Positions 1 to 64,000 of a stretch of DNA of 64,000 bases are shown one piece after another. Origin of the DNA: Hymenobacter sp. DG01 (GTDB lineage Bacteria; Bacteroidota; Bacteroidia; Cytophagales; Hymenobacteraceae); contig NZ_CP040936.1 of the NCBI RefSeq assembly GCF_006352025.1, positions 3,226,001 through 3,290,000 on the forward strand, in the 5' to 3' direction. Both the position numbers and the translations under genes were made by a program. The number at the start of each line of letters is the position of its first letter. Within the stretch, counting starts at the first letter, position 1. The notes under the pieces were generated by a model. The model saw only the letters and a list, made by a program, of their open reading frames with translations. It did no database searches and was not told the origin of the DNA.

Positions 1-25
1 AAGCTGGCTATGTAGTAGCCACTCT

Positions 26-277
26 TTACTGCTCTTTCGTGACGGAGCGGATTACATTATATAGGGCTGCAAACAGGCCCAGCAGCATCAGGCTCAGGGT
101 AAACCAGGGCGTTTTGGTTTGAAAGTGCTTATCGAGCCAATAGCCGGCCCAGGTGCTCAGGCCGATGGTAGCTATCATTTGGGCGGCAATACCGGAGTAG
201 CGGGCCACGGCGCGCATCCGGTCAGAGTTGCCTTCGGAATCGGGGCGCGGCTCTGAGGGAGGGAAAGGAGCAGACAT
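26..277 (-). CDS. atpZ: AtpZ/AtpI-family small membrane protein
   Basis: Small protein of 83 residues with two predicted membrane helices (about residues 28-48 and 55-77) separated by a short loop rich in charged residues. This is the layout of the AtpZ/AtpI family, which sits upstream of F1Fo-ATP synthase genes and is thought to help c-ring assembly or Mg/Ca transport. The motif AGYWLDKHFQTKTPWFTL after the first helix is typical of the family in Bacteroidota. It reads leftward toward the window edge, so ATP synthase a/c/b genes may lie just outside (inference). It is divergent from the PorW/SprE gene, a neighbour pairing common in this phylum. The function is inferred from family membership only. 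Confidence 0.8.
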   Translation of the reverse strand: MSAPFPPSEPRPDSEGNSDRMRAVARYSGIAAQMIATIGLSTWAGYWLDKHFQTKTPWFTLSLMLLGLFAALYNVIRSVTKEQ

Positions 278-498
278 ACGGGCAGCAGATGGGGTAGGAA
301 CACAAAGCTACGCGGCACAGCGTTAGGAGTTGAACCGGCCAGTAGCAAGCATGGCGGGTCCGGGCGGAAACCTGTACTTTTACTCTGCTTGCTACGTTGA
401 GGGAAGCACGGCCGGCCGAACGAATTAGGCTGGCGCCCGTGTTTTCTGTCCGCACTTTCCGCCCTCAGCTTTCCGCTGCTTTGACGACGACAACTTCC

Positions 499-3400
499 TT
501 GCTTCTGCGCTACCTATCTGCTCCGGCCGCTTCCCTTCTGCTGGCGGCTGTGGTGGCTGGCTGTGCCTCCGAGCGGCCATCCTTGGTAGGACATGCCTAC
601 GACAACGTGGTGGCCCGCGACAATGCTTATTTCCTGGCCCGCGAGAAAATGAAGGCCACGGAAGCCACGTTATACAAGGCCCGCCTCAACGACTACAACC
701 GCGTCCTACCCCTATTCCCTACCCTGGATGACGCTACGGTTGGCCGGGTTACGGCCGACCTGGAAGACATCATCAAGAAGGCTTCTCTGCCCATCCAGCA
801 CCGGCCGGGCTCTGACTGGACGGACGACAGCTACATCTTGGTAGGCAAGGCCCGCTTTTATAAAAAGGAGTATGAGGACGCCGCCAAGACGTTCAAGTAT
901 GTCAATACCACCAGCAAGGACACCAATGCCCGGCACGAGGCCCTGATTTGGCTGATGCGCACCTTCCTGGCCACGAAGGAGCTGGAAAACGCGGCGGCCG
1001 TATCGGATATCCTGGACAAGGAAGAAGGCACGCTACCCAACGCTCGGGAGCTGTTTCTGACCCGCGCCGAGTTTTATCTGCTAACTGGCGAACAGGACCG
1101 GGCCATTGAGAACCTGGAGAAGGCCATTCCCTACATTGAGCCGAAGAATGAACAGTCGCGGACGCGCTACATTCTGGCCCAGCTCTACCAGACCCAGGGC
1201 CAGGACCAGAAGGCGTACGCTCAGCTCAACCAGATTCTGAAAAAGAATCCGCCCTACGAGCTGGATTTCTTTAGCAAGCTAATGCTAGGGCAGGTGTCGG
1301 ACCTAAACCAAACTGACCGGGTGCGGCTGGATAAGTACTTCGCCAAGCTGCTGAAAAACGCCAACAACAAAGAGTACCGCGACAAGATTTACTACGAAAT
1401 GGCGCGGCTGGAGTATCGCCAGCAGCGCTACCCGGCGGCGCTGGCCTTGCTAGAGAAGTCAGCACGTACGCCTTCCGCCAACCGCGCGCAAAAGTCCTAT
1501 GTCTATTTGCTGAGCGGGCGTATCTACTACGAAAACCTGCAGAAGTACCGGCTTGCAGCGGCCTATTATGACAGCACGGTGCAGGCCTTGCCGCGCGAGG
1601 CGCCCGAGTACGCCGCTATTTCGGAGCGGGCTGCTGTGCTCAAGGACTTTGCCCAGCAGCTGACTATTATAGAAACTCAGGACAGCCTGCAGACCCTGGC
1701 CCGGCTGGATTCGGCTACCCTGCGCACCCGCCTGACTTCCTACGCCCAGGCGGAGTTGGAAGCTCAGCGCCGGGCGGCAGAGCAGCTGGCGGCTCAGCAG
1801 GCGCGGCAGGAGCAGCGCGCCGGACAGCAGCTTACGGGCACCAGCGCGAGCCGGGATTTGCAGCCTGGGGTAAATACCGATGATTTTCTGGCGGGTAACA
1901 CCGGCATCAAATGGTACTTCGATAACCCTACCTCCCTGGGAACAGCGCGTAACGATTTTATCCGGCGCTGGGGCGACCGGCCGCTGCAGGATAACTGGCG
2001 CACAGTCAGCCAGGCCAGTAGCTCGCCGGTTACCGCCCGCGGAGGCAACGTACCGGTCAGCATTGCCGGTAATGCCAGCACTACCGTAAATGGAGCAGGA
2101 GGGTTGGGCGCGGTGCCGGCTTCTGCCCCAGACCCAGCCCAACAGGTTCGGGCACTTGTGGAGCAGTACCGCCAGAACATTCCGCTGAGCGAGGCGCAAC
2201 GGCAACAATCGGCAGCCCAGACCGAGGAGGCTTTGTACGCCCTGGGTGGCATATACAACCAGCAGCTTCGGGAGCCGGCGCGGGCTATTGAGACGTATGA
2301 AAATCTGCTGACGCGCTACCCACAGGGGCAGCACGCCCCCGAAACGCTTTATATTCTTTACCTGCTACATAAAGAGCAAGGCAATGCCGAAAAGGCCGAG
2401 GGCTACGCCCAGCGCCTCCGCCAGGGCTACCCCAACTCTTCCTACGCGAAGCTGGTGGCTGATCCGGAGTACCTGCGGCGCACCTCCGTAGCCAATGCCA
2501 AGGTGGCCGTACTGGTTGATTCTGCCTTTGCTTTCTATAAAAATCAGGATTTCAAGAAATCGGCCGCCGTGCTGGCCCGGGCCCGCCAGCAGTACCCGGA
2601 AAATGACCTCAACGATCGGATTGCGTTTATCAACACGCTGCTTACCATCCGGACTCAGCCACCGCTTACCGCCAAAGCCGCGGTAGAGAAGTTCTACCAG
2701 GACTACCCCGAAAGCCCGCTGGCACCTCAGGCCGCTACCCTGCTCAACACCTACAAGCAGCAGGCAGACGGCCAGATTACCGGGGCCCTGGCTTCTACGG
2801 ATAAGCCGGTGGTGTCTATGTTCCGGCCTGGAGAAGTAGAAAACCGCATGCGTATTTTCTACGGAGAAAACGAATCACCAGCCGCTCCGGCCACTCCGAA
2901 GCCGGCAGCTACGGCCACTACCCCCACTCCTTCCGCTACACCAGCCGCTACACCGGTACCAGCCCGCCCGGAGCCCACTACGGGCAGCCTACCGCCCACG
3001 TCTGCACCAACCGAGGTTCCGGCTTCCGTGGCGGTTACGCCGTCAGCGCCCGTTTCCGTTCCTGTACCTGCCCCGGTGATAGATGAGGCCAAAGCAGCGC
3101 GTATGGCCGCCGCGCAGGCGCGGGCACGGGGCAAAAAGGTGGTGGCCGCTCCCAAACCGGTAGCCGCTAACCCGCCGCTGGCGCCCCCTGCCACGGGCAA
3201 TACGCCGGCGGTTACTCCCAACCCTACTACTCCAACATCCGCTCCCCCTACCCCCGCTCCGGCCCCAAGTAGCACGGCTGCCGTACCAAGTGCTCCGGCG
3301 GCTACCCCATACAAGGTAAATGTAAACGCTGCCCACGCTGTAGTTTTGCTGCTGTCCCAGGATGCACCAGCCTTGGCTGATATTGTCACGCAGTTGGGGG

Positions 3401-3675
3401 CATATAACGGGCGCTACTTTAAGTCCAGCAGCTTGCAGGTACGGCGGCAGGCGCTAGGGGCTACGCAGGAACTGGTTCTTATTGAGCCGCTGCCCACCGC
3501 CAAAATTGCCCAAAGCTATGCTCTTAAGCTGCGCGGTCCTCAGTCGCCGCTCAGCAAGTTGCGGGGCGCGGGTTACCAAACCCTCATCATCAGTATTGAT
3601 AACTTGCCACTCCTGCTGCAAAGCCAGAACCCTGAGGAATATCAGCGTTTCTATCAGCAGAGCTACTCTAAATAA
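499..3675 (+). CDS. porW: PorW/SprE-like TPR lipoprotein of the type IX secretion system
   Basis: Large periplasmic lipoprotein with a lipobox VAGC and many tetratricopeptide-like helical repeats across roughly the first two thirds. These are followed by a long Pro/Ala/Thr-rich linker (encoded around 2880-3310) and a small C-terminal domain. The N-terminal block NAYFLAREKMKATEATLYKA matches SprE/PorW, a T9SS and gliding protein that links the trans-envelope GldKLMN machinery to outer-membrane components. No ATG exists near the N-terminus. In-frame TTG 397, GTG 439 and TTG 499 are the options; I chose 499 because it gives a normal 22-residue lipoprotein signal, while the others make it unusually long. 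A class A PBP gene follows, as often seen for sprE. Family call is strong, start is weak. Confidence 0.85.
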   Translation: MLLRYLSAPAASLLLAAVVAGCASERPSLVGHAYDNVVARDNAYFLAREKMKATEATLYKARLNDYNRVLPLFPTLDDATVGRVTADLEDIIKKASLPIQHRPGSDWTDDSYILVGKARFYKKEYEDAAKTFKYVNTTSKDTNARHEALIWLMRTFLATKELENAAAVSDILDKEEGTLPNARELFLTRAEFYLLTGEQDRAIENLEKAIPYIEPKNEQSRTRYILAQLYQTQGQDQKAYAQLNQILKKNPPYELDFFSKLMLGQVSDLNQTDRVRLDKYFAKLLKNANNKEYRDKIYYEMARLEYRQQRYPAALALLEKSARTPSANRAQKSYVYLLSGRIYYENLQKYRLAAAYYDSTVQALPREAPEYAAISERAAVLKDFAQQLTIIETQDSLQTLARLDSATLRTRLTSYAQAELEAQRRAAEQLAAQQARQEQRAGQQLTGTSASRDLQPGVNTDDFLAGNTGIKWYFDNPTSLGTARNDFIRRWGDRPLQDNWRTVSQASSSPVTARGGNVPVSIAGNASTTVNGAGGLGAVPASAPDPAQQVRALVEQYRQNIPLSEAQRQQSAAQTEEALYALGGIYNQQLREPARAIETYENLLTRYPQGQHAPETLYILYLLHKEQGNAEKAEGYAQRLRQGYPNSSYAKLVADPEYLRRTSVANAKVAVLVDSAFAFYKNQDFKKSAAVLARARQQYPENDLNDRIAFINTLLTIRTQPPLTAKAAVEKFYQDYPESPLAPQAATLLNTYKQQADGQITGALASTDKPVVSMFRPGEVENRMRIFYGENESPAAPATPKPAATATTPTPSATPAATPVPARPEPTTGSLPPTSAPTEVPASVAVTPSAPVSVPVPAPVIDEAKAARMAAAQARARGKKVVAAPKPVAANPPLAPPATGNTPAVTPNPTTPTSAPPTPAPAPSSTAAVPSAPAATPYKVNVNAAHAVVLLLSQDAPALADIVTQLGAYNGRYFKSSSLQVRRQALGATQELVLIEPLPTAKIAQSYALKLRGPQSPLSKLRGAGYQTLIISIDNLPLLLQSQNPEEYQRFYQQSYSK

Positions 3676-3683
3676 ATGATTGA

Positions 3684-3738
3684 GCTGCTGACTGATGCCC
3701 TACCCTATCGGTAATTGGGTAGGGCATCAGTTAGCAGC
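3684..3738 (+). terminator. Strong hairpin between porW and the PBP gene
   Basis: The arms 3684-3705 and 3717-3738 pair over 22 bp with a single G-U wobble and an 11-nt loop. It begins 8 nt after the porW stop, so it probably ends or attenuates that transcript, although there is no long T run after it. It also covers the ATG at 3695 that would give a longer PBP, which argues for the start at 3758. Confidence 0.7.
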
Positions 3739-3757
3739 CCTAGTACGTTCTCTTGCA

Positions 3758-6100
3758 ATGGCTCAATCTGCCACGAAGTCAAAGTCTTCTTTTCGAAAAA
3801 CCAACCAGCCGGGGCGCTTCACTGCCTGGAGCCGTTTGCTGTGGATGCTGTTTGGCGCCGGAGCCCTGGGCCTGGCGCTCTATGTGCTGGCGGTCAGCGT
3901 TAACTTCCTGAACCTGTTTGGGCGCATGCCCAACCTGAAGACGCTCGAAAACCCACGTAGTGAACTGGCCTCCGAAATCTACTCGGCTGATGGGGTGCTG
4001 ATGGGTAAGTACTTCCGGGAAAATCGTACCCCTGCCGAGTACGAAGACTTGCCTCAACACCTGGTAGATGCCTTGATTGCCACCGAGGATGCCCGTTTTG
4101 AGGAACACTCGGGCATTGACCCCAAGGCCACGGGCCGGGTAGCGGCTGGTCTGCTGACGGGAGGTAGCGGGGGCGGGGGCTCTACGCTTACCCAGCAGCT
4201 GGCCAAGGTGTTGTTCCGTACGCGTGATGACTTGAACGACGGCAAGCTGAACGACATTCCGGGCCTGCGCATGCTAATTACCAAAACCAAAGAGTGGATT
4301 TTGGCCGTGCAGCTGGAGCGCAGCTACACTAAGCGCGAAATTTTGCGCATGTATCTGAACACCAACGATTACGGCTCTAATGCATTCGGTATTAATACAG
4401 CAGCCAAAACGTTCTTTAGCAAGTCGCCGAAGCAGCTGACCCGGCCCGAGGCAGCTACCCTAGTCGGGGTGCTGAATGCTCCGTCGCGGTTCAGCCCTAA
4501 GTTTAATCCAGCCCGTTCCCGCGCCCGCCGGAACTGGGTGCTCCGCCAGATGCACAAATACGGCTACCTAGATGCCCAGAGCCTGCAGGCTGATACGCTC
4601 AAGCCCATTGTACTGCGCTACAATGTTGAAAATCAGAACGAGGGCATTGCTCCCTATTTCCGGGTTGAGGTAAGCAAAATGCTGCGCCAGTGGGCCAAGG
4701 AAACCGACCACGACCTGTACGCCGACGGGCTAAAAATCTATACCACCATCGACTCGCGCATGCAGAAGTACGCGGAGTCGGCCGTAGCGGAGCACATGAA
4801 GCTACAGCAGAAGTGGTTTGATGCGCACTGGAAAGGCCAGCAGCCCTGGCGCGACGAAAACGGCCGCGTAATCCCGAACTTCCTTTCTACTGCTGTTCAG
4901 CGCACGGAACGGTATAGGTCACTCACGAATCGGTTCGAGGGCAACAAGGACTCCATCAAGTACTACCTCAACAAGAAGTACCGCATGAAGGTGTTTACTT
5001 GGAATGGGGGCGAAAAGGAGGTGCTGATGTCGCCGATGGACTCGCTGGCGTACTACAAGCGGCTGCTGCACTCCGGGTTCATGGCCATGAACCCGCTCAA
5101 CGGGCAGGTAAAAGCCTGGGTTGGGGGCATCAATTTCAAGTACATCAAGTACGACCACGTCAAGCAGGGCAAGCGTCAGCCGGGCTCTACGTTCAAACCC
5201 TTCGTGTATGTAGCCGCTATCGACCAGGGTTACTCGCCCTGCTACCAGCGGCCCGACGTAGCTACCACCTTCCCCGCTGAGCGTGGCCGGCCTGCCTACA
5301 CCCCTAAAAACTTCGAAGGCAGCTACTCCGGCCGCGTATTTACTCTGCGCCAGGCGCTGGCCCGCTCCATGAACTCTATCACGGCCTGGCTGGTGCAAAA
5401 GCTCGGGCCGGAAACCGTAGTTAGCTACGCTAAGCGGCTGGGTATTACTTCGCCCATTGAAGCAGTACCAGCAGTAGGGTTCGGTTCCTCTGATGTAAGC
5501 ATTTACGAGCTGGCCGGGGCCTATAGTACCTTCGTGAACAAGGGCATCTGGACGGCTCCGATGATGGTAACGCGCATCGAGGACAAGAACGGCAATGTGC
5601 TGCGCGAGTTTGTGCCGCAAACCCGCGAGGCCCTCAGCGAAGAAACAGCTTACCTGATGACGTATATGCTGCGCGGAGCCACCGAGGAGCAGGGCGGCAC
5701 CAGCATCATCCTGAAAAATGGCTTTAAATTTCCCTACGAAATGGGAGCCAAAACGGGCACTACCTCCAACTACTCCGACGGCTGGTTTATGGGCCTGACC
5801 CCGGACTTGGTGTGCGGTATGTGGGTAGGCGGTGAGGACCGGAGCATCCACTTCCGGACTGGTGCCTACGGGCAAGGGTCACGGCTGGCCCTGCCCATTT
5901 ACGGCCTGTTCATGCGCAAAACCTACGCCGACAAATCCATTGACATCAATACCGGAGCCTTCCCCAAGCCCGCCAAGCCTCTGGATGTGGAGATTGACTG
6001 CTCACGCTACTACAACGGGGCCGGCACCCGCGATACTATTCCTTACGAACAGAAGCTGAACCAGGTAGAGCTGGAAGATCTCAACGAGGAAGACATCTAA
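3758..6100 (+). CDS. Class A penicillin-binding protein (PBP1A-like)
   Basis: Bifunctional peptidoglycan synthase of 780 residues: glycosyltransferase family 51 followed by transpeptidase. An N-terminal cytoplasmic stretch and one anchor helix (about 25-48) precede the GT51 motif IATEDARFEEHSGID near 107-121 with its catalytic Glu. The transpeptidase has the SxxK box in RQPGSTFKPF (about 475), the SxN box in SMNS and the KTG box in AKTGTTSNY (about 664). All catalytic motifs are intact. The start at 3758 gives a normal basic N-terminus; an upstream in-frame ATG at 3695 lies inside a hairpin and was rejected. It would act at the inner membrane to polymerise and cross-link murein. Gene symbol left open (mrcA/ponA type). 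Confidence 0.93.
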   Translation: MAQSATKSKSSFRKTNQPGRFTAWSRLLWMLFGAGALGLALYVLAVSVNFLNLFGRMPNLKTLENPRSELASEIYSADGVLMGKYFRENRTPAEYEDLPQHLVDALIATEDARFEEHSGIDPKATGRVAAGLLTGGSGGGGSTLTQQLAKVLFRTRDDLNDGKLNDIPGLRMLITKTKEWILAVQLERSYTKREILRMYLNTNDYGSNAFGINTAAKTFFSKSPKQLTRPEAATLVGVLNAPSRFSPKFNPARSRARRNWVLRQMHKYGYLDAQSLQADTLKPIVLRYNVENQNEGIAPYFRVEVSKMLRQWAKETDHDLYADGLKIYTTIDSRMQKYAESAVAEHMKLQQKWFDAHWKGQQPWRDENGRVIPNFLSTAVQRTERYRSLTNRFEGNKDSIKYYLNKKYRMKVFTWNGGEKEVLMSPMDSLAYYKRLLHSGFMAMNPLNGQVKAWVGGINFKYIKYDHVKQGKRQPGSTFKPFVYVAAIDQGYSPCYQRPDVATTFPAERGRPAYTPKNFEGSYSGRVFTLRQALARSMNSITAWLVQKLGPETVVSYAKRLGITSPIEAVPAVGFGSSDVSIYELAGAYSTFVNKGIWTAPMMVTRIEDKNGNVLREFVPQTREALSEETAYLMTYMLRGATEEQGGTSIILKNGFKFPYEMGAKTGTTSNYSDGWFMGLTPDLVCGMWVGGEDRSIHFRTGAYGQGSRLALPIYGLFMRKTYADKSIDINTGAFPKPAKPLDVEIDCSRYYNGAGTRDTIPYEQKLNQVELEDLNEEDI

Positions 6101-6145
6101 GCGCCACTAAGTAGCGCCGGTTGACGTGATTTCACCGATTTTTGG

Positions 6146-6180
6146 AAATGTGGCTGGGACCTCCCGGCCACATTTTTTGT
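6146..6180 (+). terminator. Rho-independent terminator after the PBP gene
   Basis: Inverted repeat 6146-6154 / 6167-6175 with an inner GGGA/TCCC pairing, followed directly by a T run. It lies about 45 nt after the PBP stop codon, ahead of the uvrC leader. Confidence 0.75.
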
Positions 6181-6321
6181 TGTGAACATGGCACAGCTAC
6201 TTTCAGAGCGAACCTCTGCGTAAACCTGCTGCGTACCTCAGCAAGACAAGCTCACTGGTTGCGCCTTCCCCATCTGTGGCAACCAGCAACACCTAGTTAA
6301 TCAGCGCTAATCAGCGATTTT

Positions 6322-8145
6322 ATGGCCGCTTCCGAACACCTGCAAGAACAAATTCGCCAACTCCCGCACCGGCCCGGTATCTATAAATACTTCGGAGACG
6401 AGGATACCATCATTTACGTAGGTAAAGCGGTAGATATCCGCAAGCGCGTGAGCAGCTACTTTACCAAGCAGGACCACAACAAGAAAACCCAGCAGCTGGT
6501 CAAGAACATCCGGCGCATTGAGTTCACGATCGTCGATTCGGAATCGGATGCGTTTCTGCTGGAGAACAACCTGATCAAGCAGCATCAGCCCAAGTATAAC
6601 ATCCTGCTGAAGGATGGCAAGACCTACCCCTACCTGCTGCTGACCAACGAACGGTTCCCACGCCTTATCCCAACCCGCAACAAACGCCCCGGCGACGGCC
6701 GCTACTACGGCCCCTATGCCAACGTAACCGGCATGAACTTGCTGCTGGAACTCATCCGAGCCCTGTATCCGCTGCGCACCTGCACGTATAACCTCTCGCC
6801 CCAGAACGTGGAGGCAGGCAAGTTCAAGGTGTGTCTGGAGTATCACCTAGGTAACTGCAAGGGCCCCTGTGAGGGGCTGCAGGATGAGGAAACTTACTCG
6901 CAGTATATCCAGCAGATCCGGCAGATTCTGAACGGCGACCTGCGTCTGCCGAAACAGTATTTCCGCGAGAAAATGATGCAGGCTGCCCAGGAGCAGCAGT
7001 ACGAGTTGGCCCACCAGCTCAAGCAAAAGCTGGATAAGCTCGATGAGTTTCAGGCCAAGAGCACCATCGTCAATGCCAACCTCACCAACATTGACGTGTT
7101 CAGCATTGCCTCCAACGAGAAATCAGCCTTCATCAACTATCTCAAGGTGATGAACGGCAGCATTATTCTCACGCAATCTGTGGAGGTGCAGAAGAAGCTG
7201 GATGAGCCCGACGATGAGATTCTGGCCCCCATGATCATGCAGATGCGGGAGGAGTTTGAAAGCCAGTCCAGGGAAATACTGACCAATGTTCCCGTGCCGG
7301 CCCTACCCCTCCCAGGAGTCAGCATCACTCAGCCCCAGATTGGGGACAAGCGCAAGCTGCTCGAGCTCAGCATTAAGAATGTGCTTTACCTACGCAAGGA
7401 AAAGGAAAGCATGAACGACCGGAGCAAGGACCTGAATGAGGTGCGCATCATGGAAACCATGAAGAAGGATTTGCGCCTGACGGAGCTACCTAAGCACATT
7501 GAATGCTTCGACAACTCCAACTTCCAGGGCGACAACCCGGTGGCTGCTATGGTCTGCTTCCGCAACGCCAAGCCCAGCAAAAAAGATTACCGTCACTTCC
7601 ACATCAAAACGGTAGTTGGTCCCAACGACTTCGACTCGATGTACGAGATTGTAACGCGTCGTTACCGGCGGCTGCTGGAAGAGGGGGCCAGCCTACCCCA
7701 GCTTATTATTGTGGACGGGGGGAAAGGCCAGTTAGGCATGGGGGTGAAGGCCCTCAAAGACCTCAACCTATGGGGTCAGATTCCCATCATTGGCATTGCT
7801 AAGCGGCTGGAGGAAATCTACGTACCCAACGACCCCCTACCCCTCTACATCGACAAAAAGAGCGAAACACTGCGCCTTATCCAGCGCATGCGCGACGAGG
7901 CGCACCGTTTCGGCATTACGTTTCACCGCAGCCGTCGGGATGCGGCTACCCTAAAAACGGAACTAACCGACGTAAAGGGTCTGGGCCCGATAACGGCCGA
8001 TAAGCTCCTGACCAAGTTTAAATCCGTCAAGAAAATCAAAGAGCTAACCGAGTCTGAGCTGACTGCTGAGGTTGGAAAAGCCAAGGCTCGCATCCTGCTC
8101 GACTACTTCAATCAAGAGGAGCAGACCGATTCAGCTATTTCCTGA
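6322..8145 (+). CDS. uvrC: UvrABC excinuclease subunit C
   Basis: Nucleotide excision repair endonuclease that makes both incisions after UvrA/UvrB have recognised a lesion. The 607 residues show the full family layout: GIY-YIG nuclease (GIY at 19-21, YVG at 32-34) for the 3' cut, a Cys-containing insert (CLEYHLGNCKGPC), a UvrB-interacting UVR helix pair (about 205-245), the RNase H-like domain for the 5' cut (ECFDNSNFQGDNPVAAMVCF and IIVDGGKGQL) and C-terminal helix-hairpin-helix motifs (DVKGLGPITADKLL). Length is normal and nothing appears damaged. It is monocistronic, between a terminator upstream and a convergent one downstream. Confidence 0.97.
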   Translation: MAASEHLQEQIRQLPHRPGIYKYFGDEDTIIYVGKAVDIRKRVSSYFTKQDHNKKTQQLVKNIRRIEFTIVDSESDAFLLENNLIKQHQPKYNILLKDGKTYPYLLLTNERFPRLIPTRNKRPGDGRYYGPYANVTGMNLLLELIRALYPLRTCTYNLSPQNVEAGKFKVCLEYHLGNCKGPCEGLQDEETYSQYIQQIRQILNGDLRLPKQYFREKMMQAAQEQQYELAHQLKQKLDKLDEFQAKSTIVNANLTNIDVFSIASNEKSAFINYLKVMNGSIILTQSVEVQKKLDEPDDEILAPMIMQMREEFESQSREILTNVPVPALPLPGVSITQPQIGDKRKLLELSIKNVLYLRKEKESMNDRSKDLNEVRIMETMKKDLRLTELPKHIECFDNSNFQGDNPVAAMVCFRNAKPSKKDYRHFHIKTVVGPNDFDSMYEIVTRRYRRLLEEGASLPQLIIVDGGKGQLGMGVKALKDLNLWGQIPIIGIAKRLEEIYVPNDPLPLYIDKKSETLRLIQRMRDEAHRFGITFHRSRRDAATLKTELTDVKGLGPITADKLLTKFKSVKKIKELTESELTAEVGKAKARILLDYFNQEEQTDSAIS

Positions 8146-8161
8146 GTTGGCCTTATCAGAT

Positions 8162-8207
8162 AGCAACAAAAAGCCCCAACCAAATTTGGTTGGGGCTTTT
8201 TGTTGCT
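8162..8207. terminator. Bidirectional terminator between uvrC and gldN
   Basis: A perfect 23-bp inverted repeat without a spacer (8162-8184 / 8185-8207), GC-rich at the top of the stem and with A/T tracts at the base on both sides. Its position between convergent uvrC and gldN fits termination from both directions. Confidence 0.9.
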
Positions 8208-8220
8208 TGTGTTCTGTGGT

Positions 8221-9123
8221 TTAGAAACTCCACAGGTTGTATTCGTACTCAATCAGGTCCGAAGCAGCTTGCTGCGAGGCAAGGATACCTTGCTGCTGAC
8301 CACCATATACTTCGTCCAGACGCGCATCGTTGGGGTTAGAAACCTTTACGATGTAGGAGTTGAACAACCACAGCTCAAAGGCATCGGCTAAGTTCTTGTG
8401 CTGAGCATCGTTCTGCGGGTTAAACCAAATGGCTTTATCCGGATTAGCTCGGAACACGCGAACCAGGTCGCTGTATTTGAAGTAGCCGATGGGCTTTTCA
8501 ATCCCCGAGGTGTTAGAAGCCAAGGTAGAGGGAACCAGAAGGCCGATACATTTAATATCGTGATACATCCGCGACCGTTTCTTGTCGAAGATCATATCCT
8601 CCTTGATTTCCATCTGATAGATATCCTTCGGACGGTACTCGTAGCTAGGCGGTGCCACTGGTTTCGGAGCAGCTTTTGCCGTGGTTTTGCCACCTTTCCC
8701 TTTTTTAGGTGCGGGTGCTCCCCATCCGTCGTCGCTACCTCCCAAGTCGCTGTCCGAGAAGCCAGCGGCTTTCTCTTCATCGCTCAGCCCGGCACTAGCC
8801 TCTGCGTACGACATATTGGAAACTACCTCCGTTGAGGAAAGAGTAGTCGTCAACGAGTCGTTGCGGTAGGCTTGCAGCTCTCCACGCTTTACAGCATCTA
8901 GGATTACACGGCTGATTTCCTTACCCTCTGAGAACATGGGCTTATTCTGCTTTTCACGCAGGTCAACCGCACGCCAGATGGTCTTGCGAAACATGATGTC
9001 CGAGTTCGGAATCGGCCGATACGATCCATTGCTGGTCGCGGTGGTAGCTTGTTCCTGAGCCGAGGCTGCCACCGACAGCGTCAGGCCGGCCGTCAGGGCG
9101 GCGAAGGAGAGGAATTTGTTCAT
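8221..9123 (-). CDS. gldN: Type IX secretion / gliding protein GldN (PorN)
   Basis: Periplasmic component of the T9SS trans-envelope complex. GldN/PorN associates with the lipoprotein GldK to form the large ring under the outer membrane and contacts the periplasmic part of GldM. The 300-residue product starts with a signal peptide ending near SAQ and shows the family feature MFRKTIWRAVDLREKQNKPM, the KEDMIFDKKRSRMYHDIKC region and the WFNPQNDAQ stretch. A Lys/Gly/Ala-rich linker lies at about 135-155. It is the last gene of the porP-gldKLMN run, 48 nt after gldM, and is followed by the shared terminator. Loss of GldN abolishes secretion and gliding in Flavobacterium (family knowledge). Confidence 0.95.
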   Translation of the reverse strand: MNKFLSFAALTAGLTLSVAASAQEQATTATSNGSYRPIPNSDIMFRKTIWRAVDLREKQNKPMFSEGKEISRVILDAVKRGELQAYRNDSLTTTLSSTEVVSNMSYAEASAGLSDEEKAAGFSDSDLGGSDDGWGAPAPKKGKGGKTTAKAAPKPVAPPSYEYRPKDIYQMEIKEDMIFDKKRSRMYHDIKCIGLLVPSTLASNTSGIEKPIGYFKYSDLVRVFRANPDKAIWFNPQNDAQHKNLADAFELWLFNSYIVKVSNPNDARLDEVYGGQQQGILASQQAASDLIEYEYNLWSF

Positions 9124-9171
9124 ACCTGAGTAATCAAAAAAGCGCGACGGATAGTTCAGAACTAGTAACGC

Positions 9172-10761
9172 TTACAGCAGCGGAATATTGAAGGTCTTGG
9201 AAACGCTAACCTGCTCCGTGTTACCCTGGAAGTTCATGCGCTGTACTTCCTTTACTTCAATGTACAGACGGTCGCCTTCGCGAGCCGAGTTTACTACATC
9301 GCTTAGGTCAGCCGTGGGGCCATTGATCGTACGGGGCGGCATGGCTGGGCGCTTGCCGCGAACCAGAATCACCTCATAGCGGGTTACGCGGAAACGGGCA
9401 TCATCAGGCAGGAAGGTAGCGAAACCAGCGTCAGCTACAGCCCGCAGTTGCAGGTTACGAACGGCTGTAATCGGGGTACCTTGCTTTTCGTTAGCCTCAC
9501 GGCCACCTACTACGCATTTGATTTCGGGCTTCGGAATCGGACGCACCTGGAAGGTTTGCGAACCGATGGGGTTGCCACCGCTGCTTACATTCAGGGTTAC
9601 CTCCCGCGAGTTGGGCACCAGGGTCACTTCACCCTTGGCCGAACCTTTGATGGTAGCAGCGCCGGAAGCCGAGAAGCTAGGCTCGTACTGGGCGCCCAGT
9701 GCGGGTACCTGTACGCTCAGCTTGTTGCCGCACTTGAAATAAAGAGCCTGTACCGAAGCCGACTGAATCTGCATTACGGGCTTGGTCACGGTATAAGGAA
9801 CCTTCACCGTGAAAGTCGTGTCGCGGCCGTTCTGCTTGAAGCGGATAGTACCGGTCCATTGAGCTTTAGCGTTGCCTGAAGCATCGAAAGAGCCGGGCCG
9901 GGCCGTAAACTCTACCTTACCTTTGCCATCAGGACCTACCGACAGCGGGGAGCCGTTCAGAGTCATCGAGGGGCGCAGATCCGAAGCGGAAGCAGTGAGG
10001 AAAAGCTCAGCTTTGTACTTCGTGCCGGCAGCAACCGTATTCGACTCAGCGCTGGCGAAAGCCCCGATTTTATCGAACACAATGGTGGTAGCACCTACCT
10101 GAGCCGCGAGTTTGTTCAGAGCGTCAGCTTCGTATTTGAGAACTTCCGTTTCCTTCTGCGACAGTACGGCCAGGGCCGCTACTACCGGGGTGTTCTCGAA
10201 GTTGAGCTGGGCAAAATCTTTAGTCTTCTGATCCGGAGTTACGCCTGGATCGTCCTTGGCATCCAGAGCCAGAGCCGGTGCAGCAAAGCCAGGAACGATT
10301 TTCTGCAGGTCCGAAGCGTAAGAGTTCAACTCTTCCTTCAGCTTGTAGCCTAGGCCGTTGCGGCTGCCGGCTCCGCCAAGCATCACGTTGGCCACTTTGT
10401 CGGAGGCCTCCATGTTCTTGTACTCGTTCTTGTTTTTGTTCTCGGTAGCGTCCAGCAGCTTCGTGCGGATTTCGCGTAAGTAAGCGACCATTTTGGCCGT
10501 CCGCTCCCGCACTGTTTCGCCCTGCTTCAGGATAGCAAGGTCCTTTGCTTGGTTACGGTTACGCACTACAACCGCTTCAATGCCTTTAACAGCACCCTGG
10601 TTGGTTTTGGCAGTCTTATCGTTTACACCGATGAGACTGTCATCTAGAAATTTAAACTTCAGCAGAATAGCTGAATTTACTTGTAGGGCAAGAAGAGCAG
10701 TCAGTACCAAGTACATCATGCCAATCATCTTCTGCCGCGGAGTCTCTTTTGCTCCCGCCAT
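9172..10761 (-). CDS. gldM: Type IX secretion / gliding motor protein GldM (PorM)
   Basis: Inner-membrane motor subunit with a long periplasmic arm. GldL and GldM form the proton-driven rotary motor that powers T9SS and gliding. The start MAGAKETPRQKMIGMMYLVL leads into a single N-terminal helix (about 12-34). The rest is the periplasmic helical bundle and the series of beta domains (D1-D4) that reach GldK/GldN. Length 529 is normal for the family. It lies between gldL and gldN on the same strand with short gaps, which supports cotranscription. Confidence 0.96.
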   Translation of the reverse strand: MAGAKETPRQKMIGMMYLVLTALLALQVNSAILLKFKFLDDSLIGVNDKTAKTNQGAVKGIEAVVVRNRNQAKDLAILKQGETVRERTAKMVAYLREIRTKLLDATENKNKNEYKNMEASDKVANVMLGGAGSRNGLGYKLKEELNSYASDLQKIVPGFAAPALALDAKDDPGVTPDQKTKDFAQLNFENTPVVAALAVLSQKETEVLKYEADALNKLAAQVGATTIVFDKIGAFASAESNTVAAGTKYKAELFLTASASDLRPSMTLNGSPLSVGPDGKGKVEFTARPGSFDASGNAKAQWTGTIRFKQNGRDTTFTVKVPYTVTKPVMQIQSASVQALYFKCGNKLSVQVPALGAQYEPSFSASGAATIKGSAKGEVTLVPNSREVTLNVSSGGNPIGSQTFQVRPIPKPEIKCVVGGREANEKQGTPITAVRNLQLRAVADAGFATFLPDDARFRVTRYEVILVRGKRPAMPPRTINGPTADLSDVVNSAREGDRLYIEVKEVQRMNFQGNTEQVSVSKTFNIPLL

Positions 10762-10847
10762 CGTATCTCTCTGTGTCTATAACTACCGTGTAGGAAGAAG
10801 AGCGCCTGAAACCAGTTCAGGCACTATCACTGCAAACCTGACAATAC

Positions 10848-11663
10848 TTAGTTGGTGGCGCGCATTGCGTTCAGCATGTTGCCGTACACGCGGTTGAGCG
10901 AGCTCAGATTCGAAGTCAGGCTGGTTACTTCCTGCTTGAACTGATCCGTTTCCTTACCAGCTTCCGTCAGGTTCTCCATGGCCTGGGTCAGGGTGCCATA
11001 GAACTTGTTCATCGACTTCAGGTGCGTGTTAGCATCCTGCAGTTCCATCTCGTACACTGCGTTCAGAGCGCCCAGGTTTTTGGTTACGTTCTGCACCTGT
11101 ACGTGATACTCACGAGCATCATTCGTAGCATCAGCCATAGCCGTCATGGCCTGAGCCGTATGAGAGTAGGCTTCGTTGATACGCTCCAGGGACTGAGCAG
11201 CCGAACGTACTTTCGAGGTGTACTCTTCGGTAGCGTTGGTAGCATCGCCCAGGGTAGAAAGCTGCTGGGTAGTAGTGCTCAGGCGGTTTAGGCCCTGGCC
11301 CAGCGAAGCAATAGCTTCGGGAGTCACGTTAGCGTCCTTCAGCATGTCATCCAGCTTGCGGGTCAGGCCCGTGCCGCCGTTGTCGATGGCATTGGTGCGG
11401 AAGCTCGGGTTGCCGGTAGAAGGATCGTACCCCTCGCTCAGTTCCGGATATACCAGTGACCAGTCAACCTCTTTGGGGTTAGGCTGGAAGGCACTCAGGA
11501 AGAAAATCAGTGCTTCGGTTCCCAGACCAACGATGAGCATTTCGTCGGCGCCCTTCAAGTGAAGAATTTTAAATAGAGCCCCGATAATTACGACTGCAGC
11601 CCCGATGCCGTAGATTTTCGGCATTACCACATCGTAGAAAAAGTTACCGCCCTTTGCTGCCAT
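10848..11663 (-). CDS. gldL: Type IX secretion / gliding motor protein GldL (PorL)
   Basis: Cytoplasmic-membrane stator protein that couples the proton gradient to the GldM rotor. Two N-terminal helices are visible (about 14-34 and 41-60). The second contains a membrane-embedded Glu (E50 in IVGLGTEALIFF), corresponding to the conserved Glu reported as important in GldL. The remaining ~200 residues are soluble, largely helical and Thr/Asn-rich with repeated xxxLxxLNxxYxxxL patterns (LERINEAY, LGALNAVYEM, LSSLNRVYGN), suggesting a coiled-coil cytoplasmic tail. Gene order gldK-gldL-gldM-gldN is canonical. Length 271 is slightly longer than some homologues because of this tail. Confidence 0.95.
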   Translation of the reverse strand: MAAKGGNFFYDVVMPKIYGIGAAVVIIGALFKILHLKGADEMLIVGLGTEALIFFLSAFQPNPKEVDWSLVYPELSEGYDPSTGNPSFRTNAIDNGGTGLTRKLDDMLKDANVTPEAIASLGQGLNRLSTTTQQLSTLGDATNATEEYTSKVRSAAQSLERINEAYSHTAQAMTAMADATNDAREYHVQVQNVTKNLGALNAVYEMELQDANTHLKSMNKFYGTLTQAMENLTEAGKETDQFKQEVTSLTSNLSSLNRVYGNMLNAMRATN

Positions 11664-11750
11664 GTTGTAGAAAATTGAAAAAAAAGGTAGTTGGAGTGAT
11701 TGTGAAAATTCGAAAAGCGAAGGAAGAGAGCAGCGCGAAGTAGTGCAGGA

Positions 11751-12770
11751 TTATTCTAGGCTACCGTTGGTGCCCATGCCAATCTGAATCATGGCCGTGC
11801 GGAAACCGATGTAGGAGCGTGCCGAGTCCTGGTATTCAAAGTTACGGGTACCCGTTTCCAGGAAGTAAGCAATGTCTTTCCAGGAACCGCCGCGTACCAC
11901 TTTGCGGGGCTCGTTGTCATCGGGGTTGGTGGGGTTCATATCCCACACAACCGGAACTGAAGCTTCCATGTAAGCATCGTCGCACCATTCGGCTACGTTG
12001 CCCGACATGTCGTACAGACCAAAGTCGTTGGGGAAGAAAGCACCAACCGGGGATGTGTAGGCGTAGCCATCGGAGGCGTAGTCGCCACGGCCGGGCTTAA
12101 AGTTAGCCAGCATGCAGCCTTTAGAGTTCCGCAGGTAGGGGCCGCCCCAGGGGTAGGTAGCCAGGTCACGGCCACCACGAGCAGCATACTCCCACTCGGC
12201 CTCCGAAGGCAGACGGAAGTTTGGGGTTGGGGCCAGGCCGGCTTCAGCGTTAGCTGCGTTTTTGTTCTTGGTGCGCCAGTTGCAGAAATACTTGGCCGCA
12301 AACCAGTCAACACCTACTACCGGGTAATCGTCGAAGGCAGGGTGGGTGTAGTAGTATTCCATCAGCGGGTCACCCATGTGGTAGGTGAAGTCGCGCACCC
12401 ACACCGTGGTATCCGGGTAGAGTTCCGTCATAACGTACTCCTCGCCGAGCACGTCAATGGAATCCTGCCGGATGGCATTCATAAACTGACGGTACTCGTT
12501 GTTGGTAATTTCCGTCTCGTCCATGTAGAAGCCGGCAATAGTTACCTGCTTGTTCATGTTCACCATAGAGGCCGAAATATCCTGGTCTGTCTGGCCCATA
12601 TGGAACGTGCCACCGGGGCAAGGCACCATTCCGAACGGTACCTCCTGAGGATTGAACTCCGGACGGTCCTCCGCCCCTACCAGGTCGCCTTGCGGTCCTT
12701 TACCAAAACCACAGCCCCCCAGGATAAGCGTCGAAAGCGCGACGAGAGGCAATACGAGAAACTTGTTCAT
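11751..12770 (-). CDS. gldK: Type IX secretion lipoprotein GldK (PorK)
   Basis: Outer-membrane lipoprotein with a formylglycine-generating-enzyme-like fold that makes the periplasmic T9SS ring with GldN. The chosen start at 12770 gives a clean lipoprotein signal with lipobox LGGC (Cys 20). The open frame continues 73 codons upstream but that extension has no signal character. FGE-type features are clear: VPCPGGTFHMGQTD, MDETEITNNEYRQFM, FRLPSEAEWEYAARGG, YDMSGNVAEWCDD and RKVVRGGSWKD. GldK keeps the fold but is structural, not an enzyme (family knowledge). First of the gldKLMN genes, about 240 nt after porP. A candidate promoter box is at 12831-12838. Confidence 0.95.
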   Translation of the reverse strand: MNKFLVLPLVALSTLILGGCGFGKGPQGDLVGAEDRPEFNPQEVPFGMVPCPGGTFHMGQTDQDISASMVNMNKQVTIAGFYMDETEITNNEYRQFMNAIRQDSIDVLGEEYVMTELYPDTTVWVRDFTYHMGDPLMEYYYTHPAFDDYPVVGVDWFAAKYFCNWRTKNKNAANAEAGLAPTPNFRLPSEAEWEYAARGGRDLATYPWGGPYLRNSKGCMLANFKPGRGDYASDGYAYTSPVGAFFPNDFGLYDMSGNVAEWCDDAYMEASVPVVWDMNPTNPDDNEPRKVVRGGSWKDIAYFLETGTRNFEYQDSARSYIGFRTAMIQIGMGTNGSLE

Positions 12771-12830
12771 GTGAGAAAGAAAAAGACTGTCTAGGCGGCG
12801 ATACCCAAAGATTACAATTTTCTGAGCTGG

Positions 12831-12858
12831 CAAATCTAGTGAAACATCTGCTCGCAAA
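12831..12858 (-). promoter_or_regulatory. Candidate Bacteroidota-type promoter for gldK
   Basis: On the minus strand TAGATTTG (12838-12831) fits the phylum's -7 consensus TAnnTTTG, and TTTG at 12858-12855 could be the -33 element, 16 nt away (slightly short of the usual ~19). The predicted 5' leader to the gldK ATG is about 55-60 nt. Only the sequence match supports it. Confidence 0.45.
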
Positions 12859-13009
12859 CAAGCCAATCGGCCAACAGTAACAGTTTGTCTACGAATCACT
12901 TTCACAACCTGCTTAACGAAGAAGGCAGATGTTTTATTGAATAGGCACTCTTGGCAGAATAGGCAAACAATCGTTGAATGGCTATTCATGCATAAAATGC
13001 CCTAAAAAA

Positions 13010-14002
13010 TTAGAAGCTGTACCGTGGAGTGCGAATAGCAGGTCTCAATTTCGGTCCAGGCTTTGGCAAACGGTAGCCAAGCATTACCTCAAATGAGCTG
13101 GACGCCTTCGCACCTTGGCCAAATGCAATTAAGTCGTAAGCTAGTCCCAACCTAAGGGCGTTGTCTTTCGCAAAGCTGATGCCTCCCAAAGCGGTAAAAG
13201 CGTCCCCAGTCCGGTACCCCAATCCTCCCCAATACCGATCGTTGACTGTTGCTCTGGCTCCTACCTCATACGAGTTGTTGCGCAGCGAAAACTTGTCGTC
13301 ATCTCCGAATTTACCCGGTAAAACCATCTTCACAAGTGCCGTCGGGGTTAGAACAATAGAGGAAGTCAAATCAACATTGACCCCTGCCGTCAGATAGGCA
13401 TGGTTCTCATTCAAATATCGGGCCGAACGACCACTAGCTGCTACCTGGCTATTGAACTTGTACCCTGCACGAAGTAAATTATTGACACTCAGGCCAGCAT
13501 ACAGCTTAGGTGACTCGTACCATACCCCGGCTCCAACATCCATTTTCCCATCTGAGCCCTCCTTCGGCACATAAATATCGTCCCGCTCATTCGGACGATA
13601 ATTGCCTTGGTAGATATTATTAAAGACTCCCTGCACTCCAAGCCCCAAAGTTCCTTCACCGATGGTGATGTGCCGCGAATAGGACAGCTGCAGATTGGTA
13701 GTATTCAACTGCGCTATCTTGTCGCGGTAGATACCAATCCCTACGCCACCGGCCAGAGCGGGAACCGGCAGGGAGATGGTTAAGGAAGCAGTAGTAGGGG
13801 AACCTCCTTCATCAAAGGTGCCGTCGTAACCGAAGTACTGAACACGGCCGAGAGCTGTCACCTCACCGTAACCTTTTACCCCTGCGTACGCCGGATTCAA
13901 ATTCAAGCCATTAAATCCGTAATGGCTGAATTGCGGTTGCTGCTGAGCTACCGCTTTGCCCACCAGCAAAGCCGCACAAGCGCAAAGTATAGTTCTCTTC
14001 AT
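13010..14002 (-). CDS. PorP/SprF family type IX secretion outer-membrane protein
   Basis: Outer-membrane beta-barrel protein of the PorP/SprF family; in Flavobacterium such proteins anchor or export partner adhesins, and PorP in Porphyromonas is required for T9SS. The chosen start at 14002 gives signal peptide MKRTILCACAALLVGKAVAQ, followed by the hallmark QQPQFSHYGFNGLNLNPAYA. Alternating hydrophobic strands follow throughout, ending with an aromatic residue (SF) as usual for barrels. Length 330 is typical. Gene order porP-gldK-gldL-gldM-gldN is the one known from Porphyromonas. A 29-codon upstream extension of the frame was rejected since it hides the signal peptide. Confidence 0.92.
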   Translation of the reverse strand: MKRTILCACAALLVGKAVAQQQPQFSHYGFNGLNLNPAYAGVKGYGEVTALGRVQYFGYDGTFDEGGSPTTASLTISLPVPALAGGVGIGIYRDKIAQLNTTNLQLSYSRHITIGEGTLGLGVQGVFNNIYQGNYRPNERDDIYVPKEGSDGKMDVGAGVWYESPKLYAGLSVNNLLRAGYKFNSQVAASGRSARYLNENHAYLTAGVNVDLTSSIVLTPTALVKMVLPGKFGDDDKFSLRNNSYEVGARATVNDRYWGGLGYRTGDAFTALGGISFAKDNALRLGLAYDLIAFGQGAKASSSFEVMLGYRLPKPGPKLRPAIRTPRYSF

Positions 14003-14100
14003 AACGATTGACGACAAGCCGGGAACAGATGAAAAGAGCGCTGGCAGGGCGTTTTCAAATGTAACGAAAAACTCCCTCCAACATTTCACGGCATATACGC

Positions 14101-14128
14101 AAGAGGAGCAGTAGTGGCTGCTCCTCTT
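14101..14128 (-). terminator. Hairpin downstream of hemD
   Basis: Perfect 11-bp inverted repeat (14101-14111 / 14118-14128) with a 6-nt loop, 20 nt past the hemD stop on the minus strand. No T run follows, so it may only stabilise the 3' end or slow polymerase before the porP gene. Confidence 0.5.
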
Positions 14129-14147
14129 TCCCTATAACTCAGCTAGT

Positions 14148-14966
14148 TTACTTAGCGTTCTTTTTCTCCTTAACCGGGTCGGCGCCGTGGTGCAGGCGAA
14201 TGTACGCCTCAATGGCCCCCGTCATGGAAGGGGCGTTGGGTTGGGGTGCCTCAATGTCTAGCTCCAGCCCTGCTTCTACTACAGCCTTGGCCGTAGTAGG
14301 GCCAAAGGCGGCAATACGCGTACCGTTCTGCTCGAAATCGGGGAAGTTGATGAACAGGGAGCTAATCCCTGACGGGCTGAAGAAAGCAATGCAGTCGTAC
14401 TTCACATCCGAGAGGTCGGACAGGTCGCTGGCAACGGTACGATAGATAACGGCTTCGGTGAATTTGAAGCCGTTGGCCCGCATGAACTCCGGAATATCAT
14501 CCTTCCGGATGTCGGAGCAGGGATACAAGAACTTTTCGCCCTTGTGCTTCTTAATAACGTCGAAGAGGTCGGCGGCCGTGCGCTGACCAACGAACAGCTT
14601 GCGCTTGCGCAGCACAATGTACTTCTGCAGGTAATTGGCCGTTTGCTCCGAGATGCAGAAATACTTCATTTCGGCAGGCATCTCAATTTTAGCCTCCTGA
14701 CAAATACGGAAGAAATGGTCAACGGCATTACGGCTAGTGAAAATGATGGCCGTATGCTCCTGAATGTTGACTTTCTCTTTCCGGAAATCCTTGTAGGAAA
14801 CCGGCTGAACCTCAATGAACTCCCGGAAATCTACTTTAATACCGTATTTCTCGGCAATAGAAAAGTAGGGGGAAACGTCGTTCGAGGGCTTTGGCTGGGT
14901 GACAAGTATGCTGGAGATGCGCTTGGCATGACGGCCCGTCCCCGGTTTGTCTTTGCTCTCGGCCAT
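14148..14966 (-). CDS. hemD: Uroporphyrinogen-III synthase
   Basis: Closes hydroxymethylbilane to uroporphyrinogen III with inversion of ring D in heme/siroheme synthesis. The 272-residue protein has the bilobed HemD layout: N-terminal half with SSILVTQPKPSNDVSPYFS, IIFTSRNAVDHFF, then FLYPCSDIRKDDIPEFMRANG and the signature CIAFFSPSGISSLF, ending in RIAAFGPTTAKAVVEAGL. Bacteroidota homologues carry the same short basic N-terminal and Lys-rich C-terminal tails. It is followed upstream by a DUF4271 gene (77 nt gap), a conserved pairing in the phylum. Confidence 0.9.
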   Translation of the reverse strand: MAESKDKPGTGRHAKRISSILVTQPKPSNDVSPYFSIAEKYGIKVDFREFIEVQPVSYKDFRKEKVNIQEHTAIIFTSRNAVDHFFRICQEAKIEMPAEMKYFCISEQTANYLQKYIVLRKRKLFVGQRTAADLFDVIKKHKGEKFLYPCSDIRKDDIPEFMRANGFKFTEAVIYRTVASDLSDLSDVKYDCIAFFSPSGISSLFINFPDFEQNGTRIAAFGPTTAKAVVEAGLELDIEAPQPNAPSMTGAIEAYIRLHHGADPVKEKKNAK

Positions 14967-15042
14967 AAGGTAGGAAAAAGGTAAATCTAAGGCGATAAGG
15001 GGGCGTTGCGGGCAAGGCCGGTGCAGGCCGGCAAAAGGTGCT

Positions 15043-16227
15043 TCAGTAAGTAAAAACGATCAGCTTAAGCAGAATGATCAAAGGAATCACTTCTGTGGCG
15101 CAAAGGTACGAAAACAAATGCAGATTCAGCAGCGAAGTCTTATGATGAAGTGTACGCGCTACACGTACCACCGTGCCAATCAACAGCAAGGAAACCACCC
15201 CATTGGATACCCACAACACAGTTTCTGGCAGGCGCTGATTTAGCCCCAGGTATAGCAGCATGACAACGGGCAGAAACAGACCCATGAACAGAATAGTGCG
15301 AATAAACTCGCGGTACTGAATGGTGACCAGTTCCGTCACGTCGAAAATATATCCCAGCAGCTCCAGAAACAGGTATTTCCCCAGCACGAAACCGGCAACC
15401 AGCGCCGTGTAGAGCAGCACCCGCACTACAATTGCCGACTCAGCCACGTCGAAGAGCTGACGCAGGATAACAATGCTTTGAATATTGGTATGGATAGCCA
15501 CCAGCAGAAGCGCAAACGACAGGGCAAAGAGCAGCACCAGTCCCAGGTTCAGCCAGGTAAGGGTAGGCTTAATCAGGAAATCCTGCTCCGTGGACCCTTT
15601 GCCCCAAAGTCCTTCCAGCTGATAGATACGGGCAAAGCCGGGCTGGTAGGAGGCGCGCAGGCTACCATAGCATAGCCCGATGAATAGCAGAAACCCTACA
15701 AAAACATTCTGGCCCTGGTGTCCACGCGGGCGAGGGGCAGCTGCCAGCAGTGGCGGGCTGGCCTTCCCGACCCGAGGGGGGGTAGCGGGTACGGCATTCA
15801 CGAAAGATGGCAGGTTGGGCGAACCATCCGGCTGCCATACGCAGAGCAGATGAGGACCGGCAACACTCCCAGCAGGTAGCAGCTTGGCCAGATCAACGGT
15901 GTAGGACGCAGGAGCGTGCGCGGTAAAAACCAGCCGATTGTCTAGGAACAGGCTGAGATTCGCGCGGGCCGTAAACGTGATGGGCAGGGCCTTTCCAGGT
16001 CTGATGGACAGCCACTGGTAATAGGCTCGGGTGGGGGCGTGGTAGTCGGAGAGGTAGAGAACCAGGCGGTTACGAGCTTCGTCGTAAATCAGCCAGTCCT
16101 GGGTGAGGCCGGCCCGGGGAGTTGGGGGCAGGGGCCGGTATTCGGCTGCCTTCGACAACCGTGGCAGCCAGCTCAGGCACGCTACCCAAAGCAAGACCAG
16201 GACCAGACGAAAACGGCTGCTACGCAC
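15043..16227 (-). CDS. DUF4271 membrane protein
   Basis: Membrane protein of unknown function with a signal peptide, a ~170-residue extracytoplasmic beta-rich domain and then about seven predicted helices from residue ~175 to the C-terminus (the DUF4271 part, beginning GQNVFVGFLLFIGLCYGSL). The start codon is GTG; it places a basic n-region (RSSRFR) before a hydrophobic core, so I accept it. DUF4271 genes are commonly adjacent to hemD in Bacteroidota, as here, but the role is not known. It follows the WecA/MraY-type gene by 23 nt, so wecA-like, DUF4271 and hemD could be one transcript. Confidence 0.82.
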   Translation of the reverse strand: MRSSRFRLVLVLLWVACLSWLPRLSKAAEYRPLPPTPRAGLTQDWLIYDEARNRLVLYLSDYHAPTRAYYQWLSIRPGKALPITFTARANLSLFLDNRLVFTAHAPASYTVDLAKLLPAGSVAGPHLLCVWQPDGSPNLPSFVNAVPATPPRVGKASPPLLAAAPRPRGHQGQNVFVGFLLFIGLCYGSLRASYQPGFARIYQLEGLWGKGSTEQDFLIKPTLTWLNLGLVLLFALSFALLLVAIHTNIQSIVILRQLFDVAESAIVVRVLLYTALVAGFVLGKYLFLELLGYIFDVTELVTIQYREFIRTILFMGLFLPVVMLLYLGLNQRLPETVLWVSNGVVSLLLIGTVVRVARTLHHKTSLLNLHLFSYLCATEVIPLIILLKLIVFTY

Positions 16228-16250
16228 GGAAGAGCACAGGGCTAAGAAAA

Positions 16251-17321
16251 CTAATTAGAGGCTACCCGCTGGCGCTCGGCCCGGCTGTGGTACACGCCCA
16301 GGAAAACGCTCAACACCAAAGAAAACGCTACCAGCGCGCAGATCAGCAGCGTATTGCCTAGGTAGGCGAAATTGATTACGAACAGGATAACAACCACGTT
16401 AAGCAGCCCCAGCAGGATTACTGTGCTGATTTGCTGGAAGCCCATGGCCAGAATGCGGTGATGCACGTGGTTTTTATCCGGCGAAAACGGCGAGCGGCCG
16501 GCCATCATACGAACAATAAATACCCGCAGCGTATCGAACAGGGGCACAAACAGAATACCAACGGCAACGGATGGGGCGGAAGAGGCGAATGGCTGTCCCA
16601 CTTTCAGCCCCATCTCAATGAACTGAATGGTTAGGATAGATACAATGAAGCCGCATACCAGGGAGCCCGTGTCGCCCATGAAAATGGTGGCTTTGTGGAA
16701 GTTGTAGCGCAGAAATCCTAGGATGCCACCTATTACACAGACCGAAACAAACACGTAGTTGCCAAACTGGTCGCCGCCGTACTGATAAAAATAGTAGCCG
16801 TAGGTGCTAACGATAATCAAGACAATGGAGCCGGCCAGGCCGTCTAGGCCATCAATGAGATTGATGGCGTTGGTAATACCCACGATGGCGAAGAAGGTGA
16901 AGGCGTAGCTGATACCAATGGGCAGCTCCCCTACCCCCAGGATTCCCTGAAAGCTGGTAATCCGCACATCGGCCATAATCATGACGATGCCCGTGGCCAG
17001 AAGCTGACCAATAAACTTCTTGGATACCGAAATGCTAACCAGGTCATCTTTCAGACCCACAAAAAACAACACAATGCATCCCGCCAACAGCTGCTGCACC
17101 CCATTGTTGAGGGGGGCGAAGATGGTAAGCGCCGACATAAACCCGGCAAATACTGCTACCCCACCCAACCGCGGAGTCAGCGACTCGTGCACGGTCCGTA
17201 CGTTGGGCGTATCGAGCATATTTTTCAGGTGGGCGATGTAGATAATGGACGGAACGGCGAACAATGCCACCAGAAACGCCCACAGGGACGACAAACCCAA
17301 CTGAATTCCGAGTGCATTCAT
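16251..17321 (-). CDS. WecA/MraY-family undecaprenyl-phosphate sugar-1-phosphate transferase
   Basis: Integral membrane enzyme that transfers a HexNAc-1-phosphate from UDP-sugar to undecaprenyl phosphate, starting a lipid-linked glycan. About ten hydrophobic segments alternate with the conserved cytoplasmic motifs: RLGGVAVF, GLKDDLV (DD pair), NAINLIDGLDGLAGS, MGDTGSLVCGF and PDKNHVHHRIL. The HxHHR-type motif favours the WecA/TagO branch over MraY of peptidoglycan synthesis, since no mur genes are nearby. Length 356 is normal. It could supply O-antigen or another surface glycan, possibly including protein glycosylation (inference). A TACCTTTG promoter-like box lies 56 nt upstream. Confidence 0.9.
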   Translation of the reverse strand: MNALGIQLGLSSLWAFLVALFAVPSIIYIAHLKNMLDTPNVRTVHESLTPRLGGVAVFAGFMSALTIFAPLNNGVQQLLAGCIVLFFVGLKDDLVSISVSKKFIGQLLATGIVMIMADVRITSFQGILGVGELPIGISYAFTFFAIVGITNAINLIDGLDGLAGSIVLIIVSTYGYYFYQYGGDQFGNYVFVSVCVIGGILGFLRYNFHKATIFMGDTGSLVCGFIVSILTIQFIEMGLKVGQPFASSAPSVAVGILFVPLFDTLRVFIVRMMAGRSPFSPDKNHVHHRILAMGFQQISTVILLGLLNVVVILFVINFAYLGNTLLICALVAFSLVLSVFLGVYHSRAERQRVASN

Positions 17322-17376
17322 TGCAGATTGACTCTTACGGTAAAATAGCCCCGAACCAGGACCGAAAATGGAAACG

Positions 17377-17384
17377 CAAAGGTA
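17377..17384 (-). promoter_or_regulatory. Promoter-like TACCTTTG box upstream of the WecA-type gene
   Basis: On the minus strand TACCTTTG matches the Bacteroidota -7 consensus TAnnTTTG exactly, with about 50 nt of leader to the start codon at 17321. I do not see a convincing -33 TTTG at the expected distance. Confidence 0.45.
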
Positions 17385-17387
17385 CGC

Positions 17388-17804
17388 CTAACTATGCAGC
17401 ACACCCGGCCGCTGAAGCAGCGCGATAGATGTCAGGTTATCAGCGGTGATGGAGTCGGGTACGAAAATGAATTTTTTATCGAGGATTTTGTCCCCCACGT
17501 AGTAGCTCACCCAATACTGATTATTCAGGTGAAACAGAGCCGGATCAATAGGCTCGATGGCTACTGCCGCGCGCGGCTCTACTTCCAGCATTACGTGGCG
17601 GAGGGTAGAGGTGCGAATGGGCTCCCCCTCCGGGCTGGTGCCGTACCCGTTGGAGCTGACGATGACATTATGCAGGGCGAAGTCGTTGTGGTTGAGCAGG
17701 TACACCTGCCAGCCCAGTTCATTTTCGGCTTGGCCGGCCGCGTCGTCCGGAACTACGGCAACTGACACTCCTTCAACGGGGTCAAAAACGATGTCTTTTT
17801 TCAT
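17388..17804 (-). CDS. Conserved hypothetical protein downstream of lipB
   Basis: Soluble protein of 138 residues without signal peptide or membrane helix. It reads as a compact mixed beta protein (GWQVYLLNHNDFALHNVIVS, HVMLEVEPRAAVAIEPIDP, YWVSYYVGDKILDKKFIFV). I do not recognise an enzyme motif. It starts 3 nt after the lipB stop codon on the same strand, so the two are almost certainly cotranscribed and translationally coupled. Similar proteins occur in relatives next to lipB as far as I recall, but no function is known to me. Confidence 0.7.
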   Translation of the reverse strand: MKKDIVFDPVEGVSVAVVPDDAAGQAENELGWQVYLLNHNDFALHNVIVSSNGYGTSPEGEPIRTSTLRHVMLEVEPRAAVAIEPIDPALFHLNNQYWVSYYVGDKILDKKFIFVPDSITADNLTSIALLQRPGVLHS

Positions 17805-17807
17805 GAA

Positions 17808-18614
17808 TCAGCTGTTGACGTACATCTCGGCTTCCAGCAGGCGGGCCAGATGCGGTAGTAAACGGTCATGCACTTCCGCAACGGCAACCGCCCGACCCAA
17901 TTCCTGTGCCAGAGAGGTTACGGCTTTATCCGTGATGCCGCAGGGAACGATGTGACCGAAGTACGAAAGGTTGGTTGTAACGTTGAGGGCAAAGCCGTGC
18001 ATGGTTACCCAGCGGCTGCATTTCACACCCAGGGCGCAAATCTTGCGTGGATTAAGGGCTCCTTCCTCGAAATCAATCCAGACGCCGGTGAGCCCGGCAA
18101 TACGGCCGGCACGCACTCCGTAATCGGCCAGGGTCAGAATGACGGCTTCTTCCAGCACACGCAGGTAGCGGTGAATATCGGTGAAGAAGTTATCGAGGTC
18201 GAGGATGGGGTAGCCTACCAGCTGGCCGGGGCCGTGGTACGTGATGTCGCCGCCGCGGTTGATGCGGTGGAAGGTGGCCGCATGGGCAGCCAAGCCAGCT
18301 TCATCGAGCAGCAAGTGCTCGGGCTTACCGCTCTTACCAAGGGTATAAACGTGCGGGTGCTCGCAGAGCAGCAGGTAGTTAGGGATAGGCTGCGGGGGTA
18401 GCCCTGCTTCCAGCGCCTGGCGGTTAAGGGCTTTCAGGGCCAGAGTATCGGCCAGCAACTGCTCCTGGAGCGCCCAGGTGGGCTGGTACTCCACCATGCC
18501 CAGGCGCCGCACCTCAATCTGGCGGTTTTGGTTGACGGCCGCGGGGGTAACTTCCGTGGGAACCGGAGTATCACCCGTAGGCTCCGGACCAGCGCAAGCA
18601 GAATATATAGTCAT
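17808..18614 (-). CDS. lipB: Lipoyl(octanoyl) transferase LipB
   Basis: Transfers octanoate from acyl carrier protein to lipoyl domains, the first step of endogenous lipoate synthesis. The family signature HRINRGGDITYHGPGQLVGY is present, with the catalytic Lys/Cys region KICALGVKCSRWVTMHGFAL and the later VPCGITDKAVTSL. The start at 18614 (MTIYSAC) gives 268 residues, with a ~40-residue Pro/Thr-rich N-terminal extension before the conserved VRRLGMVEYQPTW. A 61-codon upstream extension of the frame was rejected. Nearest to it upstream is the divergent yraN-like gene. Confidence 0.93.
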   Translation of the reverse strand: MTIYSACAGPEPTGDTPVPTEVTPAAVNQNRQIEVRRLGMVEYQPTWALQEQLLADTLALKALNRQALEAGLPPQPIPNYLLLCEHPHVYTLGKSGKPEHLLLDEAGLAAHAATFHRINRGGDITYHGPGQLVGYPILDLDNFFTDIHRYLRVLEEAVILTLADYGVRAGRIAGLTGVWIDFEEGALNPRKICALGVKCSRWVTMHGFALNVTTNLSYFGHIVPCGITDKAVTSLAQELGRAVAVAEVHDRLLPHLARLLEAEMYVNS

Positions 18615-18773
18615 GGCGTAGAGCAGAAAAGAACAGAAATCTGGTGCCCACCAAGCAACTACCTGCTTTGAACACAGGCAGCTTGCTATCAGGCTTTTAT
18701 CAGCGCTGGCAAGCTCCTCTTTACCGGTGAAATATCCACCAGCAACCAGATTGCCAGCCCAGCTGAAACCGTG

Positions 18774-18781
18774 CAAAGGTA
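18774..18781 (-). promoter_or_regulatory. Promoter-like TACCTTTG box in the lipB/yraN divergent region
   Basis: Minus-strand TACCTTTG, identical to the box ahead of the WecA-type gene. It would give a leader of about 155 nt to the chosen lipB start. This is a sequence match only. Confidence 0.35.
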
Positions 18782-18847
18782 CTAGATTTAGTCCCAAGCC
18801 AGACTATCTATTCCTGACTACCGCTTCCCTTACCTACTCTCTGCCAG

Positions 18848-19207
18848 ATGCTGATTGCCTCCCACCAACTTGGCCACGAGGGCGAAGAAGCGGCCCTTCG
18901 CTACCTGCTTGCGCGGGGCTACCAGCTCGTGCACCGCAACTACCGCTACAGGCGCGCCGAGGTGGACCTGATTGTACGGCAGGGGCAACAGCTGCTGGTT
19001 TTTGTTGAAGTGAAAACCCGCTCCTCCGTGCAGTATGGCCACCCCGAGGAGTTTGTCACGGAGCGAAAACGCCAACTGTTACGGTTGGCCGCCGAGCAGG
19101 TGCAGGAAGAGTTGGCCTGGACCGGCGACATTCGTTTTGATATCGTGGCCCTGCTGCCGGCCGCCGATGGCCTGCGCATCGAGCATTTCGAGGACGCCTT
19201 TTATTAG
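18848..19207 (+). CDS. YraN/UPF0102 family endonuclease-like protein
   Basis: Small 119-residue protein of the UPF0102 (YraN) family, which has a restriction-endonuclease-like fold. The diagnostic elements are all present: GHEGEEAALRYLLARGYQLV, HRNYRYRRAEVDLIV (catalytic Asp) and LVFVEVKTRSS (Glu-x-Lys). Cellular role is poorly defined; a Holliday-junction or general nuclease activity has been suggested for relatives. It lies alone between divergent lipB and a convergent hairpin. Confidence 0.9.
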   Translation: MLIASHQLGHEGEEAALRYLLARGYQLVHRNYRYRRAEVDLIVRQGQQLLVFVEVKTRSSVQYGHPEEFVTERKRQLLRLAAEQVQEELAWTGDIRFDIVALLPAADGLRIEHFEDAFY

Positions 19208-19211
19208 GTGG

Positions 19212-19292
19212 TGAAATAGGAGAAGAGGTGCGCTTAGCAGTCAGCTAACCCAACGGGGTGGCCGGGCGTCAAGCGCACCTCTTCTCTATTTC
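19212..19292. terminator. Bidirectional terminator hairpin between yraN-like gene and YwqK-like gene
   Basis: Inverted repeat 19212-19234 / 19271-19292, 22 paired bases with one bulged G and a 36-nt loop. It lies between convergent genes, ending 9 nt before the stop of the leftward gene. The AT-rich base lacks a long T run. Confidence 0.6.
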
Positions 19293-19301
19293 GCCGCTAC
19301 A

Positions 19302-20255
19302 CTACCGCAGACCGGGACGGGCCGTGTCGGGTTTGCCGCGGTTATCGAACTTGTCTTTCTCGAATATAGCGACGCCGTTGCGGTTGTATTCCTTTACCAG
19401 CACGGGCTCGGCTACTTCCGGCTCGTAGCCCGATTCGCCGTACTCGTACTCGTAGCGGAGGCGGTTACGGGTGTTGCGGAAACCCCAGTAGCGGCTCCAG
19501 GTTCCTACCCGCTTACCGTTCTCGAACTGTCCTACCCACTCCAGCTGTCCGTTTTCGTTGTAGCGCACGTAGTCGCCCTCCAGCTTGCCGTTTACGTAGG
19601 GTATAACCTCTTTTACCTGCTTCTGCGCCGCATCGTAGTACGTGACGTTGGCGTCGCGCGGGAAACCCTTTTCGTAGTGGGTTTTGCTGAGCAGGATATT
19701 GTCGCGGGTGAATTTCTCCCAGCGCAGATGGCGCGTGCCCACGGCGTAAAACCCGGTTTCCACCACTTTACCACCCTGCATTTTCTTGTACGGCCCGTGC
19801 AGCACCTTTACCTGGGTGCCATCTATTTCCCCCGGGGCAGCCTTAAAAATGCGGCGCTTTTTAGGGTCGAAAATGTAGCGGGCCGGGGCGTACTGATTAG
19901 GTTGCTGGAAGGTGCGGAGGTAGTAAAACGTTTCGATTACCTGGTTTTTTCCCTTCGGCCCCGACTTCACATACGCTTTCTTGATTCGCTCGCCCAGAAA
20001 GATGTTTTTCTTTTTGCGGGGCTTGCGTTGGGCGGCCTTTTCCTTCTCTTTGGCGGCGCGCTCCTGCTCCTTGGTCAGGGCTACCCGCTTGGCGTCGAGA
20101 GAGGGCGCGGCGGTAGTGTCGCGGGCAGCTGTCAGGCTATCGGCCACGGCCAACGACCCAACCTGGTCCGGACGGCTGTTAAAGGAGACTGTTTTCTTGG
20201 AGCAGGCCCCCACGGCCAGCAAAGCCAGCAGCAGGCAAGAACGGAACAAACGCAT
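19302..20255 (-). CDS. YwqK-like (MORN-type repeat) lipoprotein
   Basis: Predicted lipoprotein of 317 residues. The start at 20255 gives a signal peptide with lipobox VGAC (AVGACSKK). A Lys/Arg/Glu-rich helix follows (EQERAAKEKEKAAQRKPRKK), then repeated short beta units of the YwqK/MORN kind (YNENGQLEWVGQFENGKRVG, YEKGFPRDANVTYYDAAQKQ). Databases often label such proteins toxin-antitoxin YwqK antitoxin, but no toxin partner is visible and the envelope location argues against that role. Its function is unknown; it could be a surface or cell-envelope structural protein. Confidence 0.75.
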   Translation of the reverse strand: MRLFRSCLLLALLAVGACSKKTVSFNSRPDQVGSLAVADSLTAARDTTAAPSLDAKRVALTKEQERAAKEKEKAAQRKPRKKKNIFLGERIKKAYVKSGPKGKNQVIETFYYLRTFQQPNQYAPARYIFDPKKRRIFKAAPGEIDGTQVKVLHGPYKKMQGGKVVETGFYAVGTRHLRWEKFTRDNILLSKTHYEKGFPRDANVTYYDAAQKQVKEVIPYVNGKLEGDYVRYNENGQLEWVGQFENGKRVGTWSRYWGFRNTRNRLRYEYEYGESGYEPEVAEPVLVKEYNRNGVAIFEKDKFDNRGKPDTARPGLR

Positions 20256-20393
20256 GACAGTAATCGGCTGGAGGATTCGCAGCATCGAACGTAAAGATAA
20301 AGGGATTTGGTGCCCACCAGGGAGAGTGACGAGGCAGCCCAATAACTGAGTAAGGAACACAAAGCTGGCCTAGATAGGCGCTACCCCACCAAA

Positions 20394-20434
20394 ACCAAAA
20401 AACCCCGATGGCCGAGGCCACCAGGGTTTTTGTA
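20394..20434 (-). terminator. Terminator after htpG
   Basis: On the minus strand a GC-rich hairpin (stem about 15 bp with two mismatches, 3-nt loop) is followed by a T-rich run. It starts about 30 nt beyond the htpG stop. Confidence 0.65.
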
Positions 20435-20463
20435 CTAATTATAACTCTTTAGACTTTCTAAGA

Positions 20464-22296
20464 CTACTCAGCCGCCAGCAGATCGGCGCTGCGCTTCACA
20501 AACGCGGTTAGTGCCTCACCCTTGAGCATGCCCTGAGCCAGCAATGCCAGGTCGAACGCCTGCCGAGCCAGCTTGGAGCCAGCCTCGCCCTCGGCCTGCA
20601 GCACGCGCAGGGCTATGGGGTGGTTGGCATTCACGCTCACGGTGTAGGAGTCAGGCAGGGAGCCGAACATCTGCATGCCGCCTCCGCCGCCTACCCGCTG
20701 CATATCCTTCATGCGGCGCATAAACTCGGGCAGGGTAATGATAACCGGCGCGTCCTGGGGCGACAATGCCTCCACCTGTACGTGCATGTGCTCATTGCTG
20801 ATAGCCTCTTTGAACACGTCCTGGAGCCGGGTTTTGTCGTCGTCGCTGAGCACGCTCTCGGTGGTTTCCTCCTTCTCGATCAGCTTGCTGACGGTGTCGG
20901 CATCTACGCGCTTAAAGGTGGTTTTTTCCAGCTTCTGCTCCAGCTGCCCAATGAAGTGGGGGTCGAGCACAGCATCGAGTTTGAGCACATCGTAGCCGCG
21001 CTCCGTGGCCGCCTGCACATAGGCGTGCTGGGCCTCTGGGTCGGTGGTGTACAGCACTACGGTTTGCTCGTTCTTATCCTTCTGGTTGGCCTGAACAAAC
21101 TCCTGGTACTCACTCAGGGTGAAATACTTGCCTGCCGTGTTCTGCACCAGGGCAAAGTCCTTGGCCTTGTCGTAGAACTTATCATCGGAGAGCATGCCGT
21201 ACTTCACAAACAGCCCGATATCCGACCACTTCTCCTCGAAGCCCGTGCGGTCCTTACGGAAAAGCTCGGCCAGCTTGTCGGCCACCTTTTTGGTGACGTA
21301 GGTATTGATTTTGCGCACGTTGGCGTCGGCCTGCAGGAAGCTACGCGACACGTTCAGCGGAATGTCCGGCGAGTCGATAACGCCGTGCAGCAGCATCAGG
21401 AACTCGGGTACCACGTCCTTCACCTCATCGGTGATAAATACCTGGCGCGAGTACAGCTGAATTTTGTTGCGCTGCAGCTGCAGCTCGTCCTTCACCTTCG
21501 GGAAGTACAGGATACCCGTCAGATTGAAGGGGTAGTCCACGTTGAGGTGAATCCAGAACAGCGGCGGCTCCGAGAAAGGATACAGCTCCTGGTAGAACTT
21601 GGTGTAGTCCTCGTCGGTCAGCTCCGAGGGCTGCTTGGTCCAGATGGGAGCGGTCTGGTTAATGACCTCACCCTCGAACTCAATTTCAACCGGCAGGAAC
21701 TTGCAGTATTTATTGAGAATCCCCTTCAGGCGAGCAGCCTCCAGAAACTCGTCTGAGTCTTCGGCTACGTGCAGCACTACGTCGGTGCCCCGCTCAGCTT
21801 TCTCAGTGGTTTCCAGGCTGAACTCCGTGCTACCGTCGCAGATCCAGTGGGCGCCCTCAGTGCCTTCCTTGTAGCTTTTGGAGAAAATTTCCACCTCCTT
21901 GGCTACCATAAAAGCCGAGTAGAAGCCCAGGCCGAACTGACCGATGATCTGGTCTTTGGCGGCGGCATCCTTCTCCTTATACTTCTCCACAAACTCGGTG
22001 GCCCCGGAGAAGGCAATCTGGTTGATGTACTTCTTGATTTCCTCGGCCGTCATGCCCAGGCCACGGTCGGAGATGGTAATGGTGCGGGCTTCCTTATCCA
22101 CGCTCACTTTCACCTTCAGCTCGCCCAGCTCGCCCTTGAACTCGCCCAGCTGGCCCAGGCTTTTCAGCTTCTGGGTGGCATCCACGGCGTTGCTGACCAA
22201 CTCACGCAAGAAAATCTCGTGGTCGGAGTACAGGAACTTTTTGATGATGGGGAAGATATTCTCGGTATGAATCGAGATGCTACCTTTCTCTTGCAT
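20464..22296 (-). CDS. htpG: Molecular chaperone HtpG (Hsp90)
   Basis: ATP-dependent Hsp90 chaperone of 610 residues. The GHKL ATPase domain is clear at the N-terminus: FLRELVSNAVDATQKLK (catalytic Glu and Asn of the N box), ITISDRGLGMTAEEIKKYI and IGQFGLGFYSAFMV. The middle domain follows, with the catalytic-loop Arg region PLNVSRSFLQAD, and a C-terminal dimerisation domain ends LLAQGMLKGEALTAFV. The start at 22296 gives the standard MQEKGSISIHTENIFPI; a 22-codon upstream extension was rejected. The gene stands alone with its own terminator. No CIRCE-like repeat was seen upstream. Confidence 0.97.
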   Translation of the reverse strand: MQEKGSISIHTENIFPIIKKFLYSDHEIFLRELVSNAVDATQKLKSLGQLGEFKGELGELKVKVSVDKEARTITISDRGLGMTAEEIKKYINQIAFSGATEFVEKYKEKDAAAKDQIIGQFGLGFYSAFMVAKEVEIFSKSYKEGTEGAHWICDGSTEFSLETTEKAERGTDVVLHVAEDSDEFLEAARLKGILNKYCKFLPVEIEFEGEVINQTAPIWTKQPSELTDEDYTKFYQELYPFSEPPLFWIHLNVDYPFNLTGILYFPKVKDELQLQRNKIQLYSRQVFITDEVKDVVPEFLMLLHGVIDSPDIPLNVSRSFLQADANVRKINTYVTKKVADKLAELFRKDRTGFEEKWSDIGLFVKYGMLSDDKFYDKAKDFALVQNTAGKYFTLSEYQEFVQANQKDKNEQTVVLYTTDPEAQHAYVQAATERGYDVLKLDAVLDPHFIGQLEQKLEKTTFKRVDADTVSKLIEKEETTESVLSDDDKTRLQDVFKEAISNEHMHVQVEALSPQDAPVIITLPEFMRRMKDMQRVGGGGGMQMFGSLPDSYTVSVNANHPIALRVLQAEGEAGSKLARQAFDLALLAQGMLKGEALTAFVKRSADLLAAE

Positions 22297-22472
22297 AACA
22301 GGGTAGGAAAGTTGAATGAAACCGAAAACTATGACGATCTGCCAGCCTAGTGGCCGACCCATCAGTTAAAGCCCGTCGTTTCAAACCTTGTTCCACCCCG
22401 GCGGCGGCTGTCAGCTTGACAGCCCGTTCAGGTCAACTCATGAGTTTCCGGCCCCCGGCAGCCCCGATTAAG

Positions 22473-22904
22473 CTAACGCCCGGACGAAAGCGGCGCTGGC
22501 AGCATGGCAGACTGCTGCAGCCAGTCCAGCGCGGTTTCCGCATCGTCGAACACCTGAATATCAAAAGGAGGCTGCCGCAGGCTGCTCTCCAGCAGCAGCT
22601 GGTGCTGCATATAAGACGTGAGGACCAGGGCCACCTGCTGCACCGATAATGCCGGCAAGGCCAGCAGCAGATTGGTTTCCAGCAAGTACGCATCCAGGGC
22701 CGATAGCTCGGGCATGCCATCCAGATTCAGGAGCACCCGCTGCACGCCCTGGCGCTGCACCAGCCGCAGGGCATCGAGCAGGCAATCCTTGGCCAGGTGC
22801 ATGGGCGACAGCGCCAGCCACTGCAGCTGAAGCAGGCAGTGAGCCGAATCATACATAATCTGGAAACAGTCGTTCCTACGCCGCATCTTAGCCATCATAG
22901 TCAT
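22473..22904 (-). CDS. Hypothetical STAS/SpoIIAA-like protein (paralogue of the next gene)
   Basis: Small soluble protein of about 143 residues with alternating strands and helices (LLQLQWLALSP, RVLLNLDGMPELSALDAYLL, QVALVLTSYMQHQLLLES) and a C-terminal helix with ETALDWLQ. This resembles the SpoIIAA/STAS-like fold and is similar in layout to the product at 23195-23644. No catalytic motif is visible. Several clustered ATG codons (22904, 22898, 22895, 22886) are possible starts; the longer frame begins with TTG and was not chosen. The function is unknown. Confidence 0.55.
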   Translation of the reverse strand: MTMMAKMRRRNDCFQIMYDSAHCLLQLQWLALSPMHLAKDCLLDALRLVQRQGVQRVLLNLDGMPELSALDAYLLETNLLLALPALSVQQVALVLTSYMQHQLLLESSLRQPPFDIQVFDDAETALDWLQQSAMLPAPLSSGR

Positions 22905-23194
22905 AATACCCCGCACGCTTGGCTGCCGCTCAGGCAGATTATAAGTCAATAGTACAACCCCGTGTAGGGACTGGCGCGGGAAAATCGTTTACCTAGGGTA
23001 AAAACCCGGTTAATTGTATCTTTTGGCGGACCAAGCGTTATGATCTAATTCCCAGCACGAAAGCTCAGCCATTGGCTTTCATTTTTCTAAGCACGCAAAA
23101 GGCCTCTGTGCTCCAGTGCGGCAGCCGGCCCACTAGTTTTATCCTGCCGTGGCAGCTTGCTTTTTCCCTATTCCGGCGGCATGCGCTCCGCGCG
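22905..23194. other. Intergenic region between the two STAS-like genes
   Basis: About 290 bp containing the promoter region of the first gene and the 3' flank of the second. A small inverted stretch CCTAGGGTAAAAACCC is visible, but I see no gene, terminator or repeat element that I can support. Confidence 0.4.
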
Positions 23195-23644
23195 CTACTC
23201 ACCCTGGGCTTTGTGCTGCTCCCAGCGGGCCTCCAGCTGCTGGGCCTGCTGATCGGAGCCGGCAAGCCAGTCGAGAGCGGCCGGAATATCGGAGAAGAAC
23301 TGGATTTCGGTCCGGGTGTAGCGGCGGCCGTCGGCCAGTATGCTTTCCACTACCAGCTGGTTATGCAGAGCAATGGGCTCGATAACCGCCACCGCCCGAA
23401 TGCCGGCGGCCGCAAACTGCTCCATCCACATTTCACTTAGCCAAGCCTGCTCATCAATACCTACCGGTGGCATCCGGGAAATATCGGCCAGCCAACGGGT
23501 AACACCGTGGGCAGTAGAGCAGGCCACCAGCTTCTCAAAGGCTGCCCGAAAATCTTCCCGGACAATAGGCCCCGCCCATTCCCACCGAATAAGCTGGAAA
23601 TCGGGCTCAATCTGAGCCGCAACAGAATTTAGAGCAGAAAACAT
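23195..23644 (-). CDS. Hypothetical STAS/SpoIIAA-like protein
   Basis: Protein of 149 residues with the pattern of an alpha/beta SpoIIAA-like domain: FQLIRWEWAGPIVREDFRAA, then a long helix, GVTRWLADISRMPPVG, RAVAVIEPIALHNQLVVES, and a final IPAALDWLAG helix. Proteins of this sort are common in Hymenobacter-like genomes and often come in several copies. The related C-terminal A-LDWL motif and overall layout link it to the product at 22473-22904. No active residues are recognisable. A TACCTTTG box lies 43 nt upstream of its ATG. Confidence 0.65.
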   Translation of the reverse strand: MFSALNSVAAQIEPDFQLIRWEWAGPIVREDFRAAFEKLVACSTAHGVTRWLADISRMPPVGIDEQAWLSEMWMEQFAAAGIRAVAVIEPIALHNQLVVESILADGRRYTRTEIQFFSDIPAALDWLAGSDQQAQQLEARWEQHKAQGE

Positions 23645-23686
23645 AACTAAAGCAGAAAGCCAACCTATCTACCTGGCTAACTTGCG

Positions 23687-23694
23687 CAAAGGTA
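23687..23694 (-). promoter_or_regulatory. Promoter-like TACCTTTG box for the STAS-like gene
   Basis: Minus-strand TACCTTTG fits TAnnTTTG and would give a leader of about 40 nt to the ATG at 23644. Confidence 0.45.
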
Positions 23695-24024
23695 GAACCG
23701 GCGCTTTCCTGATAAAGTTCTATTTAGCCCACTCCCACTTCTTCCTCGACCAACGCCCTCGTTCTGCCCTGCGAGCCCGCTAATAGCAGCAGGGATTCGA
23801 CCTGCCGCCAGCTACACAAAGTAACTACTGCCCTGATAATATGCCTTAAATAAGCGTTAAATCGTATTCACTTAGATAAACAGCGGAACTGTGTCATCTG
23901 TGGATTCCGGACGACTGGGGCGACGAAGGCTCCGGGCCAGTTGCCGCACTACACGGAGGGCGAATGATTTCATAACAATTTTCAGTTAGAGTTACACCCG
24001 CAAAATTAATATTGTATTATTTCC

Positions 24025-24047
24025 CGGTAATTAACTAGAAATTACCG
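24025..24047. promoter_or_regulatory. Palindromic operator candidate upstream of the metal locus
   Basis: Perfect 8-bp inverted repeat (24025-24032 / 24040-24047, half-site CGGTAATT) around a 7-nt AT-rich centre. It lies about 57 nt upstream of the -7-like box at 24104. Size and symmetry fit a dimeric repressor such as a Fur/Zur-type protein, but the site is not a recognised consensus to me. Confidence 0.4.
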
Positions 24048-24103
24048 TTTTGTGACGACATAATTTTTATAGATAAAAGACTGCCAGGAATCGTTTTTAC
24101 TTA

Positions 24104-24111
24104 TACATTTG
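24104..24111 (+). promoter_or_regulatory. Promoter-like TACATTTG box for the metal locus
   Basis: Exact match to TAnnTTTG, 25 nt ahead of the ATG at 24136. It overlaps the TTG that would otherwise begin the longer frame, which supports the ATG start. Confidence 0.5.
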
Positions 24112-24135
24112 CCACTACCTGATACGTTGTTGCAA

Positions 24136-24480
24136 ATGCATGCCCTTCGTTCACGTCTGGCTTTAGTGCTGCTCCTGTGCTTTGTGCGGGTGCTGCTGCC
24201 TGATGCGTGGGTGCTGGCGTTGCACCAGCACGAGCACACCACAGAGGAGCCGACCCGGGCTACTACGTGGCCTAAAGGCAAAGCGCTACTATCCGCTAAG
24301 CATCAGCACTGCGACGCTGATCAGTTTTTTAAATCGTCGTTTGAACCGGCTCCAACAGTAGAGCCAACCGCTCCGGCAGGCCTTGTTTTCTCCTCAGTAC
24401 AAGCTTGGAGCTGCGTAGCTATCGGGCACCTGCTACCCGTAGTCACGCCAGATCTGCGGGGCCCGCCCGGCGCCTGCTAA
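24136..24480 (+). CDS. Small His-rich exported protein, first gene of metal locus
   Basis: A 114-residue protein with an N-terminal hydrophobic signal or anchor (LALVLLLCFVRVLLP). His/Cys/Asp-rich clusters follow (LHQHEHTTEE and KHQHCDADQFF), spaced like metal ligands. No known family was recognised. It is the first gene before a TonB receptor, and short His-containing proteins of this type often precede metal-linked TonB receptors in Bacteroidota. This suggests a periplasmic metal-binding or sensing role (inference). The ATG at 24136 was preferred over an upstream TTG that lies in the promoter box. Confidence 0.65.
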   Translation: MHALRSRLALVLLLCFVRVLLPDAWVLALHQHEHTTEEPTRATTWPKGKALLSAKHQHCDADQFFKSSFEPAPTVEPTAPAGLVFSSVQAWSCVAIGHLLPVVTPDLRGPPGAC

Positions 24481-24639
24481 ACCGCGTGTGCCTCGCAGTA
24501 GCGGCCTGGGCTGGCTTGTAGCTGCCAACGCCGTTATTCAGTAGCTCTGGGCTGATTAGGGTTGGATCCTTGCCGAATCTACAACCTTAGGTGCTTCTGC
24601 GAGTGGTTTAGTTTCCTTCGGCAGTATCCCTTTTCTTTT

Positions 24640-27066
24640 ATGCTTTTCCGCGCTCCGGGCCGCTCCCGGGGCCGCCTGACTCGGTGGTTGCCGGGGGTGG
24701 TGGTGCTGTGCGCACTACCCCTCGGGCAGCTAGCGGCACAGTCGGTGGCTCCTGGTGGATGTGCCCTGCTGCTAAGTGGCCGCGTGCAAGACCATGAGTC
24801 GCGCGGGGCCCTGGCCGGGGCTACGGTGGTGGTACTGGAAACCCAGCAGGCCACGCAAACCGAACCCGACGGCCACTACCACCTCGACCTCTGCCCTGGC
24901 GTGTACCATGTGCAGGTATCCTTCGTGGGTTTTACTCCCGAAACGGTAGAAGTGCGTGTATCGGGGGCGGTGCTCCGCGACTTCCAGCTACATCCCGATG
25001 CTATTGCCCTGAAAGGCGCGGTGGTAGAAGGGCAGCACATGGCCGCCCCTACCCCCCAGGCTACCGGCAACCTGAGCGGGCAGGCCTTGCAGCAGACCCG
25101 TGGGCAGGCCTTGGGGGAGGCTTTGCAGAAGATATCGGGCGTAACAGCCATTCAAACCGGTCCGAGCATTTTCAAGCCCATGATTCATGGGCTGCATTCT
25201 AACCGCGTGACCATTCTGAACAATGGCGTGCGGCAGGAAGGGCAGCAGTGGGGCCAGGAGCACGGCCCGGAAATAGACCCATTCATTGCCTCTCAGCTTA
25301 CAGTGGTGAAGGGCGCGGCCAGCGTACGGTATGGCTCTGATGCTATTGGGGGGGTAGTGCTGGTGCAACCCAAAGCTCTCCGCGACTCTGCTGGCACCGG
25401 GGCCGAATTGAACCTGGTGGGCATGAGCAACAACGGGCTGGGAGCAGCTTCAGGCACGGTGGAGGGCAACGTTCGGCAGCTACCGGCGCTGAGCTGGCGG
25501 GCGCAGGGCACCGTTAAACGAGCTGGCACTATGCGGGCTCCGGGTTATTATCTGCGCAATTCCGGGTTCGAAGAATACGACTTCTCGGCGGCGGTAGGCT
25601 GGCGCAAGGCCAACTATGGGCTGGAGGTTTTCTATAGCCAGTTCAACACCAGGCTCGGGATTTTGCCGGCAGCCCATGCCGAAAGCCCGTCGGACTTGTA
25701 TGCTGCCATTGCCCGGCGCCGCCCCCTGGAAACGTCCGGCTTCAGCTACGCCATCAACCGCGCCTACCAACAAATCAGCCACGATCTGCTGAAGGTCACA
25801 GGCTTTGTGCGGACGGGCACTGCCGGTAAGCTGACAGCTACCTTGGGCCAGCAGACCGACTACCGCGACGAGTACGACCTCTACAGCGCCCGCAACGCCG
25901 ACCGGGCGGCTCGCAACCGCCCGGCCCTCAGCTACTCCAACCGCACTACCACCGGAGAGCTGCTCTGGGAGCACCGCCCGTTGGGAGGATTTACCGGTAG
26001 CGTGGGGGTAGCGGGCACCTACCAGTTTAACCGCTACGCCGACGGTACCCGCGGCTTCATTCCGTTCTACAACAACACCATTGCCGGGGCCTTTGCCATT
26101 GAGCGCTGGACGCGCAACCGTTGGCAACTGGAAGCTGGCATTAGGGCCGATTACCGCACCCTGGAAACTCGCCGCGGCACTCGCGATACGCTGGGCGTGT
26201 ACTACGTGGATCGGCGCGAGTTTACCTACCTGACGCCCGCTGCCTCGCTAGGAGCCATCTTCGATGCTACCCCCCACCTTACCCTCAACCTGACCACCAG
26301 CCTGACCCAACGCGCCCCCGCCGCGAATGAACGGTTCAGCGACGGCGTGCACAACGCCCAGTACGAGCTGGGCTACGACCTGGTCCCCGGCAACGGCGCT
26401 TTGGGACCCGAAACAGCCTACCATACCGGCCTGACAGCTAGCTGGCACGACAATCCGCGCCTGAATGGAGAGCTGACGTTGTACCAGACGACCATTGACG
26501 GCTACATCTACCAGCGGCCCATTCTGCCGCCGGTCATCAACATTCGAGGTACACTGGTTAGCTGGCAGTACCAGCGCACAAATGCCGTGCTGCGGGGCCT
26601 GGACCTGGGTGCCACCTATCGGTTGGCGCCTCAATGGGAGGTAGGCGGCAAAGCGTCCATCGTGCGGGGGCGCGATACCCAGGAAGATGAATGGCTCTTT
26701 TTCATGCCCGCCGACCGGGCCGAGCTGTCGGTGCGGTACGCGGTGCCCGAGCGGCCGGCTGCGCGCCTGACGGGTAGGTACGTGCAGCTGGGTTCCTACG
26801 CCGTGGCTCGCCAAACCCGCGTGCCCGCTGATTATGCTGCCAAAGACTATGCCCTTCCGCCCGCGGGCTACGTGCTGCTGGGGCTAGAAGCCGGCGCTAC
26901 GGTGCATTGGGGGCGGCTGCCACTCACTATCAGCCTCGCGGGCTCCAACCTACTCAACCAACGCTACCGCGACTACCTCAACCGCTACCGCTACTTCGCC
27001 GATGAAATGGGCCGCAACGTGACGCTGCGGGTGCAGGTGCCCTTCGAGCTTAGCCGGCGACGCTAA
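24640..27066 (+). CDS. TonB-dependent outer-membrane receptor (probable metal uptake)
   Basis: Outer-membrane receptor of 808 residues: signal peptide ending near LAAQ, a carboxypeptidase-like regulatory domain (LSGRVQDHESRGALAGATVVV, about 45-130), a plug domain (LQKISGVTAIQTG, KPMIHGLHSNRVTILNNGVR, VVKGAASVRYGSDAIGGVV) and a 22-strand-type barrel ending in LRVQVPFELSRRR. Overall type resembles ZnuD/CirA-like receptors for metals or small chelates. The start at 24640 gives a basic n-region before the hydrophobic core. It is followed after 34 nt by a small lipoprotein and then by a related receptor and a CDF transporter, so divalent metal, most likely zinc, is the best substrate guess (inference). 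Confidence 0.88.
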   Translation: MLFRAPGRSRGRLTRWLPGVVVLCALPLGQLAAQSVAPGGCALLLSGRVQDHESRGALAGATVVVLETQQATQTEPDGHYHLDLCPGVYHVQVSFVGFTPETVEVRVSGAVLRDFQLHPDAIALKGAVVEGQHMAAPTPQATGNLSGQALQQTRGQALGEALQKISGVTAIQTGPSIFKPMIHGLHSNRVTILNNGVRQEGQQWGQEHGPEIDPFIASQLTVVKGAASVRYGSDAIGGVVLVQPKALRDSAGTGAELNLVGMSNNGLGAASGTVEGNVRQLPALSWRAQGTVKRAGTMRAPGYYLRNSGFEEYDFSAAVGWRKANYGLEVFYSQFNTRLGILPAAHAESPSDLYAAIARRRPLETSGFSYAINRAYQQISHDLLKVTGFVRTGTAGKLTATLGQQTDYRDEYDLYSARNADRAARNRPALSYSNRTTTGELLWEHRPLGGFTGSVGVAGTYQFNRYADGTRGFIPFYNNTIAGAFAIERWTRNRWQLEAGIRADYRTLETRRGTRDTLGVYYVDRREFTYLTPAASLGAIFDATPHLTLNLTTSLTQRAPAANERFSDGVHNAQYELGYDLVPGNGALGPETAYHTGLTASWHDNPRLNGELTLYQTTIDGYIYQRPILPPVINIRGTLVSWQYQRTNAVLRGLDLGATYRLAPQWEVGGKASIVRGRDTQEDEWLFFMPADRAELSVRYAVPERPAARLTGRYVQLGSYAVARQTRVPADYAAKDYALPPAGYVLLGLEAGATVHWGRLPLTISLAGSNLLNQRYRDYLNRYRYFADEMGRNVTLRVQVPFELSRRR

Positions 27067-27100
27067 ACCCTTTTTCAATTCACTTCACCCTTTCCTTCGT

Positions 27101-27664
27101 ATGAACACTCCCCTTTTCCGTCCCTTCCTGCTGGCGTTGCTGGCTGCTACTACCCTGCTCTCCGCCTGTAAGGATGATAACGAAGACCCCACGCCCGACG
27201 AGGACAACGAGCAAATCACGACCGTAACCTATACCCTGACGCCGGCGGGCGGCGGCACGCCCGTGACCGTGCAGTACCGCGACCTGGATGGTGATGGAGG
27301 TGCGGCGCCTACCATTGGCACGCTCACGCTGGCGCCCAACACCACGTACACCGGCACTCTTGAGCTGAAAGACGAAACCAAGACGCCGGCCGAAAACACG
27401 ACGGCCGAGATTCAGGAGAAGGCTGAAGAGCACCTGTTCTTCTACGAGCCCTCGGGCACTAACCTGACCGTGACTCGCACCGACAAGGACAAGAACAACC
27501 TGGAAATCGGGCTAACGACGCGGGCCGTAACGGGTGCAGCCAACGCCACCGGCACTACCGGCACGCTCAAAATTACGCTGCGCCACCAGCCAGGCTCCAA
27601 GAACGGCACATTTACGCCCGGCAGCACCGATGTGGAAGTGAACTTCCCTACGGTAGTGCGCTAG
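27101..27664 (+). CDS. Small lipoprotein of the 'type 1 periplasmic binding fold' label
   Basis: Predicted lipoprotein of 187 residues with lipobox LSAC (LSACKDDNEDP) followed by an acidic linker. The mature part is beta-rich: TVTYTLTPAGGGTPVTVQYR, DLDGDGGAAPTIGTLTL, then EEHLFFYEPSGTNLTV and GTLKITLRHQPGSKNGTF. Flavobacterial proteins with these blocks are labelled 'type 1 periplasmic binding fold superfamily protein', though a binding function is not established. It sits 34 nt after the TonB receptor and is followed by a terminator, so it probably acts with the receptor at the outer membrane. Confidence 0.8.
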   Translation: MNTPLFRPFLLALLAATTLLSACKDDNEDPTPDEDNEQITTVTYTLTPAGGGTPVTVQYRDLDGDGGAAPTIGTLTLAPNTTYTGTLELKDETKTPAENTTAEIQEKAEEHLFFYEPSGTNLTVTRTDKDKNNLEIGLTTRAVTGAANATGTTGTLKITLRHQPGSKNGTFTPGSTDVEVNFPTVVR

Positions 27665-27743
27665 GCGCCCGGATTCGGAGGGGCTGGCTGCAAACGGCTT
27701 CTCCACCCTCTTTTCTCCCGTTTTGGTTGTGGAGAAACTCCAG

Positions 27744-27776
27744 GAAGACGCCGGCCTTTGGTCGGCGTTTTCTTTA
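27744..27776 (+). terminator. Terminator after the receptor-lipoprotein operon
   Basis: Stem 27744-27756 / 27760-27772 (13 bp with two G-U pairs, TTT loop) with a T-rich 3' side. It separates the first receptor operon from the second receptor gene, which therefore needs its own promoter. Confidence 0.8.
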
Positions 27777-27845
27777 ATGATGGGAAAGCCGTGCAGCTTT
27801 TCCACCGCTGGCTCCGTTCATTGGCTTCGTGTAATTTACGCTTCT

Positions 27846-30296
27846 ATGTCTCAGCTCTCCTTAACTGCCGGCCTGCTACTGCTTTCCGGGAGTGTACTGG
27901 CCCAAACGCCTACCCCTGCCCCTCGTCCTAACCCTATCCGGAGCACGCGAATGAGCATTCCCGTAGCCGGCCGTATTACTGATGCCGCTAGTGGCGAGGC
28001 CTTGCCCGGAGCCACCATCATCTTCCCTGACCTGAGGCAGGCCACGGTGACGGGCCCCGATGGTAGCTTTCAGTTTGCCAACCTGCCCCGTGGCCGGTTT
28101 CTGATGCAGGTGCGCTTTGTAAGCTACACCACCGTAGTGCGCACCGTGGACACCAGCACCGGTCAGACCCTGGACATAGCCCTCACCCCGGCCGAAACGG
28201 AAATCGGGCAGGTAATTGTGACGGGGGTTTCGGCGAGCACCGAAATGCGCCGCTCGCCCGTGCCTACCAACGTGGTGGATCAGACCCGCCTGCGACAGAC
28301 GGCGGCCACCAACGCCGTGGATGCCATTGCGCACACGCCCGGCCTCAACCAGATTACCACCGGCGCGGCTATCAGCAAGCCCGTTATTCGGGGCCTGAGC
28401 TCGAACCGCGTCATCACGCTGAACAACGGGGCCAAGCAGGAAGGCCAGCAGTGGGGCGATGAGCACGGCATCGAGATTGACGAATTCAGCATTGATCGGG
28501 CCGAAATCATTAAGGGCCCCGGCTCCCTGCTATATGGCTCTGATGGCTTGGCGGGCGTTATCAATTTCCTACCCCCCGACCCCGTGGACGACGGCCGCAT
28601 TCTGGGTTCCGTCACGGCGAATTACCAAACCAACAACTACCAGCAGGGCTACTCCCTCTGGAACGCGGGCAACCTGGGCGGCTTCAACTGGCAGGTGCGC
28701 GGCTCAGGCAAAGTAGCCGCCGACTACCGCAACCGCTACGATGGCCGCGTGTACAACTCCGGTTTCCGGGAGCTGAACGGCAGCGGCTACGTGGGCCTAA
28801 ACAAAAGCTGGGGCTACTCTCACCTGACCTTGAACAGCTTCAACCAGATTCTGGGCCTGATTGAGGGCGAGCGGGATTCGCTGTCGGGCCGGTTTCTGAA
28901 AACAAACAGCCTGGGCGAGGAGGAAATCGTAACCGGCCGCGGCTTCTCGGGCTACGGGCTGGATGTGCCGCGTCAGCAGATTAACCACCTGCGCATCGGC
29001 ACCGATAACAACTTCATTCTGGGCCAGCACCGCCTGACCCTGAACGTGGGCTGGCAACAGAACCTGCGCCGGGAGTTCGGCAACCCCGAAGATTACTACG
29101 AGAAGTCCCTGTTCTTTCAGCTACGCACCGTTGATTATGCTCTGCGCTGGTTTCTGCCGGAGCTGAACGGCTGGCATACCACGGTGGGCGTGAGCGGCAT
29201 GCAGCAGCAAAACCGCAACAAGGGCGTCGAGTTCCTGATACCAGAGTACCGCCTGCTCGACGGGGGCCTGTTCGGCGTCACGAAGAAGACCTTCGGCAAC
29301 CTGGACCTCAGTGGGGGCTTGCGTTACGACCTGCGCCGCATCACGGCCGATGCCCTCTCCCTCAACGAGGACGAGCAACCGGTTCCGGCCGGCGCTGGCG
29401 AAGAGAAGTTTCCGTACTTCCGGAGTACGTTCCGCAACGTGAGCGGGAGCGTGGGCGGCTCCTACAGCCTCGGCGAAACGTGGGTATTAAAAGCCAACGC
29501 CGCCCGCGGCTTCCGGGCGCCCAACATTGCTGAACTCGGCTCTAATGGCATTCACGAGGGCACTACCCGCTACGAAATCGGGGAGCCGGGCTTAAAGGCT
29601 GAAACCAGTTTTCAGCTGGATGGGGGCGTAAGCTTCAACTCCGACCACGTCAGCGTATCGGCCGATGTGTTCCGCAACCGCATCAGCAACTACATCTTCC
29701 CCCGGCGCATTTCGGCCGCCGATGGCTCCGACTCGCTGTCGGTGGACGGGGACCGGGTATTCCGCTACGGGCAGGGCGATGCGCGGCTGGCCGGCGGCGA
29801 AGTCAGCGTGGACATTCACCCTCACCCGCTGGACTGGCTACACTTTGAGAATACGTTTTCCATGGTGCGGGCCATGGAGTTCGACCAGCCCGCCGGGCAG
29901 AAAAACCTACCGTTTATCCCGGCCGACCGGCTGCAGTCGGAGTTGCGGGTAAACTTCCGGAAGGTAGGTAGCTCGCGCCTGCACAACCTGTACGCGCGGG
30001 CTACCATGGAGCACAATTTCGAGCAGAACCGCATCTTCTCCGCCTTCGACACCGAAACGCCTACCCCCGGCTACACGCTGTTTAATGCCGGACTCGGTAC
30101 CGATGTAGTATCAGCGAAGGACCGGACGCTGTTTTCTATCTACCTGGCCGCCAACAACCTGTTTGACGTAGCCTACCAAAACCACCTGAGTCGGCTGAAG
30201 TACACGGCCGTCAACTACGCCACCGGCCGGGTGGGCGTGTTTAATATGGGCCGCACGCTGAGCGTGAAGCTGCTGATTCCGCTTTCCTTTAAGTAA
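27846..30296 (+). CDS. TonB-dependent receptor (second of the metal locus)
   Basis: Outer-membrane receptor of 816 residues with signal peptide (LLLLSGSVLAQ), carboxypeptidase-like domain (VAGRITDAASGEALPGATII), plug (VDAIAHTPGLNQITTG, KPVIRGLSSNRVITLNNGAK, EIIKGPGSLLYGSDGLAGV) and barrel ending LSVKLLIPLSFK. Its plug motif QEGQQWGDEHGIEIDEFSID closely parallels QEGQQWGQEHGPEIDPFIAS in the receptor at 24640, so the two are paralogues. The start at 27846 was selected because the upstream 41 codons include a terminator. It is followed by a zinc-type CDF exporter. Confidence 0.88.
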   Translation: MSQLSLTAGLLLLSGSVLAQTPTPAPRPNPIRSTRMSIPVAGRITDAASGEALPGATIIFPDLRQATVTGPDGSFQFANLPRGRFLMQVRFVSYTTVVRTVDTSTGQTLDIALTPAETEIGQVIVTGVSASTEMRRSPVPTNVVDQTRLRQTAATNAVDAIAHTPGLNQITTGAAISKPVIRGLSSNRVITLNNGAKQEGQQWGDEHGIEIDEFSIDRAEIIKGPGSLLYGSDGLAGVINFLPPDPVDDGRILGSVTANYQTNNYQQGYSLWNAGNLGGFNWQVRGSGKVAADYRNRYDGRVYNSGFRELNGSGYVGLNKSWGYSHLTLNSFNQILGLIEGERDSLSGRFLKTNSLGEEEIVTGRGFSGYGLDVPRQQINHLRIGTDNNFILGQHRLTLNVGWQQNLRREFGNPEDYYEKSLFFQLRTVDYALRWFLPELNGWHTTVGVSGMQQQNRNKGVEFLIPEYRLLDGGLFGVTKKTFGNLDLSGGLRYDLRRITADALSLNEDEQPVPAGAGEEKFPYFRSTFRNVSGSVGGSYSLGETWVLKANAARGFRAPNIAELGSNGIHEGTTRYEIGEPGLKAETSFQLDGGVSFNSDHVSVSADVFRNRISNYIFPRRISAADGSDSLSVDGDRVFRYGQGDARLAGGEVSVDIHPHPLDWLHFENTFSMVRAMEFDQPAGQKNLPFIPADRLQSELRVNFRKVGSSRLHNLYARATMEHNFEQNRIFSAFDTETPTPGYTLFNAGLGTDVVSAKDRTLFSIYLAANNLFDVAYQNHLSRLKYTAVNYATGRVGVFNMGRTLSVKLLIPLSFK

Positions 30297-30308
30297 TTGG
30301 GTATCTTT

Positions 30309-30374
30309 CACGTAGTGGTTCGGGGTGAGCGTCCACCGCGAGCCGCCGCGTTATTCCCTCCGAACCACTGCGTG
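30309..30374 (+). promoter_or_regulatory. Inverted repeat in the leader of the CDF gene
   Basis: A 15-bp inverted repeat with one G-U pair (30309-30323 / 30360-30374) encloses a 36-nt loop and ends 8 nt before the ATG at 30383. It could be a terminator for the receptor gene or a structure that hides the start region of the exporter. It does not resemble the czcD (NiCo) riboswitch as far as I can judge. Confidence 0.5.
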
Positions 30375-30382
30375 CAACCCTC

Positions 30383-31318
30383 ATGGCCCACGACCACCAC
30401 GACCATTCCCACCACCACCATCATGGCCCGCCCGCCGATGGCAACTTCAGCCAGGCCTTCAAGTGGGGTATTGTCCTGAACCTGGTTTTCGTGGCGGGCG
30501 AAGCGGCGGGTGGCTTCTGGGCTAACTCCTCGGCCTTGCTTTCCGATGCCGGGCACAACCTGTCGGATGTGCTGAGCCTGGCGCTGGCCTGGGGCGCGGC
30601 CCTGCTAGCCCAGCGGCAAGCCGCGGAGCGCTACACCTACGGCTACAAGGGCGCTACCATTCAGGCAGCCTTGTTGAACGCGGCGCTGCTGTACCTGGCC
30701 CTGGGCTTCATCCTGTGGGATACCATTGACCACCTGCGCAATCCGGCCCCCGTGAACGGCACGGTGGTAATGGGCTTGGCCGGCCTGGGCATTATAGTAA
30801 ATGGCTTCACGGCCTGGCTGTTCCGCCACGGCCAGAAGGGTGATGTGAACGTGCGCGGCGCCTACCTGCACATGCTCACCGATATGCTCGTGTCGGTGGG
30901 GGTAGTGGTGGGCGGGGCGCTGGTGTATTTCACCGGCTGGCACTGGCTCGACCCGGCCATCAGCTTTGTTATTTTGGCGGTTATAGCCGTTAGCTCCTGG
31001 TCGTTGCTGCGCGAAACCGTGCAGCTGGGGCTGCAGGCCGCGCCCGCCGCTATTGAGGTGGCGGCCGTGCGCCGGTTCCTGCTCAGCCGCCCCGGCGTTA
31101 CGGGCGTGCACGACCTGCACATCTGGCCCCTGAGCACCCAGGACACGGCCCTCACGGCCCACCTGGTGCGCCCCGGCGGCCAGAACGGCAATGTGTTTCT
31201 GCGGGAGCTGCAACACGACTTGCTCCACGAGTTCAACATCAGCCACTGCACCGTGCAGCTCGAGGACGACCTGCCCCTGATGGGCGCCCACGGCTGCTGC
31301 GACCAGCAGGTGGCGTAG
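30383..31318 (+). CDS. Cation diffusion facilitator (zinc-type exporter)
   Basis: Inner-membrane metal:proton antiporter of 311 residues. The N-terminus is extremely His-rich (HDHHDHSHHHHH), followed by six helices. Metal-site motifs HxxxD are present in helix 2 (SDAGHNLSDVLSLA) and helix 5 (LHMLTDMLVSVGVV), a pattern usual for Zn/Cd/Co exporters of the CzcD/ZitB group. The C-terminal cytoplasmic ferredoxin-like domain (VHDLHIWPLSTQDTALTAHL) is intact, ending in a Cys pair GCCDQQ. Its place after two receptors suggests balancing uptake with export of the same metal. Confidence 0.92.
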   Translation: MAHDHHDHSHHHHHGPPADGNFSQAFKWGIVLNLVFVAGEAAGGFWANSSALLSDAGHNLSDVLSLALAWGAALLAQRQAAERYTYGYKGATIQAALLNAALLYLALGFILWDTIDHLRNPAPVNGTVVMGLAGLGIIVNGFTAWLFRHGQKGDVNVRGAYLHMLTDMLVSVGVVVGGALVYFTGWHWLDPAISFVILAVIAVSSWSLLRETVQLGLQAAPAAIEVAAVRRFLLSRPGVTGVHDLHIWPLSTQDTALTAHLVRPGGQNGNVFLRELQHDLLHEFNISHCTVQLEDDLPLMGAHGCCDQQVA

Positions 31319-31496
31319 GGAGCGAGGCTTGCCCCGCCAGCCAGCCACACCATCTGCCTGCCTACAATTCATTTAAGGCCGGCGGGGCAGGATTCTTCCG
31401 CCTCCACGGATAGCGCACAAAGGGGCAGGCGCAAGCCCCGCATCCAACGGGATAAGCGTAAATCTTCGTAATCTGCGGCCTGTCAATTCCCACCGC

Positions 31497-32762
31497 ATGC
31501 AAACTGCTACCCCTCCTACCCCACCCAAAGCCGTCGGGCTGCTCAGCGCCATTGTGGTCGTGGCCGCCCTGGGCTACTTCGTTGACATCTACGACCTGAT
31601 TCTGTTCAGTATCGTGCGGGTGAATAGCCTGAAGGACCTTGGTATTACCGCCCCCGATGCTGTTACGAACCAGGGCCTCTACCTGATCAACATGCAGATG
31701 GGCGGCATGCTGCTGGGCGGTATTCTGTGGGGCATTCTGGGTGATAAGCGGGGTAGGCTTTCCGTGCTGTTCGGCTCCATCCTGATTTACTCCCTGGCCA
31801 ACATTGCCAACGGCTTCGTGCAAACCATTGAGCAGTACGCCTGGCTGCGGCTGATTGCCGGTATTGGCCTAGCCGGCGAGCTGGGTGCGGGCATTACGCT
31901 GGTTTCGGAAACCCTGCCCAAGGAAAAGCGCGGCTACGGCACCATGATTGTGGCCACCGTAGGCGTATCGGGGGCAATGCTGGCTTACTGGGTGGGCGAA
32001 AAGCTGGGGTGGCGCAACGCCTACTTCGTAGGCGGCGGCCTGGGGCTGGCCTTGCTGGCCCTGCGCGTAGGCGTGTATGAGTCGGGCATGTTTGAGCAAA
32101 CCAAGAAAAGCGAGGTAGAGCGAGGTAACTTCCTGGCCTTGTTCACCAGCTGGGCCCGGTTAATCCGTTACACCAAGTGTCTGCTCATTGGGGTGCCGCT
32201 CTGGTTTGTAGTCGGTATTTTGATTACGCTGGCTCCGGAATTCAGCCGCGCCCTGGGCATTCAGCCGGTAGCTGGTCAGCAAGCCGAGGTAACGGCCGGC
32301 CTGGCCGTGTTCTGGTGCTATTTCGGGCTGGTGTTCGGCGATTTTGCCAGCGGCACGCTCAGCCAGCTGCTGCGCAGCCGCAACCGGGCGCTGCAGCTGT
32401 TTCTGGCATTCTGCGGCCTGATGGTGGGCGTCTATCTGTTCGGCGTTCAGGGCACTTCTACCACTGTGTTTTACGCGGTATGCTTTGTACTGGGTATTTC
32501 GGTGGGCTTCTGGGCGCTGTTTGTCACGGTAGCCGCCGAGCAGTTCGGCACCAATCTGCGGGCCACGGTAGCCACCACGGCGCCAAACTTCGCGCGGGGC
32601 TCGGTGGTGCTGCTGGTACCTATGTTTCAGGCGTTGCGAGGTCCGTTTGGGCTGATCGGCAGCGCGGCTGTCCTGGGGTTTGTATCGCTGGTCGTGGCTT
32701 TCTGGGCGGTTGCTACCCTGCCCGAGAGCTTTAACAAGGACCTGGATTACGTGGAGCACTAA
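31497..32762 (+). CDS. MFS transporter (metabolite:H+ symporter type)
   Basis: Major facilitator protein of 421 residues with about 12 helices. The loop 2-3 signature is GDKRGRLSVLFGS, and helix 4-5 carries RLIAGIGLAGELGAGITLVSE with a downstream PKEKRG motif, as in the sugar and metabolite:H+ symporter subgroups. Substrate cannot be told from sequence. It is 180 nt after the CDF gene, and the gap carries a small GC-rich inverted repeat (GCCCCGCC/GGCGGGGC), so it is likely a separate unit. Confidence 0.85.
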   Translation: MQTATPPTPPKAVGLLSAIVVVAALGYFVDIYDLILFSIVRVNSLKDLGITAPDAVTNQGLYLINMQMGGMLLGGILWGILGDKRGRLSVLFGSILIYSLANIANGFVQTIEQYAWLRLIAGIGLAGELGAGITLVSETLPKEKRGYGTMIVATVGVSGAMLAYWVGEKLGWRNAYFVGGGLGLALLALRVGVYESGMFEQTKKSEVERGNFLALFTSWARLIRYTKCLLIGVPLWFVVGILITLAPEFSRALGIQPVAGQQAEVTAGLAVFWCYFGLVFGDFASGTLSQLLRSRNRALQLFLAFCGLMVGVYLFGVQGTSTTVFYAVCFVLGISVGFWALFVTVAAEQFGTNLRATVATTAPNFARGSVVLLVPMFQALRGPFGLIGSAAVLGFVSLVVAFWAVATLPESFNKDLDYVEH

Positions 32763-32874
32763 GCTGGGCCGGCGGCCGGAGGTAGCCTATTGATGGGTTG
32801 TTGCGTAGAGGAGGATGGGCGCGCTTTCCCGTGGCCGTTATTGTCTTATCTCCCTTACCCCCTACCCCTGTTGT

Positions 32875-33324
32875 ATGCCTGCACAACCCACCCAAAACAA
32901 GCCCATGTATTACCCGCTGCACCACTTTGTGCTGCTGCCGGCGGCGCTGGTGCTCACCCTCTATAGCATCCGCCGCTACCTGGCCGTGGCCGGCGACGAC
33001 TCCGAGGTTTCGCGGCTGTGGTTTACGGTGATGCTGCTGGCTATTGTGGGATTTGGTACGCTGGTGATGCTGCGCCAGCACTACGCCCTCACGCTGCAGG
33101 ACCGCCTGATTCGGCTGGAGGTGCGGCAGCGCTACTTTGAAATTACGGGTCAGAGCCTGCGGCCCCTGGAGGCACAGCTGGAGCTTAAGCAGCTGCTGGC
33201 CCTGCGCTTCGCCGGCGACGATGAGCTGCCGGGCCTAGTACAGGCGGCCATCCGCGAAAAGCTTTCCTCGAAGGATATTCAGGCCCGGATTCAGGATTTC
33301 CACTTCGACCACATGCGCGTCTGA
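32875..33324 (+). CDS. DUF6526 family membrane protein
   Basis: Small protein of 149 residues with two N-terminal helices (HHFVLLPAALVLTLYSI and WFTVMLLAIVGFGTLVML) followed by a helical cytoplasmic tail (ALTLQDRLIRLEVRQRYFEI, then charged helices). The arrangement and the start MPAQPTQNKPMYYPLHH are those of DUF6526, a family of unknown function found mainly in Bacteroidota. The start at 32875 was preferred over an upstream 20-codon extension. Confidence 0.8.
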   Translation: MPAQPTQNKPMYYPLHHFVLLPAALVLTLYSIRRYLAVAGDDSEVSRLWFTVMLLAIVGFGTLVMLRQHYALTLQDRLIRLEVRQRYFEITGQSLRPLEAQLELKQLLALRFAGDDELPGLVQAAIREKLSSKDIQARIQDFHFDHMRV

Positions 33325-33445
33325 GGGGTAGGCCGTAAGCCGACAAAAGGACGCCACATGGATTTTTTGGCCGACTTTTGTGTTACTCCATACCGCCGCT
33401 ACCCAGGTTACAACTGCCGTAGCGCTCCACCAAGCCCCTACCCCC

Positions 33446-33748
33446 ATGATTCTCTACAACGTCACGACCAGCCTCGATCCGGAAATTGCCGATCAGTGGG
33501 TGGAATACATGCGCGATACTCACATGCCCGATGTTATGGCTACCGGCTTCTTTCTGAAAAGCCAGCTGTGTCGCCTGCTCAACGAAGAAGACAACGGCAT
33601 CACCTACGCCGCTCAGTACTACTGCGTAAGCTTGGAGCAGCTGGAAGAATACCAGCAAGTAGCTGCCCCCGCCCTCCGCAACGAAATCGAGAAGCACTTC
33701 GGCGGCCGCTACGCCTCCTTCCGCACCATGCTGGAAGTGGTGGACTAG
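33446..33748 (+). CDS. DUF4286 family protein
   Basis: Soluble 100-residue protein, start MILYNVTTSLDPEIADQWVE, with a ferredoxin-like beta-alpha-beta pattern and the block HMPDVMATGFFLKSQLCRLL. This matches DUF4286, a small conserved Bacteroidota family of unknown function related in shape to dimeric alpha-beta barrel proteins. The longer upstream frame lacks conserved features. It is followed by a hairpin at 33844. Confidence 0.85.
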   Translation: MILYNVTTSLDPEIADQWVEYMRDTHMPDVMATGFFLKSQLCRLLNEEDNGITYAAQYYCVSLEQLEEYQQVAAPALRNEIEKHFGGRYASFRTMLEVVD

Positions 33749-33769
33749 CAGTAAAATAGCGAATGAGTG

Positions 33770-33966
33770 ATTGAGTGCGTTGTCATGGCGAGGAGGCACG
33801 ACAAAGCTATCCTTCCTGACCAACGCCCTACCCCTTAGAATGTGACAAGCCCTTACCTCCGTGCTGGAAGTAAGGGCTTGTCTGTTTTGCAGGCTTGTCA
33901 TTTGGTGCGTTGTCAGGGCCTCGGTGTCTTTGCCCTGACAACGCACTATTTCACTCACTTACTCAT
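33770..33966. repeat. Nested palindromic repeat element
   Basis: Between convergent DUF4286 and GNAT genes. The outer ends are inverted copies of a GAATGAGT...GAGTG phrase plus TGCGTTGTCA. Inside lie two strong hairpins, 33844-33856 / 33870-33882 (13 bp) and 33905-33919 / 33932-33946 (15 bp, perfect). The hairpins can serve as terminators for both genes. The overall design resembles the element at 49486-49671. Confidence 0.65.
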
Positions 33967-34453
33967 TCACCACTTCACATTCATAAGCCAGCAGCTGCTC
34001 GGCGGTGAGGTTACCGTTGTGCCACTCAGGGTCAAGGTTGGCGCCGACTTTCTTGTAGAAGCCGATGGCGGGTTCATTCCACTCCAACACTTGCCATTTC
34101 ATGCGGTTGGCGCCAGTATGGCGGGCTTCGGCCACTACGGCGTCAAACAGGCGCTTGCCGATGCCGGTGCCGCGCAGCTCCTCCGTTACTACCAAGTCTT
34201 CGAGGTACAGCATGCGTCCCTTCCAGGTAGAGTACGCCGTGTAATAGAGCGCAATGCCAATGATGCGGCCGTCGGGCTGCGCGGCCACGAAGAACTTGAA
34301 AATGGGCTCCGGTCCGAAACCGTCGCGCTGCATGTCGGCCAGCGTATTCGTGACTTCGTGCGGGGCGCGCTCGAACTCAGCCAGCTCCTGAATCAGGGCC
34401 AGCACCTGGGGCAAATCGGCCTCTTGGCCGCGGCGTATCGTGAGGTTTGACAT
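33959..34453 (-). CDS. GNAT N-acetyltransferase (diamine/thialysine acetyltransferase-like)
   Basis: Acetyl-CoA-dependent N-acetyltransferase of 164 residues. The N-terminal LTIRRGQEADLPQVLALIQE and the acetyl-CoA binding motif A (LYLEDLVVTEELRGTGIGKR, Q/RxxGxG/A type) are clear, as is the later WQVLEWNEPAIGFYKKVGA. The layout is closest to spermidine/thialysine acetyltransferases (SSAT type), but substrate is not determined. Normal length. Transcribed convergently with DUF4286. Confidence 0.9.
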   Translation of the reverse strand: MSNLTIRRGQEADLPQVLALIQELAEFERAPHEVTNTLADMQRDGFGPEPIFKFFVAAQPDGRIIGIALYYTAYSTWKGRMLYLEDLVVTEELRGTGIGKRLFDAVVAEARHTGANRMKWQVLEWNEPAIGFYKKVGANLDPEWHNGNLTAEQLLAYECEVVNE

Positions 34454-34581
34454 AACCAGATGGGTAGGAAACTAGGTTGGGAGCCGATAATACAATTTCT
34501 GAAAACCTATTTTAAGGGCATCCGCCCGAAAGCTGCCGCCTAAACGCACTTCAAGGTAGCACGGGCATCTACTACAAACCG

Positions 34582-34615
34582 CAACGCCCTCCCGCAAAGT
34601 CGCGGAAGGGCGTTG
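34582..34615 (-). terminator. Hairpin after the small lipoprotein gene
   Basis: 14-bp inverted repeat with one mismatch (34582-34595 / 34602-34615) located 22 nt beyond the stop of the lipoprotein gene on the minus strand. No strong T run. Confidence 0.55.
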
Positions 34616-34637
34616 GGCACGCAGCACAAAGGCCAGA

Positions 34638-34871
34638 TTACATGGTGGGCTGCATCTTCTTGATGTCTTCGGTAGCATTTACCGCGTTGATTTCGCGGGT
34701 AGCTTCGTTGGCAGAAGGCGTTTTGCCGCCGGTGGTGTCGGGAGCAGCCGGGATGGGAGGCAGCGGCTCAGTGGCTACATCTTCATCCGATTTAATATCG
34801 GGGTTGCTGCACGAGGTAGCAGAGAGCAGCAGCGAACCGGCCAGCAGACCGAACAGGAACGTTTTTTTCAT
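34638..34871 (-). CDS. Small lipoprotein, hypothetical
   Basis: 77-residue lipoprotein. The start at 34871 gives MKKTFLFGLLAGSLLLSATS followed by the lipid-modified Cys. The short mature part is acidic and Pro-rich (DIKSDEDVATEPLPPIPAAP) and ends with a small helix (NATEDIKKMQPTM). No family was recognised. It lies between the GNAT and prolyl oligopeptidase genes on the same strand, with a hairpin on its 3' side. Confidence 0.65.
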   Translation of the reverse strand: MKKTFLFGLLAGSLLLSATSCSNPDIKSDEDVATEPLPPIPAAPDTTGGKTPSANEATREINAVNATEDIKKMQPTM

Positions 34872-34930
34872 ATCTGAAAGCAAAAGAACAGAGGCAATTA
34901 CGGGAGTTGCGGCCGCGAAGATACGGGAAA

Positions 34931-35008
34931 TCAGTTGTGAGTTATCAGTATAGTCCTTGTTCGTAATGACATCCGATAACTGGCAACTGACAACTCGCAA
35001 CCGGCAAC
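34931..35008. repeat. Degenerate dyad repeat upstream of the small lipoprotein gene
   Basis: Variants of the phrase AGTTATCAGTTG and its complement occur several times (CAGTTGTGAGTTATCAGT, then GATAACTGGCAACTGACAAC and CGCAACCGGCAACTC). This gives a loose inverted-repeat block ending at the stop codon of the prolyl oligopeptidase gene. It is probably a decayed dispersed element. Confidence 0.4.
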
Positions 35009-37201
<2,193 letters not shown>

Positions 37202-37332
37202 GGGAATACGGTAGGGAGGCCCCAAGATAACCACGCCACCCGAAGCCGCCGAGCCTACCAGCCGCTTGCGCCCGGTCAGGAAGCATTGCACTTCTTACCG
37301 CCTTCGCCGCCTTGAAGCCTAATAGTACGCGG

Positions 37333-38007
37333 CTAAAACCGGCCCACCTTCGGAATCACTTGAATCAGGAAGCGCTTGTTGTCGCCCTCGCGGCGGCCGC
37401 TGTAGCGGCCGGTACCATAGAAGCCGCTACCCCCGATAATCAACTCAATACTGCGGTCCTGGCTGAAGTTCACACCGTTTTGCTTCCAGAGGTTGAGCAG
37501 GTTCAGGGCGCGACGGTAGCTGAGTTGATAAGTGGTCTGCTCCTCGCGGGCGTTGCGGGGGTCGCCCTGGGGATAGCGCGCGGCCATGCCTTCCACAATG
37601 ACGAGGTAGCGTACGGGCTGGTCAGTTTTTATGCTTTTGAGGACGGTACGCAGGCGCCGACCTGCTTGCAGCAGAGCCGGCTTGTAGCTGTCCTGAATTT
37701 CGTCGCGGCCGGCCTTGAACTGCACCGGCACCAGCAGCTCGTGCCGCTCATTGGTGGGGTCGTAGCGGAAGTAGCGGCCCTCCAGTTGCTGCAGGGAGTT
37801 GCGGATTTTGGTAATCTGCTCCAGCTCGGCGGCTTTTACTTTCAACTCGCCGTTGGCCTTCTTCAACTCCCCTTCCCGGTCTTTGAACAGCTTGAAGCTG
37901 TACACGAACAGCACCAGCATTACCACAAACAAGGACGTCATCAGGTCCACATAGCTGGGCCAGAAGAAGTCGTTGCTTTGGCGTTTGTTGGAAGTGGAGT
38001 TGTTCAT
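37333..38007 (-). CDS. MotB/ZorB-like OmpA-domain protein of the cytomotive cluster
   Basis: Protein of 224 residues with one N-terminal membrane helix (about 16-38). The Asp at position 21 (WPSYVDLMTSLFVVM) aligns with the proton-binding Asp of MotB. A short coiled coil (KDREGELKKANGELKVKAAE) and an OmpA-like peptidoglycan-binding domain follow (VPVQFKAGRDEIQDS, YQLSYRRALNLLNLW, DNKRFLIQVIPK). This is the stator/anchor architecture of MotB and of ZorB in Zorya. It is the last gene of the cluster and pairs with the MotA/ZorA-like gene at 38517, from which it is separated by an AT-rich small gene. Confidence 0.85.
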   Translation of the reverse strand: MNNSTSNKRQSNDFFWPSYVDLMTSLFVVMLVLFVYSFKLFKDREGELKKANGELKVKAAELEQITKIRNSLQQLEGRYFRYDPTNERHELLVPVQFKAGRDEIQDSYKPALLQAGRRLRTVLKSIKTDQPVRYLVIVEGMAARYPQGDPRNAREEQTTYQLSYRRALNLLNLWKQNGVNFSQDRSIELIIGGSGFYGTGRYSGRREGDNKRFLIQVIPKVGRF

Positions 38008-38077
38008 TGAGCTCTGCTATACGAATCTACATTGTTTAATGCCCGAAATAATTTCCAATATTAACACAAATAACAAG

Positions 38078-38479
38078 TCATTGTATAAATAAACGCTCTA
38101 TCAATTTAATAAACAGAAAACCTAAAATCCATATTACTACACACCATGCAAAATAAATATAATTTGAATTACCCGTAATACTTTTAAAGCTATGGGTATC
38201 CTTAACTAACTCTTCTTTCAGCAGCTCTATTACAACTTCACTTTCTGTATTATGCTGAATGAATTGAATTGCCTTATTTTTAAGATCATCTGAAGCGAGA
38301 TTATTTTCTACTAACACCAAATCTGATAATAGCCTTGATATCAAATACCAATCAGCATCATCCATTATATTTGTATCACTTTTTATATTACACCTAACCC
38401 AACTGTCTATATCGCCATTATATTTTCTGTATATAGCTAATTTTTCTAGAGTCACCATTACACTGTATTTATTTAACAT
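38078..38479 (-). CDS. AT-rich hypothetical protein with C-terminal membrane helix
   Basis: 133-residue protein of no family I recognise. A soluble helical N-terminal part (IYRKYNGDIDSWVRC, ADWYLISRLLSDLVLVENNL) is followed by one strong C-terminal helix (IYFAWCVVIWILGFLFIKL). Its DNA is visibly much richer in A/T than neighbouring genes and uses codons such as AAT, TTA and ATA rarely seen next door, which points to recent transfer. It starts 37 nt after the MotA-like stop and interrupts the MotA/MotB-like pair. It may be an immunity-type protein, but that is speculation. Confidence 0.6.
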   Translation of the reverse strand: MLNKYSVMVTLEKLAIYRKYNGDIDSWVRCNIKSDTNIMDDADWYLISRLLSDLVLVENNLASDDLKNKAIQFIQHNTESEVVIELLKEELVKDTHSFKSITGNSNYIYFAWCVVIWILGFLFIKLIERLFIQ

Positions 38480-38516
38480 TTATCGAATAATACTATGCAA
38501 AAGCCATTGTTAGCAC

Positions 38517-39977
38517 TTACTGCGGCTGTACGCCACCAAACAGCTTATCCATAAACCGTTGGAAACGGTTTTTCGAGGTAGCCTTTACCAGCACCGTGTT
38601 CAGGTTGGAAAGCTCGGAGAGTAGCTTGGCCTGAATCTGCGAGTCCAGCTCTACTTTGCGCATCAGCTCGCGCTGGGTGGCGGTTACGTCGCGGCTGAGG
38701 TCGGCTTGCTGGGTGTTGAGGTTCTGGAAGGGCTCCAGCTGTTTCAGCAGCTTCTCGAAGACATTGTCGGCGTTGAGCTTGTCGAAGTACTGCTGCCACT
38801 TCTCGTAGGCCAGTTGGGCTTGCCGCTCGTTGTAGGCCAGGCGCTGGTTCATGACCTCGGCGAGGCCTACCCCCGCCTGGTCGATGTGCTGCTCGGCGCG
38901 GTCCTTGAGGTTGCGCAGCTCTATCTGGTGCTTCTGGAAGAAGTCGAGCATCAGCTGCACCGAGTTGTTATTGCCGCCGATGTACTGGCCCAGGTCGTTG
39001 ATGCCTTTCTCGAAGCCCCGCAGCCGGTCCAGGATGCTGTTCACGCTCTGCGCCGACTGGTAGCCGTTCTGCAGCATCTCGTTCAGCCGCTGCTGGTAGC
39101 CCGTGAAGGCCGCAAACATCTCCGCCGACTCCCGTACTTTCTCGAACACCAGAATGTTGGCGGCGGCCATTTTGTCGTAGCCAATGGTATCAAGCCGCTC
39201 CAGGAAATCACTCTGCACCCGGATGTTCTGAGTCACCTTGTCCATGAGTGGGTTGAACAGCTCCACCTGGCCTACAAACTGCTGGTTAAACGCATCGAGC
39301 ACCGATTTCAGGTTAGTGAGCGAGCTGGCCATATCCGCGTGTAGCACGGGTAGCAAACGGGCCTGCAGGAAGGTGTAGTACTGGTTCTGAAGCCGGTCGA
39401 GCTGCTGGCGGGCCTGGCGCAGCACACCGTTGCCGAGCAGCGTCAGGAGCAGGCCCACGAAGGAGCCCGTCATAGCAATGAGCACGCCGGTCAGGAAGGG
39501 CGTCAGGGCATTTTCATCAGATACGCCGTTGCGAGCAATGCCCACAAGGCCCAGAATAACGCCCAGGAAGGTACCCAGCAGCCCCAAGTACAGGGGCGTA
39601 GCCACGGTGGCCTGCACCTCATTGTCCAGCACCTCACTCTGGCGCTCCGATATGTCCTTGAGAATACCGAAATCGGCCGCGGCACCTTTGTTGTGGCGCA
39701 GGTAATCGTTGGTATCGAGCAGGATTTCCTGGAACTCGGGGGAGGCGTTTTCGGCCTTCACCAGGCTGGTAGCAAAGGATTCGGGCGGGGCGTCGGCGGC
39801 GTACTCGGGCAGGTCGCGGCCGTCGGGCAGCACAATGCGGTGCTCCACGCGCAACGTTTCCTTGGGCGGATACAACGCCGCCAACCGCAGCGCATTGGCC
39901 CGCGTCCGCAGAAACGTCCGGATCTGCAGACCTACCACCACGGCCACTACGGCTACTTCGAGAATGATTTCAAGCAT
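38517..39977 (-). CDS. MotA/TolQ/ExbB/ZorA-like channel protein with long helical tail
   Basis: 486-residue membrane protein. It has one N-terminal helix (about 3-22), a cytoplasmic segment, then two helices (about 127-147 and 157-185) with the family pattern TPLYLGLLGTFLGVILGL and LIAMTGSFVGLLLTLLG. About 300 mostly helical residues follow (LRQARQQLDRLQNQYYTFLQ, GFEKGINDLGQYIGG, QAKLLSELSNLNTVLVKATS). The short MotA/TolQ core plus a long cytoplasmic coiled tail is the layout described for ZorA of Zorya. With the MotB-like partner it likely forms a proton-driven rotary or pulling motor (inference). No helicase or nuclease genes of Zorya are present. Confidence 0.85.
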   Translation of the reverse strand: MLEIILEVAVVAVVVGLQIRTFLRTRANALRLAALYPPKETLRVEHRIVLPDGRDLPEYAADAPPESFATSLVKAENASPEFQEILLDTNDYLRHNKGAAADFGILKDISERQSEVLDNEVQATVATPLYLGLLGTFLGVILGLVGIARNGVSDENALTPFLTGVLIAMTGSFVGLLLTLLGNGVLRQARQQLDRLQNQYYTFLQARLLPVLHADMASSLTNLKSVLDAFNQQFVGQVELFNPLMDKVTQNIRVQSDFLERLDTIGYDKMAAANILVFEKVRESAEMFAAFTGYQQRLNEMLQNGYQSAQSVNSILDRLRGFEKGINDLGQYIGGNNNSVQLMLDFFQKHQIELRNLKDRAEQHIDQAGVGLAEVMNQRLAYNERQAQLAYEKWQQYFDKLNADNVFEKLLKQLEPFQNLNTQQADLSRDVTATQRELMRKVELDSQIQAKLLSELSNLNTVLVKATSKNRFQRFMDKLFGGVQPQ

Positions 39978-39996
39978 ACAAGTACGAAGCTACGGC

Positions 39997-40145
39997 TAAA
40001 AGCTAGTTCCCCTCCTCAGCTGAGGAGGGGTTAGGGGTGGTTGATGACCGTTAGAACGAATTTTAGATTTCTAGATCTAAAAACGTTTTATGCCAAGTCA
40101 ATCACCCCTAACCCCTCCTCAGCTGAGGAGGGGAACTAGCTTTTA
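39997..40145. repeat. Large inverted repeat with 48-nt arms
   Basis: Arms 39997-40044 and 40098-40145 match in 47 of 48 positions in inverted orientation, and each contains the perfect 22-bp palindrome CCCCTCCTCAGCTGAGGAGG(GG). The 53-nt centre holds a smaller AT-rich dyad. It fills the gap between two genes of the cluster and would fold into a long hairpin in the operon transcript. A related copy is at 45771-45927. Confidence 0.85.
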
Positions 40146-40154
40146 CCCTTTTAG

Positions 40155-41657
40155 TTACTCAAACCGGATAGCGGCCTTTTGTTCAATCTGCCAGGCGCCG
40201 GCCACTTTGCGCAGCACGCCTTCTTCCTCCGTTACGATGCGGGTAACCGGGCCGGCGGGCTGCTGGTACTTGCAGGCTTCGCGCAGGGAATACTGCGCAC
40301 TCTGGATGGCGTAGGCGTGCACGGCGGGGTTGGAGGTTACGCTGAACGTAGCCAGCTCGGGCCATTGCGGATCGAGGTAAATCTCGTAGATACTGTCGTG
40401 CTGGGGCTCTTCGCTGAAATCGTACTCGCTGAACGCCCCGTTCACGGGCACCTTCACGTAGCGCGTCTGGGGCTGGTTGGCAGGGTTTGGCGCAACTGCA
40501 GGGGTAGGCAGCTGCACGGGCGGCATCAGGCTTTCAAACTCCTCCTGAGAAGAAGCGGAAGACGTGTCGGTGGTTGACAGGGGCGGCACCGCCGACATTT
40601 CGGCGGGCTGAGCGGGCGCGGCATACACGGCCGCCACAGGCGCGGAAACGGGGGCAGCTACCGGTACCGAAGGTTCGGGGGTTGCCTGGGGGGTAGCGGG
40701 CGGAGCTACCGCCGGAACCGGGTTCGAGGAAACGGCAGGGGTAGCCCGCTCGGGGGCTATAGCCGAGAGCTGCCCCCGCAGCTTCTGAAGCTCCTCCTCC
40801 ACCCGCTGCTGCACCAGCTTTTCCACTTGTTGCTGCTGAGCCGGCGTGAGGCGGTCAGAAGCGGCAGGTGCGGCAGCAGCCCGGGTGCTGCCGCCGCCCG
40901 GCGAGTTTTGCAGCGCCAGGATTTCGTCGCGACGCTTATCGATGCGGGCGCTTAGCTCCTTTTGAAAGGCCCCGATGCTTCGGCGCAGCAAGGCATAGAG
41001 CACCAGGCTCAGCAAGGACAGAATCAGGGCCAGTGGGCCGAAGAATTTGTTCATCAGACTTTCTCCGGTTCCGGTGTTCGTTTGGGTAACGGGGGTAGCC
41101 ACGCCAGCTTCATCGAGGCCCGCGTCGCCGGGCGCGGCGGCCGTAGCCTCGTCGGTGGCAGCGGTGGTATCTACAGTTTCGGGAGGCGCTTCTGCTGCGG
41201 CCAGATTCCCAATGGGCGTACCGTTATCGACGTAGTTTTTCAGGGCCGTTTCCAGGCTGGTTACGCCCTGCAGCCGCGCCGCATTGCCCTTACGGGCCGG
41301 GGAAGTACGCAGCCGGTTGATGATTTCGCGCACCAAGGTTTGCAGGCGGGAGTTGTCAGACCCGAGCCCTTTGTACATCACGCCTTTCACTTCCAGCGGC
41401 TGATACAGCGCCGAGTACACCCGCTGGTTATCCGATTTGATGCTGTTTTCCAGCGCCTTTAGCGTGCCGCCGCACTGCAGCTGATTTTTCAACTCCGGGT
41501 GGCCGGTGTCTTCATACACGAACCGGGCAGTAGCGCACCAAATCTGCACCTTACGCTCCTCCAGCGTCGGCTGACCTAGAGGTGTTTGGGCTTGGCTGCT
41601 CGCCGCCAATAGCAGCAGGCCAGTAAGCAAAGAAGCAGCGCGACGGGAAAGGGTCAT
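40155..41657 (-). CDS. Single-pass envelope-spanning protein of the cytomotive cluster
   Basis: 500-residue protein with a signal peptide (LLTGLLLLAASSQAQ), a ~170-residue periplasmic domain (with Cys 41 and Cys 62 as a possible disulfide), a membrane helix (about 206-224, FFGPLALILSLLSLVLYAL), a cytoplasmic coiled coil (FQKELSARIDKRRDEILALQ and QVEKLVQQRVEEELQKLRGQ), a long Pro/Ala-rich linker and a conserved-looking C-terminal domain (YVKVPVNGAFSEYDFSEEP to the end). I do not recognise the domains. The topology would connect periplasmic components with the cytoplasmic filament-type proteins encoded nearby. Confidence 0.8.
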   Translation of the reverse strand: MTLSRRAASLLTGLLLLAASSQAQTPLGQPTLEERKVQIWCATARFVYEDTGHPELKNQLQCGGTLKALENSIKSDNQRVYSALYQPLEVKGVMYKGLGSDNSRLQTLVREIINRLRTSPARKGNAARLQGVTSLETALKNYVDNGTPIGNLAAAEAPPETVDTTAATDEATAAAPGDAGLDEAGVATPVTQTNTGTGESLMNKFFGPLALILSLLSLVLYALLRRSIGAFQKELSARIDKRRDEILALQNSPGGGSTRAAAAPAASDRLTPAQQQQVEKLVQQRVEEELQKLRGQLSAIAPERATPAVSSNPVPAVAPPATPQATPEPSVPVAAPVSAPVAAVYAAPAQPAEMSAVPPLSTTDTSSASSQEEFESLMPPVQLPTPAVAPNPANQPQTRYVKVPVNGAFSEYDFSEEPQHDSIYEIYLDPQWPELATFSVTSNPAVHAYAIQSAQYSLREACKYQQPAGPVTRIVTEEEGVLRKVAGAWQIEQKAAIRFE

Positions 41658-41726
41658 AGGGTGTTGGTTAGGTAGGGAGCAGGAGGAAAATCTACAGTTA
41701 ATAATCTTGCTTAGAACTTGCTTTAT

Positions 41727-42191
41727 CTAAGTAAGTACCCCTTCAACTTTGCGCTTAAACTGCTTTGGATCCTCATCAGCTAAGTTTCTCAGGATTGAGC
41801 TAACCACCTCTTGGATATTAGAGCTAGTAGCTTTCAACAACCGGCGCAGCAATGCCTGTGACTCCTTGTCATTGAGGATCCTTGACAGCAAAATTTCCGC
41901 CCAATCTGATGCATGGGGCAGCAAAAGTGGCAATGCATTTATGAAGTTCGTTGTAGCTACTTCAGGGCCTGCAATTGCGTCATAAGACTCAATCGCATGC
42001 ACCAGCCCAAACATAACCTCATGCATCTCAGTGGCATCATCAAACCCCAAACACAATAAGGTAATGTGCTTGGGATCTGACAAAGAGGTAATACGCTCAA
42101 TCGTTTCCTTAAAGGAGGCCACCTGCTCATCATCCACCATGAGGCGGCTGCTACGTAGCTTCTGTGCTTCCTTTTCAACATCAATGAGCAT
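41727..42191 (-). CDS. Imm30-like immunity protein (tentative)
   Basis: Soluble helical protein of 154 residues, AT-richer than its neighbours. The blocks LLCLGFDDATEMHEVMFGLV, HAIESYD and PHASDWAEILLSRILNDKES resemble the Imm30 family of immunity proteins from polymorphic toxin systems, as I remember the family pattern; this needs a profile search. No toxin gene is visible next to it. It starts 13 nt after the stop of the giant ASKHA gene, so it is placed for cotranscription with the cluster. Confidence 0.5.
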   Translation of the reverse strand: MLIDVEKEAQKLRSSRLMVDDEQVASFKETIERITSLSDPKHITLLCLGFDDATEMHEVMFGLVHAIESYDAIAGPEVATTNFINALPLLLPHASDWAEILLSRILNDKESQALLRRLLKATSSNIQEVVSSILRNLADEDPKQFKRKVEGVLT

Positions 42192-42204
42192 GCTACTTAA
42201 ATCG

Positions 42205-45200
42205 TTACGCCTGCAGCTCGCGGCTCAGGTTGTAAAGTGCCTGTTTCAGCGGTAAGAAGAACAGGGTTTCCGGCAGGGTTTCGTCGGAGGAAAGCTGGCG
42301 CTGGAACTGGTGCAGGCCTAGGCTTAAGCTGTCCTCGATTTCGCGCTGCAGAATATCCTTCACTCGCTGACGGTCTACATCCACGCCTACTTCACGCAGG
42401 TAGGGTGCCACTTCGTCGCCTTCGAGCACGAGGGTGAGGTAGTGGCGCACGTTTTCCAGCACCTGGTCTTTCAGCGCGGCATCTACCTGGTTGAGCTTCA
42501 GGCGCTGCTGATTAAGCTCCGTGCCTTCCACAGCGCCGCTGTACTTCACGGGCTTGATGCTGTCGTAGTCCGCCGTGTTGGTTTTTTCCTCGAAAAGCAC
42601 GCCGCCATTGGTTGTAGCCTCTTTGGGATTGTCGGCCAAGATAACGCGGAAGTTGTGCGGCGGCTCGGTGCCGGTTACGGCGTGGAAGATGGCTTTTGTA
42701 ATCTTCTCAATAGCTACCAGGGAGCTACCGCCGGCCAGCAGGCGCAGGTAGAGGCTGCCTTTGCCCGAGAAGCAGAGGTAGCGCGGCGTTTTCAGGCCGA
42801 GGTGCTTCGTCAGCTGGGCCGTGTGGTAGATAATGCTGGTGTAGTGCAGGTAGAACAGCACCCGCAACTGCCGGCCTTTGCCTAGGCCTAAGGCTTGGGT
42901 GAAGCGCAGGGCATCATCGTACTTGAACAGCAAGCTGGTTACGTCGGCAGAGCCGAAATCGGTGTTGCTGAGGGCAGCGCGCAGGTAGCCTTTGTACTCC
43001 TGGTTTTGCTCGGAGTCGGGCAGGCTTTCTACGTGGCCCACGCCGAGGCGGAGCAGGCCGTTTTGCTTAGGTGCACCTTGCACGCGGGCATAACCATCAC
43101 CCCACAGGTCGTCGCCGGCAAAGCGGAACGAGGTGCTGTAGGCCGGTTTTTGGTCGGCAAAGAGCAGCAAGTCGGTGGTACCGCCGCCGATGTCAATGTT
43201 CACCACGTTTTCGTCGCGGTTGGGCACTACCTGGTTGGTGGCCGTGAGGTAGTAGTACGGCGCCACCGATTCGGTGAGGCAGATAGTGGGGCGGCGGGCC
43301 TTGAACACCTGCTGGAACGACTCGTCCCAGACCTGCTGAAACTGGTTGCGCAGGAAGCCATCGAAGCTCAGTGGTGCAAACCATACCACACGGGTATCTT
43401 CCAGAATACCGCCGTGCAGAGCCGCCTTGTGACGCAGCAGCAGCAGAATCTCCTTGAAGAAGGCCTCAATCCGCGACACGCCCTGCGGGTCCAGCTCCGC
43501 CGACCACTTCAGGTTGGTAATGAAGCGGTTCTGGGGCAGCTCCGAAGCATTTTCGGTGTTAATGCTGAAACCGATGTTGATGTTGCTGAGCACCTTGGCG
43601 GGCTCATTGGCAAACGACGTGGTTTCACAAACAGCAGTACGAATCGGGAATTCATACACTGAGCCGCCTTCGCCCACAAACGAGGGCACAAACTCGCGGT
43701 TCTGCAGGGTAGCTATGTAAGTCCAGATCTGGCCGGCACCTGTGCGGTAGCGCTGAGCGGCCGAAAGACCTGCATCGGCCACGGGTGCGTGCAGCCATTC
43801 CACTTGCACATCGGCCTCGCCAATGGTAAGCGGGCGGGGGTGTGCCGTGGGCGAATCAGCGTAGGCAATGTGGGTGTTGGTGGTACCGAAGTCTACCGCG
43901 AAGGTGAAGCGACGGGTACCGCGGTCTAGCTCGCGCCAGCGCGGCACGAACAGGCCGCGAGCCGGTTCCGCGCCAATGGTGGCGGGCGGGCAAGTCAGCT
44001 CTACCAAGTCGAAGTGGGTACCGGTCACCTCATAGTAGGTGCTGCCGGCGGTGGCCATGCTCTTTTGGGTGCGCTCGTAGCGGGTGGCGCGGCGGGCGGC
44101 ACCCTGCTCCGTGATGCGCTCCCCATTCACGAAGAACTGCAGGTCGTAGCGGCGGCTGAGCATGGTGGGCGAGTTGTCGGCATCCACCAGCATTACCTTA
44201 TAGAGGTCGTTGTACTCGGGCTGGTAGCGCACCTTGTAGAAGGGGAACACGCCCACGCCCACGGTGGCCTTTACAATGCGGCCCTTCTCCAGGATTTCGC
44301 GGCCCTGGGCATCCTTCGGGTTTTGCGGATTGGTGTAGTAGCTGCGCTCAAACGTGATAAAGCGCCCCGCCTGCACCGGCACCCGCAGCTGCACGCGCAC
44401 GTGGCTGAGGTCGATAGTGAAGGTGAGCAGCTCGGCCAGCTCGTTCTCCGTGAAGTACTCGAAAAACGCCTGTTTCAGCGGCAACAGGTAGGGGAAACGA
44501 GCCCGGCCCTGCCCGTCAGCACCGTACTGGAACGTGACTTTGCCGGTGTGGAAGCGCTGGGTATTCAGCTCGTAGGGCAGCTCCACCAGCGAGTCTTCCA
44601 GCAAGTCGCCCACCGTGAGGTACGGATACTTGAAGCCTTTGCCGGGCAGCACGCGGTTTTCCAGCGCTACCTCGTCATAATATGGTACCGGCGTGCGGTC
44701 GTCCCAGGGCTGACCGTTGAGGTAGTTAGCGCCGGGCATCGTTAGGTTCGGGCGCAGTACCAGTGGTCTAGGCCGGCCGGCAATGGCCTCACGGGTGGGC
44801 TGAATAAACAGGTCGGAGCTGGTCACGGCCGACTGGTCCGCGCGGCCAGGCAGTGGCACACCTTTTACGCTCACCAGGTTGCCGTGCACGTCCACCAGCG
44901 CGGGGTAGCGGGCCGCAAACTGCTGCGCGCTCCGGTCGCCTTGCATCTGGAGCTGGTTGATTTTACTGCGGTCGAGGCCAGCGTACACGCTGCCGGCAAA
45001 CTCGCGGCGCTGCAGCTGCGGGTAGGCCAGGAACAACTCGTACACAAACTCCCGGAACTGCGGATCACGGTCTTCCAGCAGTACGGTTTGCTTATCGAAG
45101 TAATGGCCGCGGGCTTGTGGGCGCTCCAGGTCCAGAGGCTTTACCTCAGGGCCCGTGAACAGGATGGTCAGCGGGGAGGTGCCGCCCAGCAGGCGCGTGC

Positions 45201-45672
45201 CGCCCGCCAGCTCCGGCGACTCATAGTACACGAGGTACATGTCGGTGAAGTCGCGGAAGCGCTCATCTTGCATATACAGTTGCAGCGTCTCGCCTAGCAA
45301 GCGCGTGCCCTCCTCCTGCCGCATCCGGCGGATTTCCGCCTCGGCATTCCAGCGGCGCAGCGTGATTTTGCGGCCGGCCTGGGTGTAGAGGTGGTAGTTG
45401 TAGAGCAGCTCCAGCAGGTCCCAGAAGTGAGTCGTTAACTCGTGGTACACCGAGCCAGGGTTACGCTGCCCTTCGCGGGCCAGGAAGTCGAAAGCCGTTT
45501 CAAACAGGTGCATCCGTGCAAACGGCGTTGGGATGCTCACGGCTAGGTTGCGGGACTTTCCACCGGCCGGGTCCGTAACGGTATTAATTTCGGTGCTCGT
45601 TACCGGCGCCGTTTTCTGCCAGCCTTGAACCTGCTGGGAGCCATTATTATGTAAGCGAAGGACTTTGGCCAT
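42205..45672 (-). CDS. Giant actin/Hsp70-fold (ASKHA) ATPase-like protein
   Basis: 1155 residues, soluble. An Hsp70/actin-like nucleotide-binding domain occupies the second half: phosphate-1 loop FAVDFGTTNTHIAY (about 592-604), phosphate-2 loop VNIDIGGGTTDLLLF (about 824-838) and an adenosine-type motif YLCFSGKGSLYLRLL (about 965-979). The first ~590 residues form an unrelated, unrecognised region. The size and the late position of the ATPase domain recall SrfB-type 'virulence factor' proteins, but I cannot confirm that without a profile search. It is followed by the Imm30-like gene and preceded by the tubulin-like gene, so an actin-type and a tubulin-type protein are encoded side by side. 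Confidence 0.85.
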   Translation of the reverse strand: MAKVLRLHNNGSQQVQGWQKTAPVTSTEINTVTDPAGGKSRNLAVSIPTPFARMHLFETAFDFLAREGQRNPGSVYHELTTHFWDLLELLYNYHLYTQAGRKITLRRWNAEAEIRRMRQEEGTRLLGETLQLYMQDERFRDFTDMYLVYYESPELAGGTRLLGGTSPLTILFTGPEVKPLDLERPQARGHYFDKQTVLLEDRDPQFREFVYELFLAYPQLQRREFAGSVYAGLDRSKINQLQMQGDRSAQQFAARYPALVDVHGNLVSVKGVPLPGRADQSAVTSSDLFIQPTREAIAGRPRPLVLRPNLTMPGANYLNGQPWDDRTPVPYYDEVALENRVLPGKGFKYPYLTVGDLLEDSLVELPYELNTQRFHTGKVTFQYGADGQGRARFPYLLPLKQAFFEYFTENELAELLTFTIDLSHVRVQLRVPVQAGRFITFERSYYTNPQNPKDAQGREILEKGRIVKATVGVGVFPFYKVRYQPEYNDLYKVMLVDADNSPTMLSRRYDLQFFVNGERITEQGAARRATRYERTQKSMATAGSTYYEVTGTHFDLVELTCPPATIGAEPARGLFVPRWRELDRGTRRFTFAVDFGTTNTHIAYADSPTAHPRPLTIGEADVQVEWLHAPVADAGLSAAQRYRTGAGQIWTYIATLQNREFVPSFVGEGGSVYEFPIRTAVCETTSFANEPAKVLSNINIGFSINTENASELPQNRFITNLKWSAELDPQGVSRIEAFFKEILLLLRHKAALHGGILEDTRVVWFAPLSFDGFLRNQFQQVWDESFQQVFKARRPTICLTESVAPYYYLTATNQVVPNRDENVVNIDIGGGTTDLLLFADQKPAYSTSFRFAGDDLWGDGYARVQGAPKQNGLLRLGVGHVESLPDSEQNQEYKGYLRAALSNTDFGSADVTSLLFKYDDALRFTQALGLGKGRQLRVLFYLHYTSIIYHTAQLTKHLGLKTPRYLCFSGKGSLYLRLLAGGSSLVAIEKITKAIFHAVTGTEPPHNFRVILADNPKEATTNGGVLFEEKTNTADYDSIKPVKYSGAVEGTELNQQRLKLNQVDAALKDQVLENVRHYLTLVLEGDEVAPYLREVGVDVDRQRVKDILQREIEDSLSLGLHQFQRQLSSDETLPETLFFLPLKQALYNLSRELQA

Positions 45673-45682
45673 ATCGGAACCC

Positions 45683-45720
45683 CACCCCCCGGCCCCCTCC
45701 CCTCCGGGAGAGGGGGAGCC
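45683..45720. repeat. GC-rich dyad repeat
   Basis: A CCCCCGGCCCCCTCCCCTCC stretch followed by its imperfect complement GGGAGAGGGGGAGCC, directly upstream of the ASKHA start codon. It looks like a dispersed palindromic element fragment. Confidence 0.5.
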
Positions 45721-45770
45721 AGACGAAGGTCATTCGGGGTGACTTTTTAGACTAGAAACTACAACTAGAA

Positions 45771-45927
45771 AGCTAGTTCCCCTCCTCAGATGAGGAGGGG
45801 CTAGGGGTGGTTGATAATCGTTGAACGAAGCAGTATAGGTAGTTCAACCAAACAACATCAGCAACGAAGTCAACCACCCCAGCGTCGGCTGAAGCCGCCG
45901 CATCCCCTCCTCATCTGAGGAGGGGAA
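45771..45927. repeat. Second copy of the large inverted-repeat element
   Basis: Left arm 45771-45814 matches the arm at 40001-40044 with few differences. The right arm (45870-45927) carries the same core palindrome with CAGATG/CATCTG at its centre but has a 23-nt GC-rich insertion. It fills the gap between the tubulin-like and ASKHA genes. Confidence 0.75.
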
Positions 45928-45936
45928 TTTTCGTTC

Positions 45937-47385
45937 TTACACCACCTTTACCTTTTCCTCAAACGCCTTATCCGTCACATCATAGAACAGCTCCAGCATT
46001 TTGCGGAAGTTGTCGGGTTCCTGGATGGACTTCTCGGTTTTGTTGAGGTTATCGAGGAGGTAGTTGTGGCTGAGACCTTTGTTGAAGAAGTCATTCCACT
46101 TCTTTTCCACGGGCTTACCGAGAATCATGGCGTTGAAGTCTTCTGTCTGTAGGTCGAAGGGGCGGAAGGAACGACGGTTCTGGGCCAGCTCCTGCAGCCA
46201 CTGATCTACGCCGGAGTCCTGGCTGTGCAGGAAGTTGTTCAGCTCCCGGAAGATGGGTTCGTTGCGCATGGCGTAGTCCAGCTTCAGGTTGTCGGCGTAG
46301 GGTGCCTTGTCGGTGGGCAGGTGCTGCTTGTGGTAGCGCGTGAAGTACAGGAACTGCGTGAGCTGCTTGGCAATGATTTCGCGCGACTCATCAGGCAGGT
46401 GGCTGAACTGAATTTCCAGCGCATCGGCCTGTAGGCCATACTCGTGGAAGTGCGGGCCACCGGTGCGCAGCTCGGCAGGCGAGTAGCGCATAAAGTCCAC
46501 GATACTCAGGGCCGCCAGCAGCTCAATTACGTGGGCTTTGTTTTTCTGCTGGGTGCCGCCGGGCTGGTTTTCGTAGGGCGTATCGGGCGTGTCGGCGAGG
46601 TAGTACAGCGCGTCGAGGCCCTGGAGGTTGTGCTCGTAATAGCTAAGCGCCGCCTTGGTTTTCGTCAGGAAGTTGTTGGAGTCGATGACAGCGTTGTCCT
46701 CGCTCTGGAGAGCGAAGTAGGGCATCACCGTTACGGCGCCGGTGGGTGCGTCGCGGAGGTAGCGGGCGTTGCTGAGGCGGGTGTTGGTGTCCTTCAGGTT
46801 CTTAAGCATGAGCGGGAAACCCGCCGCACCTGTACCGCCGAAGATGCTAGACACGAAGAACACCCGGTCGCCATCCTGGAAGTTGTCGGCAAAAAACCGC
46901 ATTTCTGGGCTTTCCACCAGCTTGTTCAGCACAATGCTGCCCACGTTTGGGGAGCCACGGAAACCAATGGTCAGCGGGCTTTCCAGGTTGTCCTGGGTGA
47001 AGAGCAAATCCACGAGGCCCTTAGAGTCAACGGACAGGCCGTCGTAGCTCAAATACTGCCGGAAGCTTTGGTTGATGCCGCCGAAGTCGAAGATGAAGGT
47101 ATCCTTCACCGAGCCGTTCACATCCTGCGAAATACCGCTGAGCGTGCTGATATCAGTTTTGAAGAATCCTTCTTCGCGGGGGCCCAGGCGCTTATAAATC
47201 TGCTGGTAGCTCTGCAGCAGCTGCACCGTGCGGTTCATGTCGCCATTGTGCGCGTCGGGGTCAATGATGATGGGCACTACCCGGTCGCAGTTGGGCAGAT
47301 CTACGCCCGCGGCCAGCAGCATGGTGAGCGAGCGAATCACGCGGGAGCCCGTGCCGCCAATACCGAATAAAAAGAGTTTAGCCAT
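45937..47385 (-). CDS. Tubulin/FtsZ-like protein
   Basis: 482-residue soluble protein with tubulin-superfamily hallmarks. The N-terminal Rossmann start LFLFGIGGTGSRVIRSL (5-21) is followed by VVPIIIDPD, and the nucleotide-binding T4 loop appears as VSSIFGGTGAAGFP (about 178-191), a variant of the canonical GGGTGTG. It belongs to the 'tubulin-like' (Tubulin_2-type) group rather than to cell-division FtsZ. Relatives were proposed as the core of a membrane-remodelling system together with vWA and OmpA proteins. Both of those partner types are encoded in this cluster. Confidence 0.85.
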   Translation of the reverse strand: MAKLFLFGIGGTGSRVIRSLTMLLAAGVDLPNCDRVVPIIIDPDAHNGDMNRTVQLLQSYQQIYKRLGPREEGFFKTDISTLSGISQDVNGSVKDTFIFDFGGINQSFRQYLSYDGLSVDSKGLVDLLFTQDNLESPLTIGFRGSPNVGSIVLNKLVESPEMRFFADNFQDGDRVFFVSSIFGGTGAAGFPLMLKNLKDTNTRLSNARYLRDAPTGAVTVMPYFALQSEDNAVIDSNNFLTKTKAALSYYEHNLQGLDALYYLADTPDTPYENQPGGTQQKNKAHVIELLAALSIVDFMRYSPAELRTGGPHFHEYGLQADALEIQFSHLPDESREIIAKQLTQFLYFTRYHKQHLPTDKAPYADNLKLDYAMRNEPIFRELNNFLHSQDSGVDQWLQELAQNRRSFRPFDLQTEDFNAMILGKPVEKKWNDFFNKGLSHNYLLDNLNKTEKSIQEPDNFRKMLELFYDVTDKAFEEKVKVV

Positions 47386-47391
47386 GAAGGA

Positions 47392-47486
47392 GGGACTTAG
47401 GGACTTGGGGCTTAGGGACTTGGTTTTCTATCCTAAGAACTCAGTCGAAAACAACATCAACCTAGCTCCTAAGTCCTCAAGTCCCT
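47392..47486. repeat. GGGACTT(A/G)G inverted/tandem repeat
   Basis: Three tandem copies of GGGACTTRG-type units at 47392-47424 face inverted copies (CCTAAGTCC, TCAAGTCCCTAA) at 47467-47486. It lies between the membrane protein and tubulin-like genes and belongs to the same family as 51491-51596. Confidence 0.6.
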
Positions 47487-47492
47487 AAATAC

Positions 47493-47885
47493 CTAGAAAG
47501 GTGTCGTGCTGGCGTTGGTGGAGCCTTTGCGCAGAATCAGAGAGAGGATGAAGAACCAGAACAGGCCCAGGATGGCGTTCCAGGTGGCCAGCCAGTAGAT
47601 GTAGCTGTGTTCGGTTACCTGCTGGGCGTTGGCCTGCCAGATGGCTATCACGAAGGCAATCAGAGCGTTCAGCACCAGAAACAGCGCCCAGTGGCGGCCC
47701 TTGTTGAAGGTTGCCACACCCAGGGCCCGGTTGATGAGGTAGTAAAATACCAGCACCAGCGCCAGCGAAATGCCCAGGTTCAGCAGCCCAATGTTGGGGA
47801 AGATAACGTCGCGGTACACGGGCGTATCGGCGGGCGGCTGGGGGGCACCGATGATTTCGTAGAGGGAGCGGAACAGTGCTTTCAT
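47493..47885 (-). CDS. Three-helix membrane protein of the cytomotive cluster
   Basis: 130-residue membrane protein with an amphipathic N-terminus (MKALFRSLYEIIGAPQPP) and three helices (about 33-52, 65-84, 97-118). Possible membrane anchor for the tubulin-like protein, whose gene follows. No family recognised. The start at 47885 was taken because the 46-codon upstream frame extension contains repeat DNA. Confidence 0.7.
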   Translation of the reverse strand: MKALFRSLYEIIGAPQPPADTPVYRDVIFPNIGLLNLGISLALVLVFYYLINRALGVATFNKGRHWALFLVLNALIAFVIAIWQANAQQVTEHSYIYWLATWNAILGLFWFFILSLILRKGSTNASTTPF

Positions 47886-47897
47886 GGAAGGAAGTAA

Positions 47898-47917
47898 CGC
47901 GAAGCTTCCGCTTCGCG
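47898..47917. repeat. Small perfect hairpin
   Basis: 8-bp stem (47898-47905 / 47910-47917) with a TTCC loop, 13 nt upstream of the start codon of the three-helix protein. It could modulate translation or be a dispersed repeat remnant. Confidence 0.5.
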
Positions 47918-48074
47918 AATCGTGAAACGATGGGGGTTGAGCGAAATTGTAGGGGTAGGCGCCGACAGGCTTTTCAGCCGCAATGCGGCGTACTGTTTCG
48001 TAGTTAAACGAAAATCGTTCCAACTGGTACGGCCGGCGGCAGTAGCTTCGAGCCAGGAGACGGCTTGACCTTTC

Positions 48075-49442
48075 TTATTCAGCGGGTTGCAGGGTCATGG
48101 GTAATTCAAAAATCGGGCGCTTCTCCCCTTCCTGCCGCTCTAGCCCATCCAGCAGGGAGCTTAAGGCGAAGGTTTTAGGCGCGGGCTTGGCGTCGTTTTT
48201 AGTGGTCCACTGGGCTACCCAGGACGGGCGCTGGTCCTGCAGGCGCAGCACCAGGGGGCGAGACGCTTTGGGCTGCCGGGTCAGGCCTACCTTGGCAAAA
48301 TGGGTGAACTTACTTTCGGGGCCGCTGCTGGCCTTGGTTTGGGTGGTGGCGGCAAACACATCCAGCAGCTTGGCATCGGTATCCACGCCCTGCAGCTTGA
48401 GATTTTGCTTGAGGTAGGCCACGTCGCGGTACTGGCCGGGCAAGCCGCTCAGGTCCAGGCCCACCACAAACTCTACGGGCTGCTGGGCCGAAGCTTCACT
48501 GACCGAAATGACGCGGTAGGTATCGGCGGTGCGCTTGCTGGCCCCGGCGTCGCCGTAGTACCAGCTGCCTTTGTTCTGAAACTTGCTGAGGACGGAATAC
48601 ACTGGCTGCGGGTACGTGACGCCGAAGTGAGCTTGCTTGGCCGGCTGCTTTTCCAGTAGCGCGGCATCAAACTGCCGCACGGCGGCGGCGGGACCTACTA
48701 CCCAGATGTAGTACGGAATTTCGGTGTCGCAGCAGTTGGTTTTCTTGCCCGAGGCCACCAGCGCCGGGTAGTACGTGCCCCGGAAATCGGAGGTGTAGCC
48801 GTACACCGATACCGCCAGGTCCGATTTCTCGCCGCTACGGGCCAGGGCATCGGCAATGTCGGTTTTGATGTAGGGGATAGCGCCAGCGTTTTTCGGGGAG
48901 TAAATGAAGTCCGAAATCAGCACGCTCACGGTGCCGGGCCGGTAGTAGTTCGTCATCAGCGTATCGAGCACCGAGGGAATATCGGTGCTCTTGGCGGGCT
49001 GCTGAATACCACTGCGCACCGTGCCGGAAATGGCCTGGTACGAATCCTTATAAGGCCGCTCCTTAATGCGGTAGAACGTTTTCTGGCGGGCGGCAGTCGT
49101 GCGGTTTACCTCCGAAAGAAACTGCGCTACGTGCTGCTGAAACTTGGTGTTCTCGCCCCCTACCCCGGTTTTCGGCATGAACCCTTCCATGGAGCCCGAC
49201 ACCTCCAGAAACACGTTCACAGCCTGCAGGGCCTGAGCGTTTGGCGTGGCAGCGGGGGTAGCACCTGGCTCTGGCGTGCGGGCCGGAACCGCGCCGGGCG
49301 CCTCCGTAGGCGGCACGTCTTGGGGTACTTCAACGGCTCCGTCCTCCGACTTCATATCGGAGCGGGAATAGCAGCCCGGCAACAGGGCCAGGGAAAGGCC
49401 CAGCATGGGCAACAGGCGGGAAAAGGCAGGTAGGTGGCGCAT
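48075..49442 (-). CDS. vWA-like lipoprotein of the cytomotive cluster
   Basis: 455-residue lipoprotein; the start at 49442 gives lipobox LLPGC (Cys 24), then a Pro/Ala linker. From about residue 73 a von Willebrand A-like fold is suggested: NVFLEVSGSMEGF carries the MIDAS-type DxSxS motif with Glu in place of Asp (80-84), and TVSVLISDFIYSP supplies a later Asp strand. The C-terminal half (FVVGLDLSGLPGQYRD, LVLRLQDQRPSW) is beta-rich and unrecognised. vWA proteins typically mediate metal-dependent protein contacts. It is the promoter-proximal gene of the cluster. Confidence 0.75.
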   Translation of the reverse strand: MRHLPAFSRLLPMLGLSLALLPGCYSRSDMKSEDGAVEVPQDVPPTEAPGAVPARTPEPGATPAATPNAQALQAVNVFLEVSGSMEGFMPKTGVGGENTKFQQHVAQFLSEVNRTTAARQKTFYRIKERPYKDSYQAISGTVRSGIQQPAKSTDIPSVLDTLMTNYYRPGTVSVLISDFIYSPKNAGAIPYIKTDIADALARSGEKSDLAVSVYGYTSDFRGTYYPALVASGKKTNCCDTEIPYYIWVVGPAAAVRQFDAALLEKQPAKQAHFGVTYPQPVYSVLSKFQNKGSWYYGDAGASKRTADTYRVISVSEASAQQPVEFVVGLDLSGLPGQYRDVAYLKQNLKLQGVDTDAKLLDVFAATTQTKASSGPESKFTHFAKVGLTRQPKASRPLVLRLQDQRPSWVAQWTTKNDAKPAPKTFALSSLLDGLERQEGEKRPIFELPMTLQPAE

Positions 49443-49485
49443 CGGGCTAAAGTAACGACAATCTGCCCGCACCGGATACATGAGA

Positions 49486-49671
49486 GGAACGGAGTAGCAG
49501 AGTAACTGAGTAATTATTTAGCTGGTGACACCTGTCATCCTGAACAAAGCGAAGGACCTTCTCCCGCAAGGACCAACCGTTGGTGCGGTAGTCGTGCTCA
49601 TGAGAGAAGGTCCTTCGCTGTGCCCGGAACAATGTCAGAATGATTACTCAGTTACTCTGCTACTGCGTTCC
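49486..49671. repeat. Nested palindromic element (MITE/REP-like)
   Basis: Outer arms of about 32 nt (from GGAACGGAGTAGCAGAGTAA at the left, complement at the right end) surround a second inverted pair AGCGAAGGACCTTCTC (49548-49563 / 49604-49619) and a central CCGCA/TGCGG dyad. The inner phrase GTCATCCTGAACAAAGCGAA is of the GTCATCCTGAGCGAAGCGAA kind dispersed through many Hymenobacter-like genomes. It separates the cluster from the nucleotidyltransferase gene. Confidence 0.8.
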
Positions 49672-49677
49672 TTTCTT

Positions 49678-50679
49678 CTAACTGTAGTCGATTTCCGTGT
49701 TGTCGCCGATGTTGAGGCTGTGGCGGGTGCCTTTGAACAGGGCGTCGGAGCCCACGATGCAGTCGTGCATGACGGCGGAGCGCAGCTCGGAGTAGGAGCC
49801 GATGATGGACTCGCTCAGGATGGTGTTCTTGACGATGGTCCGGTCGCCGATGGCCACGTTAGGCCCGATGATGGAACCCGAAATCTGGCAGTCCTTCCCG
49901 ATGCTGACGGGCGGGATGATGATGGTATCGGGAAACTCAGGAAACTCGCGGCGCTTCAGGAACTCGGGGCGGTTGAGCAGGCGGGCGTTGGCTTCCAGCA
50001 GGCTATCCTTGCGGCCGCAGTCAAACCAGTTATCCACGGGCGTGGTCACCATTTCGGCCCCGTCCTGAATCATCAGCATGAGAGCATCGGTGAGCTGAAA
50101 CTCGCCGTGGGTGCGCTGGTCCTGCTCCACGATGCGCTCCAGGGCCGAGGCCAGCCAGTCGGGGTTGGCAATTTTGTAGAGGCCCACCAGCGCGTAGTTC
50201 GACTTCGGGATGCGGGGCTTTTCCACCACCTTCGTGACGCGCCCCCCCGAGCCGGTTTCTACCAGCCCGAACAGGGAAGGCGTTTTTACTTCCTTCACGG
50301 CCAGCACGTTGCCGGGCGTGCGCATCATTTCGGGCAGGTCGATATCTACAATGGTGTCGCCGAGCAATATTAGGATACCTTCCTGCTCGTAGCGAAACTG
50401 CTCGCGGGCCAGCCAGAGGGCGTGGGCAATGCCTTCGCGCGGCTCCTGAATAACAAAGGAAGAACGCAGCTGCGGATACTCGCGGCGCACGTAGCTTTCT
50501 ACCTTCTCACCGAGGTAGCCAATAATGAACACAAACTCCTGCACACCAGCCTCCACCAACCGGTCGATGATGTGCCCCAGAATGGTATTGCCGGCCACGG
50601 GCACCAACGTTTTAGGCTGGGTGTGCGTGTGGGGGCGTAAGCGTGAGCCAATGCCGGCTACGGGAATAACTGCTTTCAT
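49678..50679 (-). CDS. Sugar-phosphate nucleotidyltransferase with left-handed beta-helix tail
   Basis: 333-residue NDP-sugar pyrophosphorylase. The start at 50679 gives the nucleotide-binding signature MKAVIPVAGIGSRLRPHT...PKTLVPVAG; metal-binding and sugar-site regions follow (ILLGDTIVDID, VALVGLYKI-like). From about residue 245 hexapeptide repeats (IGPNVAIGDRTIVKNTILSE) form a left-handed beta-helix. Closest groups are RmlA/GlmU/mannose-1-phosphate guanylyltransferase-like enzymes; the exact sugar is not decidable. No nearby sugar pathway genes. Confidence 0.85.
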   Translation of the reverse strand: MKAVIPVAGIGSRLRPHTHTQPKTLVPVAGNTILGHIIDRLVEAGVQEFVFIIGYLGEKVESYVRREYPQLRSSFVIQEPREGIAHALWLAREQFRYEQEGILILLGDTIVDIDLPEMMRTPGNVLAVKEVKTPSLFGLVETGSGGRVTKVVEKPRIPKSNYALVGLYKIANPDWLASALERIVEQDQRTHGEFQLTDALMLMIQDGAEMVTTPVDNWFDCGRKDSLLEANARLLNRPEFLKRREFPEFPDTIIIPPVSIGKDCQISGSIIGPNVAIGDRTIVKNTILSESIIGSYSELRSAVMHDCIVGSDALFKGTRHSLNIGDNTEIDYS

Positions 50680-50856
50680 GCGCAAGGAAAATCGGGGGAG
50701 CACCGAAGCGCAAAATACGGAATCGGGGCGGAGCTGGCCCTATCACAACCGCACGGGCTTGAATTCGTACTTTGCTGCGGTGAAATGGTGAAGCAACAAA
50801 CGCGGTATTTGGTTTCAGGAAAGCTACCGAAGAGCCCAAATCATCGTTTTATAGCT

Positions 50857-50864
50857 TACCCTTG
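50857..50864 (+). promoter_or_regulatory. Weak promoter-like box for lemA
   Basis: TACCCTTG differs at one position from TAnnTTTG and lies 39 nt ahead of the lemA ATG. Confidence 0.25.
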
Positions 50865-50903
50865 CACTGGTCAACCCATTTACATTTTTACCTCTCCCAA
50901 CTC

Positions 50904-51482
50904 ATGAAACGTTTTCTGCTCTACTTCGCCGGTCTGGTGCTGCTGCTCTCGCAGTCCTCGTGCGGCTATAACTCCATGGTGCAAAAAGACCAGGCCGTGA
51001 AAGCTCAGTGGGCCAACGTACAGAGCGCCTACCAACGCCGCTCCGACCTGATTCCGAACCTGGTAAACACGGTGAAAGGCGCCGCTAACTTCGAGAAATC
51101 GACGTTGACGGATGTGGTAAACGCCCGGGCCAAAGCCAGCAGCGTGCAGCTGAATGCCGACCAACTCACGCCCGAAAACATTCAGCGCTTCCAGGAGGCT
51201 CAGAGTCAGCTCAGCAGCGGCCTGGGACGCCTGCTCGCCGTATCGGAAAATTACCCCGAGCTGAAAGCCAACGCCAATTTCCAGGAGCTACAGGCTCAGA
51301 TTGAAGGCACCGAGAACCGCATCAACGTAGAGCGCAACAAGTTCAACACCGTTACCAACGACTACAACGGCTACGTGCGCAGCTTCCCGAATAACCTCTT
51401 CGCAGGTATGTTTGGCTTTAAAGAGAAACCCTACTTCGAGGCAGACGCGGCTTCGCAGAAAGCGCCTACTGTACAATTCTAA
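50904..51482 (+). CDS. lemA: LemA family protein
   Basis: 192-residue LemA protein: hydrophobic N-terminus with a lipobox-like SSCG (MKRFLLYFAGLVLLLSQSSC), then the conserved four-helix region with NSMVQKDQAVKAQWANVQSA, YQRRSDLIPNLVNTVKG and the C-terminal YNGYVRSFPNNLFAGMFGF. Function is still unclear; LemA co-occurs with TPM-domain proteins in the same operon in many bacteria, as here. The start at 50904 puts the signal at the N-terminus. Envelope role likely. Confidence 0.95.
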   Translation: MKRFLLYFAGLVLLLSQSSCGYNSMVQKDQAVKAQWANVQSAYQRRSDLIPNLVNTVKGAANFEKSTLTDVVNARAKASSVQLNADQLTPENIQRFQEAQSQLSSGLGRLLAVSENYPELKANANFQELQAQIEGTENRINVERNKFNTVTNDYNGYVRSFPNNLFAGMFGFKEKPYFEADAASQKAPTVQF

Positions 51483-51490
51483 GCTGGTTT

Positions 51491-51596
51491 GTTGGGGACT
51501 TGGGGACTTTTGCGCGCGAGAACAGCCCGCTGTTGCGGTGTTATTTCCTTACGTTTCGAAGTCCCCAAGCCCCTAAAATTCCCCCAAGTCCCCAAC
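51491..51596. repeat. Inverted repeat with 15-nt perfect arms
   Basis: GTTGGGGACTTGGGG at 51491-51505 is repeated exactly inverted at 51582-51596, with further copies of the unit inside (GGGGACTT, AAGTCCCC). It lies within the LemA-TPM gap and is the same family as 47392-47486. Confidence 0.8.
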
Positions 51597-51604
51597 AACC
51601 GCTC

Positions 51605-52066
51605 ATGACCAACCCCCTTACCCCCGAGCAGGAGGCGGCCCTGGTAGCCGCCATCCGGCAAGCCGAGCTGCGCACCTCCGGCGAAATCCGGGTGCACCTG
51701 GAAGACACCTGCCCTACCCCCGAACCCCTTGACCGGGCCGCTCAGGTGTTTGCCGAGCTGGGCATGCACCGCACGGCCCAGCGCAACGGCGTACTGTTCT
51801 ATCTGGCCTGGCAGAGCCGGCAGTTCGCCGTTATCGGCGACGCGGGCATCAACGCCGCCGTGCCCGACGACTTCTGGGAAACGGCCAAAGAGTCGGTGCT
51901 GCAGCAGTTCCGGGTCGAAAAGTACGCTGCGGGTCTGGAGCAGGGCATCCGGATGGTGGGTGAACAGCTCCGCCGCTATTTTCCCTATGATGCTGCCACC
52001 GATAAAAATGAGCTTGACGACTCTATTTCGTTTGGCAGTACCCCGCCCCCGTCTCCGAGCGCATGA
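51605..52066 (+). CDS. TPM-domain protein (short)
   Basis: 153-residue protein with one TPM domain: LTPEQEAALVAAIRQAELRT, SGEIRVHLEDTCP, HRTAQRNGVLFYLAWQSRQF, VIGDAGINAAVPDDFWE. No signal peptide, so it is likely cytoplasmic. The start at 51605 follows the inverted repeat; an upstream extension consisted of repeat sequence. Its stop overlaps the next ATG by 4 nt (ATGA), so translation is coupled to the second TPM gene. Confidence 0.9.
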   Translation: MTNPLTPEQEAALVAAIRQAELRTSGEIRVHLEDTCPTPEPLDRAAQVFAELGMHRTAQRNGVLFYLAWQSRQFAVIGDAGINAAVPDDFWETAKESVLQQFRVEKYAAGLEQGIRMVGEQLRRYFPYDAATDKNELDDSISFGSTPPPSPSA

Positions 52067-52911
52067 AGCCGACGCCTTCCATAGTACCTTTCCTACCCTC
52101 CTGGTGCCGGTCAGGCCTGCTGATCCTGCTGCTGGTGCTTACCCAGCTAGCGGGCCGGGCCCAGAACGTGCCGCCGCGCCCCAACCCGCCGCGTCTGGTT
52201 AACGACCTGGCCGGTATGCTGCGCCCCGATGAAGCAGCTCAGCTGGAGCGCAAGCTGGTGGCGTACAACGACTCCACCTCTTCCCAGATAGCCGTAGTGA
52301 CCGTGCCCAACCTCGGCGACTACGACATCTTCGACTACGCCCAGCAGCTCTACCAAACCTGGGGCATCGGGCAGAAAGGAAACAACAACGGGATTCTGCT
52401 GCTCATTGCCCAGCAAGAGCACAAGGCCCGCATTCATACCGGCTACGGGCTGGAAGGTGCCGTACCCGACGCCCTGGCCAAGCGCATCATCTCCAACACC
52501 ATTGTTCCGGCCTTCCAGAAGGAACAGTACTACGCCGGCCTCGACCGCGCTACCGATCAGCTGATTGCGCTGGCCAAGGGCGAGTACAAGGCCGACCCTG
52601 CCACCCAGCCCCAGGCCCGGCGCCGCTCCAATGATGACAGCGGCTCTGGCTGGACGTTCTGGTTGATTATTGGGGTGCTGATTCTGTTTATTCTGCTGCG
52701 CAACCGGGGCGGTGGAGGAGGTGGCGGCTACGGCCGGCGCAACCGCGGCTTCGGTGGCACCTTTATTCCGCCCATTATCTTCGGCGACTTCAGCGGCGGC
52801 CGCGGCGTATTTGGCGGCGGTGGCAGCTTCGGCGGAGGTGGAGGCGGCGGGGGCTTTGGCGGCTTCGGCGGGGGTAGCTCCGGTGGCGGCGGCGCCTCCG
52901 GCGACTGGTAA
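52063..52911 (+). CDS. TPM-domain membrane protein with Gly-rich tail
   Basis: 282-residue protein with signal peptide (LLILLLVLTQLAGRAQN), TPM domain (RLVNDLAGMLRPDEAAQLER, YDIFDYAQQLYQTWGIGQ, NNNGILLLIAQQEHKARI, TGYGLEGAVPDALAKRI), a membrane helix (about 200-215, FWLIIGVLILFILL) and an extreme Gly/Phe/Ser-rich C-terminus. This is the common YgcG-type layout. The TPM domain faces the periplasm. With LemA and the short TPM protein it forms an operon ended by a strong terminator. Confidence 0.93.
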   Translation: MKPTPSIVPFLPSWCRSGLLILLLVLTQLAGRAQNVPPRPNPPRLVNDLAGMLRPDEAAQLERKLVAYNDSTSSQIAVVTVPNLGDYDIFDYAQQLYQTWGIGQKGNNNGILLLIAQQEHKARIHTGYGLEGAVPDALAKRIISNTIVPAFQKEQYYAGLDRATDQLIALAKGEYKADPATQPQARRRSNDDSGSGWTFWLIIGVLILFILLRNRGGGGGGGYGRRNRGFGGTFIPPIIFGDFSGGRGVFGGGGSFGGGGGGGGFGGFGGGSSGGGGASGDW

Positions 52912-52933
52912 CCGGTATTGAGCTTAAGTATTC

Positions 52934-52977
52934 ATAAAAACAGCCCCCGCGCCACTTGGCGCGGGGGCTGTTTTTAT
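52934..52977 (+). terminator. Terminator of the LemA-TPM operon
   Basis: Perfect 20-bp stem (52934-52953 / 52958-52977) with ACTT loop, GC-rich top and T run. It could also serve the convergent DUF1684 gene. Confidence 0.92.
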
Positions 52978-53057
52978 AGAACTACGCGCCTAAACCTACG
53001 TGTCGTTTATAGCTGGTTCAGGGTAAATGCTAGATGAAAGCTGTTTGGGCCCGTTTC

Positions 53058-53690
53058 TTAATGGTCGCTCATGACGCCAGCTTTCACGACCAGAGGTAGG
53101 CGGTTTTCGGCGGGCGGGATGGGGCAAGAGTAGAGGGGGCTGTAGGCGCAGAACGGGTTGTAGGCCTGGTTGAAGTCCAGCACGGCGTAGCCATTTAGAA
53201 TTTGACCCTGGCGCATATCGAGGTAGCGGCCGCCCCCGTAGCTGCCGTGCCCGTTGCTGCGGTCGGTGAACGGAATGAACAGATAATCCTGGTAGCCGGG
53301 TTTCTGCCGCAAGTCCAGGCTCTGGTACACGGTCAGCCGGAGCGCCTTGCCTTCCAGGGTAAAATGCAGCTCGCCATACTTCTGGTAGAGCGGCTGGCGG
53401 GTGGTACTGGTAGGCATGACAAAGGGTGCCTGCGACGAGTCGCGCACGAAGCGAGCCACCACGCAGGCGCTGTAGTTGACGGGGTAAAAAGCCAGACCCG
53501 TAAACTTCTCCCGTGCCTCGGGCGGCAGCGGCGACTCCTGTGGGTTGCGGTATTCCGCGTTCAGGGTCTGTTGAAATTTAGCTACGGCCTCGGCGTGCTC
53601 CGCGGGGGTAGGGCGTGGAGTTTGGGCCACCACCGCTTCCGAGCAGAGAAGCATAAACGCCAACAGAAAGCAGGAATAAAGTTGATTCAT
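53058..53690 (-). CDS. DUF1684 family secreted protein
   Basis: 210-residue protein with signal peptide (LLAFMLLCSEAVVAQ), start at 53690. The C-terminal signature is very clear: GGGRYLDMRQGQILNGYAVL, DFNQAYNPFCAYSPLYSCPI and PPAENRLPLVVKAG. DUF1684 proteins are secreted proteins with a beta fold of unknown function, frequent in Bacteroidota. It is 46 nt after the exonuclease gene on the same strand, so the two may be cotranscribed. Confidence 0.92.
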   Translation of the reverse strand: MNQLYSCFLLAFMLLCSEAVVAQTPRPTPAEHAEAVAKFQQTLNAEYRNPQESPLPPEAREKFTGLAFYPVNYSACVVARFVRDSSQAPFVMPTSTTRQPLYQKYGELHFTLEGKALRLTVYQSLDLRQKPGYQDYLFIPFTDRSNGHGSYGGGRYLDMRQGQILNGYAVLDFNQAYNPFCAYSPLYSCPIPPAENRLPLVVKAGVMSDH

Positions 53691-53736
53691 GCCCGCAAAG
53701 TAAGCGCCCAGGCCCTCACCGCCCATTGATTTTTGC

Positions 53737-54348
53737 TCAGTCGCCCAGCTCCTGCGTTACCTGCTTATACACGGGCAGCTCATAGAAGGGACGCAGGAGC
53801 TGCACCACGTCCAAGGCGTCGGCCAGGGCTTCGTGGGCCACGGTATCATCCTCGAAGCCGGCGCGGGCCTTGCAGGTTTGCATGGTGGGCAGGCGGGTGT
53901 CTTTGCGCCAGTTGAGGTAGAAGGCGGCCGGGTCCAGCATGGCGGGCTCGGCGCGCACCAGGGTGCCATAGCCGGGCAGCTCGCGCAGAAAGCCCAGGTC
54001 AAAGGAGGCAATGTTTTTGCCAGCCATGGTCACGGTTACGCAGCCCTGCTTGTCGGTTTTGAAGCCCTGGGCCAGCAAAAACTCGCGCAGCTGGGGCAGC
54101 AATTCCTCGGGGGTACACAGCTCGGGGTTGGGCTCCTTGCGGGCTAATTCCTGCAGCAGACGGGCGTTGAGGGCCAGCGCCCCGGCCGTACCCACGTACT
54201 CGGGGTGGCGCACCACGCGCCTGAAGCTTGGCAGCTCGGGCAGGGGTAGCAGCTTTTTGGTGTCTTCCACCACGGCAGCCAGCTCCAGAATCTGGTGGCG
54301 CTGGGGCTTGCCGCCGGAGGTTTCAAGATCGAGGGAGAGGTAGCGCAT
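53737..54348 (-). CDS. DEDDh 3'-5' exonuclease family protein
   Basis: 203-residue exonuclease of the DnaQ-like superfamily. ExoI is YLSLDLETSGG (Asp 8, Glu 10), ExoII is in ASFDLGFLRELPG, and ExoIII carries VAHEALADALDVV (His and Asp), the DEDDh form. It is likely an oligoribonuclease or DNA proofreading-like exonuclease; there is no polymerase-specific domain. The start at 54348 puts ExoI near the N-terminus as expected; the 22-codon extension was rejected. Confidence 0.88.
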   Translation of the reverse strand: MRYLSLDLETSGGKPQRHQILELAAVVEDTKKLLPLPELPSFRRVVRHPEYVGTAGALALNARLLQELARKEPNPELCTPEELLPQLREFLLAQGFKTDKQGCVTVTMAGKNIASFDLGFLRELPGYGTLVRAEPAMLDPAAFYLNWRKDTRLPTMQTCKARAGFEDDTVAHEALADALDVVQLLRPFYELPVYKQVTQELGD

Positions 54349-54623
54349 AGAGTTCTGCTGTACGCGGACGGGCACCGGGGCGTTGGTTTCCGGCCCGTCC
54401 CACCGGCGCGCCATATTTCGGTGCCGGAGTAGTATATCCGGTTGGCAATCCTAGCTTTATGTCCCAGCGGTAGCCCCTTCGCGTGCGGCTTAAGGCGCCG
54501 TATGGGGGTAGGCGGCCGCTTGGGGCGCGCGGGGTTTTGTCCTGATGGCCACTCCGGAGCGCCCCCAGATGAGGATAAGCTGCCTGCCGCGCCGGGCTTT
54601 ACTTTATTTCTATCTTTCTTACG

Positions 54624-55379
54624 ATGAGCTTCTTCCGCGCTGTTACCGGGCTTACCTTGCTGGTGGGCCTGCTTTCCCGTAGCCAGTGGGTAGCTGCCCA
54701 AAGCCCCAGCGCGGCGGAGCCTGCCCCGGCCGCGGCGTGGGCCCAGCAGCAGTACAGCCAGGCGCTGCGGGTGCACCCGCAGCTCTACAGCGGGCCGGAG
54801 TACCTGGACTATGCCCGGCGGTACAGCACGCGGTTGGGCCATCAGTTTTTTCTTTCCCCGGAAAAGCAGCCGGGCAGCGTGCACTATAACCATCACTACT
54901 TCGAGGGTCTGCAGCTGTCCTACGACGTAGTGCTCGATCAGTTGGTGCTGCAGCATGCTACCAGTCCGCTCAGCCTGCGCCTCATCAACGAAAACGTGGA
55001 ATCCTTCACCCTGGCCGGCCACCAGTTTATTCGGCTGGTGCCCGACAGCGCCGCGGCCGCTACCCTCAGCACCGGCTACTACGAGGTGCTGGTGGATGGC
55101 CCCGTACAACTGCTGGCCCGGCGCGTAAAGCAAATGGAGAAGAAGCTGAACCAGGAAAAAGCCTACACCCAGTTTATTTCGCTCGACAAGCTCTTCATCC
55201 GGAAAGCAGGTGTGTACTATCCCATCAGCAGGAAAAGCTCCGTTACCCGCCTTTTCGCCGACCGGGGCAAGGAAGTACAGCGCTATATTCAGGAGCACAA
55301 GCTGCACTTCCGCAAAGCCCGCCGCGAGGCCGACATCGTGGAACTGACCCGCTACTACGCTAGTCTGGGGCCGCACTGA
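54624..55379 (+). CDS. Exported hypothetical protein upstream of TonB receptor
   Basis: 251-residue exported protein with signal peptide (LTLLVGLLSRSQWVAAQ). The mature part holds an aromatic- and charge-rich domain (VHYNHHYFEGLQLSYDVVLD, YTQFISLDKLFIRKAG, YPISRKSSVTRLFADRGKEV) and ends in a charged helix. I do not recognise a family, but similar proteins are regularly found beside receptors with an STN domain in this phylum. First gene of a likely three-gene operon with the receptor (65 nt downstream) and the MG2-like protein. Confidence 0.75.
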   Translation: MSFFRAVTGLTLLVGLLSRSQWVAAQSPSAAEPAPAAAWAQQQYSQALRVHPQLYSGPEYLDYARRYSTRLGHQFFLSPEKQPGSVHYNHHYFEGLQLSYDVVLDQLVLQHATSPLSLRLINENVESFTLAGHQFIRLVPDSAAAATLSTGYYEVLVDGPVQLLARRVKQMEKKLNQEKAYTQFISLDKLFIRKAGVYYPISRKSSVTRLFADRGKEVQRYIQEHKLHFRKARREADIVELTRYYASLGPH

Positions 55380-55444
55380 TACTGCCCGTTCCCGCCTACC
55401 CCCTATCGTTACGCCTACGTTTGCTGCCGCGCCCGTGGTTTCCT

Positions 55445-58228
55445 ATGAAGCACTTCTATTACCTGAGTATCTGGCTACTACTAAACCTGTTGCACCTGCC
55501 GACCGGGCAGGCCCAGCAGCCCGAAAAAACGGTCAGCGGTACGTTTAACCGGGTACCGTTCGAGCAGTTCGCAACCCAGCTCGAAGCCCAGACCAACCTT
55601 CGGTTTTACTTTGATCCGGCGGCGGTGGATAGTCTGTTTATTACGCTGCAGGTGCAGGATGCGCCCGTACGCTCTGTGCTGGAGCGCGCCCTGCGGAACA
55701 CGGCCTTTCACTTTGCCATAGACGACGAGCGGCGCGTGATTATCACCACCGGCGCGCCCCTTGAAACTACCCTGCCCGCCGGCTTCCTGCATCCCGGCGC
55801 CTCTATGGCTGCTACCCCCGCCTCGGCCCTCAACCCCGACGAAGCCACCCCGGCCAGTGCTCCAGGCCGTTCGCGCTACGTGCGCGAGGCCGAGTACCGC
55901 GTGCACGAAATCGGCGGCGGTAGCGCGGGCAGCGGCAAAGCTACCCTGGCCGGCCACGTCCGGGAGCTGAAATCGGGCGAGCCGGTGATTGGGGCTACCG
56001 TGTTCGTGGAGGCTCTGGCGGCGGGCGCCACTACCGACCAGTTTGGGTACTACTCGCTTACCCTGCCCGTGGGCCGCCACGACCTGCGCATCCGGGGCAT
56101 CGGCCTCAAAAATACCCGGCGCCAAATAGTACTTCGCTCCGATGGCAAGCTGGAAATTGAGGTGGAGGAAGATATTACCCCGCTGAAGGAGGTAGTAATT
56201 GAGGCCGAGAAAGACAAAAACGTATCGGGCATGCAGATGGGGCTGGAAAAGCTCGACATCAAAACCCTGCGTCAGGTACCCACGGCCTTCGGCGAAACTG
56301 ACATTCTGCGGGTGGTGCTCACGCTGCCAGGCGTAAAATCGGTGGGGGAAGGCAGCACGGGCCTGAACGTGCGCGGCGGCGCCACCGACCAGAACCTGAT
56401 TCTGTTCAACGGCACCACCATTTACAACCCTTCCCACCTGTTCGGCTTCTTTTCGGCCTTCAACCCCGATGTGCTGCAAACCGTGGAGCTCTACAAAAGC
56501 GCCATTCCGGCCAAGTACGGCGGGCGGCTCTCGTCGGTGCTGGAAATCAAGACGCGCGAGGGCAACAAAAAGAAGTTTTCGGGCTCCGGCGGCATTGGGC
56601 CGCTTACCAGCCGCCTAACCCTGGAAGGCCCTCTGGTGAAAGACAAAAGCGCCTTTATCCTGAGCGGCCGCGCCAGCTACTCCGACTGGATTCTGCGCCG
56701 GCTCTCCAATGCCTCATTCCGGCAAAGCTCGGCCGCCTTCTCTGACCTCAGCGCCCACATCAGCCACCAGCTGAATGAGAAGAACACGCTCTACGCTACC
56801 GGCTACCTGAGCACCGACCGGTTTCGGCTGGCTGGCGACACGGCTTACCACTACCGCAACCAAACTGCCAGCCTGAAGTGGCAGCACAACTTCAGCAACC
56901 AGCTTTACGGCGTCCTGACGGGGGCTTACAGCCGCTACGCCTACACCATTGGCAGCGACGAAAACCCGGTGACGGCCTCGGAGCTGCAGTACGGCATCCG
57001 GCAAACCAGCCTGCAGGCCGATTTCAGCTACTTCCCCAACTCGCGCCACACCCTGGAGTTTGGGGCCAGCTCCTTGCTTTACCACGTAGCGCCGGGCAGC
57101 CTTACGCCCAGCGGCGCGGCCTCCCTAGTTAGTCCCAACATACTGGAGCGGGAGCAGGCCCTGGAAAGCGCCGTGTACCTCTCTGACCGCATTGACCTGA
57201 GCCCGCGGCTTTCCGTGTCGGTGGGGCTGCGCTACTCTCTGTTCAATGCCCTGGGGCCGCGCGACGTGTATCGCTACGCCTCCGGCCTGCCGCGCACCGA
57301 AGCCACCCTGACGGATACCGTGCGCTACGGTTCGGGCCGGGTGCTGGCTACCTACCACGGACCCGAGTACCGGCTTTCGGCGCGGTTTGCCCTTACCGAT
57401 AACTCCTCGGTGAAGGCCAGCTACAACCGCACCCGCCAGTACATTCATCAGTTGTCCAATACGGCCTCCGTATCGCCGGCCGATATCTGGAAGCTCTCCG
57501 ACGCCAACGTGCGCCCCCAGGTAGGCGACCAGTACTCGGTGGGCTACTACCGCAACTTCAAGTCGAACACCATTGAGGCCTCTGTGGAGACGTACTACAA
57601 GTCCCTGCACGATTTCGTGGACTACAAGAGCGGGGCTACCCTGCTGCTGAACCGCCACATCGAAACAGACATTGTGAATGCCGAGGGCCAGGCCTATGGG
57701 GTAGAAGTGCTGGTGAAGAAGCTGACGGGCAAAATCAATGGCTGGGTGAGCTACACCTACTCCCGCTCCCTGGTGCGCGTGAATGCCGGCACCCCCGCCG
57801 AAACCATCAATAAGGGCCGCTACTACCCCAGCAACTTCGATAAGCCCCACGATGTAACCCTGATTGGCAACTACCGCTTCAGCCGCCGCTTCAGCTCCTC
57901 TCTCAACTTCACTTACAGCACGGGGCGGCCCATTACCCTACCCCTGGCCAAGTACTATGTGGGCAACTCCATGCGCGTGTTCTACTCGGAGCGCAACGCC
58001 TACCGCGTGCCCGACTACTACCGCGCCGACTTCGCCCTCAATATTGAAGGCAACCACAAAGTGAAAAAGTTGGCTCACAGCTCCTGGACGGTAGGCGTGT
58101 ACAACCTGACGGGGCGCCGCAACCCATACTCGGTGTACTTCAAGTCAGAAAACGGCCAGATCCGAGGCTACAAGCTCTCCATTTTCGGGCAGCCCATTCC
58201 CACGCTTACCTACAACTTCAAATTCTAG
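55445..58228 (+). CDS. TonB-dependent receptor with STN and carboxypeptidase-like domains
   Basis: 927-residue outer-membrane receptor. Signal peptide (LLLNLLHLPTGQAQQ), an STN domain (FNRVPFEQFATQLEAQTNLR to RALRNTAFHF, about 30-100), a ~50-residue linker, a carboxypeptidase-like regulatory domain (LAGHVRELKSGEPVIGATVF), plug (RVVLTLPGVKSVGEGSTGLN, VRGGATDQNLILFNGT, AIPAKYGGRLSSVLEIKT) and a barrel to the end (IPTLTYNFKF). An STN domain usually signals to a sigma/anti-sigma pair, yet no FecI/FecR genes are adjacent. Ligand unknown. Confidence 0.92.
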   Translation: MKHFYYLSIWLLLNLLHLPTGQAQQPEKTVSGTFNRVPFEQFATQLEAQTNLRFYFDPAAVDSLFITLQVQDAPVRSVLERALRNTAFHFAIDDERRVIITTGAPLETTLPAGFLHPGASMAATPASALNPDEATPASAPGRSRYVREAEYRVHEIGGGSAGSGKATLAGHVRELKSGEPVIGATVFVEALAAGATTDQFGYYSLTLPVGRHDLRIRGIGLKNTRRQIVLRSDGKLEIEVEEDITPLKEVVIEAEKDKNVSGMQMGLEKLDIKTLRQVPTAFGETDILRVVLTLPGVKSVGEGSTGLNVRGGATDQNLILFNGTTIYNPSHLFGFFSAFNPDVLQTVELYKSAIPAKYGGRLSSVLEIKTREGNKKKFSGSGGIGPLTSRLTLEGPLVKDKSAFILSGRASYSDWILRRLSNASFRQSSAAFSDLSAHISHQLNEKNTLYATGYLSTDRFRLAGDTAYHYRNQTASLKWQHNFSNQLYGVLTGAYSRYAYTIGSDENPVTASELQYGIRQTSLQADFSYFPNSRHTLEFGASSLLYHVAPGSLTPSGAASLVSPNILEREQALESAVYLSDRIDLSPRLSVSVGLRYSLFNALGPRDVYRYASGLPRTEATLTDTVRYGSGRVLATYHGPEYRLSARFALTDNSSVKASYNRTRQYIHQLSNTASVSPADIWKLSDANVRPQVGDQYSVGYYRNFKSNTIEASVETYYKSLHDFVDYKSGATLLLNRHIETDIVNAEGQAYGVEVLVKKLTGKINGWVSYTYSRSLVRVNAGTPAETINKGRYYPSNFDKPHDVTLIGNYRFSRRFSSSLNFTYSTGRPITLPLAKYYVGNSMRVFYSERNAYRVPDYYRADFALNIEGNHKVKKLAHSSWTVGVYNLTGRRNPYSVYFKSENGQIRGYKLSIFGQPIPTLTYNFKF

Positions 58229-58232
58229 CCCC

Positions 58233-60653
58233 ATGCCTACCCCTCCCTCCTGCTTGCCGGCCGTGCGCGCCCTGGGCCGGTGGCTGCCGGCGCTGCTGCT
58301 GCTAGGGCCAGTAGCCACCGGCCGGGCGGCGCAGGACCCGCTCGACAGCCTCCGGCGGGCCCTGGGCACCTACCAGCAGCGGGCTGTTGCCGAGAAGCTG
58401 TTTCTGCACCTGGACCGCCCTTTCTACCTCAGCGGCGAAACCATGTGGTATAAGGTGTACGCCGTTTCCCGGCCCCAGGCCTTTAGCGCCGTGGCTTACG
58501 TGGAGGTGCTAGACCAGGCCAACCGCCCGGTGTTGCAGGCCAAAGTTCCGGTGCGGCAGGCCACGGGTCACGGCTCGTTTCAGCTGCCGGCTTCCCTGGC
58601 TTCGGGCGTGTACACGGTGCGGGCCTACACCAGCTGGATGCAGAACTTTGACCCGGCCTACTACTTCCAGCGCCAGGTAACGGTAGCAACCCCCCGGACG
58701 GCAGCCGACGGCCCTGCCACCACGGGCCCCGATTCCGTGGCGTACGACGTGCAGTTTTTTCCGGAAGGCGGCCAGCTGGTGCAGGGGTTGCGCAGCACGG
58801 TGGGCTTCAAGGTAACCTCCGGGGCAGGCACGGGGGTAGGCGCCCAGGGCCGCCTGCTCAACCAAGCCGGCACTACCGTGGCTTCCTTCCAGACGTTGCG
58901 CTACGGCATGGGCAGCTTCTCGTTTACGCCCGAGCCGGGCGCCACGTACACGGCCGTGGTGGCTTTGCCCGGCGGCCGGGTGCTGCGGCGCGGGCTGCCG
59001 CGGGTGTACGCGCAGGGCTACGTGCTGGGGCTTGAAGATGATGACGCCAAACCCCTGACGCTTACCGTCCGCAGCACCAGCGCCCGGCCCGAAACAATGT
59101 ATCTGCTGAGTCACTCGCGGCAGCAGGTGGCCCTGGCAGCCCAGGCCCAGCTGATCAACGGGCAGGCTACCTTCCTGCTCGACCGCACCCAGCTGCCGGA
59201 GGGCGTTTCGCGCCTTACCGTGTTTAACGCGGAGCAGAAGCCCGTAGCGGAGCGGCTGTTTTTCCGGGTGCCCCGCCAGCAGCTTGTCATTAGCGCCCGC
59301 CCCGACAAGCCACAGTACGCCCCCCGCGAGCCGGTGCGCCTGGCCGTGGCTACAGCCGGGGCACCCGCGCTGCCCGCCCCGGGGGCCAGCCTCTCGGTGG
59401 CCGTGTACCGCCTCGATTCGCTGGCTACCGGCCCTACCCCCGACATTGGCAGCTACCTCTGGCTGGCCTCGGAAGTGCCAGGAACCGTAGAGCACCCCGA
59501 GTATTACCTTACCGCTACCGGCCCCGAAGCGGCCGCCGCCACCAACAACCTGCTGCTGACCCAGGGCTGGAGCCGCTTCCGCTGGGAAGACGTGCGGGCC
59601 CCTACCCCCCCGGCCTTCCCGTACCCGCCCGAGTTGTACGGGCCCATTATGCGGGCCCGGCTCACGCAGGTGGGCACTACCCAGCCGGCACCGGGCCTTC
59701 TTACTTACCTCTCGGTGCCCAGCCGCATTATCCGGCTGCAAAGCGGCCTGAGCAACGCGGCCGGGCTGGTACAGTTTGAGCTGCCCGAGGTGTACGGCCC
59801 CGGGGAAGTGATGGTGCAAACCAACCCACGCCAGGACAGCACCTGCCGGATTGAGCTGCTGAATCCGTTTTCGGAGCGCTACCCGGCCGCGCCGGTCCCG
59901 GCCTTCGTCCCGCTGGCCCAGTACCCGGCCGACTACACCAAACGCTACTTTCAGCAGCAGGTCCAGCGGGTCTTTGCCAACCCGGCCCGCGGCCGCTACC
60001 GCCTACCCCCCGCCGACAGCACGGCCTTCTACGGCAAGGCCGACGAAACATATCTGCTGGACCGATATACCCGCTTTAAGGTGCTGGAGGAAGTGATGCG
60101 CGAGTACGTGCCGGGGGTGCTGGTGCGCCGCCGCAAGGATGGGTTTCACTTTATGGTGGTGGACCGCATCAACCAAACCACCTTCACCGAGGACCCCATG
60201 GTGCTGCTCGACGGGGTGCCCGTGTTTAACCTCAACAAGCTTATGGCCCTCGACCCGCTGAAAATTCAGAAGCTGGAGGTAATAACCAGCCGCTACTTTC
60301 ACGGGCCGGCCCTGTACAGCGGCTTGGTGAGCTTTACCACCTACAAAGGCGACCTGGAAGGCTTCCCGCTCGACCCGCGGGTGCTGGTGCAGCAGTACGA
60401 GGGCCTGCAGGGCCAGCGCGAGTTTTATGCCCCGCGCTACGACACGCCCGAAGCCCGCCGCAGTCGCCTGCCCGATCTGCGCAACCTGCTCTACTGGAAC
60501 CCCAGCGTAACCGCCACCGGCAGCGGCGCGCAGCAGCTGGAGTTCTACACCGGCGACCAGGCCGGCCGCTACCTGGTGGTAGTGCAGGGCCTTTCAGCCA
60601 CCGGCTTGCCGGGTAGCACCAGCTTTACGTTTGAGGTGAAACAACCCCTGTAA
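58233..60653 (+). CDS. MG2/plug-like large exported protein next to TonB receptor
   Basis: 806-residue exported protein starting 4 nt after the receptor stop. A signal peptide (LLLLGPVATGRAAQ) leads into a macroglobulin-like MG domain (KLFLHLDRPFYLSGETMWYK, about 50-150), several beta-sandwich repeats, and near 645-690 a segment reminiscent of a plug domain (DPMVLLDGVPVFNLNKLMAL, KLEVITSRYFHGPALYSGLV). It is not a barrel by itself. Proteins of this type regularly accompany SusC/TonB receptors in Bacteroidota; the role is unknown, possibly cargo capture. Confidence 0.8.
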   Translation: MPTPPSCLPAVRALGRWLPALLLLGPVATGRAAQDPLDSLRRALGTYQQRAVAEKLFLHLDRPFYLSGETMWYKVYAVSRPQAFSAVAYVEVLDQANRPVLQAKVPVRQATGHGSFQLPASLASGVYTVRAYTSWMQNFDPAYYFQRQVTVATPRTAADGPATTGPDSVAYDVQFFPEGGQLVQGLRSTVGFKVTSGAGTGVGAQGRLLNQAGTTVASFQTLRYGMGSFSFTPEPGATYTAVVALPGGRVLRRGLPRVYAQGYVLGLEDDDAKPLTLTVRSTSARPETMYLLSHSRQQVALAAQAQLINGQATFLLDRTQLPEGVSRLTVFNAEQKPVAERLFFRVPRQQLVISARPDKPQYAPREPVRLAVATAGAPALPAPGASLSVAVYRLDSLATGPTPDIGSYLWLASEVPGTVEHPEYYLTATGPEAAAATNNLLLTQGWSRFRWEDVRAPTPPAFPYPPELYGPIMRARLTQVGTTQPAPGLLTYLSVPSRIIRLQSGLSNAAGLVQFELPEVYGPGEVMVQTNPRQDSTCRIELLNPFSERYPAAPVPAFVPLAQYPADYTKRYFQQQVQRVFANPARGRYRLPPADSTAFYGKADETYLLDRYTRFKVLEEVMREYVPGVLVRRRKDGFHFMVVDRINQTTFTEDPMVLLDGVPVFNLNKLMALDPLKIQKLEVITSRYFHGPALYSGLVSFTTYKGDLEGFPLDPRVLVQQYEGLQGQREFYAPRYDTPEARRSRLPDLRNLLYWNPSVTATGSGAQQLEFYTGDQAGRYLVVVQGLSATGLPGSTSFTFEVKQPL

Positions 60654-60675
60654 AGGCAGGTCCTCCGTTCTTTAA

Positions 60676-60717
60676 AACAAAAGCAGCCCCGGCCTAGAGG
60701 CCGGGGCTGCTTTTGTT
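60676..60717. terminator. Bidirectional terminator after the MG2-like gene
   Basis: Perfect 19-bp stem (60676-60694 / 60699-60717) with a TAGA loop between convergent genes, GC-rich centre and A/T ends on both sides. Confidence 0.92.
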
Positions 60718-60737
60718 GCTGAATGTATGGCTACATG

Positions 60738-62624
60738 CTAGTGCTGCACTTGTATCTGCTGATGCCGGATGCTACCATCGGGGCCGGGCACCTGCAGTTG
60801 GTAAAGGCCCTCGGGCAGCTGGCGTACGTCCAGCACCACCTGAGCGCCCTTGGCCGGTGTCTGGCGCACCTGCCGGCCCTGCCCGTTGAAGAGACGTACA
60901 TGACCTTTGGTGCCGGCAAGCAGGGGCACTATTAGCTCCTCGGAGGCCGGGTTAGGGTAGGCCGGGGCCACCGCCAGACGGGGCAGAATTTCGGGCTGGC
61001 AATAGAAACCGTTGGAAAACCGCTCCACGGTGCGCAAAGAAAAGTACCCGATTTTAACACCACCACAGTCATTGGTGAAGCGCACGGCTACGTTCACCCA
61101 GTTGCCCGGTCCCGGCAGCCGGACGCGCATGCCGGCCGTGCCTTGGTCGTCGAGCAGTTCCCCGCCCGAGGCGGTCCAGGTATAGCCGGTGTTGGTGCCC
61201 CGGTCGTTGTAGAGATTGGCCCACAGCGTCACGACGCTGCCGGCGCATACTTCCTCTCCATCTACCACGTCGCCGTAGGGGCTGGTAAAGTACACCAGGC
61301 CGGTGCCTAGTTTAAAGCCTACAGTATCGGAGCTGGTACCGCAGGAGCCCGAGCCGGCCGTTACCCGGATATAGCGGCGGCCCTGGTAGGTAGTGCCCTG
61401 GCTAGGAGCAGTTACCGTGAGGTAGGGCACGGTAGTGGTAGCCGTGGCCGGACTGAAATCCTGAGGCAGCTGCCAAGTGTAGGAGGTCACGCCCGAAATA
61501 GGCTGCACCTCCAGCCGCTTGGTTTCGCCCAGACAAAAATCGTAGTTGTTGGGCTTGAACACTACCTTACCTACTTGGGTGCTAACGGTAGTAGCATAGG
61601 TTACCGCAGGAGTAGTGCCGCTAACGCCGCCGCAGCTGTAGCTGGCTGAAACCGGAATGGAAATACTGCCGGGCTGCCCGCTGGGAATTACGACTACGCT
61701 GCTGCCCGTGCGCGGGGCTGGGGTCTGGTAGCTCCAGCCGCCGGGCAGGGTTGCGGGCCAGGTGTAGCTAACGCTGGCCCCACCACTTTGGCTCAGGTTG
61801 GCCGTAAGCGTGAGTGGGGTCTGGTCGCCGCAGGTCAGGGCCGCACGTGAGGCCGTGACACTGGTAAGGGTAGGCGGCACCCGCCGGATGGTCACGCTTT
61901 GCTCGAAGCTGATGAGGCTGGCGGGTGGGTTGTTGTAGGCCGGGTTCTGGTTGCACTCGCGGCTCCACAGCACCACGCGCACTACTTCGTTTAGCTGACT
62001 GGCCGGGGCCGTAACCGTGATGGAGCGCCCACCCAGCCACCGGCCGGGGCCAAAGTCCGTAGCCGGCTGCGCGTTTTGCACCGTGAATGTGCTGGGTATC
62101 GTCCACACATACGCCTCCACCGGGTAGGCTCCGGCATCATCGTAATAGAACTGCGGCAGCGTAAGCGTGAGCTGTTGCGCCCCACTGCACAGCGGCAGCT
62201 CAATCACGCTCGTGTTATTGATCTGGGCGTTAATGCGCACCCCAAGCACGCTCTTGATGATGATATTAGGGGTACTCGATGGGGCAACCGGCCTCCATCC
62301 AGTAGTAGTACCGCTAGCATCTTTTAACGGGGCCTGAAGTCCCGGCGTTATAGAGCCTATGGAGCCTGTCCCCCACTGCACCCGATACTCAGCCGTACTA
62401 TTACTAACACTAGGTGTATTGAGCAGCGTACCGCCAGTAGCACTAGCTCCATTTACCCGATACCCGGACGGAATATTTTCCAGCACATAAGTAACCGTTT
62501 GATTTGGACAGACGGCCTTGGTGTAAGCACGAAAGGCTTGCGCGCTGGTGCTGACCGGGGACAACAGTCAAACCAGCAGCGCCACCAAAGCCGGAAATGA
62601 AAGTGGTTGGCACTTTTTCATCAT
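60738..62624 (-). pseudogene. T9SS-exported PKD-type protein with in-frame TGA in the signal peptide
   Basis: Repetitive secreted protein with several PKD/Ig-like beta domains (VTSVTASRAALTCGDQTPLT, VTYATTVSTQVGKVVFKPNN, and others) and a C-terminal type A sorting domain (AVAPAYPNPASEELIVPLLA, VRLFNGQGRQVRQ, LPEGLYQLQV). It is a likely cargo of the T9SS encoded in this window. Reading from the ATG at 62624 gives MMKKCQPLSFPALVALLV, then TGA (62570-62568), then LLSPVSTSAQA in the same frame, which is a perfect signal peptide split by one stop. The rest (608 codons) is open. It may be a recent pseudogene, a sequencing error or a different start; a Trp (TGG) would restore it. Located 36 nt after the beta-barrel gene. 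Confidence 0.75.
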
Positions 62625-62660
62625 AGGTAAATAAGAGGTGAATAAAAGGATGACTCTTTA

Positions 62661-63392
62661 TTAAGGGCGCCCAAACAAGTAATGCACGCTGATTTGACTG
62701 AGGGGACGTAGTGTAGCACTTGTTTGGTTTTCTAAAGATCGGCCCTCTCCGATGCCGACTAGTTCCCCGGTATCCCTGAATGTCCGGACAATACTGCCTC
62801 TGAACCTATAATGGTTATATCGGACAGATAGAGCCGCTTCAGCACTTAGGTATAGGAAGGGCCGTAACTGGTAGCGTGCTCCCACCAAAGGCCTCGCGAA
62901 CACCGCATATGTGCGTTGTCGATTCTGATCGTAAAAAGAAAAAACAGTGAGTTCCCCATTTACTACTTCTCCGCGCTCAGAATACTCTTTTGAGTGAAAA
63001 ATCGTATATCCTACCCCCACATCCACCCCGGCGTAGCCAACCCAGCGGCGGGTCAGGGCTTTCTGCCACTCGTAGCCCGTGTAGGCTTCTACACTCAGGC
63101 TGCTCTCGCTGAAGTCGCGGTTCGTGAGGGGGTAGGGCTTGTAGCGCTTGGTGTAGCGGTAGCTGCCCACCGCTCCCAGGCGCCAAGCTTGGTTGGGCCG
63201 CACCTGCCGCTTGTAGAGCAGGCCCAGGGGTAGGGAACGGTTGTTGCGGAAAAAGCCCTCGAGCACGGGGCTGGCCGTCAGGCCCAGCTGGTGCTTGTAG
63301 GTGGTAGCCGAGTCGGGCAAAGGGGTAGGCGCTTGAGCCTGGGCCAGGGCGGGCGCCCCGCTCAGCAGAGCGGCGCAGAAAAGAGTACGCAT
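62661..63392 (-). CDS. Outer-membrane beta-barrel-like protein
   Basis: 243-residue protein with a signal peptide (LFCAALLSGAPALAQAQ) and an alternating aromatic/polar strand pattern through the rest (YKHQLGLTASPVLEGFF, WRLGAVGSYRYTKRY, YTGYEWQKALTRRWVGYAG), consistent with a small outer-membrane barrel of the beta-barrel protein type. Function unknown. It precedes the PKD-type T9SS protein by 36 nt on the same strand, so they may be cotranscribed; the barrel might help its surface display, but this is speculation. Confidence 0.75.
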   Translation of the reverse strand: MRTLFCAALLSGAPALAQAQAPTPLPDSATTYKHQLGLTASPVLEGFFRNNRSLPLGLLYKRQVRPNQAWRLGAVGSYRYTKRYKPYPLTNRDFSESSLSVEAYTGYEWQKALTRRWVGYAGVDVGVGYTIFHSKEYSERGEVVNGELTVFSFYDQNRQRTYAVFARPLVGARYQLRPFLYLSAEAALSVRYNHYRFRGSIVRTFRDTGELVGIGEGRSLENQTSATLRPLSQISVHYLFGRP

Positions 63393-63708
63393 GGAAAAGA
63401 AGGAAGAGAAATAAAGTACCTGCCGAGCAAGGGAAGACCACCGGCCAGAGCCAACGGCCGCTCGCTGCTACTGCGGCGCAAGATGGCGGCCTTTCCGCAA
63501 CCAAACCAGGTAGCCCTGCCCGGCTTTGTGACTTTGCTTTTTCCAATAATTATCAGAACTATTTCCGCCACATCAGCGCGCAGCCTGTAAGGATCAGGCC
63601 GTTGCTGGCGGCAGCCGCGCGGCCGGGGGGGGCACTGGCCGGGGCATAGCGTGACATTTGGTACCGGGGCCCAACCTCTACCCCACTGCCTTGCGTACCT
63701 TCGCAGAT
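63393..63708. other. Divergent intergenic region before polA
   Basis: About 316 bp between the beta-barrel gene and polA. I see only a TACCTTCG near-match to a -7 box at 63696-63703 close to the polA ATG, and no RNA gene or repeat. Confidence 0.5.
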
Positions 63709-64000
63709 ATGACCGACGCTCCTGCCCCCCAGCCCCACAAGCTCTTTCTGCTCGACGCCTTTGCCCTGATTTACCGCGCCCACTTTGCCTTCAGCAAAAA
63801 CCCTCGCGTAAACTCCAAGGGCCTCAATACGGGCGCCATCCTGGGCTTCACCAACACCTTGGTGGAAGTGCTCCAGAAGGAAAAGCCTACCCACATTGGG
63901 GTGGCCTTCGATGCCCAGAAGAAAACCTTCCGCCACGAGCAGTTTGCCGAGTACAAGGCCCAGCGCCAGGCCATGCCCGAGGACATCGGGCTGGCCATTC
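63709..64000 (+). CDS. polA: DNA polymerase I, N-terminal fragment (runs off window)
   Basis: Only the first 97 codons are inside the window. They encode the start of the 5'-3' exonuclease domain: HKLFLLDAFALIYRAHFAFS, GLNTGAILGFTNTLVEVLQK, PTHIGVAFDAQKKTFRHE and EYKAQRQAMPED. These are the standard metal-site and helical features of bacterial Pol I (FEN-like). The start ATG at 63709 puts the LFLLDAFALIYR motif near residue 12. The rest lies beyond the right edge, so completeness cannot be judged. Confidence 0.93.
   Translation, partial: MTDAPAPQPHKLFLLDAFALIYRAHFAFSKNPRVNSKGLNTGAILGFTNTLVEVLQKEKPTHIGVAFDAQKKTFRHEQFAEYKAQRQAMPEDIGLAI

Follow-up and report, generated by a model that had tools for sequence, protein, structure and literature searches.

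The window, by which we mean the whole stretch of DNA analysed, comprises 64,000 nt of Hymenobacter sp. DG01 (NZ_CP040936.1, positions 3,226,001-3,290,000). The locus considered here occupies window positions 37333-49442, on the minus strand. A preliminary description had proposed a run of seven codirectional genes, specifying in order a vWA-like lipoprotein, a protein with three transmembrane segments (TM3), a tubulin-like protein (TUB), an ASKHA protein, the protein SP, and MotA/ZorA-like and MotB/ZorB-like proteins. All seven exist as open reading frames where they were proposed to lie, and their order recurs widely. The run itself is longer, however, at nine genes, with two others, Imm30 and x133, interspersed. 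The features are as follows:

48075-49442, minus strand: vWA-like lipoprotein (P0009, read from its second Met), with a lipobox recognized by eye and a MIDAS-like motif, ExSGS...T...D
47493-47885, minus strand: TM3, a small protein with three hydrophobic segments, started as in its homologues
45937-47385, minus strand: TUB (P0007), tubulin/FtsZ-like, its loops reading GIGGTG and FGGTGAAG
45778-45926, no strand: a pair of REP-like palindromes (45778-45801 and 45903-45926) in the gap between the TUB and ASKHA genes
42205-45672, minus strand: ASKHA protein (P0006), 1155 aa, with an FtsA-like ATPase core in its C-terminal half
41727-42191, minus strand: Imm30, an immunity-protein family member (PF15565, E=1.4e-19) and variable insert
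40155-41657, minus strand: SP, with an N-terminus resembling a signal peptide by eye and one transmembrane segment near residues 201-219
40008-40134, no strand: a pair of REP-like palindromes (40008-40031 and 40111-40134) in the gap between the SP and MotA genes
38517-39977, minus strand: MotA/ZorA-like motor subunit (PF01618, E=9e-5), whose three hydrophobic segments are followed by a long C-terminal tail
38078-38479, minus strand: x133, 133 aa, with one hydrophobic segment and no family match
37333-38007, minus strand: MotB/ZorB-like subunit, with one transmembrane segment containing an invariant Asp21, and an OmpA-like domain

Neither Imm30 nor x133 has a tblastn match in 20 sister loci. 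Imm30 is a variable insert outside the conserved set, and x133 is probably another; only 10 of 19 sister loci reach MotB, and the x133 position lies outside coverage in the rest. Given sister loci without matches, about half of which cover the place of x133, a role for either as a machine part is unsupported. The inserts of sister loci include open reading frames that resemble, by eye, Y1 transposase and GIY-YIG proteins.

The start codon of the lipoprotein gene preferred in the preliminary description (49442) yields the lipobox, and a lipobox-like motif occurs in 61 of 76 homologues. Pfam vWA models match none of 32 family members, and neither of two cyanobacterial homologues, at E<=0.1, and a PDB sequence search with the vWA profile returned nothing at E<=10. 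Profile–profile comparison with eight vWA domains of the same genome gave E=1.8e-5 (Prob 78), and on this basis the vWA gene is counted as present in the operon. In the MIDAS motif (DxSxS...T...D) the first Asp is replaced by Glu; [DE]xSGS occurs in 60 of the 76 homologues—with Glu in 59—and the two cyanobacterial homologues have DGSGS. ‘vWA-like’ describes what these motifs and profiles suggest. The TM3 reading frame opens at 48023 (TTG), but homologues begin at the position matching 47885, which is probably the true start and gives a protein of 130 aa. In SP, the linker is variable and the last ~100 residues are conserved.

For TUB, at E<=0.1, PF00091 matches all 30 members of the family and PF13809 matches 28. 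P0007 itself scores under both Pfam gathering thresholds (17.9 versus 33 for PF00091, and 15 versus 27 for PF13809), and its tubulin matches are confined to residues 167-223. A cyanobacterial homologue from Gloeothece, similar to P0007 at E=2e-28, does pass PF13809 (40.8 bits); the second of the two cyanobacterial homologues (20.7 bits), and a distant relative, G605, that matches across positions 2-179, are under the cut-off. The motif FGGTGAxG is invariant in all 16 rows of TUB alignment A1; FGGTGAAG, its form in P0007, can be read as the FtsZl1 signature loop GGGTG[ST]G with substitutions. We rely on this alignment because TUB peptide patterns served to find the genome-contig loci, and motif counts among those loci are therefore partly circular. 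P0007 is 482 aa long, and full-length homologues are 469-562 aa; one other (L095) is a 274-aa fragment. Comparison of TUB with FtsZ by hhalign is weak (E=0.035, versus 0.047-0.59 for seven other alignments), and the TUB profile retrieved no convincing match among PDB sequences, the tubulin/FtsZ entry 3zid appearing at 0.84. Judged by motif and profile, TUB is related to Pfam Tubulin_2/FtsZl1, at a level under the family cut-off.

The tubulin and ASKHA assignments both rest on motifs and profiles. P0006 has a phosphate-1 motif, DFGTTN, followed by a phosphate-2 motif, DIGGGTTD, and strict patterns for these occur in 71 and 59 of 75 homologues, respectively. Profile–profile comparison gave E=1.9e-7 with FtsA, 4e-4 with Hsp70, and 3e-3 with MreB-like proteins—a lower bound, the MreB-like alignment having seven rows of which one (L213) is a wrong-frame reading frame—and 0.2 to 0.62 with three unrelated alignments. 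By these profiles the protein resembles FtsA most, its ATPase core preceded by an N-terminal part of ~585 aa. Genes for FtsZ and FtsA sit elsewhere in the same genome, so the TUB/ASKHA pair is an additional one. Membership in SrfB (PF07520), also a large protein family, is not supported: 3 of 34 ASKHA members match, at best with E=0.046, and 31 have no match at E<=0.1.

Five genes—those for the vWA lipoprotein, TM3, TUB, ASKHA and SP—form a conserved set, or chassis. All five are codirectional and keep this order in 73 of 80 genome-contig loci, which come from Bacteroidota, Fibrobacterota and a single Spirochaetota MAG. The same holds for 18 of 19 loci from the family, 11 of 13 from the order and 7 of 9 from the class or phylum. 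Among 13 distant TUB loci, none has all five by these HMMs, which were trained partly on the loci that they scored; before that training, distant ASKHA proteins scored 3e-13 (L050) and 2e-7 (L067). In one genome (G063) the set is split across three places, with all seven genes kept. The proposal of a multicomponent system is supported, and the seven genes do recur together in genera that are not related, as the preliminary description had asked. Within the order, 118 genomes divide into 25 with both TUB and ASKHA, 8 with TUB only, none with ASKHA only and 85 with neither, relatedness being left in these counts; the eight TUB-only genomes carry just distant TUB. Across 67 loci, distances between TUB proteins track those between ASKHA proteins (r=0.968), a value reached in 0 of 500 permutations, without control for species distance. 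On two cyanobacterial plasmids, vWA, TUB and ASKHA genes occur together, and the ASKHA homologues adjoin TUB. The preliminary description had pictured the actin-type ATPase as something that a Bacteroidota form had added. This is not borne out, since ASKHA is present in 25 of the 33 TUB genomes of the order, and beside TUB on the cyanobacterial plasmids. Of 60 family genomes, 52 carry the cluster; outside the family it is patchy, with 15 carriers among 295 class genomes, 4 of the 15 belonging to its own order. Carriers include Muribaculaceae and, by record title, rumen, gut and oral Prevotellaceae. LemA/TPM neighbours accompany 8 of 19 family loci, and there are signs of replacement within one genus.

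The motor pair behaves differently from the chassis. The MotA-like protein narrowly misses PF01618 (22.7 bits versus a cut-off of 22.9), and a PDB search with its profile found mainly helical proteins that match the tail, with ZorA (8qyh) only at E=0.27. For the MotB-like protein, PADLOC ZorB models match all 14 members, Asp21 is invariant in all 14 and its region aligns to ZorB structures, and the PDB search is led by 8vvn (E=1.7e-11), which is named in excerpts of a Zorya paper (PMC11890865), and 8qyd (2.4e-9), identical in sequence to 8qyh, whose other chain bears the name ZorA. The NCBIfam ZorB1 score is 23.8 versus a cut-off of 400. By sequence the motor resembles Zorya ZorAB most, and its OmpA-like domain is a candidate peptidoglycan-binding domain. 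Of the 104 loci whose status is definite, 40 have MotA after the core, and in 64 no MotA was found there. The latter carry other genes after the core, among them an aspartyl protease and a WG-repeat protein (L055), an OmpA protein (L083, of a distant clade), and zinc-ribbon-like proteins at the position of the absent MotA. Branches with SH-aLRT >=95 in a quick tree force at least five changes of motor label. In addition, 3 of 18 genomes have MotB relatives but no TUB; this, with the loci that lack MotA, indicates that coupling of motor to core is not obligatory. The motor pair is a recurrent but optional, exchangeable module; the earlier picture of a motor built into an invariant machine does not survive, and with it goes the idea of seven genes as an obligate unit.

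Most likely, the cluster would encode an assembly that is anchored to the membrane, switched by nucleotide and equipped with envelope outputs that can be exchanged. Our tentative first choice among the overall readings is an envelope-spanning machine in which the conserved chassis is combined with one such output. The FtsA-like ATPase and tubulin-like GTPase would assemble in the cytoplasm at the inner membrane, nucleotide-switched, as FtsA and FtsZ do, and TM3 and the C-terminal domain of SP would hold the assembly there. Facing outwards, the vWA lipoprotein and the N-terminal region of SP may sense the envelope or hold on to it. The output module—here an ion-driven stator, whose ZorB-like arm may grip peptidoglycan—would be switched as the complex assembles or comes apart, so that the cytoplasmic nucleotide state might be coupled to envelope tension. 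Our leading guess at the purpose is envelope maintenance or remodelling under stress. Prevalence in the family and the LemA/TPM neighbours fit a stable role; patchiness outside the family and the signs of replacement are at least as compatible with a system that is dispensable and exchanged as with a housekeeping one. For the envelope machine we count the five-gene order, the co-occurrence and correlated distances of TUB and ASKHA, the retention of all seven genes in G063, and the nearness of ASKHA to FtsA and of MotB to ZorB. Against it we count the weak TUB–FtsZ comparison, the 16 of 75 ASKHA homologues without a strict phosphate-2 motif, the loci without MotA, the MotB relatives without TUB and the distant TUB loci, none of which has all five genes. 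More doubtful is an envelope machine of a categorically new sort: a second, non-division actin–tubulin pair that assembles at the inner membrane, connects by way of TM3 and SP with the exported vWA lipoprotein, and drives or gates a ZorAB-type motor where one is present, other output modules taking its place elsewhere.

Possible, though we would not bet on it, is a role in biological conflict, anti-phage or anti-competitor, by analogy with Zorya and the systems of Kaur et al. (2020). The envelope part would sense an intruder, ASKHA and TUB would provide a scaffold or a threshold switch that depends on nucleotide, and the effectors would be encoded by the last genes, those that are swapped. The ZorAB-like motor, the swappable end modules, the plasmid location in cyanobacteria and the apparent replacement inside one genus all suit this, as do an Hsp70 (L050), a protein kinase (L079) and TerD (L084) among distant relatives, and tubulin, HSP70 and vWA are themes of predicted conflict systems in the portions of PMC7159879 consulted. 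Its prevalence in the family speaks against it, and the nine window proteins match no nuclease, pore-forming family or PADLOC Zorya effector. A search with ASKHA found no match among 50,697 phage records. Nor is a defence island supported: sampled flank proteins have no more PADLOC names than controls, with 25 of 41 flank families visible.

Less probable again is a complex for signalling or quality control only, with TUB and ASKHA as non-polymerizing switches and the motor, if present, as an ion channel or force sensor. It would accommodate the narrow Pfam match of P0007, the extra N-terminal part of ASKHA and the zinc-ribbon-like proteins found where MotA is absent. According to extracts of PMC2875224, the related FtsZl1 lacks filament elements, but all tubulin-superfamily proteins characterized by then form filaments. 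Retention of TUB and ASKHA as a pair also counts against it.

A secretion, gliding or surface-motility device, its motor driving an envelope component in the manner of GldLM/T9SS, could use the MotAB-type motor and exported lipoprotein and would suit a set of loci rich in Bacteroidota, but it is improbable given that Pfam recognizes no outer-membrane pore among the nine proteins, that most loci lack MotA, and that the cluster occurs in Prevotellaceae and Muribaculaceae, which are not known to glide.

If the envelope machine is real, many Bacteroidota, including Prevotellaceae of the rumen, gut and mouth, have a second actin–tubulin pair, of a kind for which we found no description in the portions of the open-licence literature searched. 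A tubulin-family protein would be tied to a MotAB/ZorAB-type rotary motor, and the FtsZl1 prediction of 2010 would gain a concrete, testable gene set.

Several known systems invite comparison. The divisome, as a works-like analogy, also has an ASKHA ATPase adjoining a tubulin-superfamily protein; its FtsA and FtsZ are separate genes, and TUB has no match to the FtsZ C-terminal Pfam model. The GTPase-centric GAP1-N2 systems of Kaur et al. (PMC7159879, in the parts consulted), whose tubulin theme is described for firmicutes and actinobacteria, share tubulin, the ASKHA fold, a membrane vWA protein and variable partners. Unlike them, the nine proteins have no Pfam match to FNIII or to a GTPase family other than tubulin, and ASKHA here is closer to FtsA than to HSP70.

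The proposed link to the systems predicted by Makarova and Koonin in 2010 (PMC2875224, likewise in part) is supported. These combine FtsZl1/Tubulin_2 (PF13809) with vWA proteins. As here, the gene for a tubulin-like protein adjoins those for a vWA protein and for membrane proteins, with an OmpA-type domain nearby (here, in MotB). FtsZl1 has an extended coiled coil and helical C-terminal domain (Huta_2051 is 1051 aa); P0007 misses the PF13809 cut-off and, comparing lengths only, is half that size. Their operons include a P-loop GTPase and/or Ser/Thr kinase besides the vWA gene, and Pfam finds neither among the nine window proteins, although a kinase gene lies beside the distant relative L079. 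The present cluster adds the 1155-aa ASKHA protein, TM3, SP and the motor. With Zorya (PMC11890865, in excerpt) it shares a MotAB-type motor, an invariant transmembrane Asp and OmpA-like domain in the B subunit, and a ZorA-like long C-terminal tail on the A subunit. Unlike in Zorya, the motor here is tied to TUB, ASKHA, vWA, TM3 and SP.

By ORF reading, the genome of the window (5.04 Mb, two contigs) carries nine codirectional genes in a single run. The preliminary description had counted seven. All seven are present, and two more, encoding an Imm30 protein and a 133-aa protein, lie among them:

37333-49442, minus strand: in order of transcription, vWA-like lipoprotein; TM3 (small membrane protein); TUB (tubulin-like protein); 1155-aa ASKHA protein; Imm30; SP (single-pass protein); MotA/ZorA-like protein; 133-aa protein; MotB/ZorB-like protein
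40008-40134 and 45778-45926: REP-like palindromes (pattern search), four in two pairs, each pair in one intergenic gap

Imm30 is named from a single-sequence Pfam scan (PF15565, E=1.4e-19). Neither extra gene has a tblastn match in 20 sister loci; only 10/19 of these reach the MotB end, so the position of the 133-aa gene is covered in those alone. We treat both as putative inserts in the operon. The palindromes differ by at most one mismatch from one 24-base pattern, and four copies were reached in 0/100 shuffles. The TUB–ASKHA gap, which carries palindromes in the window, holds an ORF resembling a Y1 (IS200-type) transposase, by eye, in a sister genome (L031, 6207-6635, minus strand), and small GIY-YIG-like ORFs, also by eye, in two other loci (L041, 8926-9315; L042, 8743-9039).

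The multicomponent tubulin/ASKHA/vWA cluster first proposed as a relative of the predicted FtsZl1/vWA systems is real and broadly conserved. TUB occurs in 52/60 genomes and 6/6 genera of the family, in 33/118 genomes of the order sample, in 15/295 of the class sample (four from the same order), and in 8/296 of the phylum sample (three absent from the class sample). The gene order holds as well: all five core genes (vWA, TM3, TUB, ASKHA and SP) are found in the same order and strand in 18/19 family, 11/13 order and 7/9 class/phylum loci, and in 73 of the best 80 of at least 547 relatives in the wider contig collection. Six of the seven misses among these 80 are contig ends; in the seventh (L095), TUB is broken and ASKHA is unmatched. 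The same best 80 span Bacteroidota, Chitinispirillia (Fibrobacterota), one Leptospiraceae MAG, Ca. Thermochlorobacter and Ca. Kapaibacterium. Among 13 distant TUB loci, the core models find all five genes in none, and ASKHA in eight. TUB is also matched on five cyanobacterial plasmids. On the two inspected, from Gloeothece and Picosynechococcus, vWA (E=3.7e-22 and 3.4e-19, respectively), a small ORF (161 and 183 aa, matched by none of the core models), TUB (1.3e-71 and 4.2e-70) and ASKHA (1.2e-53 and 1.4e-65) occur together, with vWA on the opposite strand in Gloeothece. In one genome (G031:C1:3504067-3509324), TUB and ASKHA are each split into two adjacent fragments, and the operon therefore looks broken there.

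In the order sample, ASKHA was never found without TUB. Of its 118 genomes, 25 have both, 8 TUB only, none ASKHA only and 85 neither (Fisher P=5e-19, kinship ignored); without the window's own family, the counts are 16, 8, 0 and 85 (P=1e-13, kinship ignored). Seven of the TUB-only genomes are those of distant loci (L064-L070) and the eighth is G136; two of the former (L067 and L068) have a distant ASKHA below the detection limit of the genome search. ZorB-like MotB occurs in 18 of the 118 genomes: 15 have it with ASKHA, 10 have ASKHA only, 3 MotB only and 90 neither, or 6, 10, 3 and 90 without the own family (P=3e-4, kinship ignored). One genome (G063) keeps all seven genes in three places: vWA-TM3-TUB, ASKHA-SP-MotA and MotB. 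TUB distances track those of ASKHA with r=0.968 over 67 loci, and other gene pairs give 0.57-0.87, all without control for species distance.

Pfam scans of single window sequences are weak; the families of homologues give firmer assignments. Window TUB alone matches PF00091 at E=0.004 and PF13809 at E=0.015, and its family matches them, at E<=0.1, in 30/30 (best 2.7e-5) and 28/30 members (best 8.7e-7). The loops GGTG (residues 10-13) and IFGGTGAxG (181-189) are invariant in 16 aligned rows. One cyanobacterial homologue (E=2e-28) is annotated tubulin-like and exceeds the PF13809 cut-off; a second, at 20.7 bits, falls below it. Counting against the tubulin assignment, hhalign gives only E=0.035 against FtsZ. 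The ASKHA protein has phosphate-1 (DFGTTN) and phosphate-2 (DIGGGTTD) motifs. Pfam FtsA matches it weakly (E=0.0064), and matches 16/34 family members at E<=0.1. By hhalign, its C-terminal half matches FtsA (1.9e-7), Hsp70 (4e-4) and an MreB-like alignment, one of whose seven rows is wrong (3e-3); three unrelated alignments gave 0.2 to 0.62. ASKHA has no match among 50,697 phage records and one among 72,556 plasmid records, on a 1.77-Mb Prevotella replicon.

The window vWA, TM3 and 133-aa proteins have no Pfam match in single-sequence scans, and Pfam vWA matches 0/32 members of the vWA-like family. By hhalign, that family aligns with E=1.8e-5 (Prob 78) to vWA domains, eight in number, taken from the window's own genome. 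In its MIDAS-like motif, E stands in for the first Asp; in two cyanobacterial homologues, this stretch is DGSGS. TM3 has three hydrophobic segments, with Tyr48 and Trp66 invariant across 14 rows. SP comprises a signal-peptide-like start (by eye), a TM segment, a variable linker and a conserved last ~100 residues.

Window MotA has three hydrophobic segments and a Pfam MotA_ExbB score of 22.7 bits (E=9e-5; cut-off 22.9); PF01618 matches 6/17 of its family at E<=0.01. The tail of MotA is long, and its matches are to helical proteins. Window MotB matches OmpA at E=0.032. PADLOC ZorB models match 14/14 of its family, in all of which Asp21, within the TM segment, is invariant, and the leading PDB entries for its profile are 8vvn (1.7e-11) and 8qyd (2.4e-9). 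MotA/MotB relatives also occur without TUB or ASKHA in the stretches fetched (L219, L220), and TUB is matched nowhere in their genomes (G105, G156). In a perhaps Zorya-like locus (L221, G146), a MotA-like tail and two MotB-like genes adjoin a 1702-aa protein.

The motor is a module of the cluster. MotA follows the core in 40 of the 133 loci with full-length TUB. Another 64 have room for it and no match, though a very divergent MotA could escape; the remainder comprises 21 loci of insufficient length, 7 without ASKHA and 1 split locus. Of the 133, 13 were assigned by hand. On the TUB tree (a quick method, with SH-aLRT support only), the motor label changes 10 times when counted from the group table and 8 times by the changes function (shuffled mean 21.8), with at least five changes forced by well-supported branches. 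Sister loci differ (L054 with MotA, L055 without), and Arcicella records with (L135) and without it (L103) fall in the same group of four rows. MotA starts 8-11 bases before the SP stop in 5/10 wider-collection loci listed with both genes (L091, L094, L097, L101 and L105; starts as chosen here). Where MotA is missing, a zinc-ribbon-like protein of one kind occurs in 16 Prevotellaceae-type loci, and a protein of a second kind in 13 others (clustering; CxxC pairs by eye); for L104, the Pfam Zn_ribbon_8 match is below cut-off. The genes found instead in L055 encode an aspartyl-protease lipoprotein and a TM protein with WG repeats; by eye, a similar lipoprotein recurs in Spirosoma loci L107 and L131. 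In the distant clade, ASKHA is followed by OmpA (L083), a protein kinase (L079), Hsp70 (L050) or TerD (L084). L050 is a second, distant copy of the system in G054; downstream of its ASKHA lie the Hsp70 (PF00012, E=2.3e-77) and a 554-aa protein with no family match.

LemA and TPM genes like the window's lie alongside the operon in 8/19 family loci, so its place is stable there. TUB of the genus itself is spread over three lineages on the tree. In one locus (L048, G044), the operon is a divergent one, and next to it lie a second SP gene, full-length and on the opposite strand, and the same POP and GNAT genes as beside the window operon; it looks as if the native operon has been replaced. We scanned up to three ORFs per stretch with PADLOC, in which a single protein may match many models: 114 flank proteins (40 stretches, 20 genomes) and 117 control proteins (40 other stretches, same genomes). 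At E<=1e-10, the flanks gave mad2 (two proteins), PDC-S02, RtcR-type, CARF_2OG and PD_DExK, among the matches listed (25/41 families), and the controls PDC-M41A, MkoA, MkoC, CARF_2OG, mad3, PD-T4-6, PDC-S37 and DpdJ (12/12 families). With 25/41 flank families among the matches listed, no enrichment of defence genes over controls is visible.

FtsZl1 was predicted to act with vWA, GTPase and OmpA proteins in a system for membrane remodelling (Makarova and Koonin 2010, PMC2875224); Kaur et al. 2020 (PMC7159879) describe GTPase-centric conflict systems whose partners include tubulin, HSP70 and vWA; the Zorya ZorAB motor is a 5:2 complex with an essential Asp, peptidoglycan binding and a tail (PMC11890865); and Tubulin_2 proteins form a divergent side group (PMC9871819). 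Searches of the open-licence literature, judged from titles, opening lines of abstracts and passages, gave no account that puts TUB together with a motor or with this ASKHA protein. Tested features count against placing the cluster in FtsZl1 or in Zorya. It is a variant of the predicted FtsZl1/vWA systems, undescribed as far as searched: a chassis of five genes in which a divergent tubulin is paired with an FtsA-like ATPase, and for which a ZorAB-like motor is one of several outputs. It may work like an FtsA–FtsZ pair coupled to an envelope motor.
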